Assembly (NCBI GenBank): GCA_021371955.1
Contig: JAJFVD010000013.1
Span: 124,001 to 188,000 of the forward strand
Length of the DNA: 64,000 bases
Direction: 5' to 3'
DNA from: Bacteroidales bacterium
GTDB taxonomy: Bacteria > Bacteroidota > Bacteroidia > Bacteroidales > UBA932
The position numbers and the translations under genes are program-made. Below, in pieces: positions 1 to 64,000 of this stretch (its first letter is position 1; the number at the start of each line of letters is the position of its first letter). The notes beneath the pieces were generated by a model. It was not told the DNA's origin. It did no database searches and saw nothing but the letters and a program-made list of their open reading frames with translations.

Positions 1-665
1 TTTTTTCTGCTCCCAATTGAAAACAGGAAGTTTACAAAATATGAAAGACACAGATATAGTAGGATTCCTAAGAAGAGAGCGAAAAAAGGATCTCCCGTCC
101 GTGCTCCAATATTATTGACTGTACGGGTGAGATCGGTGATTGTAACATAACCAACAACTGAAGTCCACTGGATGAGATTAATTGTGGCATTCTGGTATAC
201 CGGTTTAGCAATCCTTCCTGCCTGTGGCAGAGTTATTGCCAAAAAGGCCCGGAACTTTGAGAATCCCAGCATTCTCGCTGCCTCAAGTTGTTTTTTATCA
301 ACCGCCGATAGTGCCGATCTCATAATTTCTGCAATGTGTGCCCCGTTGTTGAGTGCAAATGCAATTATTGCAATATAGACCGCATCAATCCTGCTGTTTG
401 CAAACACAACATAATAGAACACCATTAACAACAGCAGGACGGGACTACCTCTAAGGAAAGCAATTATTATTTTGGAGAGAGTCCTTAAAAAGCCAACATC
501 AGAAATACGCATTGCACAGAGGATTGCGCCAATTATGGTTCCTAACAAAAGTCCTGAGGCCGAAATTAACAATGTAACCCACAACCCGTTGAGCAAAACG
601 AGCCAGGCATTACCCCCAATTAGATTATTGCAGAGTGAGTTAACTATTGTTTCAAAGAATTCCAT
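1..665 (-). CDS. Polar amino-acid type ABC transporter permease (partial, C-terminus beyond window)
   Basis: Reverse-strand reading from the ATG at 665 stays open to the window edge (about 221 codons). It begins MEFFETIVNSLCNNL and contains several hydrophobic segments. A FLRGSPVLLLLM stretch (the R-G-[ST]-P motif after the second helix in HisM/GlnP-type permeases) is followed by the EAA loop, read as LEAARMLGFSKF, which docks the ABC ATPase. By family it forms the inner-membrane channel for a polar amino acid. The ATPase and binding protein are not visible; they may lie left of the window. It is 86 bp downstream of the STAS gene on the same strand, so it may end the signalling operon or start its own unit. 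The substrate cannot be told from the sequence. Confidence 0.85.
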   Translation of the reverse strand, partial: MEFFETIVNSLCNNLIGGNAWLVLLNGLWVTLLISASGLLLGTIIGAILCAMRISDVGFLRTLSKIIIAFLRGSPVLLLLMVFYYVVFANSRIDAVYIAIIAFALNNGAHIAEIMRSALSAVDKKQLEAARMLGFSKFRAFLAITLPQAGRIAKPVYQNATINLIQWTSVVGYVTITDLTRTVNNIGARTGDPFFALFLGILLYLCLSYFVNFLFSIGSRK

Positions 666-751
666 AATTGTATATAAATGTAATAATTTTTATACTTTTA
701 TTAAAAAATTTCGGTACTATTCGCCTATTACAGTCAATATTTACATATCTC

Positions 752-1084
752 TTACCCAGCTTTTTCCGCCGAGTCCTGATCCGGGAATATGGAAAAGATT
801 GAAGAGAATCCGGAAATATCAAAGATTTCTGTAATTCCTGGTTGAAGGGAGCAAAGTTTCAACTGTCCTTTATTTGCCATCATCCTTTTCTGAACAATAA
901 GAAATACTCTAAGTCCGGAGCTACTTATATAGTTTAATCCTGAACAATTGAAAATTATCATGTTAATCCCGCTATTAACAACCTCCATTACCGCTTTTTC
1001 AAACTCACCGGCATTAGTTGTGTCGACCCTCCCCTCCACACTGATAATTGAGTAGTCACCTGACTTTACGACATTTACATTCAT
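752..1084 (-). CDS. STAS-domain anti-sigma factor antagonist (RsbV/SpoIIAA-like)
   Basis: A 110-residue single STAS domain. The phosphorylation loop reads NYISSSGLRVFL; by alignment with the SpoIIAA DSSGL loop, Ser55 is the likely phospho-acceptor. In partner switching the unphosphorylated protein binds the anti-sigma kinase and releases its target; the kinase phosphorylates it and a PP2C phosphatase resets it. Both partners are encoded immediately upstream (RsbW-like at 1087 with a 2-bp gap, PP2C at 1502), so this is a complete three-protein switch. No sigma factor is adjacent, so the final target is unknown and need not be a sigma factor. Confidence 0.9.
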   Translation of the reverse strand: MNVNVVKSGDYSIISVEGRVDTTNAGEFEKAVMEVVNSGINMIIFNCSGLNYISSSGLRVFLIVQKRMMANKGQLKLCSLQPGITEIFDISGFSSIFSIFPDQDSAEKAG

Positions 1085-1086
1085 AG

Positions 1087-1518
1087 TTAGATATTTTTAG
1101 TTAAAATTAGGTTATTAATATTATCAATTCTTTTATAATGAACACTATCCATTATTTTTTTTATCAGGAAAATTCCCAATCCTCCGATAGGCCTCTCCCC
1201 GGCCGGTAAAGACATGTCGGGATCCTTTTTCTGAGTAGGATCATATTCAATTCCGTCATCTTTTATAGTAATTGAAATCAGGGATTTGCTCTTACTACAT
1301 TGTATCTCTATCGTATGATTTCTATCATCACTAAACCCATACAAAATAGTGTTGGCCAATGCCTCTTCCATTACCAGATTTAGATTGAATACCAGCGGAT
1401 CCGGTAAATTCCACTTTTCGCCAAGCTCTTCAAGAAACCGGGCAACCCTGGTCAACTCATCAATCTTATTATTGACCAACAAAATTTTATCGTCAGGTGT
1501 ATTATCCATTGTAAACAA
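1087..1518 (-). CDS. Anti-sigma regulatory serine kinase, HATPase_c_2 (RsbW-like)
   Basis: A 143-residue GHKL ATPase. The N box (MEEALANTILYG), the D-D-G-x-x-Y-D-P G1 box and the GGLGIFLIKK G2 box are intact, giving a compact RsbW/SpoIIAB-type kinase with no sensor domain. Expected activity: phosphorylates the STAS protein encoded 2 bp downstream and sequesters a partner when the STAS protein is phosphorylated. The start overlaps the end of the phosphatase gene by 17 bp (8 bp if Met4 is used), which suggests translational coupling. Start choice between Met1 and Met4 is undecided. Confidence 0.9.
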   Translation of the reverse strand: MFTMDNTPDDKILLVNNKIDELTRVARFLEELGEKWNLPDPLVFNLNLVMEEALANTILYGFSDDRNHTIEIQCSKSKSLISITIKDDGIEYDPTQKKDPDMSLPAGERPIGGLGIFLIKKIMDSVHYKRIDNINNLILTKNI

Positions 1519-3430
1519 TTGTCATCATTGTAATATCGTCAGACTGTGCAAAGCCGTTTACGTGAGCAGATATGCCCTCCTCCATTTTGCCAATCAGCTC
1601 ACGCGGGGAAGCAGTCACATTCATACTTACTATATCCATAATAGTTCCGTCTCCAAAGAGTTTGTTTTCACTGTTTTCTGCCTCACTAACTCCGTCGGTA
1701 TAAAGGAAAATTTTATCACCCGATTCAAGTTGAAGAGATGACTCACCATATTCAAAATCTTCAAAGAGTCCAACCGGTATATATTTAGTCTTCTCAAACA
1801 TAACTGCCTCTTTGTTATTTTTGATAATAACGGGTGGATTATGACCGGCATTTGTGTATTTAAGATTTCCGTTTGAGAGGTCCAAGACACCCAGAAAAAA
1901 TGTAACAAACATGCTTGATTCATTATTCTGAGATATAGATTTGTTAAGAGTTCCAACAATAACGGAAGGAGAATACTCTTTGTCTGATATTGAGCGAACA
2001 AGTGTACGAGTTACCGCCATAAATAATGATGCCGGAACTCCTTTTCCCGAAACATCACCAATGGCAAAACAAAATTTATTTCCATCTATCACGAAAAAGT
2101 CATACAGGTCACCGCCTACCTCTTTTGCCGATTTAAGGACTGCAAAAACATCTATCTGGGGCAAATCCGGAAAAGGAGGAAAAATATGAGGAATCATCGA
2201 CATTTGAATCTCTTTTGCTATTCGTAATTCGCTCTCAATTTTCTCCTTAGCAGCAGTAGTATCCTTAAGATTGATTACATAATCTCCAAGCTCTTTTTGC
2301 ATAAATGAAAACGAGTTATGCAGCTCTTTCATTTCATCGTCAGTCTTTATTTCTGGCAGATGGACGTTGAAGTTGCCTGCAGCAATCAATCTGGCAGACT
2401 CAGCAAAATGCTTAAGAGGAGCGGTAAGTTTCTTAACAATCTTATATATAACGAAAGAAAGTACAGAGAGTCCAAAGAGAATAAGTACAATCAATATTAT
2501 ATTCATCCTATGTAAAGAAGCAAACATCTCATCCTCGGGATAGATTACCGCTATTGACCAATTGCTGGATGGCAGTGGAGCGTAATTTATCCACAATTTA
2601 CCTGGCTTCCACTCACTTTTGAATCCTGCTGACTCAAAATTGCTTTTCCCCTGAATCATTTTTCGTCCCGTCTCTCTCAGTGCCGGTTGGTTATTCTCCC
2701 TGGCAATTGTGAAAATAGACTGGTTCATTACATAATCCTTGTTTGGGTGCGCAATAATTACACCGTTACGGGACAAAAGAAATGCATAGCCTGTATTCAG
2801 TATTTTAACCTGTGACATTATTTTAGTGAGCCACTCCAGGGAAATGTCTACGGTTACTATGCCGGAAAATGTTCTTTGTCCGTTTTTGTATGTGTAAAAT
2901 GGTACGGAATAAGTTGTCATAAGTACGTTACCACCCCCCTCATCGAAATATGGCTCTGACCAATAAGGTGCATTGGTTATTTTTGGTATCTGGTACCAGT
3001 CCATATAAAAGTATTCATAGTTCTTGTCGCCAAGTATACTGGAGTTTATTGAATCTCCCTGCCTGTAGACATAGGGTGCGAAATAGAGCCCCTGCTCAGG
3101 GAAAAAATTTGGTTCATAAGCAATAATTGACCCGTATACATTTTGATTCCCTTTAAGCATTGACTTTAAGAATGGCACCAGTGAGTCCTTGTCCAGAAAT
3201 GACGACTCAAGCATTTTTGCAATAATTTCCGGATTTTTCTCTGCCGGAGTAAGAACCTGCTCAATACGGTTTACAATATTTTTTGCCATAAAAATGGCAT
3301 TTTCACTTGTATCATCTCTGATTGTATTGCGGGTAAAGTAGTAATATATAGAAAAGGTTACTAAAAAAAGTCCTATGCAAAACAACAGTACATTACGGAT
3401 TATATGATATGAGAGGGTTGTTCTTTTCAT
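1502..3430 (-). CDS. dCache-HAMP-PP2C (SpoIIE/RsbU-type) sensor phosphatase
   Basis: 642 residues. A first membrane helix (about 12-32) is followed by a periplasmic dCache-like region (about 40-300, with typical W-Y-x-x-P and S-x-P-Y segments), a second helix (about 305-328), a HAMP domain (about 330-385), a short coil and a SpoIIE-type PP2M phosphatase domain (about 405-640). Metal-binding acidic motifs are visible: KEVGGDLYDFF, GDVSGKGVPASLFMA and a late QSDDIT. It should dephosphorylate the STAS protein in response to a periplasmic ligand. It lies 9 bp downstream of a periplasmic binding-protein gene, which points to ligand-loaded binding protein or the free ligand as the input (inference). 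Confidence 0.92.
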   Translation of the reverse strand: MKRTTLSYHIIRNVLLFCIGLFLVTFSIYYYFTRNTIRDDTSENAIFMAKNIVNRIEQVLTPAEKNPEIIAKMLESSFLDKDSLVPFLKSMLKGNQNVYGSIIAYEPNFFPEQGLYFAPYVYRQGDSINSSILGDKNYEYFYMDWYQIPKITNAPYWSEPYFDEGGGNVLMTTYSVPFYTYKNGQRTFSGIVTVDISLEWLTKIMSQVKILNTGYAFLLSRNGVIIAHPNKDYVMNQSIFTIARENNQPALRETGRKMIQGKSNFESAGFKSEWKPGKLWINYAPLPSSNWSIAVIYPEDEMFASLHRMNIILIVLILFGLSVLSFVIYKIVKKLTAPLKHFAESARLIAAGNFNVHLPEIKTDDEMKELHNSFSFMQKELGDYVINLKDTTAAKEKIESELRIAKEIQMSMIPHIFPPFPDLPQIDVFAVLKSAKEVGGDLYDFFVIDGNKFCFAIGDVSGKGVPASLFMAVTRTLVRSISDKEYSPSVIVGTLNKSISQNNESSMFVTFFLGVLDLSNGNLKYTNAGHNPPVIIKNNKEAVMFEKTKYIPVGLFEDFEYGESSLQLESGDKIFLYTDGVSEAENSENKLFGDGTIMDIVSMNVTASPRELIGKMEEGISAHVNGFAQSDDITMMTIVYNG

Positions 3431-3439
3431 AAAATCATT

Positions 3440-4411
3440 TTACTTACCAAGTGGTTTATAAAACTCATTGAAAGTGAACTTTATTTCACTTTTTGTGCTG
3501 TTATCCAGAATTCCGGCTGCTTTAAGAAAATCTGATTCCAAAAGCTCCCCTCTTTTTACTCCTTTATTTGGTGTTAGTACTATTTCCAGCACCTTATCCA
3601 GCATCCATCCCTGATGTACCCGATTGGCAGGAACATGCGCCTCTTTCATCCTCTTAAGAACAATATCCATTGCAAATTCTTTATTAGCAGCAGCATAATC
3701 CCACCCTTTAAAAGTTGCCTGAAGGAATTTATCAAAATCTGATTTCCTTTTTTCATAAGTAGATTTAAGACAGTACAGACCATCTTCAGGCACATCGTAT
3801 CCATAATCGGATACAGGAAAAACATTCAACTCATCTTCATTAACCCCGCAATTTATTATGTAATCGTATTCATTATAAGACATTACAGTCAACGCATCTA
3901 TTCCATCCATCATAAAAAGGTTTACCGTAGATAGTATTGGAACCCACTCAACATTGTAATTCTTCTCTTGCATAAGTGCTTTCGGGACCTCATCAAATCC
4001 GCTTTTCCAAATACCAATTTTCTTTCCGTTCAACTTTGCCAGCTTGTCAATCCCTCTGGATTTTTTTGTAACAAAAAGAATTGCTGAGTGTTGAGATATC
4101 TGGCCAATATTTACAAGGTCCAAACCTTTGTTTTTAGCAGATATTCCTGTAATTAGGAACAGAGAGATTATATCTGCTTTACCGGTAGCAAGAAGTTCTG
4201 TCGCCTGTGTGTTTGCAGATGGATGTATTATTTCAACCGCTATTCCGGCTTCTTTGTAAAATCCTTTTTCCTGAGCCACATAATATCCGGCAAATTGCGC
4301 TTGTGGCAGCCATTGTGGAGCAAAAATTATTTTAGGAGTTTGTGAATGAAGAAAAGTTATATGAAAAACCAAAAGGCTAATAATAAGAGCCTTACATAAA
4401 AAAGGTTTCAT
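3440..4411 (-). CDS. THI5/NMT1-like periplasmic substrate-binding protein
   Basis: 323 residues with an N-terminal signal peptide ending near LHSQ; there is no lipobox cysteine. The mature start shows the family pattern APQWLPQAQFAGYYVAQEKG, followed by a typical two-lobe NMT1/SsuA-like fold with a LNGKKIGIWKSG segment. Such proteins bind small organic ligands (pyrimidines, sulfonates, polyamine-like compounds). No ABC permease or ATPase of the matching SsuBC type is adjacent. Instead it heads the operon with the dCache-PP2C phosphatase, as THI5-like domains elsewhere are fused to signalling proteins. I infer a sensory rather than transport role; the ligand is unknown. Confidence 0.85.
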   Translation of the reverse strand: MKPFLCKALIISLLVFHITFLHSQTPKIIFAPQWLPQAQFAGYYVAQEKGFYKEAGIAVEIIHPSANTQATELLATGKADIISLFLITGISAKNKGLDLVNIGQISQHSAILFVTKKSRGIDKLAKLNGKKIGIWKSGFDEVPKALMQEKNYNVEWVPILSTVNLFMMDGIDALTVMSYNEYDYIINCGVNEDELNVFPVSDYGYDVPEDGLYCLKSTYEKRKSDFDKFLQATFKGWDYAAANKEFAMDIVLKRMKEAHVPANRVHQGWMLDKVLEIVLTPNKGVKRGELLESDFLKAAGILDNSTKSEIKFTFNEFYKPLGK

Positions 4412-4495
4412 GAATATTTATTTAAGTAGCAGTTAAGACTAATCTGTTATAAAAATAACTATAATTTTGTTTCAAAAATATAAATACATCTCATT

Positions 4496-4990
4496 ATGAA
4501 AATAGATTTAACAGCTATCAAAATAAGGAAGATAGGGCAGGATGAGGTAGAGCTTCTGACCAAATACAGGATGGCTTATCTCACAGAACTGCAGGGGGAA
4601 CAATCTCCTGAATATCAGAAAAAACTTAGCGAAGAGCTGACCCTCTATTTTAAAGAAGCGCTGGCCGATAATCGATTTTTCGCATATATGGCGGAGCTAA
4701 AAGGCGAGATTCTCAGCTTTGGGGCAATGGTAATAAAGAAAATACCGGGAGATTTTAACCAGTCGTCTTATCTCGAAGGAGACATTCTGAATATGTATAC
4801 AATACCAAACGTAAGGAGTAACGGCATATCTGCAATGATACTCCGGCAACTCATAGATGAAGCCCAAAATCGGGGAATCAGCAAAATTTCTCTTCATACC
4901 ACAAAAGCCGGTGAAAAACTATACAGGAAATTTGGATTCAGCGAACCGGTTTATCCGGTTTTGGAATTGATTACTGCCGGGGGTAAATAA
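4496..4990 (+). CDS. GNAT-family N-acetyltransferase
   Basis: 164 residues with a GNAT fold. An N-terminal alpha/beta part is followed by a beta4 strand reading LNMYTIPNVRSNGISAMIL (acetyl-CoA pyrophosphate loop, here V-R-S-N-G-I instead of the usual R/Q-x-x-G-x-G/A) and the C-terminal KLYRKFGFSEP motif. It transfers an acetyl group from acetyl-CoA to an amine of unknown identity. It is transcribed alone, divergent from the THI5-like operon and convergent with the AraC gene, with a shared hairpin terminator between. Confidence 0.88.
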   Translation: MKIDLTAIKIRKIGQDEVELLTKYRMAYLTELQGEQSPEYQKKLSEELTLYFKEALADNRFFAYMAELKGEILSFGAMVIKKIPGDFNQSSYLEGDILNMYTIPNVRSNGISAMILRQLIDEAQNRGISKISLHTTKAGEKLYRKFGFSEPVYPVLELITAGGK

Positions 4991-5021
4991 AAAAATGGCT
5001 TACAAACTGTAAGCCATTTTT
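4991..5021. terminator. Bidirectional hairpin terminator
   Basis: Perfect 14-bp inverted repeat (4991-5004 and 5008-5021, 3-nt loop AAC) with A-run on one side and T-run on the other. It sits exactly between the convergent GNAT (stop 4990) and AraC-type (stop 5024) genes. Confidence 0.85.
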
Positions 5022-5023
5022 CA

Positions 5024-5887
5024 TTATTTCAAAGGCAGATAGATTTCCGTCCGCAACTTCTCAGGAGCAGTGTTCATTGGATTGTTGCAGTATTTCTCAA
5101 AGCAGCTTCTGTCGCCAAGAGTTTCATTGCTGTTTGGAAGCCATTCGGAGTAAATCTTGTCGTATACTTCGCCCAGATGTTCGTATGAGCCGATATAAGT
5201 GAATTTTGCGTACTTCCCTCCTTCGATTGTCTTAACGCCAATTTCATTTTTTGCAACAGCAGGTTTGCAGATAACCAGACATATATCGGTACGCAGTTTA
5301 TCCACATCCGTAACATGGGGGTCATCTATGTAAACACCAATATGTTCTATACCGGCCGAAAAGAGCTTCTCACTCTTAACATGCCCCCACAAACGTTGCC
5401 AGGCCGAACCATAATCCAAACTTTTATATTCACCAAACAAGCGTATATATATTGCCTGTTTTGGCTCGATAACCGAGATTGTCGGTTTCTTTAGCTCTAT
5501 TGTAATCTTTTGTCTTACAGGATCCATAATCTTGAATTTAATGTTTTTACGATAATTTATTGGAGAAATACTGTAATGCTTTTGAAAAGCTCTGGATAAC
5601 GATGATGGTGTTTCAAAACCTATCCGATAGGCAATATCCGAGATTTCATCATTGGTATAACGCAGCAGCCGAGCTGCAGTCTCGACTCTTGTCCGTGCGA
5701 TAAAGGCATAAATAGGCTCGCCCAGGAAAGCTTTTGTTATACGGTGAAAATGAAATTGCGAAAAATTTGCCATTGAAGCGAGTTTGCATAAGTCCATATC
5801 CTCGTCAAGATGCGACTCAATGTATTCAACTACTATGTTGATTCGTTTAATGTACTCGTTTCGTGTCGAATTGGTGTTGTCCATCAC
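5024..5887 (-). CDS. AraC-family regulator with C-terminal GyrI-like effector domain
   Basis: 287 residues. The N-terminal AraC DNA-binding domain (about 12-112) holds two helix-turn-helix units (LCKLASMANFSQFHFHRITK and the IAYRIGFETPSSLSRAFQK region, each complete). The GyrI/AraC_E_bind domain (about 128-287) is an SHS2-type pocket that binds small, often cationic, drugs; family members (Rob, SoxS-like) control stress or efflux genes. It is divergent from a MerR regulator that carries the same class of effector domain. A TAnnTTTG box lies upstream on the minus strand (5907-5914). No efflux pump is nearby, so the target is unknown. Confidence 0.9.
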   Translation of the reverse strand: MMDNTNSTRNEYIKRINIVVEYIESHLDEDMDLCKLASMANFSQFHFHRITKAFLGEPIYAFIARTRVETAARLLRYTNDEISDIAYRIGFETPSSLSRAFQKHYSISPINYRKNIKFKIMDPVRQKITIELKKPTISVIEPKQAIYIRLFGEYKSLDYGSAWQRLWGHVKSEKLFSAGIEHIGVYIDDPHVTDVDKLRTDICLVICKPAVAKNEIGVKTIEGGKYAKFTYIGSYEHLGEVYDKIYSEWLPNSNETLGDRSCFEKYCNNPMNTAPEKLRTEIYLPLK

Positions 5888-5991
5888 TTATCATATTTCT
5901 CAGGTACAAATATAGACCTTATGCAAATAATTGACTTCGCCGATGTTGCTATTATAAAAAAAATTAATTTTGAATTTTCTCATACAAACTC

Positions 5992-6024
5992 TTGACTCGT
6001 ACCCTGGGTCATGGTATATATTTG
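5992..6024 (+). promoter_or_regulatory. MerR-type promoter/operator for the 6050 gene
   Basis: A TTGACT -33 element (5992-5997) and a TATATTTG -7 box (6017-6024, the Bacteroidota consensus) are separated by 19 bp. The spacer contains the imperfect dyad GACTC-N7-GGGTC (5994-6010), the usual layout of MerR-family operators in which the regulator untwists an over-long spacer. The position implies autoregulation and rules out a start at 6011, which would lie inside the promoter. Confidence 0.7.
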
Positions 6025-6049
6025 TATCCGTAAACATTGCGCAAAGTTT

Positions 6050-6883
6050 ATGAACGAACACAAAATCAAATTTAAAATCGGAGAGTTTTCCAAACTCAAC
6101 ATGGTTACGATTAAAACGTTACGCCATTACGAAGAAATAGGACTTCTTGTGCCCGACGAAATTGACCAATGGACCGGATATAGGTATTACAGAGTTGACC
6201 AACTGAATAAGATGAATCAAATAATTTTTCTTAAAAAACTGGGATTCTCTCTTGAAGAGATTCGGGAGGTTTTTGACGAAGAAAACCAAACGCCGGACAT
6301 CGATCAAATTCAATCGAAAATTGAACAATGTAAACAGGAAATGCAAAAACTTCAGTGGAGGCAAACAGAACTATCGCGACTGGAAAGCACTCTCCACAAA
6401 AAGAAAATCATGGAACAAGTAATTATCAAATCATTACCGGCTGTAATAGTTGCCAGCCACAGGAGAGTCATAACAAGTTATCAGGAATTATTCAATTTGT
6501 GCCCAAACGTAATAGGGCCGGAGATGGCGCGGCTCGGTTGCATTTGCGCGAAACCCGAATATGCCTATACGATTGACCACAACAAAGAGTATAGCGACAC
6601 AAATATTGATCTTGAGTATTGCGAGGCCGTTGTAGAAAAACGCAAGAATTCAGATCTGATACAGTTTAAAAATGTTGCCGCAGTCAAAACAGCAATTTGT
6701 GCAAATCACTGTGGAGTCTACGATACATTCCCTCAAACTTTTGCCCGTCTGTACGAATATATCGAGCAAAACGGTTTTAGGATTGTGGACAATCCCAGAT
6801 TCTGCTACATCGACGGCATCTGGAACAAAGAGTCAGAAGAAGAGTGGCTCACCGAGATACAGGTACCAGTAGAAAAAGAATAA
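6050..6883 (+). CDS. MerR-family regulator with GyrI-like effector domain (BmrR/TipA-type)
   Basis: 277 residues from the ATG at 6050. The N-terminal winged helix (FKIGEFSKLNMVTIKTLRHY, then a Y-R-Y-Y wing) is followed by an antiparallel coiled coil (about 75-120) and a C-terminal GyrI-like ligand domain (about 125-277). By family it activates transcription from promoters with long spacers on binding a hydrophobic or cationic compound. The upstream ATG at 6011 is in frame but falls between the -33 and -7 boxes, so 6050 is preferred. Its neighbours are a divergent AraC-GyrI regulator and a convergent ATPase, with no obvious drug pump. Confidence 0.9.
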   Translation: MNEHKIKFKIGEFSKLNMVTIKTLRHYEEIGLLVPDEIDQWTGYRYYRVDQLNKMNQIIFLKKLGFSLEEIREVFDEENQTPDIDQIQSKIEQCKQEMQKLQWRQTELSRLESTLHKKKIMEQVIIKSLPAVIVASHRRVITSYQELFNLCPNVIGPEMARLGCICAKPEYAYTIDHNKEYSDTNIDLEYCEAVVEKRKNSDLIQFKNVAAVKTAICANHCGVYDTFPQTFARLYEYIEQNGFRIVDNPRFCYIDGIWNKESEEEWLTEIQVPVEKE

Positions 6884-6945
6884 TTCTGACTTTTTTGTAC
6901 TGAGAGCTACTGACAAGACCGGGCAATATATTTATTGTCAAGCAT

Positions 6946-6988
6946 ATACTAAAAAGGATAACATCTATGGTGTTATCCTTTTTAGTAT
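6946..6988. terminator. Palindromic terminator, dispersed family copy 1
   Basis: Perfect 18-bp inverted repeat (arms 6946-6963 and 6971-6988, 7-nt loop) with the arm ATACTAAAAAGGATAACA. It sits between convergent genes ending at 6883 and 7007. The outer 14 bases are the same as in copies at 15777 and 63437. Confidence 0.8.
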
Positions 6989-7006
6989 CCAATAGATGAT
7001 TTTTAA

Positions 7007-8215
7007 TCAAAATTCCCCGGTTAAAAATTCGGCAAGATTTAATTGTATTATCCCCTGATAGTCTTTGCCAATAATCATGTCATTAAGGGTAACTACATAT
7101 TTTGGATAGTTGTCCCCTATCTCCAGCAAGTTTCCAAACTCTCTTTCTGCCGTTTCGGGAGAAGAATTTAATGTAAGGCAAACCTGAACATATATTTTTT
7201 TACCCTCTTTATCGGCAACAAAATCTACCTCTTTATCCCCTATCTTACCTACATAAACAGTATAATTTCTTTGAATAAGATAAAGATATACAGCATTTTC
7301 AAGCACCTTATGCGTATCGGCTGCCCTATTAAATCCTTTTAATGAATTACGCAGCCCGAGATCTTCGAAATAATATTTTTCACCTATTTCAAAAATTTTT
7401 AATCCTCCAATTTCCGAACGAACAACTTTATGCACAAAAAAAGCATTCGTTAGTGCTTTTAAGTAGTTTATCGTAAGCTGCGGCGAAATATCAACTCTCT
7501 GCGATTTTAGAAACTTACTGATATTGGCAGCTGAAAACAGTCCCCCAACATTGTCGGAAAGAAATAACACCAGATTCTCCAGAAATGTTATGTTCCTAAT
7601 ACTTTCCCTGGCTACAACATCTTTGAGTAATATAGTTGAATAGACATTTTTAAGATATTCAAATGGCAATTCATTATCCAGACCAATATTTGTAAGATAA
7701 GGCATTCCGCCAAACGTTAAATATTTAAGCAATGTTTCATTGCTGTTTTCAAGTTTGTGAAAGCTAAGAAATTCAATATAACTCAGGCTATGAATTTTAA
7801 ACTCAATATAGCGTCCAGACAGATAAGTTGCCAATTCGCCCGAAAGCATTTTTGCGTTGCTACCGGTACAAAATATATCACACTTACTCTCTGCAAAAAG
7901 AGACCTGAGCGCAAGCTGAAAAGAGTCTATTTCCTGCACCTCATCAATAAAAAGATAATTATTTGTACTCTCTTTAAACTGCCCGTTTACATAATCCAAC
8001 AAAGCAGTATGAGTATTTATGTGCTCAAACTCTGCATATTCCCGGTTGATATAGACAATATTTGCATTAGGATACTGCGCCTTTATATAATCGGCAATTT
8101 GGTATAGCACATAACTTTTACCCACACGTCTTTGACCTGTAAGTATTTTAATTATTTGCTTTCCGATAAACGGCTTAATTCTATCGGTATATGTGGGTCG
8201 ATTGATATAATTCAT
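7007..8215 (-). CDS. AAA_14 / DUF4143 ATPase
   Basis: 402 residues from Met11 of the open frame, whose first Met is at 8245; the start is uncertain. The N-terminal AAA domain has Walker A GQRRVGKS and Walker B YLFIDEVQEID. The C-terminal DUF4143 region ends in a PD-(D/E)xK-like segment (DKEVDFVADKEGKKIYVQV). This family is widespread and often horizontally spread in Bacteroidota. Biochemical function is not established; an ATP-dependent nuclease or toxin-like role has been suggested from the fold. It is a single gene, with its own upstream region and convergent to MerR. Confidence 0.88.
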   Translation of the reverse strand: MNYINRPTYTDRIKPFIGKQIIKILTGQRRVGKSYVLYQIADYIKAQYPNANIVYINREYAEFEHINTHTALLDYVNGQFKESTNNYLFIDEVQEIDSFQLALRSLFAESKCDIFCTGSNAKMLSGELATYLSGRYIEFKIHSLSYIEFLSFHKLENSNETLLKYLTFGGMPYLTNIGLDNELPFEYLKNVYSTILLKDVVARESIRNITFLENLVLFLSDNVGGLFSAANISKFLKSQRVDISPQLTINYLKALTNAFFVHKVVRSEIGGLKIFEIGEKYYFEDLGLRNSLKGFNRAADTHKVLENAVYLYLIQRNYTVYVGKIGDKEVDFVADKEGKKIYVQVCLTLNSSPETAEREFGNLLEIGDNYPKYVVTLNDMIIGKDYQGIIQLNLAEFLTGEF

Positions 8216-8342
8216 AGCTTGATTTTTTAACTGTGTATACCGCAAACTCTATGCAAATATAATTATTATTTCATGTATACCGTAAACTAATTGATTTTTG
8301 CGATAAAGCTTCACTTATAAACACAATGTCATTCCCAATATA

Positions 8343-8380
8343 TAAAAAGCCCCTCAATCATTTGATGGAGAGGCTTTTAT
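8343..8380 (-). terminator. Hairpin terminator downstream of the M56 gene
   Basis: Imperfect hairpin (AAAAAGCC-CCTC...GAG-AGGCTTTT) with interior ATCA/TGAT pairing. On the minus strand it is followed by a T-run, so it probably ends the blaI-M56 transcript that stops coding at 8417. Confidence 0.6.
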
Positions 8381-8416
8381 ATAATGTACACCTAAAAATA
8401 AGTATTCTGTCTCTGA

Positions 8417-9691
8417 TTATCGTAATTGGAAGTTTATCGATATAGCAAACTCAACATTTTTATCTTTCCACTCAGGTATTTGAAGTTCAGAAAGTTTATT
8501 TGCAATACGAAGACATTCTGCTTTAAGTGCCAGATGATCTATATCTGATTTTGCTACACTCGTTGAATTGTTTTTGTAGGCAACCGCTACTATTTCTTCC
8601 AAAACAGGAACTTCTACTTTGCCTTTTTCAGTAAAGAATTTACAATCCTTTATTACTCCTCCCTTATTCATTTTTACTACAACGAAAAATCTTCCTGTGT
8701 CAGATAAGTTCTTTGCTTCCAAAGGGTAAATAATATTTTTTGCAATAAATTTACTAATCTCAGATTCTGAAGATTTTGAGAACAATTGTCCCTGAGTACC
8801 ATTCATTAATGTGTTTGACTCCGGTTTGAATGAAAATAGTACAAACAGAATTGCAACTACCGGAAGAATCATAATACTCTTCAGAGCCGCATAATTACGA
8901 GTTGGTTTTTTGTTAATCATGATAATTCTATTTTTAATTAAACTTGAAAAATTGTTTGCCAGAGGAATATTCATCTGATATTTAGCGATGCTAAGCAGTT
9001 TATACTGATATTCTTTTACATTAGGCGCACCCTTTATTGTTAAGTTATCTGCCAGATATTCATGATTTAATATAACAGACCTTTTTATTAGCCAGATAAA
9101 CGGATTAAACCATAAAAACGGAATCAGCAATTCGGTTAAGAGCCGGTCAAAAGTATGTCCCTGACGGACATGAGCATTTTCATGCCTCAGTATCTCCAGG
9201 TAATCCCCATCTTCATATATTTTTCTTGGAACGACAACGTTCGAGAAAAAAGAAAAAGGCGGATACTCCTTATCTGTAAGAACAACTTTTGGAAAGCCAT
9301 TGTCCAGTATCGTTCCTTTCCTGATTATCATACAGGTTTTGGTCAAACTAACCAATACCTTCATCAGAATAATGAATGCGACAGAAAAGTAAATCCATAG
9401 AAGAAGATTGTTCACATCAAAAGAGGTAATCTTCCCGGAAACAGCTGCTCCAATATTGGATCCCGATGCAATTAATACAATCACCGGATTTGCAGACACA
9501 GAAGCGGCATCATCCGGGAAGAAATTTGAAATTTTCAGAAATGGCAATAGTATTGATATCAGCAAAATCCCTATAAGTAAAATCCTGTTTCTCCGGTAAA
9601 AAGTATCCCGGCTAAAGAGGAGAAGATAAGCAAGGTATAACACCATTGTAGCAACCGAAACCTTTAACAGATATAAAAGTAAATTATCCAT
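8417..9691 (-). CDS. M56-family (BlaR1/MecR1-like) membrane metallopeptidase with TonB-C-like tail
   Basis: 424 residues from the Met at 9691 (an upstream in-frame Met at 9718 would overlap blaI by 35 bp; 9691 overlaps by 8). There are several N-terminal membrane helices, then the zinc motif HENAHVRQGH with a downstream N-H-E-Y-L-A-D that supplies further ligands. The last ~110 residues (from about IIYPLEAKN) resemble a TonB C-terminal domain instead of the penicillin-sensor domain of true BlaR1. Expected role: membrane protease that cleaves the co-encoded BlaI-type repressor. The inducer is unknown. Confidence 0.88.
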   Translation of the reverse strand: MDNLLLYLLKVSVATMVLYLAYLLLFSRDTFYRRNRILLIGILLISILLPFLKISNFFPDDAASVSANPVIVLIASGSNIGAAVSGKITSFDVNNLLLWIYFSVAFIILMKVLVSLTKTCMIIRKGTILDNGFPKVVLTDKEYPPFSFFSNVVVPRKIYEDGDYLEILRHENAHVRQGHTFDRLLTELLIPFLWFNPFIWLIKRSVILNHEYLADNLTIKGAPNVKEYQYKLLSIAKYQMNIPLANNFSSLIKNRIIMINKKPTRNYAALKSIMILPVVAILFVLFSFKPESNTLMNGTQGQLFSKSSESEISKFIAKNIIYPLEAKNLSDTGRFFVVVKMNKGGVIKDCKFFTEKGKVEVPVLEEIVAVAYKNNSTSVAKSDIDHLALKAECLRIANKLSELQIPEWKDKNVEFAISINFQLR

Positions 9692-10052
9692 TTTTTTCTC
9701 CTTTTTCAATGATTTCAATTAGTTTCTTTAAATCCCCGGCATTTAGCTTTTTCTCATTCACAAAAAACGAAACAACATTTTTGTAAGAGGAGCCAAAGTA
9801 ATCGCTTACAACCTCTTTCATAAATAACTTCCTGTATTCTTCCTTCTTTACACTGGGAAAGTATTCGTGGTTTTTGCCATACGCTTTGTGATCCACATAG
9901 CCTTTCTCTTCAAGCCCCCGGATGAGCGATGAAAAAGTTGTATAAAGAGGTTTAGGCTCAGGATGAAGGTTAATCAGATCTTTAATGAAGCCCTTCTTTG
10001 CTTTCCAAAGGATCTTCATTGCTTCTTCTTCTTTTCTTGTAAGTCTTTTCAT
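9684..10052 (-). CDS. BlaI/MecI-family transcriptional repressor
   Basis: 122 residues with a winged-helix start (LTRKEEEAMKILWKAKKGF) and a family-typical C-terminal dimerisation tail (F-V-N-E-K-K-L). It overlaps the M56 protease gene by 8 bp, so the two are translationally coupled. By family it is a dimeric repressor inactivated by proteolysis. A TTTGTAA-N6-TTACAAA dyad covers the region from just upstream of its start into its own -7 box (10054-10077), which suggests autoregulation. No beta-lactamase of classical type is in the operon; a serine hydrolase gene lies 627 bp upstream on the same strand. Confidence 0.92.
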   Translation of the reverse strand: MKRLTRKEEEAMKILWKAKKGFIKDLINLHPEPKPLYTTFSSLIRGLEEKGYVDHKAYGKNHEYFPSVKKEEYRKLFMKEVVSDYFGSSYKNVVSFFVNEKKLNAGDLKKLIEIIEKGEKNG

Positions 10053-10053
10053 C

Positions 10054-10100
10054 TTTGTAACTGTTTTTACAAATATATAACGGATTTTTCAGTTATACAA
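10054..10100 (-). promoter_or_regulatory. blaI promoter with overlapping dyad operator
   Basis: Read on the minus strand: TTG (10100-10098), 20-bp spacer, TATATTTG (10077-10070), a textbook Bacteroidota promoter. The 20-bp dyad TTTGTAA-CTGTTT-TTACAAA occupies 10054-10073, overlapping the -7 box and ending 2 bp before the start codon. A repressor bound there would block initiation. Confidence 0.7.
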
Positions 10101-10678
10101 CTAAAAAAGCAAATATTCACAATTATTTTCACAAATGACTGTATATTAGATAGTTTCTAAGAACAAAAAGAAATACAATCTTTTTGTTCTTAGAAATTAT
10201 CACGTAATCAATGAATTAATCAAATGAGATTGTCGTGTGTCCCGTCCTGAAATAGGTTGACCAGTATTGATCATCGGAGATCCCCACATAGGGCTTAACA
10301 CTCTGATAATGTGCAATATATTAATAGTTCAGGCGCTTGTAGCGCCTGAACTATTAATAACGCACATAAAATCAATTAAATAGAGCATGCGTGGGGATTC
10401 AAAAATTATGGTGCGTCTTCGCCGTGGGAAAGATAAGTTCCTGATTATGTGCAATATGCTAAAAACAAACAGACATTATGTCTGTTTGTTTTTAGAAAGC
10501 ACTTGACAGTGTGGCAATTACGACCAGCCAGCTCCCGGCGGCGAGTTGCAACATTTCTGAACATCTATTCACATTGCCAACTAATTGAATAGGGCGATTC
10601 GGCCGGACGCAGCAAAGCGAAGGAGGACGCACAAGCCCAAAGAGATTAGTTGGCAATGTATTGATGCCGGAGAGGAAA
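10101..10678. repeat. Gene-free region with four strong inverted repeats
   Basis: No supportable gene. Four inverted repeats are visible: arms of 18 bp at 10154-10171/10179-10196 (7-nt loop), 19 bp at 10319-10337/10341-10359 (3-nt loop), 17 bp at 10459-10475/10479-10495 (3-nt loop), and 15 bp at 10571-10585/10645-10659 enclosing 59 nt. The second and third are each preceded by the same phrase ATGTGCAATAT (10309 and 10448). The segments between look like non-coding debris, possibly of insertion elements. The last repeat abuts the serine hydrolase stop and may serve as its terminator. Confidence 0.75.
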
Positions 10679-11764
10679 CTAATCGTTAATCCAGGAGCTG
10701 ATTTGCAGCGGCTCCTTAATATTGTAGAACAGCGGCACTAACTGATTGATTATGTCGTGACCGAATGAACTGTTGGTGAAGTATACAAGATGACTTGCGG
10801 GGCGTCCCTTTTGGGCAGGAACGATTATGAAGAGGGCTTTGAAGTTGCCGTTATCGCCCCAGTGAAATATTATATCGCCGAGCTCGGGATTCTTTTCGAT
10901 GCCTACGCCAAGTCCCCAGAAGATGTATTTGTCGCAGGGCCGCTCTTTGCCAAAGTTATATACTGCATTAACGGAAGGGGTCAACTGTTCTTTGTGGGTT
11001 TTCGACTTTAGTCCTGTTCCCTTAGCAAGTACGGTAAGGAACTTCGAGTAATCTGCGGCTGTGGTTCTTAGCGTATAGGCCGAGTTTGCTCTCGGGTGCC
11101 GTCCCTGTCCTCTGTTTTCACCCTTGTTGTTATAACCCGGAGCAGCCTGAGTGTCATAACTGCTCTTCCATATATAACTTGTATTTGTCATCTTAAACGG
11201 AACAAAAACCTCTTCAACAGCAATCTCCTCTAGCGACTTTCCTCTGATTTTTTCGACGGCCCGCTGTAAAAATGCATAAGCCTCACCCGAATAACCAAAG
11301 CAAGAGTCGGGGCGGAACATGAACTCTATCTTTGATGAAGGCCATGCGTCGGAAGATGGGGCAGCTGCCCAGTCCTGTAAACCGGATTTATGGGACAAGA
11401 TAATCCGCGCAGTGAGAAGCTTTGCCCACTCCTTATTTACAAACCTGTCTATATCAGTATAGCTGAACAATGGTTTGTCAAGGTCAATCTCACCTCTGTC
11501 GGCCATTTTCAAAACTATATATGCAAACACCGGCTTGCTGAGAGAAGCTGCCTGAAATACGGTATTGCAGTCCGGAGACTCCTTTGCATACTCAAATTGC
11601 GCAGATTCGAATGAAATCGTTTTCTTTCCCGATTTGTACTCAAGCTGAATGAGCGGAATTTTTGCCGATGCCGCAATGTCCCTGCATTTTTCTTTGTAAA
11701 CAGCAGTTTCATCACCGGGGCCAAAAGAACCAATAATTAAAGCAGATATAAGCAGTGAAACCAT
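10679..11764 (-). CDS. Serine hydrolase, beta-lactamase/class C-like family
   Basis: 361 residues with a short hydrophobic N-terminus that may be a signal peptide. Catalytic motifs are the S-L-S-K tetrad (SxxK nucleophile and base), a Y-S-G-E-A-Y motif in the YxN position and HWGDNG in the KTG position. The family includes esterases, D-aminopeptidases and penicillin-binding enzymes; a true beta-lactamase is not implied. It follows the secreted protein gene at 11786 by 21 bp on the same strand and probably shares its transcript. It is separated from blaI by a repeat-rich gap, so control by BlaI is only a possibility. Confidence 0.87.
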   Translation of the reverse strand: MVSLLISALIIGSFGPGDETAVYKEKCRDIAASAKIPLIQLEYKSGKKTISFESAQFEYAKESPDCNTVFQAASLSKPVFAYIVLKMADRGEIDLDKPLFSYTDIDRFVNKEWAKLLTARIILSHKSGLQDWAAAPSSDAWPSSKIEFMFRPDSCFGYSGEAYAFLQRAVEKIRGKSLEEIAVEEVFVPFKMTNTSYIWKSSYDTQAAPGYNNKGENRGQGRHPRANSAYTLRTTAADYSKFLTVLAKGTGLKSKTHKEQLTPSVNAVYNFGKERPCDKYIFWGLGVGIEKNPELGDIIFHWGDNGNFKALFIIVPAQKGRPASHLVYFTNSSFGHDIINQLVPLFYNIKEPLQISSWIND

Positions 11765-11785
11765 CTCTGATATATTTTTTAGAAA

Positions 11786-12850
11786 TTAGTTGTTACGACG
11801 GTCCTTTACCAGTATCTGCCTTGGTTCGCCATACCATGAACCAAGATAAAGCTTGTTGGCAATCTTGTCGTGAATGAGGAAACCGGTAGGGAGCTCGCCA
11901 TAAGGAGAGTAAAGGACAAAGTATTGTCTTTTATCGCCATATGTATATCTGCCGCTTTTTGTAACCATAAATGTCTGACCTCTCCTTAATTTCATACTCG
12001 AAATCCAGCCGTCAATATTCATAATTGCCTTTAAATCGTTCCAGTCGGCAACTTCACAATCGCCACGATACTCTCTGCGGATTGCTTCTTTGAGGTAGCG
12101 ATCACCCTCTTCGCTGAATCTCCTGAAAGTCAGTTTTAAATTTCTGACATCATCCCTATATTCTCCGTATTTATTCCCTCCGTCTCTTTTATCCTGATCG
12201 TTACCATATCTTCCCTTATTATCATCCCTGTAACCATCATTCCTATGGTCGTCGCCTCTGTAACCGTCTTTTCCATACTGGTCCCTTCCGTTGTCACGGC
12301 CCACATTCATTATATCCGACAGATTTGTTGCCTTGATTAGTTCCGGGCGGTATATAATTATGTCTCCCTCTCTTTTATGCGACACCGAGAAAAAAGTTCC
12401 AAACCTTCCCTCCTGCTCATACATAAACCCGGCAGAGCCAAAGCCCATGAGGTTCCCCCATCTGGACACCCTCTTAATAAAACGGCCATCGGTATCGTAA
12501 AGGTTTAGTGTAACAGAATATTTCCGGCCTGTCCTCTCGTCAAACAACGAGCCAGGGCGGTTTGAGTAATCAACTTCAATATCAAACATCAGATAGCGGC
12601 TGTTGAAACGACCCCAGTCAAGCGGCATTCTTGAATCGGCATCATAAGGCGACTTAAGGCCAGACAACTTCCACTCCCTTCCGTATATCGGGAAAATTGG
12701 AAAACGCTGGACATCCCATACAAGATCTCTTGAAAACTTAGCGTTTAAAATAACTGATTCCGGAATGTTTCTATCCGATTTTTGTGCATTTGCCAATAGC
12801 GACGATAGTGCAAATACTGCAGCGATTAAGAAAATTTTAAGATACCTCAT
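11786..12850 (-). CDS. Secreted protein with Asp/Arg/Gly/Tyr-rich linker, function unknown
   Basis: 354 residues. A clear signal peptide (MRYLKIFLIAAVFALSSLLA, cleaved near ANAQ) is followed by a beta-rich region (about 25-180). Then comes a low-complexity hydrophilic linker of about 45 residues made of D, R, G, N, K and Y (about 185-235), and a C-terminal domain (about 240-354). I do not recognise the family. The linker is repetitive (short G-Y-R-D-D / G-R-Y-G type units), suggesting a flexible tether between two exported domains. It is first gene of a probable two-gene unit with the serine hydrolase downstream. Confidence 0.8.
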   Translation of the reverse strand: MRYLKIFLIAAVFALSSLLANAQKSDRNIPESVILNAKFSRDLVWDVQRFPIFPIYGREWKLSGLKSPYDADSRMPLDWGRFNSRYLMFDIEVDYSNRPGSLFDERTGRKYSVTLNLYDTDGRFIKRVSRWGNLMGFGSAGFMYEQEGRFGTFFSVSHKREGDIIIYRPELIKATNLSDIMNVGRDNGRDQYGKDGYRGDDHRNDGYRDDNKGRYGNDQDKRDGGNKYGEYRDDVRNLKLTFRRFSEEGDRYLKEAIRREYRGDCEVADWNDLKAIMNIDGWISSMKLRRGQTFMVTKSGRYTYGDKRQYFVLYSPYGELPTGFLIHDKIANKLYLGSWYGEPRQILVKDRRNN

Positions 12851-12954
12851 GATTGTTATACTTTAGTATTGCAAAAGTATATAAAGAATCTTTATAATAA
12901 TACTGTACATAGCTGTTAATATAGCTCTTTTAGTATATTTGCGGACAGGAACAA

Positions 12955-14094
12955 ATGCCAATTATGAAATATTTACTTCTTTTTGGAGCCTTCGAGGCTT
13001 TTACGTTTGCATTGCTGCTCCTTTTTTTCAAAAAGCAGAAATTTTTACCGGACAAAATTCTGGCTCTCTTCTTTCTTCTCCTCTCCCTGACAATGTCTCT
13101 GGCATTTATGGAGGGATATAACCGGGAAAACAATTATCCGTATCCGTTTTTGCTCTTCACTGCACCTCCTTTTCTTCTTTTGCACGGACCCTTTTTATGG
13201 TTTTATATTAAATCGTTTACAATTCGCGAGTTCCGGTTTAAACCTATATATCTGCTCCACTTCCTGCCTTTTCTGGCTATGCTGGCAGAACATTCCATTG
13301 AACTTTTTTTCCTGCCGGCTGCCGAAAAAATAGACATAGCCTCTAACGAGAAGTTTGTCCATTTCCTCTCCTATCCGGTATTTATGACACTTATCGTTGT
13401 TTCTCCGCTTGTATATTTCAGCTGGGGTCTCTTGATTATCAAAAAATATAACAGCCACTTAAAAAATTATTTCTCAAAGCTTAACGACATAAATTTAAAC
13501 TGGCTGAGGATTCTTCTCATAGCATCAATCACTTTTTATTTTATTGTCAATGGCACTTTCTTCGTTTCGCTTTTCAAACCGTTTGAATCGTTTTACGAAA
13601 TGCAGTTTATGAGTTTTGCATTTTCTACCATATATGTTTTGTTTCTGGGGCTTTACGGACACAAGCAGGTGAATTTATTTGCAAATCATTCAATCCCCTT
13701 TGATTTGGAACAAATTGTTCCCGAACATTCTTCACAAAAAAATCTGGACGAACCGGAAAAACTCTTTATTGAGAATCTTTTGAGTTCGATGGAAAAAGAA
13801 AAACCTTTCCTAAATCCCGATGTAAATCTGGCAACATTAAGTTCTGCTCTCAAAACCAGCCCGGACCGTCTGTCAAATACACTCAACAATAACCTGAACA
13901 TGAATTTTTACGATTTCATAAATCACTACCGGATTGAAGAATTTAAAAAAGAGTGCAGGCTGGAAAAAAACAAAAACTACACCTTTATCGCAATTGCATA
14001 TAATTGCGGATTTAATTCGAAGGCCACATTCAACAGAGTTTTCAAAAACGCTACAGGACTCACTCCCAAAGAGTTCAAACAAAGTCTTAATTAA
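12955..14094 (+). CDS. AraC-family regulator with membrane-spanning N-terminal domain
   Basis: 379 residues. The N-terminal ~225 residues form about six to seven hydrophobic helices with no obvious enzyme motif. The C-terminal AraC HTH domain (about 270-379) includes the IAIAYNCGFNSKATFNRVFK motif and the L-T-P-K-E-F end. This layout (membrane 7TM-like module tied directly to an AraC domain) is common in Bacteroidota and implies DNA binding from the membrane in response to a signal. Start may be Met1 or Met4 (12964). A TATATTTG box lies at 12934-12941. Target genes are unknown; the flavodoxin unit is immediately downstream. Confidence 0.88.
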   Translation: MPIMKYLLLFGAFEAFTFALLLLFFKKQKFLPDKILALFFLLLSLTMSLAFMEGYNRENNYPYPFLLFTAPPFLLLHGPFLWFYIKSFTIREFRFKPIYLLHFLPFLAMLAEHSIELFFLPAAEKIDIASNEKFVHFLSYPVFMTLIVVSPLVYFSWGLLIIKKYNSHLKNYFSKLNDINLNWLRILLIASITFYFIVNGTFFVSLFKPFESFYEMQFMSFAFSTIYVLFLGLYGHKQVNLFANHSIPFDLEQIVPEHSSQKNLDEPEKLFIENLLSSMEKEKPFLNPDVNLATLSSALKTSPDRLSNTLNNNLNMNFYDFINHYRIEEFKKECRLEKNKNYTFIAIAYNCGFNSKATFNRVFKNATGLTPKEFKQSLN

Positions 14095-14207
14095 TTGAGC
14101 CTTATTTCTTACGCTCATTCCCTTTCCTGAGACCTCTTTTCCGCTTACTGATACCTCGTCTACATACCATTGTTGTTCATTTGCACCATCAAATCAATAC
14201 ATGTAAA

Positions 14208-14684
14208 ATGAAAACAGCAATTATTTATTCAAGCAAACACGGCACAACAGAAAAAGTGGCCGGAATTATACGTGACGGGCTATCGGGACAGGATGTTCAG
14301 TTAATCAGTCTGAAAAATCATCAGAATCCGGATTTATCCCAGTTCGATACAATCGTCGTTGGAGGATCAATTCATGAAGGGAGACTTAGTGGTAAGGTAA
14401 AGGATTTTATGAAGGAACATACTGTTACACTCCTTCAAAAGCGATTAGCTCTATATATGTGCGGCTCCAACGAAAAAGAACTGCAGAAAGAGTTCGAGAC
14501 AGAATTTCCGGAACTGCTCCGCAACCACGCAATTTCAAAACAAATGGTAGGCGGCGAATTCATCTTTGAAAACATGAATTTTATTGATGCATGGATAACA
14601 AAGAAGATAGCTAAAGTTTCTGTATCCGTTTCTAACCTGAAAGAGGATGCAATAAAACAAATTATTACCGACCTCAGGAATTAG
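14208..14684 (+). CDS. Flavodoxin-domain protein (HemG-like)
   Basis: 158 residues from the ATG at 14208 (MKTAIIYSSKHGTTEKVAG). The T/S-x-x-G-x-T phosphate loop of flavodoxins (SSKHGTTEK), the VVGGSIHEGRLSG segment and the ALYMCGSNEKE segment match the flavodoxin_5 / protoporphyrinogen-oxidase-like class, which binds FMN. The in-frame ATG at 14181 adds nine residues without support. The next gene starts 8 bp after the stop, so the two are probably one operon, possibly controlled by the upstream AraC protein (inference). The electron partner is unknown. Confidence 0.85.
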   Translation: MKTAIIYSSKHGTTEKVAGIIRDGLSGQDVQLISLKNHQNPDLSQFDTIVVGGSIHEGRLSGKVKDFMKEHTVTLLQKRLALYMCGSNEKELQKEFETEFPELLRNHAISKQMVGGEFIFENMNFIDAWITKKIAKVSVSVSNLKEDAIKQIITDLRN

Positions 14685-14691
14685 TACCGGA

Positions 14692-15747
14692 ATGGAATTA
14701 CAGAAAAATAAAATAGTCCTTCCTATAAAGCTCGGAATAGACCCTATGGAACACCTCCTTGTTGCTGACTACAAAGATGACCCTGAGTATACAGGCCTCG
14801 AGCCTCAGCTATTTAATGATCCGGTTAATGGAAAAGGCATCAGGATTCTTCGTTACAGAAAAGGCCAGAAGGTAGATGTGTACTGGCAAAAAGGTGTTAA
14901 TGTTGATATGAACAACATTTTAATTGGTGCAGGAGTGGGCGATTTTGCAGAAACAGTCATGGAGCCGGCATGTTTTGAAATAACAGACAAAGGAGTAAAT
15001 GTTAACTGTGCTTTTACAGATGCACAAAATCGCAAAGTAGAACTGATAATTAAAGAAAATACAACGAGCCAAAGCCGCTTTCCTTTTCTTGCCCCGGTTG
15101 GGAATTGCATAGACAATCCTCAGCGATTATTCCTTGTCAACATGCTTGATTTCGACTTCGTCCGCAAAAAAGGGACAATAGTAGAAGCCAAAATTGGAGA
15201 CAGGAAACTTTACACCAAATCATTTCCCCTGCTCCGCAATTTTAAAAAGGTATTGTTTATCCGCTATTCTGCACTGCCTCTTGTGGGAACACTCAACCCA
15301 TATATGGATTCCCCATTAATATTTGATGCCGAAGCACCGGGAAGCGTGGAGATTGACGGAACAACGATATTTGTAGATGAAAACCATCGGATAACCAGGT
15401 TGAGCATTGGAGAAGACCTTCGGAAGGTTGAGATGAATTTTCTTCCAGCATACCCAAACCTGGCAAATATTTCTGATAGCGAATCCAGAAGCGGGTTCTG
15501 GAACTTCAAAATGTCCGGCACACATATAACAGGCGGTTCATACAGCCTTTCACGGGAAGGAAACCTTATTGAAACAGAGATTGACGTTACAGAAAACTGG
15601 AAACCGAAGGGCGTACCTCTCAGTTTGAAAATTTTCACCCGATTTTTAAGCTGGTTCCGTACCTGGCCCACTACCTACAGGTGGAGAGGTACAATTGACA
15701 TCGCCAACAACTTTTCCATGAATGGCCGCTGGGAACGCAAAAAGTAG
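14692..15747 (+). CDS. Conserved protein of unknown function, co-transcribed with flavodoxin
   Basis: 351 residues with no signal peptide and no membrane segment. The sequence is predicted to be rich in beta strands and includes the segments KGIRILRYRKGQKVDVYW, FARFLSWFRTW-like aromatic patches near the end, and a closing YRWRGTIDI strand. The general feel is of a two-lipocalin-like beta barrel (as in CrtC/AttH proteins), but I cannot confirm that. It starts 8 bp after the flavodoxin stop. Function is not assigned; association with an FMN protein suggests a lipid or small-molecule redox setting. Confidence 0.75.
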   Translation: MELQKNKIVLPIKLGIDPMEHLLVADYKDDPEYTGLEPQLFNDPVNGKGIRILRYRKGQKVDVYWQKGVNVDMNNILIGAGVGDFAETVMEPACFEITDKGVNVNCAFTDAQNRKVELIIKENTTSQSRFPFLAPVGNCIDNPQRLFLVNMLDFDFVRKKGTIVEAKIGDRKLYTKSFPLLRNFKKVLFIRYSALPLVGTLNPYMDSPLIFDAEAPGSVEIDGTTIFVDENHRITRLSIGEDLRKVEMNFLPAYPNLANISDSESRSGFWNFKMSGTHITGGSYSLSREGNLIETEIDVTENWKPKGVPLSLKIFTRFLSWFRTWPTTYRWRGTIDIANNFSMNGRWERKK

Positions 15748-15776
15748 GTTCCCGGTTTGCACTCATTCACAGGCAC

Positions 15777-15819
15777 ATACTAAAAAGGATGGCATCTGAG
15801 ATGCCATCCTTTTTAGTAT
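15777..15819. terminator. Palindromic terminator, dispersed family copy 2
   Basis: Perfect 20-bp inverted repeat (15777-15796 and 15800-15819, loop TGA) with the same outer sequence ATACTAAAAAGGAT as copies at 6946 and 63437. It lies between convergent genes (stop 15747 plus, stop 15866 minus). Confidence 0.82.
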
Positions 15820-15865
15820 ACATTTGTGTGTCATCGGATTAGGCCTGAGCCTGCCCCGGAGACTA

Positions 15866-15988
15866 TCATTTAGAGATTTCGTGACTTTTCATTTCGCGTT
15901 TGGCTGCTTTTGCATTACGCTTTTCCTTAAGAGTCATTTTTGGCTCTTTCTTAGTTGACTTCTCTTTTAATTCTTTTTCTTTTGACAT
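15866..15988 (-). CDS. Small Lys/Glu-rich protein
   Basis: 40 residues from the ATG at 15988 (MSKEKELKEKSTKKEPKM...). About one third lysine, with alternating charge, so it is probably helical or disordered. An in-frame upstream ATG at 16084 would add 32 residues that overlap the promoter region of the divergent Smr gene and read poorly. Similar short basic proteins occur in many Bacteroidota, but I cannot name a family. Its existence is only moderately supported. Confidence 0.45.
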   Translation of the reverse strand: MSKEKELKEKSTKKEPKMTLKEKRNAKAAKREMKSHEISK

Positions 15989-16085
15989 AATCCAAAATTT
16001 TAAATTTCCGAGTCTAAATTTAGCAATAATAACGATACTTTGTTCAGTTATTTTTGGTGTCCTGCGTTTTGTGTAATATTGCAAT

Positions 16086-16379
16086 GTGAAAACCCAAAGT
16101 TTAGTAATTGACCTCCATATTGAAAAGATAGCAAAAGCATATCGCAGCTTTGCTCCGGCCGACTCTTTGATGTATCAGCTCGATTTGTTCGAACGAACCT
16201 TGCAGGCAAACCGGTTTCAGAAGGGCCGCAAAATCGATTTCGTACATGGCTCAGGAACAGGAACCCTAAGGTCCGAACTCATAAAAATCCTTCATCAGAA
16301 ATTCCCGACATTCACATACGAGGACGCCCCGTTTGCCTCTTATGGTTATCAGGGAGCGATAAGGGTTACTATTAAATAA
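16086..16379 (+). CDS. Stand-alone Smr domain protein (GTG start)
   Basis: 97 residues read from GTG at 16086. Smr motifs: IDLHIEKI near the start (the LDLHG-like motif, with HIEK in place of HG), HGSGTGTLRSEL in the middle and YGYQGAIRVTI at the end. Smr domains act as endonucleases or bind branched or stalled nucleic acids. The nearest relatives are C-terminal Smr domains of DUF2027/MutS2-like proteins; here it stands alone. No ATG is available in this frame upstream of the domain, so GTG is required. Confidence 0.8.
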   Translation: MKTQSLVIDLHIEKIAKAYRSFAPADSLMYQLDLFERTLQANRFQKGRKIDFVHGSGTGTLRSELIKILHQKFPTFTYEDAPFASYGYQGAIRVTIK

Positions 16380-16485
16380 ATCGGGGAATGATTTGCTTTT
16401 CAGCAAATGGTCAGCATTCTGTCAGTGTTTTGTGGGCAAATGAATTTATTTTAATTGATAGATTTGCTGTAACGAGACCCGCAGT

Positions 16486-18240
16486 ATGATTCAATTTTTC
16501 ACCATATACTCCCTCTTTTTCCTTGTAACAGCACTGGTTTCTTTTTTTGGTGCATTTCTCGCGTGGCAGAGAAGGAACGTAAAGGGCGCGTTAGAGATTG
16601 TTTGGCTGATGGTTGCATCTGGAGCAGGAGCTTTCTGGCTAATTTTCGAAACGGCTGCTCCCACAATGACAGAAAAGATATTCTGGTCCAAGATGGAGTT
16701 CCTCGGAGGCATTTCCGTGCCTGTTCTTTATTTTCTTTTTGTATTAAGATTCACCGGCAAGGAAAAATTTCTCTCAAAAAAACATATTTTTTCATATTTT
16801 GTTATTCCCATTATAACATTTGTTCTAATGCTCACCAATGAGAGTCACAATCTCATCTGGAGCGGATATTCTTCAATTTATGCCGATACAAACCTGATGG
16901 AATACTATCACGGTTTTTTTTTCTGGGTAGGATATGTTGCCTATAGTTACTTTCTGCTTATAGTTGCCACAATACATCTGTTTCGTTTCATATTGCTCCA
17001 TAAAAAATCTTTCCGCACACAGGGGTGGGTAATATTAATCGGCGGAGCATTACCCTGGAGCGTAAGTATCTTTTACCTGCTTGGGATAAATTTTACGCCC
17101 GGCATGGATATAACCCCCGCGAGCATTACCATAAGCGGAATACTTATGATATATGCCATTTTTCACACCCGCTTTCTCGACTTGGCTCCCATTGCCCGGG
17201 AAACACTGTTTGAAACCTTACAGGACGGAATTCTGGCACTGGACGAACAAAACAGGATACAGGACGTAAATGAAGCAGCTATAAAATACCTCCGGATGCC
17301 GGGCAAAAACATCATTGGCCTATATGCAGCCGAGGCAGGTGCTTTGTCAACGGCTTTGTTAGACGAGTCAATTAAAGAGGAACTTTCGGAACCGGTGGAA
17401 ATTCAGGACGGATACAGCCTTAAGACATTCAGGATAATAAAACAGCCTATACACGATCAGCCCGGAAGCAGACTCATTGTAATCCGCGATATTTCCGACA
17501 GCGTAATTCGCCAGAAGGAACTCATAAAAGCCAAAGAGAAAGCCGAAGAGAGCGACAGGCTCAAATCCGAATTTCTTGCCAACATGAGCCACGAAATCCG
17601 GACCCCAATGAGCGGAATTCTTGGATTTACCGAGCTGCTACGCGAGCTTAAACTGCCCGAAGATGAACAGCAGGAATACCTCGCAATCATTGAGAAGAGC
17701 GGTACCCGCATGCTCAACATCATAAACGACATCATAAATATCTCCAGGCTGGAAACAGGACTCATAAACATCAACCTATCGGAAGTAAATATAAACGAAC
17801 AGCTGGACATTGTATTTAAATCCCTCAAAGTCCCTGCAAAGGAGAAAGGGATTAAGCTCACACTTAAGAAGGGCCTGTCTGCCGATGAGGCAGTAATCTT
17901 TACAGATAAAGAAAAGATTTGCTCAATTCTCACAAACCTTGCGAACAACGCAATCAAGTTTACCCCTTCCGGTTCTATAGAAATTGGCTGCGGACGAAGA
18001 GCGGACGGAGTTGAGTTTTGGGTAAAAGATACAGGAATAGGAATTCCCGAGGACCAAAAGGAATTTATATTTGAAAGGTTCCGCCAGGGAGGCGAATACG
18101 TTGCCAAAAACTATGAAGGCGCAGGATTGGGGCTGTTTCTGGCAAAATCCTACGTGGAACTTTTAGGAGGTAAAATATGGGCAGAGAGCAAAGAAGGAAA
18201 AGGTTCTACATTCTTCTTTACAATCCCCTGCCCTGAATAA
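16486..18240 (+). CDS. Hybrid-free sensor histidine kinase, 7TM-PAS-HisKA-HATPase
   Basis: 584 residues. Residues about 1-230 form seven hydrophobic helices (histidine-kinase 7TM input module). A PAS domain (about 240-340) includes ALDEQNRIQDVNEAA. The HisKA domain holds the phospho-acceptor His369 in NMSHEIRTPMSG, and the HATPase_c domain (about 455-584) has an N box NLANNAIKFTP, G1 VKDTGIGIPE and G2 GAGLGLFLAKSY. It should autophosphorylate in response to a membrane signal. No response regulator is adjacent, so it is an orphan kinase here. Confidence 0.93.
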   Translation: MIQFFTIYSLFFLVTALVSFFGAFLAWQRRNVKGALEIVWLMVASGAGAFWLIFETAAPTMTEKIFWSKMEFLGGISVPVLYFLFVLRFTGKEKFLSKKHIFSYFVIPIITFVLMLTNESHNLIWSGYSSIYADTNLMEYYHGFFFWVGYVAYSYFLLIVATIHLFRFILLHKKSFRTQGWVILIGGALPWSVSIFYLLGINFTPGMDITPASITISGILMIYAIFHTRFLDLAPIARETLFETLQDGILALDEQNRIQDVNEAAIKYLRMPGKNIIGLYAAEAGALSTALLDESIKEELSEPVEIQDGYSLKTFRIIKQPIHDQPGSRLIVIRDISDSVIRQKELIKAKEKAEESDRLKSEFLANMSHEIRTPMSGILGFTELLRELKLPEDEQQEYLAIIEKSGTRMLNIINDIINISRLETGLININLSEVNINEQLDIVFKSLKVPAKEKGIKLTLKKGLSADEAVIFTDKEKICSILTNLANNAIKFTPSGSIEIGCGRRADGVEFWVKDTGIGIPEDQKEFIFERFRQGGEYVAKNYEGAGLGLFLAKSYVELLGGKIWAESKEGKGSTFFFTIPCPE

Positions 18241-18260
18241 CAGAATTAACAACTTGAGCT

Positions 18261-19028
18261 TTAAAAAGTATGAGCGTACCCAAAATTAACGGTACCGGCT
18301 CCTGTATAACTCTGACCATTTGCGGCCACTTTCTGAACCGAAATAAACCCGTAGTTTCCGCCACCCTCAACAAAAAGCGAGCTTTTCTGAGACAGTGTAT
18401 ATGAAAATCCTACTAAACAGTTGATTCCCACGTTGAATGTATGTAACTGGTCTTTAATATCTGTAGTAGCGTCAAAAGGTAATGGAGTAGGAAGAGGCAG
18501 CGGGATGGTTTTTGCTTCATCGGCATATATCAGGCTGGACCCGCTTGTATACTGATGTGCATTCAGCATAAAACCGGCAAACGGCCCTACCGCAGCATAC
18601 ACTTTTAAAGGGAACGTTTTGAACAGGTTCCAGCTGAATCTTGCCATAAGCGGAACAAGCAGATAATTCATCTTTGCTTCGCTCTTATAGTCGGCATATA
18701 AATATTCAACGCCATACATAGCTGCCAGCGGAACTAGGGCTCCCACAGGAACAAATGCCTGAATTTTATCTTTCACCCCTCCCTGTGAGGAGTATTCGGC
18801 ACCAATGGAAACTGAGAAATGCTTAGTCATGTGGTACTCTCCGTAGCCGCCGTAAGTAGCGCCAAACCTTGATTCGTAACCGGAGCTCAAAGGGTGTTCC
18901 GTGTCGCCGCCTGTAAGATTTGGGATGTTTAAACCGCCTTTAACGCCAATTGTGAAGTTTTGCGCAGAAAGAGAAAAAGTAAATCCTAAGAGGGATATTA
19001 CCATCAAAATAATTACACTTTTTTTCAT
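18261..19028 (-). CDS. Outer-membrane beta-barrel protein (OmpW/PorT-like fold)
   Basis: 255 residues with a signal peptide (ending near SLSAQ), followed by alternating beta strands typical of an 8-10 stranded barrel: FTIGVKGGLNIPNLTG at the mature start, repeated aromatic strand ends and a terminal strand ending FGYAHTF, whose last residue is the Phe expected for BAM recognition. A PorT/OMP_b-brl_2-type domain in Bacteroidota. Convergent with the histidine kinase gene (20 bp between). No substrate can be inferred. Confidence 0.88.
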   Translation of the reverse strand: MKKSVIILMVISLLGFTFSLSAQNFTIGVKGGLNIPNLTGGDTEHPLSSGYESRFGATYGGYGEYHMTKHFSVSIGAEYSSQGGVKDKIQAFVPVGALVPLAAMYGVEYLYADYKSEAKMNYLLVPLMARFSWNLFKTFPLKVYAAVGPFAGFMLNAHQYTSGSSLIYADEAKTIPLPLPTPLPFDATTDIKDQLHTFNVGINCLVGFSYTLSQKSSLFVEGGGNYGFISVQKVAANGQSYTGAGTVNFGYAHTF

Positions 19029-19206
19029 GTTCTAACTATTTAAGTTATAAGTAATCATAAATTAATCTCCCATAAAAATACGAATAATATTTTTAAGAGA
19101 ACAACAGATTGTAACCAAATTTGCCTCCGCTCAATTTTATTTTGTTGAAAATATTGCAAAATGGTCATACCTTTAGGGCGTTAAACACCCTTTCAAATTC
19201 CATTGG

Positions 19207-20241
19207 ATGAGCGAAGTAAAACGAATGGTGATATTCTATTTCTCCGGGACGGGGAACGCTAAGCAAATTGCGTTATGGATTGCCGGATTCGCACAAAAAA
19301 AACAGATTGATTGCCAGACTTTCAGCATTGAAAAGACTGATATTAATGACGTCAAAGCTTTATGTACCGATGCTTTAATTGCAATTGTTTCTCCAATTCA
19401 CGGTTTCAATTTTCCTAAAAGAGCATTAGATTTCATTTCACTCTTTCCAAAGGGCAGCAACAATGTTGTTCTCATGAACACCAGAGGGGGGCTCAAAATT
19501 GGCCGGCTTGTAACTCCGGGACTCACCGGCGTTGCCTTCTACCTCTCCTCTTATATTTTGATGCGCAAAGGCTATCAGATTGTGGGGCATATTCCATTTG
19601 ACATGCCTTCGAACTGGATTTCCATCCACCCTGCACTCAACCAGCCAACCGTAAAATATATATACGAAAAGAACTACTCCCGGGTTGAAAAACATTGCAA
19701 TAAAATACTGGAGGGAAAGCCCGACTTCTTTTCGAACAGAGAGATAATCCAGGACGTATTAATCTCCCCTGTATCGCTTGGATATTACTTTGCAGGCAAG
19801 TACTTTTTTGCTAAATCGTTTTACGCATCGGAAGAGTGCGACAATTGTGGCATCTGCATAAAACAGTGCCCCGTTAAGGCAATTAAAATAGTTAATGACC
19901 GCCCGTTCTGGACATCCCGTTGCGAAAGCTGTATGAGATGCATGAATTCCTGCCCCAAAAAAGCAATTGAAACGGCACACGGGCTAATCGCAACAACATC
20001 TGTAATGAGTTCGCTCATACTCTCCTGGCTGCTTGGCGATATTCTGGCAATAAATATTCAACCGGGCTTTATAAGATTCTCCTTTTTCTCCTTAATCTTC
20101 TTTGCTCTGCTGTGGATATTTTACAAACTTCAGCACCTTTTGCTCAGAAATAAACTTATTGGAAAGTTCATTCCCTATGCCTCTTTGACACATTACAAGT
20201 TTTGGGGCCGGTACAAAAACGCAACCTGGCATTCCAAATAG
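19207..20241 (+). CDS. EFR1-family protein: flavodoxin domain plus two [4Fe-4S] clusters and membrane tail
   Basis: 344 residues. The N-terminal flavodoxin-like domain has the FYFSGTGNAKQIA FMN loop. Two ferredoxin motifs follow: CDNCGICIKQCP (about 215-226) and CESCMRCMNSCP (about 240-251), each C-x2-C-x2-C-x3-C-P. Two hydrophobic helices near the C-terminus anchor it to the membrane. EFR1-type proteins move electrons between flavin and iron-sulfur centres; physiological partners are mostly unknown. Single gene with MarC following 65 bp later. Confidence 0.9.
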   Translation: MSEVKRMVIFYFSGTGNAKQIALWIAGFAQKKQIDCQTFSIEKTDINDVKALCTDALIAIVSPIHGFNFPKRALDFISLFPKGSNNVVLMNTRGGLKIGRLVTPGLTGVAFYLSSYILMRKGYQIVGHIPFDMPSNWISIHPALNQPTVKYIYEKNYSRVEKHCNKILEGKPDFFSNREIIQDVLISPVSLGYYFAGKYFFAKSFYASEECDNCGICIKQCPVKAIKIVNDRPFWTSRCESCMRCMNSCPKKAIETAHGLIATTSVMSSLILSWLLGDILAINIQPGFIRFSFFSLIFFALLWIFYKLQHLLLRNKLIGKFIPYASLTHYKFWGRYKNATWHSK

Positions 20242-20305
20242 CAACAATTGGGATGGCCGATTTTATTTTTATCGTACCTTTAAGCATTAATCAGACGTTT
20301 GGAAT

Positions 20306-20911
20306 ATGGAAACAATAAGCTTCAAGCTTCTTCTCAGCTGTTTCGTTGCATTTGTGGCTTTGGTAAATCCAATTCAGAAAGTATTTGTAATTACATCGCT
20401 ACAGCAACAGTTCGATATAAAATCCACAAAGATTATTGCGGTTAAGGCCAGCATTACGGCTCTCATTATTCTCCTGTTTTTCTATCTTGTGGGAAACATT
20501 GTACTCAATTATGTATTTCGGATTGAACTATACGCCTTCCAGATAACCTGCGGCGTAGTCCTTTTTTACAATGGATTGTCCGGACTGCAAAAAGGGATGT
20601 TCCTTAAACTCGAAAGAAACATGACCATCCGCGATATATCGGCCGTTCCCATTGCAATGCCAATGATAGCCGGGCCGGCAACAATTACTGCGGCAGTTAC
20701 ATTCTATGCCGATTACGGACATGTTGTAACCATTATTTCAATCGTTGCTGCTCTTGCTGTGAACCTGGTATTTATGCTATATGCAAATAAAATAGGAACC
20801 GTGCTTTCTAAATACAACCTCATGAATCCGCTCGTGAGGATATTCGGCCTCATTGTGGCAACCATAGGCACGCAAATGGTTTTAAACGGTATACGGGGGT
20901 TTATTGCATAA
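20306..20911 (+). CDS. MarC-family integral membrane protein
   Basis: 201 residues, about six membrane helices, with the family segments FVALVNPIQKVFV near the N-terminus and PIAMPMIAGPATITA in the middle. MarC was first named for multiple antibiotic resistance, but that role was withdrawn and its transport function remains unknown. It lies between the EFR1 and trpF genes, with separate spacing. Confidence 0.9.
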   Translation: METISFKLLLSCFVAFVALVNPIQKVFVITSLQQQFDIKSTKIIAVKASITALIILLFFYLVGNIVLNYVFRIELYAFQITCGVVLFYNGLSGLQKGMFLKLERNMTIRDISAVPIAMPMIAGPATITAAVTFYADYGHVVTIISIVAALAVNLVFMLYANKIGTVLSKYNLMNPLVRIFGLIVATIGTQMVLNGIRGFIA

Positions 20912-21016
20912 TCTGGCAGAATAAATCATAAAGCACTCATTATCTAAACATTAATAATTATTTTTGACATTAAGAATCCCAAAAATAAATTCCAACAAAC
21001 TCATTATCTATTACTT

Positions 21017-21682
21017 ATGATTTATTCTGCCAGATTTCACGTTAAAATATGCTGCATAAGCTCCGTTGAGGAGGCAAAGATGGCAATCGATTTCGGAGCA
21101 AGCGCACTGGGGCTTGTTGCAAAGATGCCAAGCGGGCCGGGTGTCATTTCGGACGAACTCATTCTTACAATTGCCGCAACGGTGCCCCCTCCAATTGCCA
21201 CATTCATGCTAACCAGCGAAACATCGGCAGAGCAAATTATAGAGCATCACAAAAGAACTCTTACAAACACGATTCAGATTGTAGATGAACTTAAAGAGGG
21301 CTCCTACGAACAAATCAAAAAGGCATTGCCTGCCATAAAAATTGTACAGGTTCTTCATGTAATTGGCGAAGAGACGATAGACGAAGCAGTGAAAATCTCA
21401 CACTTCGTTGACGCCATTCTGCTGGACAGCGGAAACCCTAACCTGAGGATAAAGGTTCTTGGAGGAACAGGGCGCGTCCATAACTGGGAAATCAGCAGGA
21501 AAATTGTTGAACAATCCAAGGTTCCCGTCTTCCTTGCCGGAGGGCTCAACCCGGAAAACGTACGACAAGCCATCGAGCAAGTACAGCCTTTTGGGGTTGA
21601 TATCTGCAGCGGCGTACGCACAAACCGGCAACTTGACCCGCAAAAGCTGGAAAAATTCTTTAATTCGCTGAACTGTTTATAA
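21017..21682 (+). CDS. Phosphoribosylanthranilate isomerase-like protein (TrpF family)
   Basis: 221 residues, (beta/alpha)8 barrel. Family motifs: VKICCISSVEEA at the first strand (usual form K-I-C-G; the general-base Cys is kept and the following Gly is Cys here), FLAGGLNPENV and GVDICSGVRT (phosphate-binding end). By family it converts N-(5-phosphoribosyl)anthranilate to CdRP in tryptophan synthesis. No other trp gene is nearby, and the first motif is unusual, so this may be a divergent paralogue with another substrate. Confidence 0.8.
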   Translation: MIYSARFHVKICCISSVEEAKMAIDFGASALGLVAKMPSGPGVISDELILTIAATVPPPIATFMLTSETSAEQIIEHHKRTLTNTIQIVDELKEGSYEQIKKALPAIKIVQVLHVIGEETIDEAVKISHFVDAILLDSGNPNLRIKVLGGTGRVHNWEISRKIVEQSKVPVFLAGGLNPENVRQAIEQVQPFGVDICSGVRTNRQLDPQKLEKFFNSLNCL

Positions 21683-21847
21683 ATAATTCATATTTATACA
21701 TCTTCTCTAAAAAAATAGATTTAACTTAGCACAGCTTTGTCGTTGACATAGTTATGCAACATTCTGTTGAGTAAAGTAGGGGTTGGTAATGTTTCATGCA
21801 TTCGTCTAAAGGCCCCAAAGCAGAATAAGATTTGAGATTGAGTTTCC

Positions 21848-21856
21848 GGGGGGGGG
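21848..21856. repeat. Nine-base poly-G tract upstream of the AAA-DUF4435 gene
   Basis: A run of nine G lies in a G-rich patch (21846-21865) within the 295-bp gap between trpF and the AAA-DUF4435 gene, about 120 bp before that gene's ATG. Homopolymer G runs of this length are prone to slippage. The rest of the gap is AT-rich, shows no gene, and marks the left edge of the accessory island. Confidence 0.6.
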
Positions 21857-21977
21857 ATCCGGGGGAACCGCACATCAACCACTTGCCTTAATTGTTTAAT
21901 AATAAGTAGATTAGAGCAATTAGCGTGTATATAAAATCAAGTTCTATGGCATTTTAAAACGACAAACTATACGCAAT

Positions 21978-23585
21978 ATGATAATACAATTACCTACAAA
22001 AAAAGGAACCCCAAATTCAAATCCAACTATTGATATTGAGCAATTAGTTATTGTTGGAGCAAACGGATCTGGTAAAACTAGATTTGGTTCAGACCTTGAA
22101 GAAAGATATTTTAAAAAAACTCATAGAATTTCAGCCCAGAAATCGTTGTCAATGCCCACTTATGTAGGTACAAAATCTAAAGAGGTAGCTTATTCAGAGT
22201 TTAAATACGGAGTATGGAATAAAGATAACAATGAATGGAATCAGACTGTTGGTTGGAAGCATCATCGTTGGGGGAATAATCTTAATACCTTCCTTTTAAA
22301 TGATTATGAAAAGCTTATGGTTTTACTGCACACCGAGGAATATGAGCAATCTTTGTTATACAAAGAGACAGGTGGTCAAAAGCCAAATACGAAATTAGAT
22401 AGGATACAGAGAATTTTTGAAAATGCATTACCTCATAGAAGGCTAATTAAAAAAGCTGGTGTTATAGAAATTTATCCTCCAGGATCTGTTGCAAATAATT
22501 ATAATGCTTCTGAGATGAGCGATGGAGAAAGAGTTATTTTCTATCTCGCAGGAGAAGTAGTATGTGCTCCTGAAAACTCAATAATAATTATTGATGAGCC
22601 TGAGATGCATATTCATCGTTCTTTAGTAAAAAAACTATTTGATTTAATTGAAAATGAAAGGCCAGATTGCTCATTTATTTATCTTACGCACGATATTGAT
22701 TTTGCATTCACCAGACAAAATGCAATTAAAGTGTGGGCAAAATCATATGAAGGTGAAAATGTTTGGGATTATGAGATTTTAGACGAAAATGTGCCAATTC
22801 CAGAACAATTGCTTCTTGAGATATTAGGTAGTCGCAAGCCTATTATTTTTTTAGAAGGTGACAATAGCAGTATTGATTATGAACTTTATGAGCAAGTATA
22901 TGCCGACTACACAATAAAACCTTTGGGTAGTTGTGAAAAAGTTATTCAAACAGTAAAAGCTTTTAACGAACAAATTGGATTTCATCATTTGCAATCCTTT
23001 GGAATAATTGATAGAGATAGAAAACCAGCAATTGACTTGCCGAAATTAAATTTAAAGAATATTTGGGTTTTAGATGTAGCGGAAGCTGAAAACCTATTAC
23101 TTAGCGAAGGCATTGTCAGGTCTGTATCCAATCACATGGGTCGAAATCCAGATGATGTGTTTAGTCAAGTAAAAACTAATTTAATTTCTTTTTTCTCGAT
23201 TCAACTGGAAAGTCAAATTCTTTTACATTATAAGGAAATACTTCGAAGAAGTTTGTTGCAACTTTCAGATTTTGCAGCAAAAGATATTGCAGCATCAATC
23301 TTGGAAATTGATAATTTATACTCATCAATTGATAAACAGAGAATTTATAATGAAACTAAAGCGATATTCGATGCTGTTATCTCATCAAAGGATTACGATG
23401 CCGTATTGAGGCTATTTAATTTAAAAAACGCATTGATTCCTCAATCGAAAGTATGTGATTTAACTGGCATTAAGAATAAAGAGGAATACTTAAAACTTGT
23501 AATTTCTTTATTAAAACGTAACGACACAACTAGCACAATTATAAAAAAGACAATTGATGACAAGATAATAAAAAACGCCACATAA
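21978..23585 (+). CDS. ABC/AAA_15-type ATPase fused to TOPRIM-like DUF4435 domain (putative defence)
   Basis: 535 residues. The ATPase part (1 to about 280) has Walker A GANGSGKT (27-34), signature MSDGER (Ser181), Walker B IIIIDEPEMHIH (Asp206, Glu207) and an H-loop LTHD (His238), the SMC/OLD-like set. The C-terminal part (about 285-535) looks like DUF4435, a TOPRIM-like nuclease fold, with FLEGDNSS (Glu293) and GIIDRDRKP (Asp345, Asp347) as likely metal ligands, plus an E-A-E-N-L-L segment. This is the composition of the PARIS system (AriA ATPase, AriB DUF4435) in one chain. Distinctly AT-rich compared with trpF. A caspase-like gene follows 147 bp later on the same strand. Confidence 0.85.
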   Translation: MIIQLPTKKGTPNSNPTIDIEQLVIVGANGSGKTRFGSDLEERYFKKTHRISAQKSLSMPTYVGTKSKEVAYSEFKYGVWNKDNNEWNQTVGWKHHRWGNNLNTFLLNDYEKLMVLLHTEEYEQSLLYKETGGQKPNTKLDRIQRIFENALPHRRLIKKAGVIEIYPPGSVANNYNASEMSDGERVIFYLAGEVVCAPENSIIIIDEPEMHIHRSLVKKLFDLIENERPDCSFIYLTHDIDFAFTRQNAIKVWAKSYEGENVWDYEILDENVPIPEQLLLEILGSRKPIIFLEGDNSSIDYELYEQVYADYTIKPLGSCEKVIQTVKAFNEQIGFHHLQSFGIIDRDRKPAIDLPKLNLKNIWVLDVAEAENLLLSEGIVRSVSNHMGRNPDDVFSQVKTNLISFFSIQLESQILLHYKEILRRSLLQLSDFAAKDIAASILEIDNLYSSIDKQRIYNETKAIFDAVISSKDYDAVLRLFNLKNALIPQSKVCDLTGIKNKEEYLKLVISLLKRNDTTSTIIKKTIDDKIIKNAT

Positions 23586-23705
23586 CACAGGCTCATACGC
23601 CATAAGGGTTTCAGAGCAATTTGAAAATTCCTTTCCCGCAGACAAGTTTCGTATCGGGTGATACAGACGTAGCCACACAATTCTTTACGGCGAATGGCCT
23701 CAACT
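23584..23705. repeat. Imperfect inverted repeat after the AAA-DUF4435 gene
   Basis: The spacer between the ATPase and caspase genes starts with AGGCTCATACGCC right after the stop codon and ends with GGCGAATGGCCT, whose complement (AGGCCATTCGCC) matches with a few mismatches. The base composition is richer in G+C than either flanking gene. It could be a terminator-like fold or a cassette boundary. Confidence 0.4.
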
Positions 23706-23732
23706 ATTAGTAAGCATATTAAAACAACGCAC

Positions 23733-25238
23733 ATGAACAATAAAACTTACGCAATTTTAGTATCAGTTGATAATTATAAATCTGAAGATATTTCTGATCT
23801 TTCATTTTGTAATAATGATCTGAAATTGATTAAAAATTGCATGTTTAAAAATTTAAAATTACCAAAAGAAAACATCCTCATACTTGGTGAAGAGCCAAAT
23901 TCTTCTGTCACTAGATCTGAAATTTTGAGAGCTATTAATTTCAGCCAGAAAATTTCTAAAGACATAAATACATTAATATTTTATTTTTCTGGTCATGGAA
24001 CTTCATATAACAAAGAAGGATATTTGGTGACCCATGATACAGAAATTGATTTACCCGCTGACACATCAATCCCAATATCAAGAATTATTAATGAATTCAA
24101 GAACACGAACATAAAGAATAAGTTATTAATTGTCGATAGTTGTTATTCAGGGATAGAATTTTCAAAAGGTATAAAAAATATTTTCGATGACCTTGATGAC
24201 AATATTGAACTTATGCTTTCTGAGGGATGGTCATTAATGGCATCATGTAAAGGGAATGAACTTTCATATTTATATCCAGAGAAAAATGCAAGCGTATTCA
24301 CTTATTTCCTATCGGAGGCTTTTAACATTCTACCAACACAAAGTAATAAAGGCAATATAACAATTGATGAAATTAATGAATATGTTTTTAAGAAGGTTGC
24401 TAAATGGTCTTTTGAAAACAAGAAAATGCAAACGCCTAATTTGAAATCTGAAAGAGTGGGCTCATTAACTTTCAATTTAATTCAAGACATGGAGAATATT
24501 CCAGAAATTGATAATAATGAATTCAGCGTTTTTGAAATTAAAGTTCAATCAAAGAAATTGATACTTTCAACTTCGAAGTATTTTCCAAGCTCTGAAACCG
24601 TAAGAAATTATAGCTCAGCTGTTTTAGGGAATTATTATCCAAATATAATTGGCGCACCTCCCCCTAATGAATATCATACTATTTCATATACAAATGAAAA
24701 GAGATTAGAGAGAATAGAACAATTTGAAAATGATTTTTTGAAACATTTTTTTGCTGATGCATTGTGTGTAATAAAACCATCTCAAATTGTAACAATTGAC
24801 CAAAGAACTTATTCACTACCATTTTGTCAAATTGATTTATCTCCAGTTGAAGATTATACTGCAAATATTGTTTTAACCTTTGATCAAACAAAAATTGACG
24901 AAAAGATTAATGAGTTTTTAAGAATAATTGATAGCCAAACTGAATATTCATGGAAAAGTTTAAAATATTCATTTAACGGTAATTTTGATTTCGATGATTT
25001 AACAGAATCATTAAATTTAAGAGGTTATTTAATTACAGAATTCAAATACATAGAAAAAACTTTAACTGTAAAATATGGTAAAGAAAACGAGAATTTAAAC
25101 ATATGTTTCCAAAACAAAGAAAATGAAGCATTTATTGAAATCGAGCGATATTCAAAATTGCCAAAAGATTTTTTTGACATTTTACCAATTGAAAAAATCA
25201 TAACTGACTTTTTTGAAACGATAAAATACGCTCGTTAA
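23733..25238 (+). CDS. Caspase-family (C14) protease with unknown C-terminal domain
   Basis: 501 residues from the ATG at 23733 (MNNKTYAILVSVDNYKSED, the usual first strand of prokaryotic caspases); an in-frame ATG at 23694 would only add a non-conserved tail. Catalytic dyad: His88 in FYFSGHG and Cys137 in VDSCYSG. The caspase domain ends around residue 260. The remaining ~240 residues have no motif I recognise, are rich in K, E, N and aromatic residues, and may sense a trigger or bind a partner. No signal peptide, so cytoplasmic. Prokaryotic caspases often act as abortive-infection effectors; linkage to an ATPase-TOPRIM gene fits that setting. Confidence 0.9.
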   Translation: MNNKTYAILVSVDNYKSEDISDLSFCNNDLKLIKNCMFKNLKLPKENILILGEEPNSSVTRSEILRAINFSQKISKDINTLIFYFSGHGTSYNKEGYLVTHDTEIDLPADTSIPISRIINEFKNTNIKNKLLIVDSCYSGIEFSKGIKNIFDDLDDNIELMLSEGWSLMASCKGNELSYLYPEKNASVFTYFLSEAFNILPTQSNKGNITIDEINEYVFKKVAKWSFENKKMQTPNLKSERVGSLTFNLIQDMENIPEIDNNEFSVFEIKVQSKKLILSTSKYFPSSETVRNYSSAVLGNYYPNIIGAPPPNEYHTISYTNEKRLERIEQFENDFLKHFFADALCVIKPSQIVTIDQRTYSLPFCQIDLSPVEDYTANIVLTFDQTKIDEKINEFLRIIDSQTEYSWKSLKYSFNGNFDFDDLTESLNLRGYLITEFKYIEKTLTVKYGKENENLNICFQNKENEAFIEIERYSKLPKDFFDILPIEKIITDFFETIKYAR

Positions 25239-25492
25239 CATGCCGATATTTTATTGCCGTTTTCGCTCGGACAACTTACATTTCGTCTCGCAACAAATTC
25301 AATGTAGCACGACAGGTAAGCAGCCCGCAGTCGGCATTGAAAACATAAAGTAAACGTTAATCGTGATGCTGGCAACTGACCGTAAATGCGACCACATATT
25401 CAAATTATATATAGCTTTTAATATATCGTCTTTAGTTCGTCAAGAACCGCTAAATGTTCTTAAAGAATTTGAAACCATTTAATCCACTTCTC
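25239..25492. other. Gene-free spacer after the caspase gene, with partial dyads
   Basis: No gene seen. The first 95 bases after the stop run from ATGCCGA (25240) to TCGGCAT (about 25333-25339), with an inner TACATT/AATGTA pair. The sequence is more G+C-rich than the caspase gene and resembles the non-coding tails of mobile cassettes in overall form only. The last part contains the AAACCATTTAATCCACTTCTC-like leader (shorter form repeated before the next paralogue). Confidence 0.4.
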
Positions 25493-25912
25493 ATGAAAAT
25501 CCACTTCGACAAAGAAACTAATACAATAACAATCAATGGCGATAATAAGCGAAACAATATTGTCGCCGGATTAATGCTGATTCTTTACTTTCTTTTCTCT
25601 GGGTGGAATAGATTATCCCACCATTCAGAAGGTGTTGATTACCTGTTTTGGATTTGGATAATAACATGCATATTTTTATTATACAGGTTTATATTTGTTG
25701 TATTCAAAACCACAGGTCAAAAACAAATTAAAGTATCAGAGATTGAATATATCAAATTCACAAAATTCTTCAAGTGGAGGTCGTATTATATCTCTTTGAG
25801 AAATGGAAAGAGAAGAGAGGTGAGTGAGAAACTCGAGCCAAATGAATATGCCACTATGGTTGAGCGTTGTCATAGCTTTGGCATTGATATCAGGCCCTAT
25901 CATTATCTTTAA
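25493..25912 (+). CDS. Small two-helix membrane protein, tandem paralogue A
   Basis: 139 residues from the ATG at 25493 (MKIHFDKETNTITINGDNKR), chosen because it aligns with the start of the next gene; the in-frame ATG at 25454 is not conserved. A short hydrophilic beta-like N-terminus precedes two adjacent hydrophobic helices (about 25-45 and 55-80). The C-terminal ~60 residues are cytoplasmic-looking (IKVSEIEYIKF...RNGKRREV), reminiscent of bacterial PH-like domains. No known family recognised. AT-rich like the island to its left. Confidence 0.75.
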   Translation: MKIHFDKETNTITINGDNKRNNIVAGLMLILYFLFSGWNRLSHHSEGVDYLFWIWIITCIFLLYRFIFVVFKTTGQKQIKVSEIEYIKFTKFFKWRSYYISLRNGKRREVSEKLEPNEYATMVERCHSFGIDIRPYHYL

Positions 25913-25933
25913 AACAATTTAAACCACCCTCCT

Positions 25934-26365
25934 ATGAAAATCAACTTCGACAAAGAATCTAATACAATAACAATCAAAGACGATTATAAACGAATCAACA
26001 TCATCACAGGACTATCCCTGCTTATTTGTGTGATTCTCACTGTGTGGAATATATTTCGCCACTATTCAGACGAATTCAATTTTGAATATTGGTTTTGGAT
26101 AGTATCAGCTCTAATAATAGGCCTAAGTGTAATACAAAGGTTGGTTACTTTTTTCAAAACCACATATCGGAGTCAATTTAAAGTGTCGGAGATTGAATTT
26201 ATCAAATTCAGAAGGTTCCGCAAGTGGACAACCTTTTATATTTCTATGAGAAATGGAAAGAGAAGGGAGGTAATGCTGAGACTTGATCAGGATGACTATG
26301 AAATAATGGTAGAGCGTTGTAATAGCTTTGGCATTGAAATGAGACAACACAACAAAAATCGTTAA
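25934..26365 (+). CDS. Small two-helix membrane protein, tandem paralogue B
   Basis: 143 residues, same plan as the preceding gene: MKINFDKESNTITIKDDYKR start, two hydrophobic helices, and a C-terminal KVSEIEFIKFRRFRKW...MRNGKRREV block. The two proteins share roughly half of their residues, and even the leader upstream of the ATG is similar, so this is a recent tandem duplication with divergence in the membrane segments. It starts 21 bp after paralogue A and is followed 6 bp later by the cupin gene. Function unknown. Confidence 0.78.
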   Translation: MKINFDKESNTITIKDDYKRINIITGLSLLICVILTVWNIFRHYSDEFNFEYWFWIVSALIIGLSVIQRLVTFFKTTYRSQFKVSEIEFIKFRRFRKWTTFYISMRNGKRREVMLRLDQDDYEIMVERCNSFGIEMRQHNKNR

Positions 26366-26371
26366 AACAAA

Positions 26372-26728
26372 ATGAACACAAAAAACATTCCATATCAGAC
26401 TATAGACTGGACATCAGTTCCAAGAACAGAGCACAAGGGCGAAACCGGCGTTGCATATTGGCAAACAATGCAGTTTGAGGGGCTGCGGATACGGCTGGTT
26501 GAGTATTCAAAAGGCTATGTGGCCGACCACTGGTGCAAGAAAGGGCACATTGTCCATTGCCTCGAAGGCGAGTTTGTGAGCGAAATGGAAGGAGGCGAAA
26601 AATCTTTACTCACAAAGGGAATGACCTATGTTGTCACAGACGAACTGAGCTCCCACCGGTCAGTTACAAAAGATGGCGTAAAGCTGATGATTATTGACGG
26701 GGATTTTCTGAAATTTGCGACTGAATAA
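26372..26728 (+). CDS. DHCW-motif cupin-fold protein
   Basis: 118 residues. Cupin-like beta barrel with the segment VADHWCKKGHIVHCLEGEF, which corresponds to the family-defining metal-binding region (D-H-x-x-x-K-G-H-I-x-x-x-L-E-G), and SSHRSVT in the second cupin motif. Activity is not established for this family. Higher G+C than the two genes before it, so it probably belongs to the native backbone. Confidence 0.82.
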   Translation: MNTKNIPYQTIDWTSVPRTEHKGETGVAYWQTMQFEGLRIRLVEYSKGYVADHWCKKGHIVHCLEGEFVSEMEGGEKSLLTKGMTYVVTDELSSHRSVTKDGVKLMIIDGDFLKFATE

Positions 26729-26794
26729 TCCGTCGGTTTTCGTGTTAATTCACACATTTTGAGCACAATATCCTAATTTTCAATTTTTATATAT

Positions 26795-27379
26795 ATGATT
26801 GATAATCTATCAATTAACAGGAAAACCGAGGGATTAGCCTCCGGCCGGGAAAAACTGCTAATCGATTTAAAAAAATACATTCCGTTTGACAGCCACGAAA
26901 AAGAGATGGTTGGGAAGGTTATTTTATTAATTGAAAACACTCCGGATTGTTTTCACAACAACTCCTTTCCGGCACACATGACAGCAAGCGCATGGATAAT
27001 CGACAATGGTTTAACTCATCTGCTTTTTACCCACCACAGGAAGTTGAACAAATGGCTGCAACTTGGCGGCCATGCCGATGGCGAGGAAAATCTGGTCAAT
27101 GCTGCAACCCGCGAAGCGATGGAAGAGTCGGGATTGAAATCTGTACGGCTGGCCGCCCCCGGTATATTTGATGTGGACATTCACGAAATCCCGGCAAGAA
27201 AAGACATTCCTGCTCATTATCATTACGATGTGCGGTATCTGTTTAAGGCAGACAAAGACGAACCACTCATAGTCAGCGATGAATCCCACGACCTGAAATG
27301 GCTGGACATTAACGAGGTCGCTCAATACAATAGCGACGAATCCATCCTTCGGATGCTAAAAAAATCCAAATTCAAATAG
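26795..27379 (+). CDS. Nudix hydrolase
   Basis: 194 residues with a full Nudix box running from GGHADGEENLV to TREAMEESGL, giving the G-x5-E-x7-R-E-U-x-E-E-x-G-U pattern that binds Mg-pyrophosphate. The flanking KLNKWLQLGGH lead-in is common in the family. Hydrolyses a nucleoside-diphosphate-linked compound; the substrate is not deducible. A separate AlkD-like gene follows 29 bp later, so both may belong to a nucleotide-sanitation or repair unit (inference). Confidence 0.9.
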   Translation: MIDNLSINRKTEGLASGREKLLIDLKKYIPFDSHEKEMVGKVILLIENTPDCFHNNSFPAHMTASAWIIDNGLTHLLFTHHRKLNKWLQLGGHADGEENLVNAATREAMEESGLKSVRLAAPGIFDVDIHEIPARKDIPAHYHYDVRYLFKADKDEPLIVSDESHDLKWLDINEVAQYNSDESILRMLKKSKFK

Positions 27380-27408
27380 TTTAGGTTTAACAATTGAATA
27401 TTATAACA

Positions 27409-28122
27409 ATGGGGAATAAAGAAATTTTAGCCAAACTCCGCCAGGATTTAACCGCGAATTCCGATGAGAAAGCAAAGGAAAGCGGAAAACGGTTTTTCAA
27501 GGAAGAGGTAAAGATGTACGGGATGAAATCGGCCGTTGTGGGGGAAATTATTAAGGAAAATTTCAAGGCGGTTAAGGATTTGCCCAAGGCAACAATATGG
27601 GAGTTATGCGAAGAACTGTGGAAGAGCGGCTACATGGAAGAGTCTTTTGTAGCATGCAACTGGTCGTACCTTATCCATAAACAATACACTCCGGACGACT
27701 TTTTAGTTTTTGAAAAATGGGTGGGCAGCTATGTAAACAACTGGGCTTCCTGCGACACCCTTTGCAACCACACAATGGGAACTTTTCTGGTTATGTATCC
27801 GGAATTTATGCCCGAGTTAAAGAGGTGGGCAAAATCGCCAAACCGCTGGATGAAAAGGGCTTCGGCCGTGTCGCTTATTGTTCCGGCAAGGCACGGGAAG
27901 TTTCTTGAAGAGATAAAAGAACTTGCCGATATTATGCTGCTCGACGGCGACGACATGGTCCAGAAAGGGTACGGATGGATGCTCAAAAGCGCAAGCAATG
28001 CGTATGAGCAGGAGGTATTTGAATATGTAATGAAAAACAAGGCGACAATGCCCCGCACGGCACTCAGGTATGCAATTGAGAAGATGCCGCAGCCACTCAA
28101 AGCATTGGCTATGAAAAAATAA
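27409..28122 (+). CDS. AlkD-like DNA alkylation repair protein (DNA glycosylase, HEAT-repeat)
   Basis: 237 residues from the ATG at 27409; the open frame extends to a TTG at 27394, which is not needed. All-helical HEAT-like repeats. The catalytic region has NNWASCDTLC (Trp and Asp of the AlkD active cleft) and RWMKRASAVSLI (the conserved Arg). By family it removes N3- or N7-alkylated purines without base flipping. A strong terminator follows the stop. Confidence 0.9.
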   Translation: MGNKEILAKLRQDLTANSDEKAKESGKRFFKEEVKMYGMKSAVVGEIIKENFKAVKDLPKATIWELCEELWKSGYMEESFVACNWSYLIHKQYTPDDFLVFEKWVGSYVNNWASCDTLCNHTMGTFLVMYPEFMPELKRWAKSPNRWMKRASAVSLIVPARHGKFLEEIKELADIMLLDGDDMVQKGYGWMLKSASNAYEQEVFEYVMKNKATMPRTALRYAIEKMPQPLKALAMKK

Positions 28123-28137
28123 AGACATTTAGAAAGA

Positions 28138-28163
28138 GCGGGGAATCAACCCCGCTTTTTTTT
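28138..28163 (+). terminator. Rho-independent terminator after the AlkD-like gene
   Basis: GCGGGG (28138-28143) pairs with CCCCGC (28150-28155) over a 6-nt loop, followed by eight T. Confidence 0.9.
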
Positions 28164-28191
28164 CCTACATTTGGACAATATATATTGAAAC

Positions 28192-29265
28192 ATGATCTAC
28201 AGCATTATTACAGGAACAGGAAGTTATATCCCAACCAGAAGGATTAAGAATGAGGATTTTCTGAGCCATGAGTTTTATGAAAATTACGACAAAAAGCTTG
28301 AAAAATCCAATCAGGAGGTAATTGATAAATTCATCGAAATTACCACTATAGCAGAAAGAAGACACGTAACAGACGACCTTGTAACTTCCGATATTGCCTT
28401 TTTTGCTGCCGAAGAAGCTATCAAAAACGCAAACATAGACAAGGAAGAGCTTGACTATATTATATTTGCGCATAATTTTGGCGATGTAAAATTTGACAAC
28501 AGGCGTACAGATATCGTTCCCACTTTAGCTGCAAGGGTAAAGCACAAACTTGAAATTTTAAGCCCAAATGCAGTTGCCTATGATTTGCCTTTTGGCTGCC
28601 CCGGCTGGTTGCAGGCAGTTATTCAGGCAGACTACTATATCAAATCCGGAGATGCCAAAAAGATACTTGTAATTGGTGCCGATGTTCTTTCGAGAATTTC
28701 CGACCCGCACGACAGAGACAGCATGCTCTATGCCGACGGTGCCGGGGCAATAATCCTTGAAGGCAAAGAGAGCGACACTCCTATTGGGATATTGGCCCAC
28801 ACAACCCGTTCGGATACATTTGCATATTCCCAGATGCTTCACATGGGCAAATCCTTCAAACAGGACGAAGTAACAGGGGAAAACCTGTATCTGAAAATGA
28901 ACGGAAAGCGGTTGTATCAGTATGCGCTTGATACCGTTCCGCAGGCTATAAAGGCTTGTCTGGACAAGAGCAACACTCATATCGAAGATATCAGCAAAGT
29001 ACTCATCCACCAGGCAAACGGGAAAATGGACGATGCAATATTAAAGAGGCTCTACGCTCTTTATAATATTACAGAAATGCCTCACAATGTTATGCCAATG
29101 TCTATTTCATGGCTTGGCAACTCATCTGTGGCCACCCTTCCCACTCTGCTGGACCTCATCTTAAAAGACAATTTAAAAACACACACAATCAATCCCGGAG
29201 ATATTCTTGTTTTCGCATCTGTGGGAGCGGGAATGAATATAAATGCCGTGACCTACAAAGTTTAA
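28192..29265 (+). CDS. 3-oxoacyl-ACP synthase III family protein (FabH-like)
   Basis: 357 residues, thiolase fold. Active-site triad: Cys136 in DLPFGCPGWLQ, His in VLIHQANGKM and Asn in SWLGNSSVATLP. About 40 residues longer than E. coli FabH, with an insertion near the N-terminus (YENYDKKLEKSNQEVIDKF), typical of specialised KAS III enzymes of the DarB/KAS III-like type. It condenses an acyl-CoA or acyl-ACP with malonyl-ACP or another acceptor. Single gene, followed 6 bp later by crcB, so transcription may continue. Confidence 0.88.
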   Translation: MIYSIITGTGSYIPTRRIKNEDFLSHEFYENYDKKLEKSNQEVIDKFIEITTIAERRHVTDDLVTSDIAFFAAEEAIKNANIDKEELDYIIFAHNFGDVKFDNRRTDIVPTLAARVKHKLEILSPNAVAYDLPFGCPGWLQAVIQADYYIKSGDAKKILVIGADVLSRISDPHDRDSMLYADGAGAIILEGKESDTPIGILAHTTRSDTFAYSQMLHMGKSFKQDEVTGENLYLKMNGKRLYQYALDTVPQAIKACLDKSNTHIEDISKVLIHQANGKMDDAILKRLYALYNITEMPHNVMPMSISWLGNSSVATLPTLLDLILKDNLKTHTINPGDILVFASVGAGMNINAVTYKV

Positions 29266-29271
29266 AGCGTT

Positions 29272-29649
29272 ATGCTTAAGTTAATTCTGATTATTGGAAC
29301 AGGCAGTTTTATTGGAGGTGTCTCTCGTTTTCTGGCTTCCCGGTATATCCAGAATACGGTAATTTCCGGCTTCCCATACGGTACTCTCTTTGTAAATGTT
29401 CTTGGCTGTCTTCTCATTGGAATATTTTACGGAATGTCCGAAAGGGGAAATTTTATGAGCGCAGAGATGAGGCTCTTCCTCACTGTAGGTTTTTGCGGAG
29501 GGTTCACCACCTTCTCCACCTTTGCAAGCGAGAACCTGTCTTTGCTCAAGGACGGCAACTTCTTTTACTTTGCTCTTTACACGGCTTTAAGTGTTTTCCT
29601 GGGGCTCATGGCAACATACTTTGGAAATTTAGTCACTAAAATATTTTAG
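29272..29649 (+). CDS. crcB: CrcB/Fluc fluoride ion channel
   Basis: 125 residues, four hydrophobic helices. Fluc signatures: [12 protein letters not shown] near the N-terminus, [13 protein letters not shown], and [15 protein letters not shown] (the Phe-box and Thr/Ser track that line the F- pore). Functions as an antiparallel dimer exporting fluoride passively. The gap to the preceding gene is 6 bp, so no fluoride riboswitch can be present immediately upstream. Coupled 2 bp to the DUF190 gene. Confidence 0.93.
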
Positions 29650-29651
29650 TA

Positions 29652-30008
29652 ATGGAAACAAATGGCGAAGCCAGGGTGTTGAGGATATTTATCAGCAATA
29701 CCGACAAGTTCAAACATACTCCCCTGTATGAGATGGTCGTTTTCGCTGCAAAAAGGTACGGTCTCGCAGGAGCAACTGTACTTAAGGGAATAATGGGTTT
29801 CGGGTCGAGCAGCGCAGTGAGGAGTCTTAAATTTTGGGAACTTACAGAAAAACTCCCCGTTGTGGTAGAAATTGTGGACGATGCCTACAAAATTGAAGAG
29901 TTTACAAAAATCATTCTGCCCTGGTTCGAGAATCTCCGTTACGGATGTATGATAACTGTTGAAAAGGCAGATATTGTCCTGTACAAGACGGGCAAAAAGG
30001 AAGAATAA
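29652..30008 (+). CDS. DUF190 protein, fluoride-locus partner (CrcB-associated)
   Basis: 118 residues, PII-like alpha/beta fold. Segments RIFISNTDKFKHTPLYE, AKRYGLAGATVLKGIMGFG and PVVVEIVDDAYKI are typical of DUF190. It is often encoded beside crcB, as here (2 bp after crcB), and so probably modulates or supports fluoride export; its mechanism is not established. Confidence 0.9.
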   Translation: METNGEARVLRIFISNTDKFKHTPLYEMVVFAAKRYGLAGATVLKGIMGFGSSSAVRSLKFWELTEKLPVVVEIVDDAYKIEEFTKIILPWFENLRYGCMITVEKADIVLYKTGKKEE

Positions 30009-30028
30009 ACAAGAAACCAGAATTAAAT

Positions 30029-32170
30029 ATGAAAACAAAATTTAGAATTTTGCAGGCCGCTGCCCTTATTCTGGCGCTTGCTTCCTGCAATCAAAAAAAT
30101 GCAACTATTTTGAAACAGAGCGACTATCCCCAACCTCCGGTGGCAGAAAAAATTCCGGTGACATTTAACGAGTTTGGTAACGAACGCGTAGACAATTACT
30201 ACTGGTTAAAAGACAAAAGCAACCCGAAAGTAATAGAGTATCTTAATGCAGAAAATGCATACACCGATACTGTAATGAGCAATTCAAAGGCTCTTCAGGA
30301 AAAGATATACAACGAAATAATTGGCCGCATAAAGGATGTCGACGAAAGCTACCCTACTCTCATGAAGGGCTACAACTACTACAGCCGCACAGAGGCAGGA
30401 AAACAATACAGGGTTTATCTCCGCAAACAGGCCGCACCTGAAGCTAAGGAGCAGCTTATGTTTGACGTGAATAAAATGTCCGAAGGTAAAAAAGCAATGC
30501 GTTTTGGCGGATATGTAGTGAGTATGGACAACAAACTTGCCGCTTACTCCTATAACGAAACAGGTTCCTTTGCCGATTATATTCTAAAGGTACGCAATCT
30601 GGAAACCGGCGAGGACATGGCAGAAAATATCCCCGGCATTGCATCCTATGAGTGGGCAAACGACAATAAAACCATTTTCTACATTACAGTAGACAAGGCT
30701 CTCCGCCCAAACAAGGTGTTCCGCCACACACTCGGTTCAACAAAACCGGACGAGCTGGTGTATGAAGAGAAGGATGCAAAATTCAACCTCAGCCTCGAAA
30801 AGACAAAAACCGACCAGCTTATTTTTATTGAAAGCGGAAGCACAACCACATCGGAATATCAGTATATCCCTGCCGACAAACCTAATGAAAAACCAAAAGT
30901 ATTTCTTCCAAGGGTTCAGGGAGTCGAGTATGCGGTTTATCAGCACAGCGACAAATTCTTTATGCGCTATAAAGACAAAGAAAACCTCAACGGCAAAATT
31001 TATGAGTTGCCTCTCGCAGGATATCAGGACAAAGCCACATGGAAAGAGTTCGTGGCGCACGACCCTGCAGTTCGCATTGAAGGAGTTGACGTACTTAAAA
31101 ACTATCTCGTCCTGGAGCTTCGTAAAAACGGCCTTAATGAAATAAAATATTTCTCCCTCACAGATACCGCAAAACAGGAAATTCTGTTCCCCGAGCCTGT
31201 ATATTCGGTCTCTCTTGCCGGCAATCCCGAATTTGACGCAACTACTTTCCGTTACAACTATACTTCGCTTAACAGGCCAAACACACTGTTTGAATACGAC
31301 CTTGTAAAAGGCGAAAGCAAAAAATTGAAAGAGCAGGAAATACCTTCCGGCTTCAATGCAGATGATTACGTAGTGGAAAGGCTTTGGGCAAAGGCTTCGG
31401 ATGGAACTGAGATTCCAATGGCTATCGTGTACAAGAAAGGTCTAAAGAAAAACGGAAAGAGCCCTGCTCTGCTTTATTCATACGGAAGCTACGGTTCAAG
31501 TTCCGATGTTTATTTCAGCCCGGCATACTATAGCCTCATAGACAGAGGATTTGTATTTGCCATTGCACAAATTCGCGGTGGAAGCGATTTGGGAGAGCAG
31601 TGGTACGAAGACGGCAAGCTCCTTAAAAAGAAAAATACTTTTACCGATTTTATCGCTTGCGCCGAGAAACTTATTGCAGACAAATACACATCTCCGCAAG
31701 GGCTTGCTGCCATGGGCGGAAGTGCAGGCGGTTTACTGATGGGTGCAGTTGCAAATATGCGTCCCGATTTATTTAATACAATCGTCGCTGCCGTTCCTTT
31801 TGTAGATGTTATTAATACCATGCTAGACACTTCTCTGCCGCTCACAACCCAGGAATATGAAGAGTGGGGTAATCCAAACGAAGAGGAGTATTACAAATAC
31901 ATGCTCTCTTACGCTCCTTATGAGAACGTAACTGCGCAAAACTATCCTAATATTCTTGCCACAGGCGGGTTGAACGACTCTCAGGTTGGTTTCCACGAAC
32001 CTGCAAAATGGGTTGCAAAACTAAGGTCGCTCAAAACCGACAACAATATTGTATTGTTATATACAAACATGGATTCGGGACATGGCGGAGCAACAGGAAG
32101 ATACGACAGAATTAAGGAAACTGCATTTGAGTGGGCATTTATGCTAAACCGCTCGGGCATTAACGAATAA
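30029..32170 (+). CDS. S9 family prolyl oligopeptidase (exported lipoprotein)
   Basis: 713 residues. A lipoprotein signal (LALASCNQKN) anchors it in the envelope. An N-terminal propeller-type region (about 100-440) precedes an alpha/beta-hydrolase catalytic domain. Catalytic triad: Ser565 in MGGSAGGLLMG, Asp650 in GGLNDSQVGF and His685 in MDSGHGGATG. It cleaves short peptides after proline. A family-typical length for bacterial POP/oligopeptidase B proteins. Close to an aminopeptidase P gene, so the region has a Pro-peptide processing flavour (inference). Confidence 0.94.
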   Translation: MKTKFRILQAAALILALASCNQKNATILKQSDYPQPPVAEKIPVTFNEFGNERVDNYYWLKDKSNPKVIEYLNAENAYTDTVMSNSKALQEKIYNEIIGRIKDVDESYPTLMKGYNYYSRTEAGKQYRVYLRKQAAPEAKEQLMFDVNKMSEGKKAMRFGGYVVSMDNKLAAYSYNETGSFADYILKVRNLETGEDMAENIPGIASYEWANDNKTIFYITVDKALRPNKVFRHTLGSTKPDELVYEEKDAKFNLSLEKTKTDQLIFIESGSTTTSEYQYIPADKPNEKPKVFLPRVQGVEYAVYQHSDKFFMRYKDKENLNGKIYELPLAGYQDKATWKEFVAHDPAVRIEGVDVLKNYLVLELRKNGLNEIKYFSLTDTAKQEILFPEPVYSVSLAGNPEFDATTFRYNYTSLNRPNTLFEYDLVKGESKKLKEQEIPSGFNADDYVVERLWAKASDGTEIPMAIVYKKGLKKNGKSPALLYSYGSYGSSSDVYFSPAYYSLIDRGFVFAIAQIRGGSDLGEQWYEDGKLLKKKNTFTDFIACAEKLIADKYTSPQGLAAMGGSAGGLLMGAVANMRPDLFNTIVAAVPFVDVINTMLDTSLPLTTQEYEEWGNPNEEEYYKYMLSYAPYENVTAQNYPNILATGGLNDSQVGFHEPAKWVAKLRSLKTDNNIVLLYTNMDSGHGGATGRYDRIKETAFEWAFMLNRSGINE

Positions 32171-32182
32171 TAAACAGTTCCA

Positions 32183-32857
32183 ATGACTTTGAACGACCTC
32201 CCCGGGAAGAAGGCCCATGTGAGAATGGCCCCGGTGCAGAGAGTTGCAGATTATGCGGCAGAGAGCGGGCCCCCGGCGGGGGCCCGCGACTCCGCCGTTC
32301 TTGTTTTACTCATTCCTGCAAACAATGGCGCGGCCGCTTCTTCTCTCATGGATTGGCGGGTGGTGTTAATCAAAAGAAATACCTATGAAGGTATTCACTC
32401 CGGGCAGATTGCTTTCCCCGGAGGCAAATGGGAAAAAGAGGACAAGGACATTACAGACACTGCATACCGCGAGGCTTTTGAAGAACTTGGAATAAAAAGG
32501 GAACATACCGAAACCATTTGCCGGCTGAGCCATATTTACATCCCTCCAAGCAATTTTAACATATACCCTGTTCTGGCAGTTGCTAAAGAGGAGCTGCGTT
32601 TTGCAATGGACCCGCGCGAAGTTGTTGAATACCGCGAAATAGAAATCCGGATGTTCAACCCGGATTCATCTGAAATGAGAAGACTAGAGACATTGCCGGG
32701 AGAGTTTGTAGACGCTCCCGGATTTGTCATCGACGACTATTTTGTATGGGGTGCAACGGCAATGATTCTTAGCGAACTTTACCAGCTCGTGGCCGAAGCT
32801 AAATTGAGTATATCTCTGAGCAAAACATACATCTCATCGTCGAACCCATCTATATAA
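32183..32857 (+). CDS. Nudix hydrolase, CoA pyrophosphatase-like
   Basis: 224 residues. The Nudix box spans GGKWEKEDKDIT to YREAFEELGI, with the CoA-type lead-in IHSGQIAFPGGK. By family it cleaves CoA or acyl-CoA to phosphopantetheine and 3',5'-ADP. It follows the S9 gene by 12 bp on the same strand. Its last 26 codons overlap the 3' end of the convergent serine hydrolase gene by 79 bp; both frames look coding there. Confidence 0.88.
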   Translation: MTLNDLPGKKAHVRMAPVQRVADYAAESGPPAGARDSAVLVLLIPANNGAAASSLMDWRVVLIKRNTYEGIHSGQIAFPGGKWEKEDKDITDTAYREAFEELGIKREHTETICRLSHIYIPPSNFNIYPVLAVAKEELRFAMDPREVVEYREIEIRMFNPDSSEMRRLETLPGEFVDAPGFVIDDYFVWGATAMILSELYQLVAEAKLSISLSKTYISSSNPSI

Positions 32858-34209
32858 GACCTTGAATTGCACAGTACCACGCAGTTTGTTCCATCATTAC
32901 CCATTACCCACATAGAGGCAGTTCCGGCAAGATTTCCTGAATGGTAAAACGAACCGGGATAAAAAGAATGGTTGAGCCTCCAACCCAATGCATATCTGTT
33001 GTACGCCGATGATGCCGTGAGCATGGTCTGTCTTGTCTGGGCCGAAATAATATCAGGTATTTTGGAGCGACCGTCTATATGGAACATTAGCTTCATCATC
33101 TGTTCGGTAGAGGCTATAACCCCACCCGCAGCAGCGATTACGTCCATTTCATTCCCATATCCGTCTGTTCCGCTCTGAGAATAATAAACGACCTCGTTCG
33201 CACGCCTCTGGCTCCTGTTACCGCCAATATGAATGTCTGTTACTCCGGCTGTGGCAAGAACCTCCTTTAGATAGGTTTCGTAGCCCTTTCCGGTAATCTT
33301 TTCTATCACTTTTCCCAGAATTCCAAATCCCATATTAAAATAGGAGTGCTTGGTGCCCGGCTCGTACTGAACAGAATTAAGGACATAAGCAATTCTCTGG
33401 TCAAGAGTCTGTCCCTTGAATGATGCAGTAAACATTGGATCGGGATCGCTTATCCAGCCGCTGGTATGTTCCAGTAAGGATCGCACGGTAACCCTTGATG
33501 CCATTGCCGTTACAGATGGAAATTCACTTGCCAGAACGCCTCCTGCCCCAAAAACATTTCTGTCGAGAGAGAGCTTTCCCTCTTCTACAAGCTTCAAAAT
33601 ACACAGGGATGTAAATTGCTTGGACACACTTGCTAGGCGGAAAAGATGGTCGGGCCTTGTTCTCTCACCTCCTTCAACTGATGCAAAGCCTAGTCCCGAT
33701 TTGTATACAATTGCCTCGTCTTTGGTTACTGCATACGATACTCCGGGAATAGAAAATCTCTTCATGAACGAGTATATGAGTTCGTCGAAATTTGCCTTTC
33801 CCGGCTGAGCAAGGACTTTATATTCCTTTGTCAAACCGGATTCCGATTTAATGGAAATGGTTACGGTGTTGGAAAAATCTACCTGAGTTACTCCGCTTTG
33901 CTGCTCAACTCCGTTTATAGAAAGAGTAGCTTTTGGTGATACCTCAAAGTTGGGTTTAAGCGCATTTAATGACGATCCCTCGGGGAGTGTCACAAATATA
34001 AGGTTACCGGAATAATATGAGAGACCGCTCGCGGTTAAAGACGGGTTGTACTCTTTTTTAAACTGGAAAAGGACGATATCGTTTTTATCCGATTTAGCAA
34101 CAGGCGGCGGTATTACATCGTCTTTGGAACACGAGGTAACAAAAAGAACGGCAGCAAGAAAGAAGGACAGATATCTCAGGACAGAGCTTTGGGGGTAAAG
34201 TTTTGTCAT
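32779..34209 (-). CDS. Serine hydrolase (beta-lactamase family) lipoprotein with N-terminal Ig-like domain
   Basis: 476 residues. Lipobox FVTSCSKDD. Residues about 30-130 form a beta-sandwich-like region, and residues about 135-470 form the class C-like hydrolase. Motifs: SVSKQF (SxxK nucleophile), HSYFNMGFGILG (YxN-type) and HSGNLAG (HxG in the KTG position). It starts 1 bp after the aminopeptidase P gene, so they are co-transcribed. Likely envelope esterase or peptidase; not a proven beta-lactamase. The 3' end overlaps the Nudix gene on the other strand by 79 bp. Confidence 0.88.
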   Translation of the reverse strand: MTKLYPQSSVLRYLSFFLAAVLFVTSCSKDDVIPPPVAKSDKNDIVLFQFKKEYNPSLTASGLSYYSGNLIFVTLPEGSSLNALKPNFEVSPKATLSINGVEQQSGVTQVDFSNTVTISIKSESGLTKEYKVLAQPGKANFDELIYSFMKRFSIPGVSYAVTKDEAIVYKSGLGFASVEGGERTRPDHLFRLASVSKQFTSLCILKLVEEGKLSLDRNVFGAGGVLASEFPSVTAMASRVTVRSLLEHTSGWISDPDPMFTASFKGQTLDQRIAYVLNSVQYEPGTKHSYFNMGFGILGKVIEKITGKGYETYLKEVLATAGVTDIHIGGNRSQRRANEVVYYSQSGTDGYGNEMDVIAAAGGVIASTEQMMKLMFHIDGRSKIPDIISAQTRQTMLTASSAYNRYALGWRLNHSFYPGSFYHSGNLAGTASMWVMGNDGTNCVVLCNSRSYIDGFDDEMYVLLRDILNLASATSW

Positions 34210-34210
34210 A

Positions 34211-35602
34211 CTATTTGGTCATTTCTGCTTCAACCGTTTCCGGTGTGTTTGGCAGTCGTTTAGAACCAAGCAGCCTGTTTCCTTTTTCGGTAACAAGAGA
34301 GTCGTCTTCTATGCGGATTCCTCCGAAAGTATAGTAATCTTTAAGCTTGTCAAAGTTGATGAATGATGCGTTTGTTCCCTCTTTTTTCCACTTCTCGATG
34401 AGAGCAGGAATAAAGTAGCATCCCGGTTCAACTGTTATAACATGGCCCGGTCTCAAAAGCTTGCCCATTCTCAGGGATTTAAGGCCAAACTGCGTTGCGC
34501 GGATATGCTCGCTGTCGTAGCCAACGTAATTTTCGCCCAGGTCTTCCATGTCGTGAACGTCAAGACCCATCTGGTGTCCAAGTCCGTGCGGCATGAAGAG
34601 CCCTACAGCTCCGGCGGCAACTGCCTCGTCGGCATCGCCTTTCATAAGACCAAGATTTATTAGCCCCTGAGCCATTAGTCTCACGGCTGCAAGGTGAACG
34701 GATTTATATGTGATGCCCGGTTTAATGAGGCTTATTGCCAGGTCATTTGCAGCAGATACGATTGAATAGATATCTCTCTGTTTTTGGGTGAACTTGCCTC
34801 CTGCAGGAATTGTTCTTGTAAAGTCCGATGCATAATGCGAGTTTGTCTCGGCACCGGCATCAATTACCAAAAGCCTGCCGTCTGTAAGAATCTGATGGTG
34901 TGTATGGTTGTGAAGTGTCTCTCCGTTTTGGGAAAGAATAATAGGAAACGATGGCATTGACCCTCCGGAAATTGCGATTCCCTCCATGAGTCCCACAAGT
35001 TCCTGTTCAACCATTCCCACTGCTGCCATCTTCATGGCAGTATAGTGCATAATATAGCCGATATTAGCCGCTTTGTCCAGCTCAGCCACTTCGTGTTCGT
35101 CTTTTATCTCGCGCAGCGCTACAACGCCTTTAACGAACTCCACCGAAGCAAGCTCTTTTTGTTTTTCAAAATCAACTCCGAGAAGTTTGTTAAGCTGAAT
35201 CTGGTTGTGGTAGCGGTATGGAGGAAGGAAGTGAATTTTCCGGCCTGTACCTTTTGCCTTTGCAATATATGACTCAAGTTCTCCAAGAGGTTTGATGTTC
35301 TTGATCCCCACTTCTGCACCTTTGTCTTTCATGGCTGGCTGAGGACCCATCCATATAATATCGTCTATTGTAACATCGTTTCCGAAGATTATCTCTTCGC
35401 CGCTCTCAAGGTCAATAACGGCAGCAAGATCCGGTTCGTCAAGGCCGAAAAAATACAGGAACGAAGAGTCCTGCCTGAATCTATAAGTGTTGTCAAAATA
35501 ATTTATTCCAACTTCCGAATTGCCGAGGAAAAGAAGAACTCCCGACTTAATGCCCGAAGCAAGCTCTTTGCGGCGTTTTATGTATACCTCTTTTGCGAAC
35601 AT
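34211..35602 (-). CDS. pepP: Aminopeptidase P family (M24B) metallopeptidase
   Basis: 463 residues. An N-terminal creatinase-like domain (about 1-170) precedes a pita-bread catalytic domain. Metal ligands: two Asp in LLVIDAGAETNSHYASDFTR, His in MPHGLGHQMGLDVHD, Glu in VITVEPGCYF and Glu in GIRIEDDSLVTE. It removes N-terminal residues preceding proline. Followed directly by the serine hydrolase lipoprotein gene (1 bp). It has no signal peptide, so it acts in the cytoplasm. Confidence 0.94.
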   Translation of the reverse strand: MFAKEVYIKRRKELASGIKSGVLLFLGNSEVGINYFDNTYRFRQDSSFLYFFGLDEPDLAAVIDLESGEEIIFGNDVTIDDIIWMGPQPAMKDKGAEVGIKNIKPLGELESYIAKAKGTGRKIHFLPPYRYHNQIQLNKLLGVDFEKQKELASVEFVKGVVALREIKDEHEVAELDKAANIGYIMHYTAMKMAAVGMVEQELVGLMEGIAISGGSMPSFPIILSQNGETLHNHTHHQILTDGRLLVIDAGAETNSHYASDFTRTIPAGGKFTQKQRDIYSIVSAANDLAISLIKPGITYKSVHLAAVRLMAQGLINLGLMKGDADEAVAAGAVGLFMPHGLGHQMGLDVHDMEDLGENYVGYDSEHIRATQFGLKSLRMGKLLRPGHVITVEPGCYFIPALIEKWKKEGTNASFINFDKLKDYYTFGGIRIEDDSLVTEKGNRLLGSKRLPNTPETVEAEMTK

Positions 35603-35654
35603 TTTGATTTAATTTTAAGTTAATGACCAAAGTTAACATAAATTAATTAAAAAA

Positions 35655-35685
35655 TCAGGGGTTCTCATGAAATGAAAACCCCTGA
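35655..35685 (-). terminator. Terminator of the first SusC/SusD operon
   Basis: TCAGGGGTT (35655-35663) pairs with AACCCCTGA (35677-35685), with an additional inner CAT/ATG pair. On the minus strand a T-rich stretch follows, 23 bp after the SusD stop. Confidence 0.85.
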
Positions 35686-35707
35686 TAAAATCTAAATATC
35701 AATGATA

Positions 35708-37348
35708 CTATTTTTTATCCCACCATATTGGCTTTGTCATATAATCATTTTCAAATGCCCCAAAAGGTCTAATTTTTTCAGCATTATAAGTTGTTTCATA
35801 ATATGCCATAGGATACCTTCTCGGATAATCTGATTCTCCTGGAAAGTTTATAACATATGCATATTTAGGCCTTTTATAACCTTTGTAAACACCCGATGTT
35901 TCATCATACACACCCGAAGAGTTACTGCAAAAATCATTTCTTCTCATATCAGTCCATGTTTCAGGACTATAGTTAAGAGCAATGTATTTTTGTATCATAA
36001 TATGACTCAGCGTCAATTCATCTGCAGTTTGAGCTACTGCTGCACTATTTAAGTAATTTGCTTTTGCAGTGGCAGTAATAGGGGTCATTCCAACCTGAGC
36101 AGCAATTTGCGAAATTTTATCAATATGTGACCCTATACCCGCTTTATAGGCAGCTAGTGCCAGAGGTTTATTGTCCATCCTGAAGTAAGTTTCTGCTTCA
36201 ATAAACTTAATTTCTGCATATGTAATAAAAGGAAATGGTGATGTTACATATGTAAGTGCAGTATTTCCAGGGCCACCTGTTGTGCCTCTAAGTCCGACAT
36301 ATCTCCCATCATTGTTGTTTGCTGGGACAAAAGGAATTTGTGCTGTAAAATCAGATCCAATCGCCTGGAAATCTATTCCATAAGAGTATTGTCCCTTTTC
36401 AGGAATATTTGCAGTAATTTTGGGTATCATAAGATCGGCTCTAGGGTCAACAACACCGGAATTCCATGATTTACCTGAACCAGGTAGGTTGTTTAACATG
36501 TAGCTTCTGAAAAGCGAACCAATCTTAAAGTTTGCACTATGATTAGCGTGTAAAATTGAACGAGTCGAACTTATTTCTCCAGTATATTTGAAGTCAGCAT
36601 CGTCCGCATTTGAAGCAAAAGATTGTGAAATTAACGTAAGAACTGCTTCTGGGTTATATTGAGTAGGTGCAGTACCTTTAGTTTTTTTCGTTAAGTGACT
36701 CATTGTCCTAGCCTTGATGGCCTTAGCGAATTTAATCCACTTAGAAACATCTCCGTTGTACATGTTATCTGCTTTAGAAAGTGCAGGAGCTGAGCCACCT
36801 TGTGTTTTTCCCAATTGTTCAATGGCTTGGTCGCAAAGTTCCAGAATTTTGGGATAAACATACTCGGCATCTTGATAGTCTGGGGTAAATACTCCTTTGC
36901 AGGCCTCATCGTAATTAACAACCCCATAGGCATCTACTAGCGTTCCCCATAAAAAAGCCTCCATTGCTTTACCAACTCCTATATAATGCCAAGCTTCGAC
37001 TTTTTGAGACTCTTCATAAAGTGAAAAAATATTTGTCAGGCCATATACATATTCTGTTTGCCAGATATAAGCATCAATGTTGTTTGAGAAATACCAGAAT
37101 CCTACGTTATAGTTTCTTCCACCTGTTCCGGTTCCAGGAATTGCGCCAAGAAATTGAGTAACTGCTCCAACACGTGTACCATGGCTTCCATATACATCAT
37201 TTAATATATTCAAAATCGGGGGTAAACGAAGCTCAGGTGTTGTCTGATTTGGTGTATTGGGGTTGGTATTTATATCTAAATCATATGAACAGCTGTTCAT
37301 AAACAGACTCCCAAACACAATAAATAGAAATATTGTAATCTTTTTCAT
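35708..37348 (-). CDS. SusD/RagB-like outer-membrane lipoprotein (SusD-like_2 type), pair 1
   Basis: 546 residues. Lipobox MNSCSYDLD, followed by a TPR-rich helical fold with an N-terminal NTNPNTPNQTTPELRLPPIL region typical of the SusD-like_2 branch. Surface-exposed partner that caps its SusC porin and binds the substrate. It follows the SusC gene by 9 bp. No carbohydrate-binding or degrading enzyme is beside it, so the substrate is unknown; peptides or other oligomers are possible. Confidence 0.93.
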   Translation of the reverse strand: MKKITIFLFIVFGSLFMNSCSYDLDINTNPNTPNQTTPELRLPPILNILNDVYGSHGTRVGAVTQFLGAIPGTGTGGRNYNVGFWYFSNNIDAYIWQTEYVYGLTNIFSLYEESQKVEAWHYIGVGKAMEAFLWGTLVDAYGVVNYDEACKGVFTPDYQDAEYVYPKILELCDQAIEQLGKTQGGSAPALSKADNMYNGDVSKWIKFAKAIKARTMSHLTKKTKGTAPTQYNPEAVLTLISQSFASNADDADFKYTGEISSTRSILHANHSANFKIGSLFRSYMLNNLPGSGKSWNSGVVDPRADLMIPKITANIPEKGQYSYGIDFQAIGSDFTAQIPFVPANNNDGRYVGLRGTTGGPGNTALTYVTSPFPFITYAEIKFIEAETYFRMDNKPLALAAYKAGIGSHIDKISQIAAQVGMTPITATAKANYLNSAAVAQTADELTLSHIMIQKYIALNYSPETWTDMRRNDFCSNSSGVYDETSGVYKGYKRPKYAYVINFPGESDYPRRYPMAYYETTYNAEKIRPFGAFENDYMTKPIWWDKK

Positions 37349-37357
37349 GTCAGTAAA

Positions 37358-40300
37358 TTAGAATTTAATATTAAGGCCTAATGAAAAACTGCGCGTAGCG
37401 GGAACACCACAGTAGTCTACGCCATTCGAACCTGCTCCTCCTACTCCTGCACCACCAGCACTAACTTCCGGATCGAATCCTTTATAATTTGTAAGTACAA
37501 ATAAGTTTGTGGCAGAAAGAGATACTTGAAAACTCTTTATGAAATCCATTTTTTTCAATAGTGATTCCGGAAGAGTGTATGACAATGACAATGAGCGTAA
37601 CCTTAACCAATTTACATCAGTTATAAAGTGATTAGACTCATTTGTATATATATTCTTATAATAATATTCGTTCAGTGGAACTTCCTTACTAAATGCTTGA
37701 TATGTACCATCTGTCTTTTTTACAACGCCTTCGAATGTTTTAGTTGCAGTTCTGTTTTCAGTAATTTTGCTGGTACCGGCCATAACTGCGGCCCATTCTG
37801 TAGCATTGTATATGTCACCCCCAATTCTTGTATCAAATAAGAGAGATAGTCCAAAATTTTTGTACGAAATATCGTTGTTTAGTCCTATTAAAAAGTCTGG
37901 TTCTCTATTACCAGCATATTGATTAACATCAGTAGATGTCATAGGATATCCTGTGCTTTCATTTAATATCAGCTGACCATCTGTTGTCCTTTGCCAATGC
38001 GACCCAAGAAGCGCGAAGAAGTCACTGTTATTTATAGCGGCTGGTTTTGCCGGACCCATCTGAACTTCTGTTGTATAAAGGAATGAGACACCTTGTGGTA
38101 AATCATAAACAAATCCTTTGTTATGCGAACCGTTTAGTTGAAGTGTCCATGAGAAGTTTTTTGTTTGAACTGGAGTAGCATTAATTGTTACCTCTATCCC
38201 ATTATTTTTAACAGAACCGAAATTTACTGTTTGAAGAATGAATCCGGTAGTATTTGTCAAACGTACATCATAAAGAATTTGATTTTCGCTGCGAGAATTG
38301 TAGTATGTAAAGTCCATACCAATCCTTCCATCAAGAAATCTTAAATCTGCTCCAACTTCCCATGATTTTGTTTTTTCAGGAATAAGGTTTGCATTTGGAC
38401 CTGACCATGAATTCCTATATCCACCACCCATTGATAAAACTGTTTCAAGATTTGGCAATGTTGCATATGGATTAGTGTCTTTTCCAACTGTTGCCCAAGA
38501 CGCTCTCACTTTACCAAAACTCAAAATTTTATTTTTAGGAAGTAGTTCTGTAAAAACAAAACTACCACTTACTGAAGGGTAAAAGAAGGATTGGCTGTTT
38601 ACAGGCAAAGTAGAGGACCAGTCATTTCTTCCTGTTGCGCTTAAGAACAGATAATTTTTATATGATGCTCTAAATTCGCCATAAGCACTAATCAGTCTTT
38701 TTCGCGATATATACTGACTTACAAGAAGATTTTCCGGTTTAAAGTTGTTTATACTCATAAATCCCGGCATTATAGGATGAATTCCTCTGATTGTATTTCT
38801 TTCAGATAAACTTTGTTCATATCCATGTCCTAGCATTAAATTCAAATCTATATCTCCAATTTTTTTATTAAAATTCATAATTAAATTTGAATTCAGAAAG
38901 TCCACTTGTCTATATATATTAGATAGGGCACCATCCTGCCAGTCAGGTAACATTGCAGAACCAGGAGAGGTAATATTTACAGTTTTCTGATTATAGTGAT
39001 CTAGACCAACTCTATATGAAATATCAAACCATTTTGTTGGCTTAAAAACTACAAAAGCAGACCCAATGAATCTTTGCACTTTTTCGTTAATCGGATTGTT
39101 TCTAACAAGCCAGTTTGGATTATCAATATCATTTTCCAAAAGAACATTCGGCATCAATCTTCTCTTTGTTCCATCAGTATTTAAATACGAAGACATGTCG
39201 TCTGTTGTCGGCCAATCAATGATTGCTCTCATATATCCCATCCCACTGGTATTCCAGAGGCCATCACCAGTAAGTGTTTTTGTATTATCTGAATATACAT
39301 AGTTTGTATTCATGCCAAAAGTGAACCATCCAAGTTTTTGCTCAACATTTGCACGGAACGAATTTTTAAGATAGTTAGTTGTAGGCACCACTCCTTTTTG
39401 ATCTAGCCTTTGACCCGAAATAAAGAATGTACCACCATTTTTGCTGCCACCAGATACACTTAAATTTAAATCATAAGCCCACGCCGGCTTAAAGAAATCT
39501 TTCATATTCGAATAAACGGGAGTGCTTCCTATTGGTGCTCCCCAGGAATTACTTGTATTATCGGCAAATACACCTGCAGTACCTTGGCCATAAAGAGATT
39601 GTACATTTGGCAGTTTATTAACTATATCCGTTGAAAAACGAGAGTTAAAGTTTGCAGTAGCTGTACCTTCTTTTCCTTTTTTGGTTGTTATTACAATTGC
39701 TCCGGCAGCCGCTTTTAAGCCATATAGTGCAGCGGCAGAAGGGCCCTTTAACACACTTACCGATTCAATATCATCTGAGTTAATGTCCATAGCTCTGTTT
39801 CCAGTGCTTGTCGATGTTGCTCCAAATCCATCAAGGCCAGTATTTCCATACGATGTGCTATTATCAATAGGCACTCCGTCAATAATAAAAAGAGGCTGAT
39901 TATCTCCTGTCAAAGATGTTCCTCCACGAATAATTATTGAAGCAGATGATCCAGGAGCACCACCTTGTTGAGTAACATTCAAGCCGGACACCTTTGCATT
40001 CAAAGAATTAACAAGGTTAGCTTGTTTTACCTTTATCATTTCATCACCTTTAATGTCCTGAACGGCATAACCCAGTGCTTTTTTCTCTTTCTTAATACCC
40101 AGCGCAGTCACTACTAGCTCGTCAAGGAACACGGTTGATTCTGACATTGTTACATTAATAACTTTACGATTGTTTACGGTTTCTTTAAGGTTTTCCATAC
40201 CAATCGCAGAGAACTGCAGCACTGCATTTGCCGGTACCTCCATCGAGAAAGTTCCATCCAGCTCTGTAGCTACTCCTGTTCTTGTCCCCTCTATTAACAC

Positions 40301-40453
40301 AGAAACACCCATTAGGGGCTGTCCTGTTTTGTCAATAACCTTACCTGTCACTCTTATGTTCTGAGCCATGAGAGTTCCTGACATCAGGAAAAGGGCTAAC
40401 ACCGGAAGTATAAGTAATTTAAACTTACCGGTTACTTTTTGTGAAACATACAT
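37358..40453 (-). CDS. SusC/RagA-like TonB-dependent outer-membrane protein, pair 1
   Basis: 1031 residues with signal peptide (about 1-30). A carboxypeptidase-regulatory-like beta-sandwich (VTGKVIDKTGQPLMGVSVLI, about 34-115) is followed by the TonB box/plug (VVTALGIKKEKKALGY, then the IDGVPI and ALYGLKAAAGAIVITTK plug motifs) and a ~22-strand barrel ending FSLGLNIKF (terminal Phe). It imports a large ligand with its SusD partner. Lacks an STN domain, so no anti-sigma contact is expected. Confidence 0.95.
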   Translation of the reverse strand: MYVSQKVTGKFKLLILPVLALFLMSGTLMAQNIRVTGKVIDKTGQPLMGVSVLIEGTRTGVATELDGTFSMEVPANAVLQFSAIGMENLKETVNNRKVINVTMSESTVFLDELVVTALGIKKEKKALGYAVQDIKGDEMIKVKQANLVNSLNAKVSGLNVTQQGGAPGSSASIIIRGGTSLTGDNQPLFIIDGVPIDNSTSYGNTGLDGFGATSTSTGNRAMDINSDDIESVSVLKGPSAAALYGLKAAAGAIVITTKKGKEGTATANFNSRFSTDIVNKLPNVQSLYGQGTAGVFADNTSNSWGAPIGSTPVYSNMKDFFKPAWAYDLNLSVSGGSKNGGTFFISGQRLDQKGVVPTTNYLKNSFRANVEQKLGWFTFGMNTNYVYSDNTKTLTGDGLWNTSGMGYMRAIIDWPTTDDMSSYLNTDGTKRRLMPNVLLENDIDNPNWLVRNNPINEKVQRFIGSAFVVFKPTKWFDISYRVGLDHYNQKTVNITSPGSAMLPDWQDGALSNIYRQVDFLNSNLIMNFNKKIGDIDLNLMLGHGYEQSLSERNTIRGIHPIMPGFMSINNFKPENLLVSQYISRKRLISAYGEFRASYKNYLFLSATGRNDWSSTLPVNSQSFFYPSVSGSFVFTELLPKNKILSFGKVRASWATVGKDTNPYATLPNLETVLSMGGGYRNSWSGPNANLIPEKTKSWEVGADLRFLDGRIGMDFTYYNSRSENQILYDVRLTNTTGFILQTVNFGSVKNNGIEVTINATPVQTKNFSWTLQLNGSHNKGFVYDLPQGVSFLYTTEVQMGPAKPAAINNSDFFALLGSHWQRTTDGQLILNESTGYPMTSTDVNQYAGNREPDFLIGLNNDISYKNFGLSLLFDTRIGGDIYNATEWAAVMAGTSKITENRTATKTFEGVVKKTDGTYQAFSKEVPLNEYYYKNIYTNESNHFITDVNWLRLRSLSLSYTLPESLLKKMDFIKSFQVSLSATNLFVLTNYKGFDPEVSAGGAGVGGAGSNGVDYCGVPATRSFSLGLNIKF

Positions 40454-40667
40454 GAATTGAAATTTTTGGTTAATAAATAATATATTTTTATAAAAAAAAA
40501 GGCAAAAAGCCTTTGAAACATCAATATATATTCATGTTTTAATATCGTGTAAATTTAGTTATTATTATAATAATTATACCATTTTGCTTGAGTATTTTTA
40601 ATAAAAATATCCATTTCTGAAGACATTTGTAACAAATAATACAATTCACTTAATAAAGTGCAAAAAA

Positions 40668-40700
40668 AGAGCACCTGATAAATAGCTTATCAGGTGCTCT
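40668..40700 (-). terminator. Terminator hairpin, copy associated with the SusD remnant
   Basis: Perfect 14-bp stem (40668-40681 and 40687-40700; AGAGCACCTGATAA) with a T-run on the minus strand. Nearly the same stem (AGCACCTGAC) occurs at 40862. It follows the remnant at 40733 as a SusD gene's terminator would. Confidence 0.8.
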
Positions 40701-40732
40701 ATATTAGTTATATAGAATATATCAAATTGTTA

Positions 40733-40849
40733 CTAATTCCATAAAGGAATCTGTGTGAGCGTGTAACCTTTGTCTAGATACTCACTAATTTGATTGTTCC
40801 CAATAGGAGCCAAATAGACTCTGGCGGTGAAGCATCTCGGCTTGCAATG
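40733..40849 (-). pseudogene. Decayed 3' end of a SusD/RagB gene
   Basis: On the minus strand this stretch reads HCKPRCFTARVYLAPI followed by GNNQISEYLDKGYTLTQIPLWN and a TAG stop (40735-40733). The R-V-Y-L-A-P-I and G-Y-T-L-T-Q-x-P-x-W patterns are the standard SusD C-terminus. Upstream the frame is lost within a few codons, so only about 38 codons remain. It lies between two near-identical terminator hairpins, as expected if an entire SusC/SusD pair was deleted and only its tail kept. Confidence 0.8.
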
Positions 40850-40861
40850 TTTCCCAAAAAA

Positions 40862-40890
40862 AGCACCTGACAAATAACTGGTCAGGTGCT
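40862..40890 (-). terminator. Terminator of the second SusC/SusD operon
   Basis: AGCACCTGAC (40862-40871) pairs with GTCAGGTGCT (40881-40890), with a run of seven T following on the minus strand. Sits 35 bp after the SusD stop at 40925. Confidence 0.85.
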
Positions 40891-40924
40891 CTAATTGAAA
40901 TATATGGTATAATCTATTAACTTT

Positions 40925-42577
40925 TTACCATCCTGGATTTTGAGGGAAAACGATACCCTCTAAGTCATATAATGATTTTACACCGGTAGGTATTGCATCA
41001 AGATAATGCTTAGGTGTTATTATTATTCTTAGAGATGGATTACTGTATGGCGTAATATACATATTTGCATCAACAAGCAAACCGGTTGTTTGAGTTGGAA
41101 CTTTTGCCCCTTTAAAAATATCAGGATTAGTCGCATAATCCAGATATTCTAATTTTTTCCACCGGCGAATATCCCAATAACGGAATCCATCAAAAGCAAG
41201 TTCAATCCGTCTCTCTCTGCGAATCTCCCATAATAGCGAACTAATATCTGCATCTTTTTTAGGATCGACCGGAATATTCGTTATATTGAGTGACGAAACA
41301 CCTCCTCGAGCTCTAAGTTTATTTATTGTATTATCTGCATCAATTTGAGTCATAACGCCCAATTCAGCAGCAGCCTCAGCATAATTCAAATAAACTTCTG
41401 CCAGCCAAAATATTGGAGCATTAGTATAATTTGCGTTGATTTGTGTAAGATCATTGCCAGTAATTGTATTATTATTGTATTTCTTTATTAGATAGCCTGT
41501 TGATGAAATTAACCCACCAACCGCATTACCCCTATATGCCAAAACATTACCAATTGCGTCACTTAATCGGCTATCTCTGTCTGCCAATATTTTTGAAATA
41601 TCTGCATCCCCTTTGTATAGAGGACTTACGTCAATTGGCTTCCCATCTGTACACAAATAGCTTTCTATCAGGTCTTTCGTAGCGCCGCTTATAGGAGTTG
41701 TTGAATTCAAATAAGCAGTCATGCTATGCATAAATGTTCCTTTTAAATAATATTTGTACATAATAGCCTCTGTATTTGAAGCTAAAGCAATACTTGTATA
41801 AATATCTTTATATTTTGGACTCAATGTATATCCTTGCGACATAACAGCTGCAGCAGCGTTTTTCGCAATTGTAAACAGTGCGTTCGCCTTCGTTGCATCA
41901 TTATTATGATACTTAGCAATTGATCCTTCATATAAGGCAACTCTGGAAAGCAAGGCATTTGCAACATTCCTGTTAACAGTATTTGCTTCAGCCGTAGCCT
42001 TTGTTCTAATATTTGCAGCAGCAAATTCAAGGTCGGCCATAATTTTTTCAACTACAGTGCTCCTTGCTGTTCTTGGTGTATAAATCAAATCTGTCTCCGA
42101 TTGATCAAGAAATTTATCGATATAAGGAACATCGCCAAATTTTTTAATAAGATTTGCATATTCATATGCCCTGAAAAATTTCGCCAGACCTTTATAGTGA
42201 TTTTTAGCCTCATCCGTCATAGGTACTTGGTCTATTCTTTCCAGTAAAAGATTTGCTTTTCTTATATAGATGTACGCATTGTTCCAATCTGTGTTTGAAG
42301 CAGGAGCAGCAGTAGAAAAGTTGTTCATCCCCGACTGTAATGCCTGATCATCCGAAAAAGTGCTCCAGTAGAAATCGCCATTTGTTGAAGATCCGTTCCC
42401 GTATCCCATAAACCGATCATAGAAACCCCATGTGAAAGTCTTTACGTTGCTTTCATTTGTCCAATAGTTGTCATCAGTAAATTTTACCTTTGAGCCTCTG
42501 TCAAGATAATCTGAACATGACGCCAAAAGAGTAATACTCAAGGACAATACAATTGTTTTAATCAAAATATTTCTCAT
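40925..42577 (-). CDS. SusD/RagB-like outer-membrane lipoprotein, pair 2
   Basis: 550 residues. Lipobox LASCSDYLDRG, TPR-like helices, the WEIRRERRIELAFDG motif typical of SusD and the C-terminal LEGIVFPQNPGW. It follows its SusC by 12 bp. Binds ligand at the cell surface and delivers it to the SusC barrel. Substrate unknown. Second of the three tandem pairs. Confidence 0.95.
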   Translation of the reverse strand: MRNILIKTIVLSLSITLLASCSDYLDRGSKVKFTDDNYWTNESNVKTFTWGFYDRFMGYGNGSSTNGDFYWSTFSDDQALQSGMNNFSTAAPASNTDWNNAYIYIRKANLLLERIDQVPMTDEAKNHYKGLAKFFRAYEYANLIKKFGDVPYIDKFLDQSETDLIYTPRTARSTVVEKIMADLEFAAANIRTKATAEANTVNRNVANALLSRVALYEGSIAKYHNNDATKANALFTIAKNAAAAVMSQGYTLSPKYKDIYTSIALASNTEAIMYKYYLKGTFMHSMTAYLNSTTPISGATKDLIESYLCTDGKPIDVSPLYKGDADISKILADRDSRLSDAIGNVLAYRGNAVGGLISSTGYLIKKYNNNTITGNDLTQINANYTNAPIFWLAEVYLNYAEAAAELGVMTQIDADNTINKLRARGGVSSLNITNIPVDPKKDADISSLLWEIRRERRIELAFDGFRYWDIRRWKKLEYLDYATNPDIFKGAKVPTQTTGLLVDANMYITPYSNPSLRIIITPKHYLDAIPTGVKSLYDLEGIVFPQNPGW

Positions 42578-42589
42578 TTTTATCGTCTT

Positions 42590-45500
42590 TTATAATGAAA
42601 TTTGAATTCCAAATGACAATGATCTGGTAAAAGGCATTGTCCTTCCGTAGTACGCACCCTGAGTAGGAGATCCTGATGTTATCTCCGGGTCTATAGGAAT
42701 ATTAGTCTTTTTAAATTCGAACAAGTTTTGTCCGCTTACATAAATTCTTACTTTATCTAACGATATTTTTTTTGTGAGATTTGCAGGAATAGTATAACCC
42801 AATGTTACATTTTTCATCCTTAAATATGCGAGATTAAGCAAATATTTGTCTTGAGGATAAAAATTCCTTCCTGTAGCTGCAGCAGAACCTGACAACGCAG
42901 CCATATTAGAAATCGTAGAAGCCCCTTCACTTCCTACTGTAGGAATAGGATAAAATGCTGTCGGATTTTCTGGTGTCCAAAAATTCATCTGATGCTGGTA
43001 CATTGCATTATTCGCTGCATTGTAAAGAGGAATAGCCATACTTCCGGTTGCCCAATAGTCTCTTTTCCCTACACCTTGAAAATAAACATCAAAATCAAAA
43101 CCTTTCCAACCGGCACCAAGCCTAAAACTATACTGATATCTTGGAGTGGTATTACCAATAACCACAAGGTCGCCATGGTCTTCAAGCGTTTGCGTGCCTC
43201 CATTTATTTCGCCTGATTTGTCTAAATCGGCATATTTAACATCGCCAGGGCTATATATGAATGTGCCATTCTGAAGTTTAACCTGGCTGGGTGAATTTGC
43301 CACATCATTTGCATCTGCAAAGAAGCCCGCATTTTTGAAACCCCAAATTTCTCCAATGGCTTTTCCCTTATAGTTTGTGTAAAGCATCTTTGAATCGTTT
43401 CCAGTCCATTCAGTAATTTTGCTCGTGTAATCCGACAATGAAGCCGATCCATAAAAATATGCATCTTTATTAATGGCATGATTATATCCAACTTCTAACT
43501 CCCAGCCAGAAGTTCTAAGCGAGCCGGCATTTTGAGCAGCGGCTCCAACCCCAAACGCAGTTGGCAATGTTGCTCCGGGAGCAATCATATTTTTATTGTC
43601 TCTCTGGAACCAGTCAAATGTAACTGATAGTTCATTTTTTAACAACTTCATGTCTAGTCCCGCATTCAGAGTATTAATTGTTTCCCACTTAAGAAGCGAA
43701 GAAACGTTTGCAGGGTTATTTGTATAAACCGGCCTTCCGCCTGATGGAGTAAGCCAATTTAATGTTGCAGAAGTAGTCATCGTAGGTATGAATCTGTCAG
43801 CACCAACATTTTGGTTACCCACACTTCCGTACGATGCTCTTATTTTTGCATCATTTATAATATTCTTAATATTTGCCATCCAAGGCTCTTGTGTAATTCT
43901 ATAACCAACAGATATTGAAGGGAAAAATGCCCATCTGGAAGTTGCAGGAAAATTTGAGGAACCATCATATCTGCCATTTAGTTCAACTAAATACTTGCCT
44001 TTATAGTCATAGTTAATCCTACTAAAAATACCAGCTACCGCCCAATCTGAGTGGTCACCTCCTACGTATTGATCACCAGTTGCGAGAGGTATCTCTCCTG
44101 TTCTTGGATCCATTAATGTTCTCCTCTCACTTGAGTGAAAAATATAGTCTCCATTTTCAAAGTTAGCTCCGGCAGTCACTTTTACTCTGTGATTTCCGAA
44201 TAACTCATCGTAAGTAGCATATGTATTTGATGTGAGCTGAGTATATCTTTCTGATGAATATTTTACAAAGTCATTTGTACCTGTTCCAAGAGTATTCATA
44301 ACCAAAGGCGGATTTGCGCCCCAAAAATCCCAGAGCTGTACTGTTCCACCGTTACGGTTATCTAGAGAATTTGTAGTACTATAGGCAAATTCTGATCTTA
44401 AATTTAATGTCTTTGCGAACTTAATTGTTGCGCCAAAACCGGAATTAGTATATGATTCTTTCAGAGAATTCATATTTGCCTCGGCAAGAAATCCCTGTGC
44501 AGCCCGGAAATAGCCCTTAGTCCCATTTTCGTCTGTATAACTCCCATAAGGCATGTATGCTCCCCATCTCCACATAGTGTAATATGGATCCATATAACCG
44601 GTATAAGGGGATTCATAACTATACTGACGAGTCACTACCTTTGCATCCAGGTCGAACCAACTATTTACATTTGCATTGATTCCCACTGTCAAATTATATT
44701 TGTTTATCTTATCAGTATTGATATTTAATACGCCCTCCTGATAATTGTATGCACCGGATACATAGAAACTAATTCTATCTGTACCTCCCGAAAACTGAAT
44801 ATTCTGATTCTGCTGAGGAATCCATTTCTGATACATAACCTCTACCGGATCCCATATTCTGAAAAAGTTTATCCTTCCTCCCACAACATCAAAATCCTCC
44901 CCTTTTATCATATTATTTCCAATACGATTATTTTTGTAAGTACTCAGCCATTTTTCAATTCCTGGGATAAGTGTACTTGCAGTCATACCAAAGACCTCCA
45001 TACCTGTTCCTCCAAATCTTGAAAGAGCAGCATCTGTTGCACGAATTTCTGCAACAGGGTCGCTGGCAAACTGAGGCAAGAGAGTAGGAGTGCTAAAGGC
45101 ATAATTACTCGAATATGATATATTAAACTTCTCACCTTTCTTGCCGGTTTTTGTTTTAATGAGCATAACTCCAAATGCTGCTCTTGCACCATAAATGGAA
45201 GTAGATGCAGCATCTTTTAATACGGAAATACTCTCAATGTCTTCCGGATTAACAAGATTAACATCACTTACAACAACATTATCTACAATGATAAGAGGAG
45301 CCCCCCCGTTTGTCGAATTAATTGATCCCATACCACGAATATTCATAACAGGCGAACTATTAATTCCACCATTGGAGTATGTAATTGTAAGTCCCGGGAC
45401 AACTCCCTGAAGACCTTTTGCTACGTCAACAATTGGTTTGCCTTGTAAAGATTTTGAAACATCTACTGTTGATATAGAACCAGTCAGGTTTTCTTTCTTT

Positions 45501-45859
45501 TGAGTACCAAAACCTACAACGACTAATTCATTCAAAAGCAAAGCATCTTCCAGTAGAATGACATCAATTTTTGAACGATTGTTTATAAGAATTTCCTGAG
45601 TTTTCATCCCAATAGCGGAGAATACTAGAGTTCCCCGTGCTGGAGTTGAAATTTCATAAACACCATTTACATCTGTAGATACACCAGTTTTTGTTCCACC
45701 AATAACAACGGCTACTCCAATCTGCGGATCGCCTTTGTTGTCTTTAACAATACCAGTAACCTTGATGTTCTGTGCCCACATCGTTCCTGTAATTAACAGG
45801 AGGGCAAAAACCGATAGCATTTTTCGGGCTATGTGGTCTCCTTTCTTTGAAACATGCAT
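42590..45859 (-). CDS. SusC/RagA-like TonB-dependent outer-membrane protein, pair 2
   Basis: 1089 residues. The signal peptide and first ~35 residues are almost the same as in pair 3 (MHVSKKGDHIARKMLSVFAL). A carboxypeptidase-regulatory-like domain, plug (VVVGFGTQKKENLTGSIST; DNVVVSD; STSIYGARAAFGVMLIKTK) and barrel ending SFGIQISL follow. Co-transcribed with SusD of pair 2. Its leader and 5' end form one copy of a ~200-bp repeat. Confidence 0.95.
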   Translation of the reverse strand: MHVSKKGDHIARKMLSVFALLLITGTMWAQNIKVTGIVKDNKGDPQIGVAVVIGGTKTGVSTDVNGVYEISTPARGTLVFSAIGMKTQEILINNRSKIDVILLEDALLLNELVVVGFGTQKKENLTGSISTVDVSKSLQGKPIVDVAKGLQGVVPGLTITYSNGGINSSPVMNIRGMGSINSTNGGAPLIIVDNVVVSDVNLVNPEDIESISVLKDAASTSIYGARAAFGVMLIKTKTGKKGEKFNISYSSNYAFSTPTLLPQFASDPVAEIRATDAALSRFGGTGMEVFGMTASTLIPGIEKWLSTYKNNRIGNNMIKGEDFDVVGGRINFFRIWDPVEVMYQKWIPQQNQNIQFSGGTDRISFYVSGAYNYQEGVLNINTDKINKYNLTVGINANVNSWFDLDAKVVTRQYSYESPYTGYMDPYYTMWRWGAYMPYGSYTDENGTKGYFRAAQGFLAEANMNSLKESYTNSGFGATIKFAKTLNLRSEFAYSTTNSLDNRNGGTVQLWDFWGANPPLVMNTLGTGTNDFVKYSSERYTQLTSNTYATYDELFGNHRVKVTAGANFENGDYIFHSSERRTLMDPRTGEIPLATGDQYVGGDHSDWAVAGIFSRINYDYKGKYLVELNGRYDGSSNFPATSRWAFFPSISVGYRITQEPWMANIKNIINDAKIRASYGSVGNQNVGADRFIPTMTTSATLNWLTPSGGRPVYTNNPANVSSLLKWETINTLNAGLDMKLLKNELSVTFDWFQRDNKNMIAPGATLPTAFGVGAAAQNAGSLRTSGWELEVGYNHAINKDAYFYGSASLSDYTSKITEWTGNDSKMLYTNYKGKAIGEIWGFKNAGFFADANDVANSPSQVKLQNGTFIYSPGDVKYADLDKSGEINGGTQTLEDHGDLVVIGNTTPRYQYSFRLGAGWKGFDFDVYFQGVGKRDYWATGSMAIPLYNAANNAMYQHQMNFWTPENPTAFYPIPTVGSEGASTISNMAALSGSAAATGRNFYPQDKYLLNLAYLRMKNVTLGYTIPANLTKKISLDKVRIYVSGQNLFEFKKTNIPIDPEITSGSPTQGAYYGRTMPFTRSLSFGIQISL

Positions 45860-45966
45860 GATTTTTAAAATTTAGGTTAATAACTTTAATAGATTGTTAT
45901 CACTATTAATGTGAATACAAAGTCAAATGCAAAATTAAAGAAAAAAACAATACCAATTACCATTTT
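45767..45966. repeat. SusC 5'-end/leader repeat, copy 1
   Basis: About 200 bp covering the signal-peptide codons, start codon and upstream leader of pair 2. It is highly similar to 51227-51436 at pair 3, including a TAATTTTG-type -7 box on the minus strand, a long A-run and the phrase GAATACAAAGT. Similarity extends into non-coding DNA, so it is not explained by protein conservation alone. Confidence 0.8.
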
Positions 45967-46064
45967 GCTACCATATATTAGCCGTTAGTTCAGGTATATG
46001 TAATGATAGTTCCATCGGCTTTTTTAACCTTAAGTTTACGAACTGATCGGACTGCGACTAAAAG

Positions 46065-46095
46065 GAAAGAGTCCGGTGCAATACCGAACTCTTTC
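46065..46095 (-). terminator. Terminator of the third SusC/SusD operon
   Basis: GAAAGAGT-C-CGGT (46065-46077) pairs with ACCG-A-ACTCTTTC (46083-46095), with a T-rich stretch after it on the minus strand. Sits 18 bp after the SusD stop. Confidence 0.75.
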
Positions 46096-46112
46096 ACAAT
46101 AAGATTTATTAA

Positions 46113-47957
46113 TTAATTGGTCCACCCAGGATTTTGAGTCAAAGTCTTTCCATTATCTGAATAGAACTTGATGGTATTTGTAGGAACAGAATTAAAATAA
46201 CATCTTGTATATACAACGCTATTGTCATCCCAATCTCTCCAATAAGTAGGACTATACAGGTTGTAAACGGCTACAAGTGACGAATCAGCATTGAAAGAGA
46301 AAAGTTTGTTGTTGCTTGATCTGATACTTTTTTTAGTTGCTGCTGGCAGAACTTTATAATTAAATATTGCACCATAAGCCAATTCCGTAGGATGATTAAC
46401 ATCTGTCTGTTTGGTTTTCAGATATGAGAACTTAGACCATCTTTGCAAATCTTCTCTTCTGAAACCTTCCATTACCAATTCCACCTGCCTTTCTCTGCGG
46501 ATTTCCCAGAGAATTGATGGTACACTTGGATCTCTGGCAGGGTCATTTATAGCTACGCCATTTACAGTTACGTCGTTACCGGCAATAACCATTTTAGGTA
46601 ATTTGGTTTGAGCCGTACCCTGATTATTAACCTTTATTGAACGGTTTCGCAGTTGATTGATGGTAGCATCAGCAATGGTCTGAGTAAAAGCACCTGTCTC
46701 ATAACATGCCTCAGCATAGTTCAACAAAACCTCTGAGTATCTGATAAGAGGACATGCAGTTATATTCATTGAACCGAAATACTTATTCTCTACGTCATTT
46801 GCTGCGTAAGGAAGAAACTTCCAGGCAGAAATACCGGTTGCTGTTGCTGCACCTGGCGCCCAGCCTTTTACGACTACAGTATCGCGATATGTCGCAAGCA
46901 ATCTAGGATCTCTATTTTTTATCTGATTGCCATATAATCTTACACCATTATCAGTTACATAGTTGTATTGAGGAGACTGTCCAATAGGAAAACCATCAGA
47001 ACACAGATATGTATTGATCATCTTCTGTGAGGCTGAAGGACTTTGTGACTCATATCCGTTGGAATAGGACACTGTACAATGAGTAGCCTTTCCGTCTGCA
47101 TATGACCTTGAGAAAATTACGTCTCTATTACTTGTAAGGTCCTCTGAACCAAACACAGCACGATAATCATCTGTAACAGCAAATTTTCCAGAAGCTATCA
47201 ATTGTTCAGCAGCCCATTTACAACCAGCCAGGCAAGCATTTACTGCCCCATTGCCGTCTTTATTTTGATATTTCATCAGAGTACCTAAATAAAGCAGATC
47301 CCTAGTCATGTATGCCAATACGACATTTCTGTTAATCTGGTATGAACCGTCATTAAGTCTTACATTGGCAGCAGCATATTTATAGTCCTCCAAAACCTGT
47401 AAGGCAACTTTGTATAGAGGATCTCTGTCTTTATACAAAGAGTCTGAAGTTGTTTCCTGAGTTGTTGTAAAAATAGGGAAATCTCCGAAAAGTTTTGCCA
47501 TTCTCCTATACTCCATTGCTCTGAAGAATTTTGCAATTCCCATCCAATGATTACGTGCTTCGTCGGCAAGCATATTCATTTTGCTTACCTCTTCAAGCAT
47601 GATATTATGCCTCCTGATCATTGCAAAATCGAAGTTAAGATAGGACTGGGTAGTGGTTACAGTACTTTCCCATGCGGATGAATTCACAAATTCGTCTGAC
47701 CAAGGAGCCCACATAAAGAATTCAGGATATGTATAACCTGTACCATAACCGAAAAAATATGACTGATTGGTGGTGTTGACACCTGTCATGCTGTTCCTAT
47801 GTACGTAACTGCCCTGAGCATATAAACGGACATTGTTTTCATTAACCCAAAAGTTAGTAGCATCAAAATTGTCAAGGGGTTTTCTGTCCAGATAATTGAC
47901 ACATGAGCTAAAGGCTAATGCAAAAAATAATAAAATATATATTTTTTTCATATTCAT
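46113..47957 (-). CDS. SusD/RagB-like outer-membrane lipoprotein, pair 3
   Basis: 614 residues, the longest of the three SusD proteins. Lipobox AFSSCVNYLDRKPLDNFD, TPR-like fold, WEIRRERQVELVMEG motif and a C-terminal GKTLTQNPGWTN. It follows SusC of pair 3 by 5 bp. A few extra inserts lengthen the second half. Substrate unknown. Confidence 0.95.
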   Translation of the reverse strand: MNMKKIYILLFFALAFSSCVNYLDRKPLDNFDATNFWVNENNVRLYAQGSYVHRNSMTGVNTTNQSYFFGYGTGYTYPEFFMWAPWSDEFVNSSAWESTVTTTQSYLNFDFAMIRRHNIMLEEVSKMNMLADEARNHWMGIAKFFRAMEYRRMAKLFGDFPIFTTTQETTSDSLYKDRDPLYKVALQVLEDYKYAAANVRLNDGSYQINRNVVLAYMTRDLLYLGTLMKYQNKDGNGAVNACLAGCKWAAEQLIASGKFAVTDDYRAVFGSEDLTSNRDVIFSRSYADGKATHCTVSYSNGYESQSPSASQKMINTYLCSDGFPIGQSPQYNYVTDNGVRLYGNQIKNRDPRLLATYRDTVVVKGWAPGAATATGISAWKFLPYAANDVENKYFGSMNITACPLIRYSEVLLNYAEACYETGAFTQTIADATINQLRNRSIKVNNQGTAQTKLPKMVIAGNDVTVNGVAINDPARDPSVPSILWEIRRERQVELVMEGFRREDLQRWSKFSYLKTKQTDVNHPTELAYGAIFNYKVLPAATKKSIRSSNNKLFSFNADSSLVAVYNLYSPTYWRDWDDNSVVYTRCYFNSVPTNTIKFYSDNGKTLTQNPGWTN

Positions 47958-47962
47958 AATTA

Positions 47963-50900
47963 TTAAAAATCTATTTGAATACCGAATGAGATAGATTTAC
48001 TATACGGATAACTACGCCCGAATGACCTTGAGTCATTTTCTGTAACTGATGTCCAGTCTGTTTCGGGATCGACTGCTGTATTTGCCAACTTGTCGAATGT
48101 CAGTAAGTTTTCACCACTGAAATAGATTCTGGCTTTCTGTATCATAACCTTCTTTGTTATATGAACTGGCAAAGTATAACCTACAACAAGGCTCTTGAGT
48201 CTTAAATATGACATATTCAGCAAGTATCTGCTATTGCTTACATAATTCCATTTTGCTACCTGACCATAATCTCTAGGTCTTGGGAAGTAAGCTCCTGTAT
48301 TGTCTTCAGTCCAGTAGTCATCAGTACCCTTGAAGGCCTGCTCGCTACCGGTATAACCCGGAAGTACAGTATTACCGGTTGCCCACAAATCACGTTTGCC
48401 GACTCCCTGGAAGAACATGTCAAGGTCGAATCCTTTCCATGCACCGCCGAGTCTTATACCATAAATATACCTAGGCTGGTTATTACCGATAATTTTCCTG
48501 TCACCCGGGTCACCGATGGTGTTGCTGCCGAAATCGATTATACCATCACCGTCCAGATCTTTGAACTTGACATCACCAGGTCCGAACATGAAAGCTGCTG
48601 TATTAGTTTCAAGAGCCTTCTGATATCCAGCAGCAAGATTCTTGTATACATTCTGAGTCTTCCCATTGACTACTACTGTTAAAATGTTTCCATCGGTACC
48701 ATATTCAAAGTCACTCTTCTGGAACAATCTCTCAGCTTCAAAACCCCAGATACTTCCAAGTTCATATCCATCATAATAGTTCCCGATAGTAGGATCCTCA
48801 GCAGCATTCCACTTGGTAACGGTTGACTTATAGTCTGTCAGTTGACCGCCAACATTGATTCTAAGGCCATTTGAGAAAGTATGCCCGTAATTTAAGGTCA
48901 ACTCATATCCGTCTGTTGTCAACTCACCAAAGTTGGTTTGAGGTGCAGCAGCACCTATAGATACCGGAAGAGTTGCTCCTGAAGATAACATGTCTGAAGT
49001 TATTCTGCGGTAAACATCAAAGGTCAAAGACAAGTCACCTTTGAAGAATGATGCGTCCAAACCTGCGTCATATGTTGTAACAGTCTCCCAAGTGATACCT
49101 GGATCAATAAGCTTATACGGCAAGCCTACATAAGGAGTATAGTTACCTCCGATCAGCCAATAGTTTGATGAGCCGGATGGGTTAGTAACGCTCATGGTAG
49201 GGCTGAATGAGCCGGTAGGGACATCTTGGTTACCGTTTGAACCGACAGACATACGGAGTTTCAAAGAAGGCATGAACTGTTTTACATTAGCCATCCAAGG
49301 TTCTTCAGTAATACGCCATGCAGCAGAAGCTGAAGGAAATAGTCCCCAACGAGAATCACTTGAAAATTTTGATGAGCCGTCGTAACGTCCATTCAACTCT
49401 AAATAGTATTTATCATTGAATGAGTAGTTCAATCTTGCATAGAAACCTGCAACTGACCACCATGAGTGGTTTGAAGATACGGTCTGATCACCTCCGGATA
49501 GGTTCAATTCACCCTTATCGGGATCGTAAGGGGTCATTCTCTTTGCATAATAGTATTTATATTCAGCGTCTTCGATATTGGTACCTAACTGCACTTTAAA
49601 ATAGTGATTTTTCAGTGAAGTGTTCTCATACTGAATATTAGCGTTATAAGAATTCCTGAGATTTGTAGAATTTTCCTCTTGAATATAGTTGTATGACGAT
49701 GTTGAATAACTTGGGTTATAAAGCAAGTCAACAGTTGGATAAGTAGCGCTTAATGTGTTGAACATATTGATACCGCCTATGTTACCGCCTTGTCTATGCG
49801 CATCCCAATTGGTTATGCTCGCTACATAGTCAAAATTGGCATCAAGTCCTTTAAGAATATGAAGAGATGCTCCTAAATTCAGACGATGGAACATTGTAAC
49901 CTCATTTACAGGCTTTGCCGCTTCCAGCTCAGTGATTGCATTACGGGTTTTCACACCGTTGAAAGTACCATAAGGATATATACTTGCCCACCTGTACATG
50001 TAATAAATTGGCGGGTAATTTGTAGAGTTCCAAACAAATGGTGTTTCTGTCTCAGATTTTGACAACATATATCCTGACCTTACAGTTAGATATTTATTAA
50101 CATCTGTTTCCAAATTTGCATTGACATTTAAACGTTTGTACGAATCCGCGAAAGGCTTGATCATGCCTCTTTGATTCAGGGATCCTATTGAAATACTATA
50201 TTTTGTATTTTTAGTGCCTCCGGTAATGGAGATATTATGGTTCTGCTGTGGAGCGGTTTTGTTATAATACATGTTGTAAAGGTCCCATGATCTGTAGAAA
50301 TACATCTTGGTAGCATCGCCGCCTGTTCCATAATCATAGTCACGTCCTTGAACCATCTCAGGTCCGAATTGGTCACCATATTTATAATTGTCCCAATACT
50401 CCTTAACCTTTACAATCATGTCAGGATTATAATAGATAGAACCGATGACACTGAGATTATAAGTAGGTGTGGCTGAAAGGTGGTTTCTTTGTAACCATGA
50501 GTAATTCAGCTGCACATCCGGCCTTAAAGGTTCCGGAACCTTTGTAGGTTGTGACCAAGAGAAGTTGTTTGAATAACGGACCTGAACACCTCCCTCTTTT
50601 GAACCTTTCTTGGTAGTTATCAGAATTGCACCAAAAGCAGCTCTGGCACCATAGATAGCAGTTGTGGCAGCATCCTTCAATACAGAGATACTTTCGATAT
50701 CGTCAGGGTTTACATAAGACAGGTTAGGAACCTCCACGTTATCCAACACTACAAGAGGATTGCCTGATCCACCACCCAGGGTACTTGTATTACCCCTGAT
50801 CTTCATTGTGGGAGATCCTCCGAGACCACCCTCTTTAGAGGTAACGATAAGACCTGCTGTTGTTCCCTGCAAGGCCCTTCCCACATCTGCAATTGGTCTT

Positions 50901-51319
50901 GATGTAAGATTCTTCTTAACATCAACTGTCGATACGGCTCCTGTAAGGCTCTCTTTTTTCTGAGAACCGTAAGCAATCATGACAACGTCTTCCAATACAG
51001 CTGCGTCATCTGCCATGACAATGTCAATTGTTGATCTGTTCTTTACTTGTACAGAGACAGTTTTCATCCCAAGGGATGAAAATTCAAGTGTTGCGTCAGG
51101 CGCCACTTTAATAAGATACTGACCGGATTCGCTGGTCGAAACTCCGGTTCTAGCACCTTTAACCACTACAGCAGCACCAATTACAGCATCGCCCCGGGTA
51201 TCTAGGACTCTACCCTTGACCGTAATGTTCTGTGCCCACATAGTTCCTGTAATTAGCAGGAGGGCAAAAACCGATAGCACTTTTAGGGCTATGCGGTCTC
51301 CTTTCTTTGAAACATGCAT
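47963..51319 (-). CDS. SusC/RagA-like TonB-dependent outer-membrane protein, pair 3
   Basis: 1118 residues. A signal peptide nearly identical to pair 2 is followed by a carboxypeptidase-regulatory-like domain (VKGRVLDTRGDAVIGAAVVV), plug (VMIAYGSQKKESLTGAVST; LDNVEVPN; TTAIYGARAAFGAILITTK) and barrel ending SISFGIQIDF. First gene of the promoter-proximal operon with its SusD. Upstream 270 bp hold the repeat and presumably the promoter. Confidence 0.95.
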   Translation of the reverse strand: MHVSKKGDRIALKVLSVFALLLITGTMWAQNITVKGRVLDTRGDAVIGAAVVVKGARTGVSTSESGQYLIKVAPDATLEFSSLGMKTVSVQVKNRSTIDIVMADDAAVLEDVVMIAYGSQKKESLTGAVSTVDVKKNLTSRPIADVGRALQGTTAGLIVTSKEGGLGGSPTMKIRGNTSTLGGGSGNPLVVLDNVEVPNLSYVNPDDIESISVLKDAATTAIYGARAAFGAILITTKKGSKEGGVQVRYSNNFSWSQPTKVPEPLRPDVQLNYSWLQRNHLSATPTYNLSVIGSIYYNPDMIVKVKEYWDNYKYGDQFGPEMVQGRDYDYGTGGDATKMYFYRSWDLYNMYYNKTAPQQNHNISITGGTKNTKYSISIGSLNQRGMIKPFADSYKRLNVNANLETDVNKYLTVRSGYMLSKSETETPFVWNSTNYPPIYYMYRWASIYPYGTFNGVKTRNAITELEAAKPVNEVTMFHRLNLGASLHILKGLDANFDYVASITNWDAHRQGGNIGGINMFNTLSATYPTVDLLYNPSYSTSSYNYIQEENSTNLRNSYNANIQYENTSLKNHYFKVQLGTNIEDAEYKYYYAKRMTPYDPDKGELNLSGGDQTVSSNHSWWSVAGFYARLNYSFNDKYYLELNGRYDGSSKFSSDSRWGLFPSASAAWRITEEPWMANVKQFMPSLKLRMSVGSNGNQDVPTGSFSPTMSVTNPSGSSNYWLIGGNYTPYVGLPYKLIDPGITWETVTTYDAGLDASFFKGDLSLTFDVYRRITSDMLSSGATLPVSIGAAAPQTNFGELTTDGYELTLNYGHTFSNGLRINVGGQLTDYKSTVTKWNAAEDPTIGNYYDGYELGSIWGFEAERLFQKSDFEYGTDGNILTVVVNGKTQNVYKNLAAGYQKALETNTAAFMFGPGDVKFKDLDGDGIIDFGSNTIGDPGDRKIIGNNQPRYIYGIRLGGAWKGFDLDMFFQGVGKRDLWATGNTVLPGYTGSEQAFKGTDDYWTEDNTGAYFPRPRDYGQVAKWNYVSNSRYLLNMSYLRLKSLVVGYTLPVHITKKVMIQKARIYFSGENLLTFDKLANTAVDPETDWTSVTENDSRSFGRSYPYSKSISFGIQIDF

Positions 51320-51436
51320 GAGTTTAAAAATTTAGGTTAATAAATTTAAGTTTCTGTTATCACTATCTAATTAAAATGTGAATACAAAGTTCGGACGCAA
51401 ATTTAAAGAAAAAAACAATACCAACTATCATATTGG
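51227..51436. repeat. SusC 5'-end/leader repeat, copy 2
   Basis: Partner of 45767-45966. Covers the start of SusC of pair 3 and about 115 bp of leader, with a TAAATTTG -7 box on the minus strand (51405-51398). Confidence 0.8.
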
Positions 51437-51590
51437 ATAATGAAAAAGGCATTTTGGTTACAATTTGCAAAAATACGTAATGAAAAGACGGTAAAATTCA
51501 TCTTTAAACGTATCTGAGAGTAAATATTGATGCCGGAAAGCAAATACCTGCAAAACAATAATATATATTGAGAAAAACGACCACTTCTGG

Positions 51591-52613
51591 TTATAAAAGC
51601 AAACTATTTTTAGCGTTTTCGTTTAGAATCGTCACTTCGATTGGCAAATAGAATAATCTTTTCTTAACATCCTGAGAAAGAGACGATAAGGAACGAAGCC
51701 TTTGCGCGTCCTTTTCTGTGGTCATTATCAATGAATTAGGGTTATTTCGAGCCCATCTACTAATCCTTCTTCCATCCCTTTTTGTAAAATTGTGATGGTC
51801 GTTAAAATCCAGACTGCTTTCAATTTTGTAGCTATTTACTAGGTGATATCTAAGGGGTTTGGGATTTGCCACCGAGGTGAGAAGAATCAGAAATTTTGAA
51901 TAAATGTATCTGTTATCGGCCTCCTCAAATATGGCAACGGGATCGGAATATTTAAGGGAAGTAAAAACTATTTTCTGGTTTGAAGAAACCTTTAACCGTC
52001 TCTCCCAAAGGAACCTTTCGCCGGGGTCCAGCCCGGGAGGGCATTTTGTCACAACTATTATGTCGGCCCTTGAAAGCTGGTCGGGGAGGTCGCGAAGCTT
52101 TCCCACGGGAATAAGATAGTCGGTATCTATAGGGTTGTTGAAATCAATAAGAACAATATTTGTCGAAGGCTTTACGGACCTGTGCTGGAAGGCATCGTCA
52201 AGTAGGATTACGGATGGCCTCTCTCCTTCCGGAAGCGCCATCAGCTTTTCAATTCCTCTTTTTCTATTTCCGTCTACAGCAACAATAATATCCGGAAACT
52301 TCCTTTTTATCTGCAATGGCTCGTCTCCGCAGTCAATTGCCAGATCAGGCGCGGAAACCATGCGGAAACCTTTGCTTTTCCGGCCATAACCTCTTGATAA
52401 TACGGCTACTTTCTCTGTTGGCATGAGCTCCCGGATAAGGAATTCCGTATGGGGTGTCTTGCCTGTTCCGCCAACTGTAATATTTCCTATAGATATAATA
52501 GGTATAGAAAAGCTTTTTGATTTGATAAAAGAGTTGTCGTAAAGACAGTGGCGAACCCTTAATACAAAGTAATACGGGAAAAGCAGGAGCTTATTTATAA
52601 AATCGTATTTCAT
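51591..52613 (-). CDS. lpxK: Tetraacyldisaccharide 4'-kinase
   Basis: 340 residues. An N-terminal membrane-associated helix is followed by the P-loop VGGTGKTP (47-54), the SRGYGRKSKGF motif, and DDAFQHR in the middle, all diagnostic of LpxK. It phosphorylates the 4' position of the lipid A disaccharide on the cytoplasmic face of the inner membrane. It starts immediately after dusB ends (adjacent, no gap) on the same strand, so the two are co-transcribed. Confidence 0.95.
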   Translation of the reverse strand: MKYDFINKLLLFPYYFVLRVRHCLYDNSFIKSKSFSIPIISIGNITVGGTGKTPHTEFLIRELMPTEKVAVLSRGYGRKSKGFRMVSAPDLAIDCGDEPLQIKRKFPDIIVAVDGNRKRGIEKLMALPEGERPSVILLDDAFQHRSVKPSTNIVLIDFNNPIDTDYLIPVGKLRDLPDQLSRADIIVVTKCPPGLDPGERFLWERRLKVSSNQKIVFTSLKYSDPVAIFEEADNRYIYSKFLILLTSVANPKPLRYHLVNSYKIESSLDFNDHHNFTKRDGRRISRWARNNPNSLIMTTEKDAQRLRSLSSLSQDVKKRLFYLPIEVTILNENAKNSLLL

Positions 52614-53588
52614 CTATTGGTATATTTCTTTTATGTTGTCGATTATGCTGAGTACCTCTCTGTAATCATTTTCGGTAACGAGCTTCATGCGTATGGGCTT
52701 GAAATCGGGAAGCGCTTTAAAATATGCGCTAAGATGCCGGCGCATTTCGAGCACTCCTACTCTCTCTCCTTTTACTTCAACAGATTTGAGGAGATGTCTT
52801 TTTGCAAGATTGGCCTTCTCTTCCACTGTGAGCGGGGGCATGTATTCTCCGGTGGAAAGGTAGTGTTTTATTTCCCTGAAGATCCATGGGCGGCCGTAGG
52901 TCGCCCTCCCTATCATCACTCCGTCTACGCCATACTTGTCAAAGGCCTCTTTTGCCCCTTCGGGGGATATAATGTCGCCGTTTCCTATTATCGGTATTTT
53001 AATACGCGGGTTCTTCTTTATCTCTCCAATTAGAGTCCAGTCGGCCTCGCCTTTATACATCTGCATCCTGGTGCGGCCGTGAACTGTGAGGGCGGCAATT
53101 CCTGCGTCCTGGAGCTGCTCGGCCAGTTCAACTATAATTTTTGAATTTTCGTCCCAGCCGAGCCGTGTTTTTACTGTTACCGGAAGCTTTACTGCATCCA
53201 CAACTCTTTTTGTTATGTCCAGCATCTTTTCCGGGTATCGCATCATGCCGGAACCGGCACCTCTGTTTGCAATTTTATTTACGGGACAGCCGAAGTTGAT
53301 GTCTATGAAAGACGGGTTTGCCTGCTCGGCCATTTTTGCCGCTTCGGCCATTGCCTCAGGAATGTGTCCGTATATCTGAATTCCTATCGGACGCTCGTAC
53401 GGGAATGTTTCAAGTTTGTCAAGTGATCTTTTAATATCTCTCACGAGTGCATCGGAAGAGACAAATTCGGTATACATCACATCTGCACCATATTCTTTGC
53501 ATATATAACGAAATGACGCATCTGTAACGTCTTCCATTGGTGCAAGAAAAAGGGGCTTCTCCCCAAGTTCAATTTCGCCGATTTTCAT
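52614..53588 (-). CDS. dusB: tRNA-dihydrouridine synthase (DusB-type)
   Basis: 324 residues. FMN-binding TIM barrel with LAPMEDVTD near the start, catalytic Cys101 in INFGCPVNKIANRGAG, and VKTRLGWD and HGRTRMQMYKGEADW, the usual Dus segments. Reduces uridine in tRNA D-loops with NADPH. Immediately precedes lpxK on the minus strand. DusB and DusA types are not fully separable from the sequence alone. Confidence 0.93.
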   Translation of the reverse strand: MKIGEIELGEKPLFLAPMEDVTDASFRYICKEYGADVMYTEFVSSDALVRDIKRSLDKLETFPYERPIGIQIYGHIPEAMAEAAKMAEQANPSFIDINFGCPVNKIANRGAGSGMMRYPEKMLDITKRVVDAVKLPVTVKTRLGWDENSKIIVELAEQLQDAGIAALTVHGRTRMQMYKGEADWTLIGEIKKNPRIKIPIIGNGDIISPEGAKEAFDKYGVDGVMIGRATYGRPWIFREIKHYLSTGEYMPPLTVEEKANLAKRHLLKSVEVKGERVGVLEMRRHLSAYFKALPDFKPIRMKLVTENDYREVLSIIDNIKEIYQ

Positions 53589-53664
53589 ATCGCAAAAGTA
53601 GAAATTTGAATACGAATAAAAAAGAGTAATTTTGTCGCTTGAATTTTAAGCTAATTAAAAGGCT

Positions 53665-54654
53665 ATGCGCACAAGAAAAAACATAAGGCGGATTGGTGTT
53701 CTTACATCGGGCGGCGACTCACCGGGAATGAATGCTGCCATTAGGGCGGTAGTGAGAACTGCGATTTACAACAATCTGGAGGTTGTTGGAATTATGAGGG
53801 GTTATTCGGGTTTACTGAGCAAGCAGTTTATGAGTATGCAGTCGCACTCTGTTTCAAAGATTATCTCGCAGGGCGGCACAATGCTCAAATCTTCGCGTTG
53901 TCCGGAGTTTAAAAATCCGGAAGTGAGGAAGGTGGCGTATGAAAATCTTCAGGAGTCCTGCATTGATGCTCTTGTTGTTATAGGTGGAGACGGTTCTTTC
54001 CGCGGGGCCAATCTTCTTTTCAAGGAATTTGGTCTGCCTGTGGTTGGTATCCCCGGAACTATCGACAATGATATTTACGGCACCGATTTTACCATCGGAT
54101 TCGATACCGCTATTAATACTGCGGTTTCTGCGGTGGACAAACTTCGCGATACTGCCGATTCGCACAATCTGATATTTTTTGTGGAGGTTATGGGACGTGA
54201 TGCAGGGTTCATAGCTCTAAACACTTCCATTGCAACAGGAGCCGAGGCGACGCTGGTTCCCGAAATCCATACCGATATCGACAAGTTGTGCAGTTACATG
54301 GAACTGGACAGGCGCAAGAACAAAACTTCAAGTATTATTATTGTGGCCGAAGGCGAGGATGGCGGCGGCGCCATAGGGGTAGCGCAAAAAGTTAAAGAGC
54401 GCCTGCCTAATTACGAAGCACGTGTTACTACTCTTGGCCATATTCAGCGTGGCGGCTCTCCTTCCTGCAACGACAGGGTTCTCGCAAGCCTGCTGGGACA
54501 CGAGGCGGTGAATGCTCTTATAAGCGGCAGAAGCGGCGTAATGATTGGCCAGATGCAAAATCAGGTTGTATTTACTCCTTTCGACGAAGCATGTACCCGA
54601 CACAATGAAATAAATAAAAAGTTGTACGAAATAAGCAGGATTTTGTCACTTTAA
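53665..54654 (+). CDS. pfkA: ATP-dependent 6-phosphofructokinase
   Basis: 329 residues. The GGDSPGMNAAIRAVVR start, GGDGSFRGA (Gly in the third position, ATP type rather than the pyrophosphate GGDDS form), IPGTIDNDI (catalytic Asp) and GHIQRGGSP motifs are all intact. Catalyses fructose-6-phosphate to fructose-1,6-bisphosphate, the committed step of glycolysis. Upstream of the ribosomal gene group, divergent from the dusB-lpxK unit. Confidence 0.96.
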   Translation: MRTRKNIRRIGVLTSGGDSPGMNAAIRAVVRTAIYNNLEVVGIMRGYSGLLSKQFMSMQSHSVSKIISQGGTMLKSSRCPEFKNPEVRKVAYENLQESCIDALVVIGGDGSFRGANLLFKEFGLPVVGIPGTIDNDIYGTDFTIGFDTAINTAVSAVDKLRDTADSHNLIFFVEVMGRDAGFIALNTSIATGAEATLVPEIHTDIDKLCSYMELDRRKNKTSSIIIVAEGEDGGGAIGVAQKVKERLPNYEARVTTLGHIQRGGSPSCNDRVLASLLGHEAVNALISGRSGVMIGQMQNQVVFTPFDEACTRHNEINKKLYEISRILSL

Positions 54655-54733
54655 AAAATAGTTGTAACTTCGCAGCCCCCTATTTTATGGGGAAATCGCA
54701 ACATATTTATATATTAATCTAAAAATCAACAAA

Positions 54734-55186
54734 GTGGACACATTGAGTTACAAGACCGTGTCGGCAAATAAAGCTACCGTTACCAAAGGTTGGGTAGTAA
54801 TTGATGCCACCGATCAAGTATTAGGAAGACTTTCTTCGAGGGTTGCTCTCATCCTTCGCGGAAAGCACAAAGCCAACTACACGCCACACGTGGACTGCGG
54901 TGATAATGTTATCATTCTCAACGCTACAAAAGTTCGCCTCACTGGTAAGAAGTTGACTGACAAGGTGTACGTTCGTCACACCGGTTATCCCGGCGGGCAG
55001 AGATTCAGATCTCCTAAGGAGCAATTTGAAGTTAAGCCGTTAGCCGTAGTTGAGCACGCCATCAAAGGCATGCTGCCAAAGAATCGCCTTGGAGCGGAAC
55101 TGTTTCGCAATCTCTTCGTTTACGAAGGATCGGAGCATCCTCATCAGGCACAGCAACCAAAAGAAATTAAACTAACAGAAATTTAA
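54734..55186 (+). CDS. rplM: 50S ribosomal protein L13
   Basis: 150 residues, initiated at GTG (54734). The N-terminal MDTLSYKTVSANKATVTKGW block matches Bacteroidota L13, which supports the GTG. Motifs: LGRLSSRVA, HVDCGDNVII, HTGYPGGQRFRS and GMLPKNRLG. Early assembly protein of the large subunit. rpsI follows 7 bp later in the usual rplM-rpsI operon. Confidence 0.97.
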   Translation: MDTLSYKTVSANKATVTKGWVVIDATDQVLGRLSSRVALILRGKHKANYTPHVDCGDNVIILNATKVRLTGKKLTDKVYVRHTGYPGGQRFRSPKEQFEVKPLAVVEHAIKGMLPKNRLGAELFRNLFVYEGSEHPHQAQQPKEIKLTEI

Positions 55187-55193
55187 ACAGAGC

Positions 55194-55583
55194 ATGGAAG
55201 TAATTAACGCCCTTGGAAGACGAAAATCAGCAGTTGCTCGCGTTTATGTTAAAACAGGTAAAGGTAACATTACGATTAACGACAGAGCTCTCGAAAACTA
55301 TTTTGTAGACGAAACTCTTCAGTATATCGTAAAGCAGGCACTTGAACTTACTAACACTCTTTCGCAGTTTGACATCAAAGTCAACCTCGATGGTGGTGGA
55401 ATTAAAGGTCAGGCAGAGGCTCTCCGCCTTGGTATTGCCCGCGCTCTCTGCAAAATTGATGTAGAGGCTTACCGTCCCGTACTAAAGTCTAATGGCCTTC
55501 TTACCCGCGACCCTAGAGAGGTTGAGAGAAAGAAACCTGGACAGCCTGGTGCACGTAGACGCTTCCAATTCAGCAAACGTTAA
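55194..55583 (+). CDS. rpsI: 30S ribosomal protein S9
   Basis: 129 residues. Begins MEVINALGRRKSAVARVYV, includes GGGIKGQAEALRLGIARAL and ends with the basic KKPGQPGARRRFQFSKR tail that reaches the P-site tRNA. Second gene of the rplM operon. 245 bp then separate it from rpsB. Confidence 0.97.
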   Translation: MEVINALGRRKSAVARVYVKTGKGNITINDRALENYFVDETLQYIVKQALELTNTLSQFDIKVNLDGGGIKGQAEALRLGIARALCKIDVEAYRPVLKSNGLLTRDPREVERKKPGQPGARRRFQFSKR

Positions 55584-55828
55584 TATTTATTTATTAATTA
55601 GAAAACTGATTTATTGCACAGTCTGGATTACAAAATTGCAGGATCTGAATAGCAGGAAACAGTATCGGAAAGGTCAAAACTCAATAAGAGCATAAACAAA
55701 AAGATACAGACATCGCAAAAACAGCTGCCACAATTTGTCCTACTGCGGAAAATCAGGGAGATCGAAAAAGTTCGCTACTCCCGGTTGAAGAAAAGAGAAA
55801 CACAAAAATTATCAAACATTATTAAAAA
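55584..55828 (+). other. Intergenic leader of rpsB with a hairpin
   Basis: No gene. One clear hairpin at 55756-55782 (GGGAG ... CTCCC outer, CGAA/TTCG inner) lies 47 bp before the rpsB start. It may be the ribosomal-protein autoregulatory leader that rpsB often has, but I cannot match it to a known motif. Confidence 0.4.
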
Positions 55829-56743
55829 ATGCCTAGAACTAATTTCCAAGAACTACTTGATGCAGGTGTTCACTTTGGTCACCTAAAGAGAAAATGGAAT
55901 CCAAAAATGGCTCCTTATATTTTTATGGAGAAGAACGGGATTCACATCATTGACCTGCACAAGACCGTTATCAAAATAGATGAGGCTTCAAATGTATTGA
56001 AGTCACTGGCGAAAGCAGGACGTAAAATCCTGTTTGTAGCTACAAAAAAACAGGCTAAAGATATCGTTTCAGAATATGCTAAGTCTGTAAATATGCCATA
56101 TGTAACCGAGCGCTGGCCCGGTGGTATGCTTACAAATTTCCCTACTATCCGTAAGGCAGTAAAGAAAATGAACACCATCGACAAGATGATGACAGACGGA
56201 ACTTTCGAAACTCTTGCAAAACGTGAAAAACTTCAGGTTACACGTCAGAGAGCAAAACTCGAAAAGAATCTCGGTTCAATCGCCGACCTAAACCGTCTAC
56301 CTTCTGCACTGTTTATTGTTGACATCCAAAAAGAGATGAACGCCGTTAAAGAGGCAAATCGTCTAAACATACCGGTTATCGCGATGGTTGATACATGTTG
56401 CGATCCAGGTCCGATTGATTTCGTGATACCGGCAAATGACGATGCAGCCAAATCAATTTCTCTCATTATGGAGCGTATAAGTCAGGCAATTTCAGAAGGT
56501 CTTGCCGAAAGAAAACTGGAGAAAGAGAAAGAAGGTCCCGCAGAGAATAAAGATTCTTCGGCACCGGAAAGTGGAAGTGGAAGCGGAAAAAGAACCCGTG
56601 TACGCAAAGTTGTACAAAAGGGTGAAGGAACTCCCGAAGCAGAAGTTGCACCAGCAGTTGAAGCAGCGGCAGAAGTTGCTCCTGTCGAAGCAGCTCCAGT
56701 AGTAGTTGTATCTGAGGCTATTGCACCGGAAGCAGCTGAATAA
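55829..56743 (+). CDS. rpsB: 30S ribosomal protein S2, with extended C-terminus
   Basis: 304 residues. The core (about 1-228) has [32 protein letters not shown] and [18 protein letters not shown], the S2 signatures. The C-terminal ~75 residues are an Ala/Glu/Val/Pro-rich extension with a short Lys/Arg patch ([14 protein letters not shown]), longer than the usual ~240-residue protein. tsf follows 69 bp downstream, the standard rpsB-tsf pairing. Confidence 0.96.
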
Positions 56744-56812
56744 GCGGCGCCGGCATAAACCACAGAGACTCCGGAAAATTAATACTAACGATTTATTTTT
56801 ATTTATTCTAAT

Positions 56813-57637
56813 ATGGAAATCAAAGCAACAGATGTTGCCAAATTGCGCCAAATGACCGGTGCCGGAATGATGGACTGTAAAAGTGCATTAGTTGAGGCAA
56901 ACGGCGATTTTGATAAAGCAAAAGACATTATCCGCGAAAAGGGTAAGCTTATAGCAGCTAAAAGGGCTGACCGCGACACAACTGAGGGTTCCGTTATTGC
57001 TCTTACAAAAGATAATAACACAAAGGCTATTCTTGTATGCCTTGGATGCGAAACCGATTTCGTGTCAAAAAATACAGAATTTCAACAACTTGCAAATAAA
57101 ATTGCAGCAACCGCTTTAAGCGCAATGCCTGCCAACCTAGACGAGCTTAAAACTCTCAAAATGGGCGACCTTACAATTGAAGAAGCTGTAACTCAACAAA
57201 CCGGAAAGAGCGGCGAAAAACATGCACTTCCTTTTTATGCAAAACTGGAAGCACCATTCATTGCAACCTATATCCACACAAATGGTAAACTTGCAACTGC
57301 AGTTGGTTTTTCAAAAGTAATCAGCCCGGAAGTAGGCGACGAAATTGCAATGCAGATTACAGCCATGAACCCTGTATCTGTTAGCAAAGACAGCTGTCCT
57401 AAAGAGGTTATTGAAAAAGAACTTGAAATCTATCGTATCCAGATCCGCGAAGAGGGTAAACCAGAACATATGGTTGAACAAATCGCTCAGGGTAAACTAA
57501 ACAAATTCTTCAAAGAGAGCACTCTCGAAGAGCAAACATTTGTTCAGGACGGTAAGATTACAGTTTCTGCCTACCTCAAAAGCGTAGACCCGGAAGTTAA
57601 AGTAACCGGATTCTACAGATACTCACTCAACGACTAA
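56813..57637 (+). CDS. tsf: Elongation factor Ts
   Basis: 274 residues. Starts with ATDVAKLRQMTGAGMMDCKSAL (the EF-Ts TDF/GAGMMDCK motif), with VCLGCETDFVSKN in the middle. Exchanges GDP for GTP on EF-Tu. Follows rpsB and ends the run; a GC-rich hairpin terminator lies 84 bp after the stop. Confidence 0.97.
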   Translation: MEIKATDVAKLRQMTGAGMMDCKSALVEANGDFDKAKDIIREKGKLIAAKRADRDTTEGSVIALTKDNNTKAILVCLGCETDFVSKNTEFQQLANKIAATALSAMPANLDELKTLKMGDLTIEEAVTQQTGKSGEKHALPFYAKLEAPFIATYIHTNGKLATAVGFSKVISPEVGDEIAMQITAMNPVSVSKDSCPKEVIEKELEIYRIQIREEGKPEHMVEQIAQGKLNKFFKESTLEEQTFVQDGKITVSAYLKSVDPEVKVTGFYRYSLND

Positions 57638-57720
57638 TTAAGCACAAGCACCGCTTAAAATTAAGTAAAGCCAAAGGCTCTGCATAAAATTAAGTCCCAA
57701 GCACCGCTTAATAAATATTA

Positions 57721-57752
57721 AACCCCACCCCGGAATACCGGAGTGGGGTTTT
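57721..57752 (+). terminator. Terminator after tsf
   Basis: AACCCCAC (57721-57728) pairs with GTGGGGTT (57743-57750) with an inner CCGG/CCGG pair, followed by T residues. The spacer before it (57645-57711) repeats CAAGCACCGCTTAA twice (57645 and 57698). Confidence 0.75.
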
Positions 57753-57809
57753 GTCATAACCACCACCAACCAAGTCCCCGCACCCACACCACCAAGCCCC
57801 TCCCCCGTT

Positions 57810-57922
57810 TTTTCCCCAGGGGAAATTTGTTTATTCACTCATAATCTGCACATTAGCACAATTAAGACAAAAGCATTATTTGATTGATAATCTTTCACTT
57901 AACAAATTTCCCCTGGGGAAAA
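57810..57922. repeat. Palindrome-ended 113-bp repeat, copy A (REP-like)
   Basis: Perfect 22-bp terminal inverted repeats (57810-57831 and 57901-57922; TTTTCCCCAGGGGAAATTTGTT), each containing a CCCCAGGGG palindrome, enclose 69 bp. The same element recurs at 58779-58891 in the same orientation. The two copies flank a RAYT gene. Confidence 0.9.
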
Positions 57923-57959
57923 GTGCCCCTTGCCCCTGAAACCTCGGGCGCCCACCTCC

Positions 57960-58715
57960 TTACGCCTTCCTTACAAACTCATAGCTAACATGAAGCATAT
58001 TTGCAATTTGTATATACGACGCTCTTGTGTTTGATTTGAGGTTATTAGCTAATAAGCGAAGTTCTTGTCTTGACAGCTCTTTAAGAAATCTTCCGGCCAA
58101 CTGTTTTTGAAGTACTTTATTTAAGTCTGCATACGAAATCAAAATCCGGATTTCTTTTTCCTCTTTTATATCTCCGTCTGTAAAATCAGACCTTTTAAGT
58201 TCGGCTAAAAATTTACTTTCTGATTCAAACAGAAGTTTTACAAATTCAGTGTCTACTTTTATTTTACTGCTACTCCATTTCTCTTCATTGAAGTATAATT
58301 CAACAGAAGACCATCTATACTCAATGGCATTTTTTACAATTCCTGCTTCCACAGGATTTAACAAAATGTAAATCAGGCTATTTCTAAATTTCTGCATGCT
58401 ATTCTTTGGTGCACTCGAATAAGGACTTGAAAATAAATTACCGCTGCTTTTATGCTTCCTGTTGTACCATTTTACATAACAAACCAGAATAGATGATACA
58501 AAAGCAGAAAGGTTATTTGATTTCGCCAGTAAATGAACATGATTATCCATTAAAACATATGCAAATAGTTGAACATTATGCTTTAACGCACTCTTCTCAA
58601 TATGCGAATAAAAGACATTCCTGTCTTCATCGTCATAAAAAATTACAAATCTGGAATTTCCGCGTAAGTAGATGTGGTAGATACCCACTTCTGTGATTAT
58701 TCTCCTCTCTCTCAT
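57960..58715 (-). CDS. REP-associated tyrosine transposase (RAYT, Y1_Tnp/HUH family)
   Basis: 251 residues. HUH motif His59-Val60-His61 in MDNHVHLLAKS, and a likely nucleophile Tyr80 or Tyr84 in CYVKWYNRKHKSSGNLF, the RAYT/Y1 transposase arrangement. The C-terminal ~60 residues resemble the DnaA-like/helix-turn-helix tail that many Bacteroidota homologues carry. A GGAGGGAG ribosome-binding site precedes the ATG on the minus strand. It sits between two copies of a 113-bp palindrome-ended repeat. By analogy it probably cuts and rejoins such single-stranded repeats (domesticated REP propagation). Confidence 0.88.
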   Translation of the reverse strand: MRERRIITEVGIYHIYLRGNSRFVIFYDDEDRNVFYSHIEKSALKHNVQLFAYVLMDNHVHLLAKSNNLSAFVSSILVCYVKWYNRKHKSSGNLFSSPYSSAPKNSMQKFRNSLIYILLNPVEAGIVKNAIEYRWSSVELYFNEEKWSSSKIKVDTEFVKLLFESESKFLAELKRSDFTDGDIKEEKEIRILISYADLNKVLQKQLAGRFLKELSRQELRLLANNLKSNTRASYIQIANMLHVSYEFVRKA

Positions 58716-58778
58716 AAATCTCCCTCCTCAAAATTTATCTAAAGATAAAAAAACAAATACAAAACACAAAAAAGCTCT

Positions 58779-58891
58779 TTTTCCCCAGGGGAAATTTGTT
58801 TATTAGCTCATAATCTGCATATTAACCCAATTGAGCCAAAAGCATTATTTGATTGATAATCTTCAACTTAACAAATTTCCCCTGGGGAAAA
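58779..58891. repeat. Palindrome-ended 113-bp repeat, copy B (REP-like)
   Basis: Same length and identical terminal arms as copy A (58779-58800 and 58870-58891), same orientation. The inner 69 bp differ from copy A at roughly ten positions. It lies between the RAYT gene and the FMN riboswitch. Confidence 0.9.
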
Positions 58892-59007
58892 GACGTGACC
58901 CCTGGGGTGGAGCTGTGCGCGTGCGGTGTGGGTGGGGCGGTTGGGATACGAATCGCTGGGAATGGCGTACGCTGGGGGGCAGGGTTTCCGGTTTTGGAAT
59001 TTTTTCA

Positions 59008-59015
59008 TATCTTTG
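59008..59015 (+). promoter_or_regulatory. -7 promoter box before the FMN riboswitch
   Basis: TATCTTTG at 59008-59015 matches the TAnnTTTG box. A weaker TTTC lies about 19 bp upstream in the -33 position. Transcription would start at about 59022, exactly at the riboswitch 5' end. Confidence 0.6.
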
Positions 59016-59022
59016 CGGTCGA

Positions 59023-59133
59023 AATATCTTCAGGGCAGGGTGTAATTCCCGATCGGCGGTAAAGTCCGCGAGCCGTAAATGGCAGAACCGTTTAAACTAC
59101 GGTACCGACAGTAAAGTCTGGAAGGAAGAAGAA
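59023..59133 (+). promoter_or_regulatory. FMN riboswitch (RFN element)
   Basis: All conserved blocks of the RFN element are present: CTTCAGGGCAGGGTG, ATTCCCGATCGGCGGT, AGTCCGCGAGCC, GGCAGAACCG, GGTACCGACAGT and AAGTCTGGAAGGAAGAAG. Stems form as expected: AGGG/TCCC, CGGCGG/CCGCGAGCCG, ACCG/CGGT and GAC/GTC. The closing strand, GGAAGGAAGAAG, is also the ribosome-binding site of the gene starting at 59137, so bound FMN would hide the site and repress translation. Confidence 0.93.
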
Positions 59134-59136
59134 TTT

Positions 59137-61842
59137 ATGAAAGCGACTACAATAAATCTGTATCGTAGGGTTTTAGCTATTGGCATTGCCCTACTGCTCC
59201 TGGGAGGAGCCTCAGCCAAAGGTGCTGCAAATCAATCAATTATTATTGATCATTTTTACGATGTAACTGAACCAAACAGTTATATTGGTAATTCTTTGGA
59301 TCATGGTCATACCGCTTATGACCTGACCAGCTATGCTGAAACAGTTTCGCATCAAAATTGCGATGTAACCGAAAGCGCTTATGAAAGCTCATATCCAGAT
59401 TCTCTAAATCGAAATGCACTGGTAGATTCGGTAAACCGCAATGTTATGGCGGAGGAGATGAATCGTAATGCTTCACAAGCGGAAACGCCGGGTCAGGCGG
59501 AGGAGTCGGGCCAGAGAGTTAAGACTGCCGGTGGAACAAGCCAGCAGGACACGACTATCAGTCTTAATCTTAAGGAGATTGTTCTGTCGGCATCTTTTGT
59601 GAATGAGAGGAGGACACCGCTAAGGCTCAAGAGTGTGGGGAAGGGAGAGATTGAGGGTAAGGCGATTGGGAAAACTTATCCGGAACTGGTGAGGGATATC
59701 CCCGGTGTATATGCGACAAGCGAGTCGGGCAGCTATGGAGATGCAAAAATTAATATTCGCGGGTTTAAGCAGGAAAACATTTCGGTGATGCTTAACGGGA
59801 TTCCCATTTCGGGTCTTGTTACGGGAAACATGTTCTGGAACAACTGGCTCGGGCTTGCCGATGCAACTCATTCGATTCAGGTGCAGAAAGGAATCGGAGC
59901 TTCGATGTTGTCAGATAATTCCGTTGGCGGGACAATCAACATAATCACAACTACACCTCAGCAAAATTCATCTATATCTGCAGGTATGTTTTATACCGAT
60001 TACGGGCTGGGAAAGGCTTTTGTAAACATGCACAGCGGCTTGCTTAAAGGAGGCTGGGCGTTTTCGCTCATGGCCTCATATGCAGGCGGAAGCGGATATG
60101 TAGATGGTTCCGATGTCAATTCCTGGGCATATCTGATGAACATCAATAAGAAGATAAACAACCACCATAGTTTGTTATTTACCATATTAGGCTCTCCCGA
60201 AAGACACGAGCAGCGCTCTGCAAGGCTTAGCAATGCCGAAGTGGAACAGTACGGCCTCCGCTACAATAAAAACTGGGGATACCGTACAAACACGCAAACA
60301 GGAGAAAGAGAGCCGTTTAACCTGAGTGAAAACTTTTATCACAAGCCTTATTTCACTCTTCACCACTTCTACACACCGGACAACAATACCGAAATTGCAA
60401 ACACGGCATATCTTTCCATTGGAAACGGAGGCGGAAGATGGTCCGAATCCAAAGGCAAGAGAATCATCGACTTTCAGAAAGACGGACAAATTGAATGGGA
60501 TGCCGTAACAGCTGCAAACCAGTCCATCCCCGGCACAATCGAAAACGAAGCCGGCTCTGCAAAAAACATACTTTCCGACTACCTTGCCGGGCACACCCAG
60601 GCAGGCATAAAAAGCAACATCAGCCACAAACTAAGCGATAAATTCACATTAACCGAAGGGATACATTATCAGTTTTACTCCACCTGGGAAAAAGAAAAAA
60701 TTACCGACATGCTTGGCGGAAACTACTGGTACGAAGATTATTCAAAATCTTCGCTTGCAGGCCTTGCCGGACGTAACCCAATCAAACACGCCGGCGATTA
60801 CATCCGCACAGACAACGGGAAAATAATAAATCACCTGACCCTGTACACAATGCTAAACTACAGCAGCGACAAGTGGGAGGTTCGCGCAGGCGTATCGGCA
60901 ATGGGAAGTACAAACAAAAGATGGGACAAATACAATTACACATCGGATATATTTAGTCCTTCTGCATCTGCACTCGGATATAGTGTAAAAGGAGGCGCTC
61001 TTTATAAGTTAACCCCTCAGAGTTCAGTTTATCTGAACGCTGCAGCTTATAGTCGCCTCCCCTATTCCGATGTTTTCTTCTCAAGCGGCAACAACGAAAT
61101 AACCAATGATGTAAAAAACGAGCGAAACCTGCTTTCCGAGCTGGGATATCGTTTTCTTTTCCAGAGAGGTTCCATTGAGGCAACAGCCTATGTGGCATAC
61201 TGGAAAAACAAGACAATAATGTCCGACCCGTACAAGCAGTTAGACAACTCGGCAAACAGATACATGATTCAGGGGCTTGATGCACTTCACTCAGGGCTGG
61301 AAATTGATGCCGAATACAGGCCTACCGGATGGCTCAACCTAAAGGGATACGCCTCTTTTGCAAAGTGGAACTGGAAAAATGACGTTTCTGCAAAGATTTA
61401 CGACAACTACTCAGGACTTGAAATTGGCAGTGTAAATGTATACAGCGACGGGCTCGTTGTTGGAGATGCGCCTCAGACACAAGTTGCTCTCTTTGCCGAT
61501 GTAAAACTATATAAAGAGCTCCGCTTTTCTGCCGATTGGAGGTATAATGCCAGGCTTTTTGCCGATTTTGATCCCGTAAGCAGACAAAATTCACAGGACA
61601 GAGCAAGTTCTCTTCAGCTGCCAAACTATCAGCTTATAAATATGAGTCTCTCCTGGAGGGAAAACTGGGGGAAATGGAGCAGCACAATTTTTATAAATGT
61701 AAACAATGCGCTCAACACAAAATATATAGAAAGAGGGAAAGACGGTGCAGATCATACACTTCAGAGCTTTCGCGGATTCTGGGGATTTGGCACAAATGCA
61801 AATATCGGGGTGAGGATTGATATGAAATCATTTGGATTCTAA
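59137..61842 (+). CDS. TonB-dependent outer-membrane receptor under FMN riboswitch control (putative flavin importer)
   Basis: 901 residues from the ATG at 59137 (MKATTINLYRRVLAIGIALL signal peptide). An unusual spacer (about 30-130) with three N-R-N units precedes the TonB-box-like LKEIVLSAS. The plug follows (VYATSESGSYGDAKINIRG; MLNGIPISGL; SVGGTINIITTT), then a barrel ending GVRIDMKSFGF. The usual carboxypeptidase-regulatory domain of Bacteroidota receptors is absent. Regulation by FMN implies that it imports riboflavin or a related flavin compound; substrate is inferred from the riboswitch, not seen. The in-frame ATG at 58831 would put the riboswitch inside the coding region and is rejected. 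An MlaEF-type gene pair follows 21 bp later. Confidence 0.92.
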   Translation: MKATTINLYRRVLAIGIALLLLGGASAKGAANQSIIIDHFYDVTEPNSYIGNSLDHGHTAYDLTSYAETVSHQNCDVTESAYESSYPDSLNRNALVDSVNRNVMAEEMNRNASQAETPGQAEESGQRVKTAGGTSQQDTTISLNLKEIVLSASFVNERRTPLRLKSVGKGEIEGKAIGKTYPELVRDIPGVYATSESGSYGDAKINIRGFKQENISVMLNGIPISGLVTGNMFWNNWLGLADATHSIQVQKGIGASMLSDNSVGGTINIITTTPQQNSSISAGMFYTDYGLGKAFVNMHSGLLKGGWAFSLMASYAGGSGYVDGSDVNSWAYLMNINKKINNHHSLLFTILGSPERHEQRSARLSNAEVEQYGLRYNKNWGYRTNTQTGEREPFNLSENFYHKPYFTLHHFYTPDNNTEIANTAYLSIGNGGGRWSESKGKRIIDFQKDGQIEWDAVTAANQSIPGTIENEAGSAKNILSDYLAGHTQAGIKSNISHKLSDKFTLTEGIHYQFYSTWEKEKITDMLGGNYWYEDYSKSSLAGLAGRNPIKHAGDYIRTDNGKIINHLTLYTMLNYSSDKWEVRAGVSAMGSTNKRWDKYNYTSDIFSPSASALGYSVKGGALYKLTPQSSVYLNAAAYSRLPYSDVFFSSGNNEITNDVKNERNLLSELGYRFLFQRGSIEATAYVAYWKNKTIMSDPYKQLDNSANRYMIQGLDALHSGLEIDAEYRPTGWLNLKGYASFAKWNWKNDVSAKIYDNYSGLEIGSVNVYSDGLVVGDAPQTQVALFADVKLYKELRFSADWRYNARLFADFDPVSRQNSQDRASSLQLPNYQLINMSLSWRENWGKWSSTIFINVNNALNTKYIERGKDGADHTLQSFRGFWGFGTNANIGVRIDMKSFGF

Positions 61843-61863
61843 AATTTTCGGTATTTTTGTGTA

Positions 61864-62613
61864 ATGATAATGAAAAATGCACTGGATATATTGGGAAGAT
61901 ATGTCCTCCTCATGAGGAAAGTCTTTACCAAACCCGACAAGAGCTCAATTTTCTGGAAACAGTTTTTTACAGATGTTGAGAAGCTTGTGCTTAACTCTAT
62001 ACCTATCGTTGCAGTAATTTCCGTATTCATTGGAGCAGTAATTGTTATCCAGACAGCCTCAAACATCGAAAGCCCGTTCATTCCCAAAATGTATGTGGGT
62101 TATATGGCAAGGGAAAGTCTGGTACTTGAATTCTGTTCTACAATGATTGCACTGATTCTTGCCGGCAAAGTAGGTTCAAATATCTCATCCGAGATAGGCA
62201 GTATGCGCATAACCGAGCAGATAGATGCGATGGAAATAATGGGGATAAACTCGGCCAATTACCTTGTTCTTCCAAAAATACTGGCAGCAACAATCTTCAA
62301 TCCTTTTCTGATGCTGATGAGCTTCATGATTGGACTGCTGGGAGGTGCAATGATAATCTTCATAACCGGCATTGTTACAATGAGCCAGTATGTAGACGGT
62401 CTTCACTACGCCTTCCGTTCCTATTACATCTTTTACAGCATGACAAAAATGGCTGTCTTCAGCTTCATAATTACCAGCATATCATCCTTCTATGGCTACT
62501 ATGCCTCCGGAGGGTCGCTTGGAGTAGGTAGCTCAAGCACAAAGGCAATTGTTGCAAGCAGCGTTTTGATACTTGTGGCCAATCTGGTTATCACCCATAT
62601 AATGTTAGTCTGA
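61864..62613 (+). CDS. MlaE-type ABC permease (lipid transport family)
   Basis: 249 residues (start Met1 or Met3, 61870), about five hydrophobic helices, with the MlaE/MCE-permease signature segments FIGAVIVIQTASN, ALILAGKVGSNISSEIGSM and TEQIDAMEIMGINS. By family it works with an MlaF ATPase and an MCE-domain binding protein in phospholipid exchange between membranes. The ATPase gene overlaps or abuts by 1 bp; no MCE gene follows. Confidence 0.9.
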   Translation: MIMKNALDILGRYVLLMRKVFTKPDKSSIFWKQFFTDVEKLVLNSIPIVAVISVFIGAVIVIQTASNIESPFIPKMYVGYMARESLVLEFCSTMIALILAGKVGSNISSEIGSMRITEQIDAMEIMGINSANYLVLPKILAATIFNPFLMLMSFMIGLLGGAMIIFITGIVTMSQYVDGLHYAFRSYYIFYSMTKMAVFSFIITSISSFYGYYASGGSLGVGSSSTKAIVASSVLILVANLVITHIMLV

Positions 62614-62614
62614 T

Positions 62615-63382
62615 ATGATCCGAGTAGAAAAACTAAATAAATTTTTTGGAGAAAAACAGGTCTTAAAAGATGTCTCCATTGAATACCAGCCTGGGAAATG
62701 CTCCCTGGTGATTGGTGCGAGCGGATCGGGAAAGACAGTATTGCTTAAATCGCTGGTGGGGCTTCTCCCAATTGACAGCGGAGAGATATGGTACGACAAT
62801 ATCCTCTTTAGCAGCCTTGGCGAAAAAGAGATAAAAAATATCCGTAAAGAGATAGGAATGCTTTTTCAGGGAAGTGCGCTTTTCGACTTTGCGTCAGTTG
62901 AGGAGAACATCCGTTTCCCAATGGATTTCTTTACAGAATGGAGCAAGGAGGAAAAACTGGAGCGCGTAAACTTCTGCCTGAAAAGGGTAAATCTTATAAA
63001 CGTAAACAAGTTGTTTCCCAATGAACTGAGCGGAGGTATGCAAAAGAGAGTCGGAATAGCAAGGGCAATAGCACTAAATCCGAAGTACCTCTTCTGCGAC
63101 GAGCCAAACTCAGGACTTGACCCGCATACTTCAATTCTCATTGACCAGCTGATTGCAGAAATTACGAAAGAGTACAACATAACCACCATCGTAAACACCC
63201 ATGACATGAACTCGGTTATGGAAATTGGCGACCAGGTCTCTTTCATCCACAAAGGCGAAAAAGTATGGGAAGGAAGCCGTAACGACATTCTTACATCCAA
63301 CAGCGCAGAACTTAACGAATTCGTTTTTGCCAACAACATGGCGAAGAGAGTTAAGGAGATGATGCAGCAGGCATCCCGATGA
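62615..63382 (+). CDS. MlaF-type ABC ATPase
   Basis: 255 residues. Walker A GASGSGKTVL, signature LSGGMQKRVGIARAIA, Walker B YLFCDEPNSGLDP and an H-loop NTHDMNSV. The MlaF-like subgroup, as in phospholipid-exchange systems. Starts 1 bp after the permease gene. The operon ends with a long palindromic terminator. Confidence 0.93.
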   Translation: MIRVEKLNKFFGEKQVLKDVSIEYQPGKCSLVIGASGSGKTVLLKSLVGLLPIDSGEIWYDNILFSSLGEKEIKNIRKEIGMLFQGSALFDFASVEENIRFPMDFFTEWSKEEKLERVNFCLKRVNLINVNKLFPNELSGGMQKRVGIARAIALNPKYLFCDEPNSGLDPHTSILIDQLIAEITKEYNITTIVNTHDMNSVMEIGDQVSFIHKGEKVWEGSRNDILTSNSAELNEFVFANNMAKRVKEMMQQASR

Positions 63383-63436
63383 GGGAGAAGATTTTCGTTG
63401 TCGCACTTTGAGGTAACCAACACATAAATAGTGCAT

Positions 63437-63477
63437 TACTAAAAAGGATAGCATCTAAGATGCCATCCTTTTTAGTA
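63437..63477. terminator. Palindromic terminator, dispersed family copy 3
   Basis: A 19-bp inverted repeat with one mismatch (arms 63437-63455 and 63459-63477; TACTAAAAAGGAT outer part) and a 3-nt loop. Same family as copies at 6946 and 15777; again between convergent genes. Confidence 0.82.
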
Positions 63478-63532
63478 TAATATTGGCTATGTGCGAGTTA
63501 AGCTCAACAATTAGCAGTATATTAACAAAACA

Positions 63533-63553
63533 GAAGGGGGCAATGCCCCCTTC
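63533..63553. terminator. GC-rich hairpin between convergent genes
   Basis: GAAGGGGGC (63533-63541) pairs with GCCCCCTTC (63545-63553), T-rich on both outer sides. Probably the terminator of the cyclophilin gene read on the minus strand. Confidence 0.7.
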
Positions 63554-63592
63554 ATTTTTGTTGCTAACCATGGAGCGGCTGCGCCGCAAGGT

Positions 63593-64000
63593 CTATTTCA
63601 GTACCGGTTTAACAGATATAATCTTAATGTCTGTATTGGGTTTGTCGCGCTGGTCGGTTGGGGTTGCTGCGATTTTGTCAATCACGTTAAAACCGTCGAT
63701 AGTTTCGCCGTAAACGGTGTAGTCGCCATCGAGCTGAGCGCATGTTCCGGCATCTTCAACGATATAAAACTGCGAGCCCGAAGACTCTTTCTGAGGATTG
63801 CCCGGGCCGCCTCTTCTTGCGGCTGCAAGAGCTCCTTTTTTGTGTTTGAACTGAGGCAGGATTTCGGCAGGAACATTATATCCCGGGCCGCCTGTGCCAT
63901 ATCTTGCCACAGCAGAAGTGTCCTTGGTGAGCGGGTCACCTGTCTGAATCATAAACCCTTTAATTACTCTGTGGAATAAAATTCCGTCGTAAAACCTTTC
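63593..64000 (-). CDS. Cyclophilin-type peptidyl-prolyl isomerase (partial, N-terminus beyond window)
   Basis: The reverse-strand frame is open to the window edge. Upstream of the Met at 63952 the edge reads ERFYDGILFHRVIKGFMIQTG, the cyclophilin catalytic Arg loop, so the true start lies beyond 64000. The rest includes GSQFYIVEDA, LDGDYTVYGETIDGFNVID and closes with SVKPVLK. Catalyses cis-trans isomerisation of Xaa-Pro bonds. Cellular location cannot be determined without the N-terminus. Confidence 0.92.
   Translation of the reverse strand, partial: ERFYDGILFHRVIKGFMIQTGDPLTKDTSAVARYGTGGPGYNVPAEILPQFKHKKGALAAARRGGPGNPQKESSGSQFYIVEDAGTCAQLDGDYTVYGETIDGFNVIDKIAATPTDQRDKPNTDIKIISVKPVLK

Follow-up and report, generated by a model that had tools for sequence, protein, structure and literature searches.

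An FMN riboswitch precedes a TonB-dependent receptor, a candidate outer-membrane flavin importer, in Bacteroidales lacking riboflavin synthesis genes

The window, the whole stretch of 64,000 nucleotides that was analysed, is from contig C9 of a Bacteroidales genome (2.5 Mb, 98% complete), and all unprefixed coordinates are window positions. At the locus studied here, an FMN riboswitch is followed directly by a gene for a TonB-dependent receptor (Table 1). A search with Rfam matched the full FMN riboswitch model (RF00050, positions 1–138) with 111.2 bits (E 4.7e-25) against a gathering score of 66.2, and this was the only Rfam match within the window. The sequence-only reading had recognised an RFN element at 59023–59133, which was correct to within a few bases. 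In a genome-wide scan the same copy was the single FMN riboswitch of the genome. The aptamer scored 129.2 bits with a covariance model of the lineage (R1). Across the aptamers of 54 relatives, 97.8% of pair cells were standard and both sides had changed at 12 pairs; the covariation was far above shuffled and slid controls, and 0 of 500 shuffles reached the observed level. A longer open reading frame from TTG 58831 crosses the riboswitch, and was therefore taken as mechanical only.

The motif TATCTTTG ends six bases upstream of the aptamer. The motif TANNTTTG was present no more than 45 nt upstream of the aptamer at 61 of 72 relatives' loci, compared with a background of 2%. TATCTTTG is a predicted Bacteroidota-type −7 promoter box, and transcription would start at about the 5′ end of the aptamer, as had been proposed from the sequence alone. 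The 5′ strand of P1 pairs with GAAGA at 59128–59132, the purine run GGAAGGAAGAAG occupies 59120–59131, and the gap between P1 and the ATG is four bases long. The start codon also comes straight after P1 in genus members L095–L108 and L143.

Table 1. Features of the riboswitch–receptor locus (window positions)
Feature	Position	Strand	Basis
Predicted −7 promoter box TATCTTTG	59008..59015	+	Enrichment of TANNTTTG upstream of relatives' aptamers
FMN riboswitch aptamer (RF00050, RFN element)	59022..59137	+	Rfam, model R1, covariation
P1 helix, 5′ strand (UCUUC)	59027..59031	+	Covariance-model match, P1 pairing
P1 3′ strand region, GGAAGGAAGAAG and bases to the ATG; proposed translation-initiation site	59120..59136	+	Inferred
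TonB-dependent outer-membrane receptor, 901 aa, candidate flavin importer (ATG 59137, stop 61842)	59137..61842	+	Open reading frame, Plug domain, model, Foldseek
Approximate signal peptide	59137..59226	+	Helix at residues 2–23; boundary inferred
Plug domain (residues 158–266)	59608..59934	+	PF07715, 44 bits, E 3.6e-11

An AlphaFold model of receptor residues 131–901, built with 60 relatives, had a pLDDT of 86.7. The Plug domain, together with the large β-barrel of this model, identifies the protein as a TonB-dependent outer-membrane receptor. Foldseek gave the PQQ importer PqqU/YncD (PDB 9c4o, 6v81) as the closest solved fold (E 1.3e-41, TM 0.69/0.79), and also returned Fiu, FecA and FhuA. PQQ is a flat redox cofactor, like a flavin, but PqqU/YncD and the window receptor are 15% identical. 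FecA and FhuA scored nearly equal to PqqU, and therefore no substrate was deduced from the fold. A profile search for the substrate returned general TonB receptors only, and a PDB sequence search with the single protein gave no match. Within the same genome the closest homologues were 27% and 23% identical, and there was no other close member. BtuB, the outer-membrane receptor for vitamin B12, is repressed by a cobalamin riboswitch. It resembles the window locus in being a vitamin receptor under a riboswitch, and TonB-B12 (TIGR01779) was the best NCBIfam match of the window receptor. However, the BtuB riboswitch responds to B12 rather than to FMN, and with 34.2 bits against an equivalog cut-off of 599.7 the window receptor is not a member of the BtuB-type family.

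The riboswitch and the receptor are found together well beyond the window. In its genus an FMN site was present in 22 of 25 genomes, with the receptor orthologue after it wherever the contig permitted. A scan of named genomes yielded 80 orthologous receptor loci, all in Bacteroidota, including Bacteroidales bacterium CF (G010, a closed genome), Candidatus Cryptobacteroides, Candidatus Egerieousia, Lentimicrobium and termite-type MAGs. A model made from the lineage's aptamers placed an aptamer just upstream of the receptor at 73 of the 80. Five of the other seven loci end at a contig edge and could not be assessed, which leaves 73 of 75 assessable loci; L121 and L140 were the only ones with upstream sequence in which this model found no aptamer. 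The sequence-only reading had looked to orthologues for the same upstream element, and they carry the FMN element rather than another regulator. The directly FMN-controlled receptors formed a single clade (support 100) with G086 as the sole exception, and the pairing persisted across receptors that are 37–98% identical. Residues E213, E355, H510, Y535, R546, Y643, F878 and W882 are specific to the clade. Receptor homologues of 30–36% identity without a riboswitch do not belong to the clade, and nearly all come from prototrophs; they were therefore treated as paralogues.

The distribution of the pairing was compared with that of riboflavin synthesis genes in 393 Bacteroidales genomes of at least 80% completeness, 88 of which contained a total of 89 FMN sites. 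Receptor-adjacent sites numbered 38, came from 15 families, and lay 0–583 nt before the aligned part of the receptor. Lumazine synthase (RibH) was absent from all 38 genomes with such a site. By contrast, 50 of the 51 other FMN sites were in RibH-positive genomes, typically before the rib operon. The 49 RibH-positive sites away from a receptor represented 21 families, with ribH 3.2–4.3 kb away for 33 of them among the matches listed, and in five checked relatives with an FMN riboswitch elsewhere the target was ribD, ribBA or ribB. Four families hold both arrangements, receptor-adjacent without RibH and elsewhere with RibH. Fisher's test of pairing against RibH state gave p 4e-30 with shared ancestry ignored; the 15 families and the four within-family contrasts are a better measure. 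A further 39 of the 393 genomes were RibH-negative and had no pairing, and auxotrophy therefore does not require it.

One prototroph, G242, had an FMN site before a receptor, and it carried a second FMN site at its rib operon. Its receptor copy is broken, being frameshifted and internally deleted (L202:5746-9858); further downstream in this interval come a paralogue that is intact and a gene for a nucleotide pyrophosphatase. Pairing of the riboswitch with an intact receptor thus occurs only in genomes without RibH. In the RibH-negative genome G178 (L203:5160-5919) an FMN riboswitch has a terminator-like hairpin and T run behind it, and next comes the first part of a gene for an outer-membrane protein (CarboxypepD_reg). 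The contig end cuts this gene, which shows 38% resemblance to the one downstream of the L167 receptor.

RibH, RibB and RibE were not found in the window genome. RibH was likewise not found in any of the 25 genus genomes or in four further relatives with the pairing, and neither RibB nor RibE was found in any of 10 sampled receptor genomes, G010 included (controls positive in 14/14 and 11/14). RibF, however, is retained: the window genome encodes a 304-aa protein with riboflavin kinase and FAD-synthetase domains (PF01687, PF06574), and RibF was found in 60 of 61 genomes. Judged by these genes, the window organism is a riboflavin auxotroph. The restriction of the pairing to genomes that have lost RibH, the absence of RibB and RibE, and the retention of RibF support the earlier suggestion of an outer-membrane flavin importer, and strongly imply flavin uptake. 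On these genomic grounds the locus very probably encodes an FMN-riboswitch-controlled, TonB-dependent transporter through which a riboflavin auxotroph takes up riboflavin or a close flavin. The distribution supports the view that in auxotrophs a flavin importer, presumably energised through TonB and shut off by FMN, would replace biosynthesis. Riboflavin is the favoured cargo over FMN and FAD, because an auxotroph needs riboflavin and RibF is present to process it.

How FMN might act on the receptor gene appears to differ between lineages. In the window's genus no terminator was found, and a search of the leaders for an alternative pairing gave nothing above shuffles. As the ATG lies right after P1, hiding of the start site by P1 is the simplest switch, and the off state would rest on this occlusion alone. 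When cellular FMN is low, P1 would be unstable, the start site open and the receptor made; imported riboflavin would be converted to FMN and FAD by RibF, and FMN bound to the aptamer would then stabilise P1 and close the start site. A point against such a switch is that Shine-Dalgarno use is weak in Bacteroidota. The sequence-only reading had proposed a translational switch in which a P1 strand doubles as the Shine-Dalgarno sequence, and a translational switch at P1 fits the window's genus but does not extend to distant relatives. Distant relatives, Lentimicrobium-like ones among them, often have an intrinsic terminator downstream of the aptamer. Its 5′ arm (for example GCCCTGAAG) is complementary to the aptamer 5′ strand (CTTCAGGGC), and in many such cases the match beats 99 of 100 shuffles. 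Cryptobacteroides-like relatives have a hairpin starting TGCCTTGAA, and also a T run, ahead of the ATG. The same receptor therefore seems to be kept under FMN control by different platforms.

A flavin brought into the periplasm would also need a route across the inner membrane. No second FMN site in the genome marked an inner-membrane riboflavin importer, and the genes around the receptor differ from relative to relative. MlaE/MlaF genes begin 22 nt after the window receptor; they were rejected as operon partners, an opposite-strand Kdo-transferase gene intervening in most genus members. In G030 the receptor gene is followed at a distance of 24 nt by a nucleoside symporter gene, which was rejected as a general partner: homologues were found in only 28 of 61 genomes, prototrophs included, and in few members of the window's genus. 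PnuX was set aside likewise, PnuC-family genes being present in auxotrophs and prototrophs alike. The window genome has three PnuC-family genes, none under an FMN riboswitch: one with an OMthi-like receptor, one inside the suf operon and one after a gene for a 960-aa protein. The suf operon has the order sufB-pnu-sufC-sufD (C5, L236:5012-8918), and the same order and sizes are found in G030 (L238:4627-8506). The 960-aa protein has no Pfam or NCBIfam match, and its gene has a four-base overlap with the start of the PnuC-family gene (L237:3200-6780, C5). As a lead only, the suf-operon PnuC-family gene is a candidate inner-membrane flavin partner.

In about a dozen order-level relatives the FMN-controlled receptor gene is followed, on the same strand, by genes for a second outer-membrane receptor and a PF01663 protein. 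Examples of a receptor with such a Type I phosphodiesterase/nucleotide pyrophosphatase are L167:12504-17160, L214:8658-13225 and L207:3209-7271. The downstream pyrophosphatase of these distant relatives is a hint that FAD may be processed there.

The riboflavin transporters known from bacteria lie in the inner membrane, and it is usually porins that are assumed to let the vitamin through the outer one. RibU, PnuX and RibXY are riboflavin transporters controlled by FMN riboswitches, and RibXY of Roseiflexus makes up for a missing rib operon (PMC3766115, PMC4418817). They resemble the window locus in that an FMN riboswitch governs vitamin B2 uptake, but they are inner-membrane carriers. TonB receptors are not mentioned in published surveys of FMN regulons and of transporters for riboflavin (PMC3766115, PMC4418817), one of which lists Bacteroidaceae as having no FMN riboswitch (PMC3766115). 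A closer parallel is OMthi (BT2390) of Bacteroides thetaiotaomicron, a TonB-dependent thiamine receptor under a TPP riboswitch (PMC5613172). Both loci are from Bacteroidales, and in both a TonB-dependent receptor gene comes directly after a riboswitch for a vitamin. They differ in riboswitch class and ligand, the window locus has no inner-membrane transporter gene in the operon, and B. thetaiotaomicron also makes its own thiamine. The OMthi-like receptor of the window genome is about 23% identical to the window receptor; it belongs to a set of TPP riboswitch, TonB receptor and PnuT-like transporter (C6, L235:3127-6046) that corresponds to the known thiamine system.

We found no report of an FMN riboswitch on an outer-membrane receptor in the open-access papers that were searched, and the pairing appears to be previously undescribed. 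It seems likely that these receptors are the first family of flavin transporters to be recognised among TonB-dependent outer-membrane proteins, and that in Bacteroidales the FMN riboswitch has repeatedly switched target, with the rib operon under its control in prototrophs and the receptor in auxotrophs, so that its target predicts whether vitamin B2 is made or imported. If so, vitamin B2 can merit energised capture in widespread uncultured Bacteroidales of gut, soil and sediment, among them Cryptobacteroides, Egerieousia, Lentimicrobium and others. A riboswitch-marked receptor would be a simple way to recognise B2 auxotrophy from a genome, and the pairing offers a testable link in community vitamin exchange.

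The identity of the cargo leaves room for another reading. TonB receptors usually carry cargo too large for porins, and riboflavin, at 376 Da, is small. The receptor might instead take up FMN, FAD or a flavin-carrying compound, to be trimmed in the periplasm before uptake across the inner membrane; the second outer-membrane receptor and PF01663 gene downstream in about a dozen relatives would suit FAD hydrolysis. On the other hand, no pyrophosphatase gene was found close to the receptor in members of the window's genus, the gaps from receptor to next gene are about 145–370 nt, and FAD is only a putative substrate of the pyrophosphatase. We regard this reading as possible but less probable than import of riboflavin itself. 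It is improbable that the receptor imports some other nutrient, such as an iron chelate or haem, with flavin status as a signal only. Siderophore carriers are common among receptors of this fold, and several bacteria show links between the regulation of iron and that of riboflavin (PMC6041382). Nevertheless, in 38 of 38 genomes from 15 families the pairing goes with loss of riboflavin synthesis, and it shifts with that loss inside families; for an iron receptor there would be no reason for this.

Two further explanations concern the riboswitch and the assemblies rather than the cargo. As the FMN riboswitch controls the rib operon in prototrophic relatives, the window copy could be a non-regulating relic of a lost rib operon that came by chance to lie before a receptor. 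This is very unlikely, given the retained covariation and promoter box, the expression platforms that differ by lineage, and the wide range of receptor identity over which the pairing is kept. Most of the genomes are draft MAGs, and gene absence could in principle reflect incomplete assembly. It is scarcely credible, however, that the auxotrophy is such an artefact: RibH, RibB and RibE are jointly missing in 10 of 10 genomes and RibH in all 25 of the genus, the single-contig genomes G010 and G011 are included, and RibF is still found in all but one of the 61 genomes. A riboswitch-controlled flavin importer remains the preferred reading.

The region upstream of the locus also contains repeats. 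The palindrome TTTCCCC[A/T]GGGGAAA occurs four times between 57811 and 58890 (at 57811, 57907, 58780 and 58876), where none is expected by chance. The copies form two pairs with a spacing of 96 nt, on either side of an IS200-like Y1 transposase gene (57960–58715, − strand). Palindromes and transposase look like a set of REP elements with its RAYT. A Y1 transposase gene is found in the equivalent place in the relative L078.
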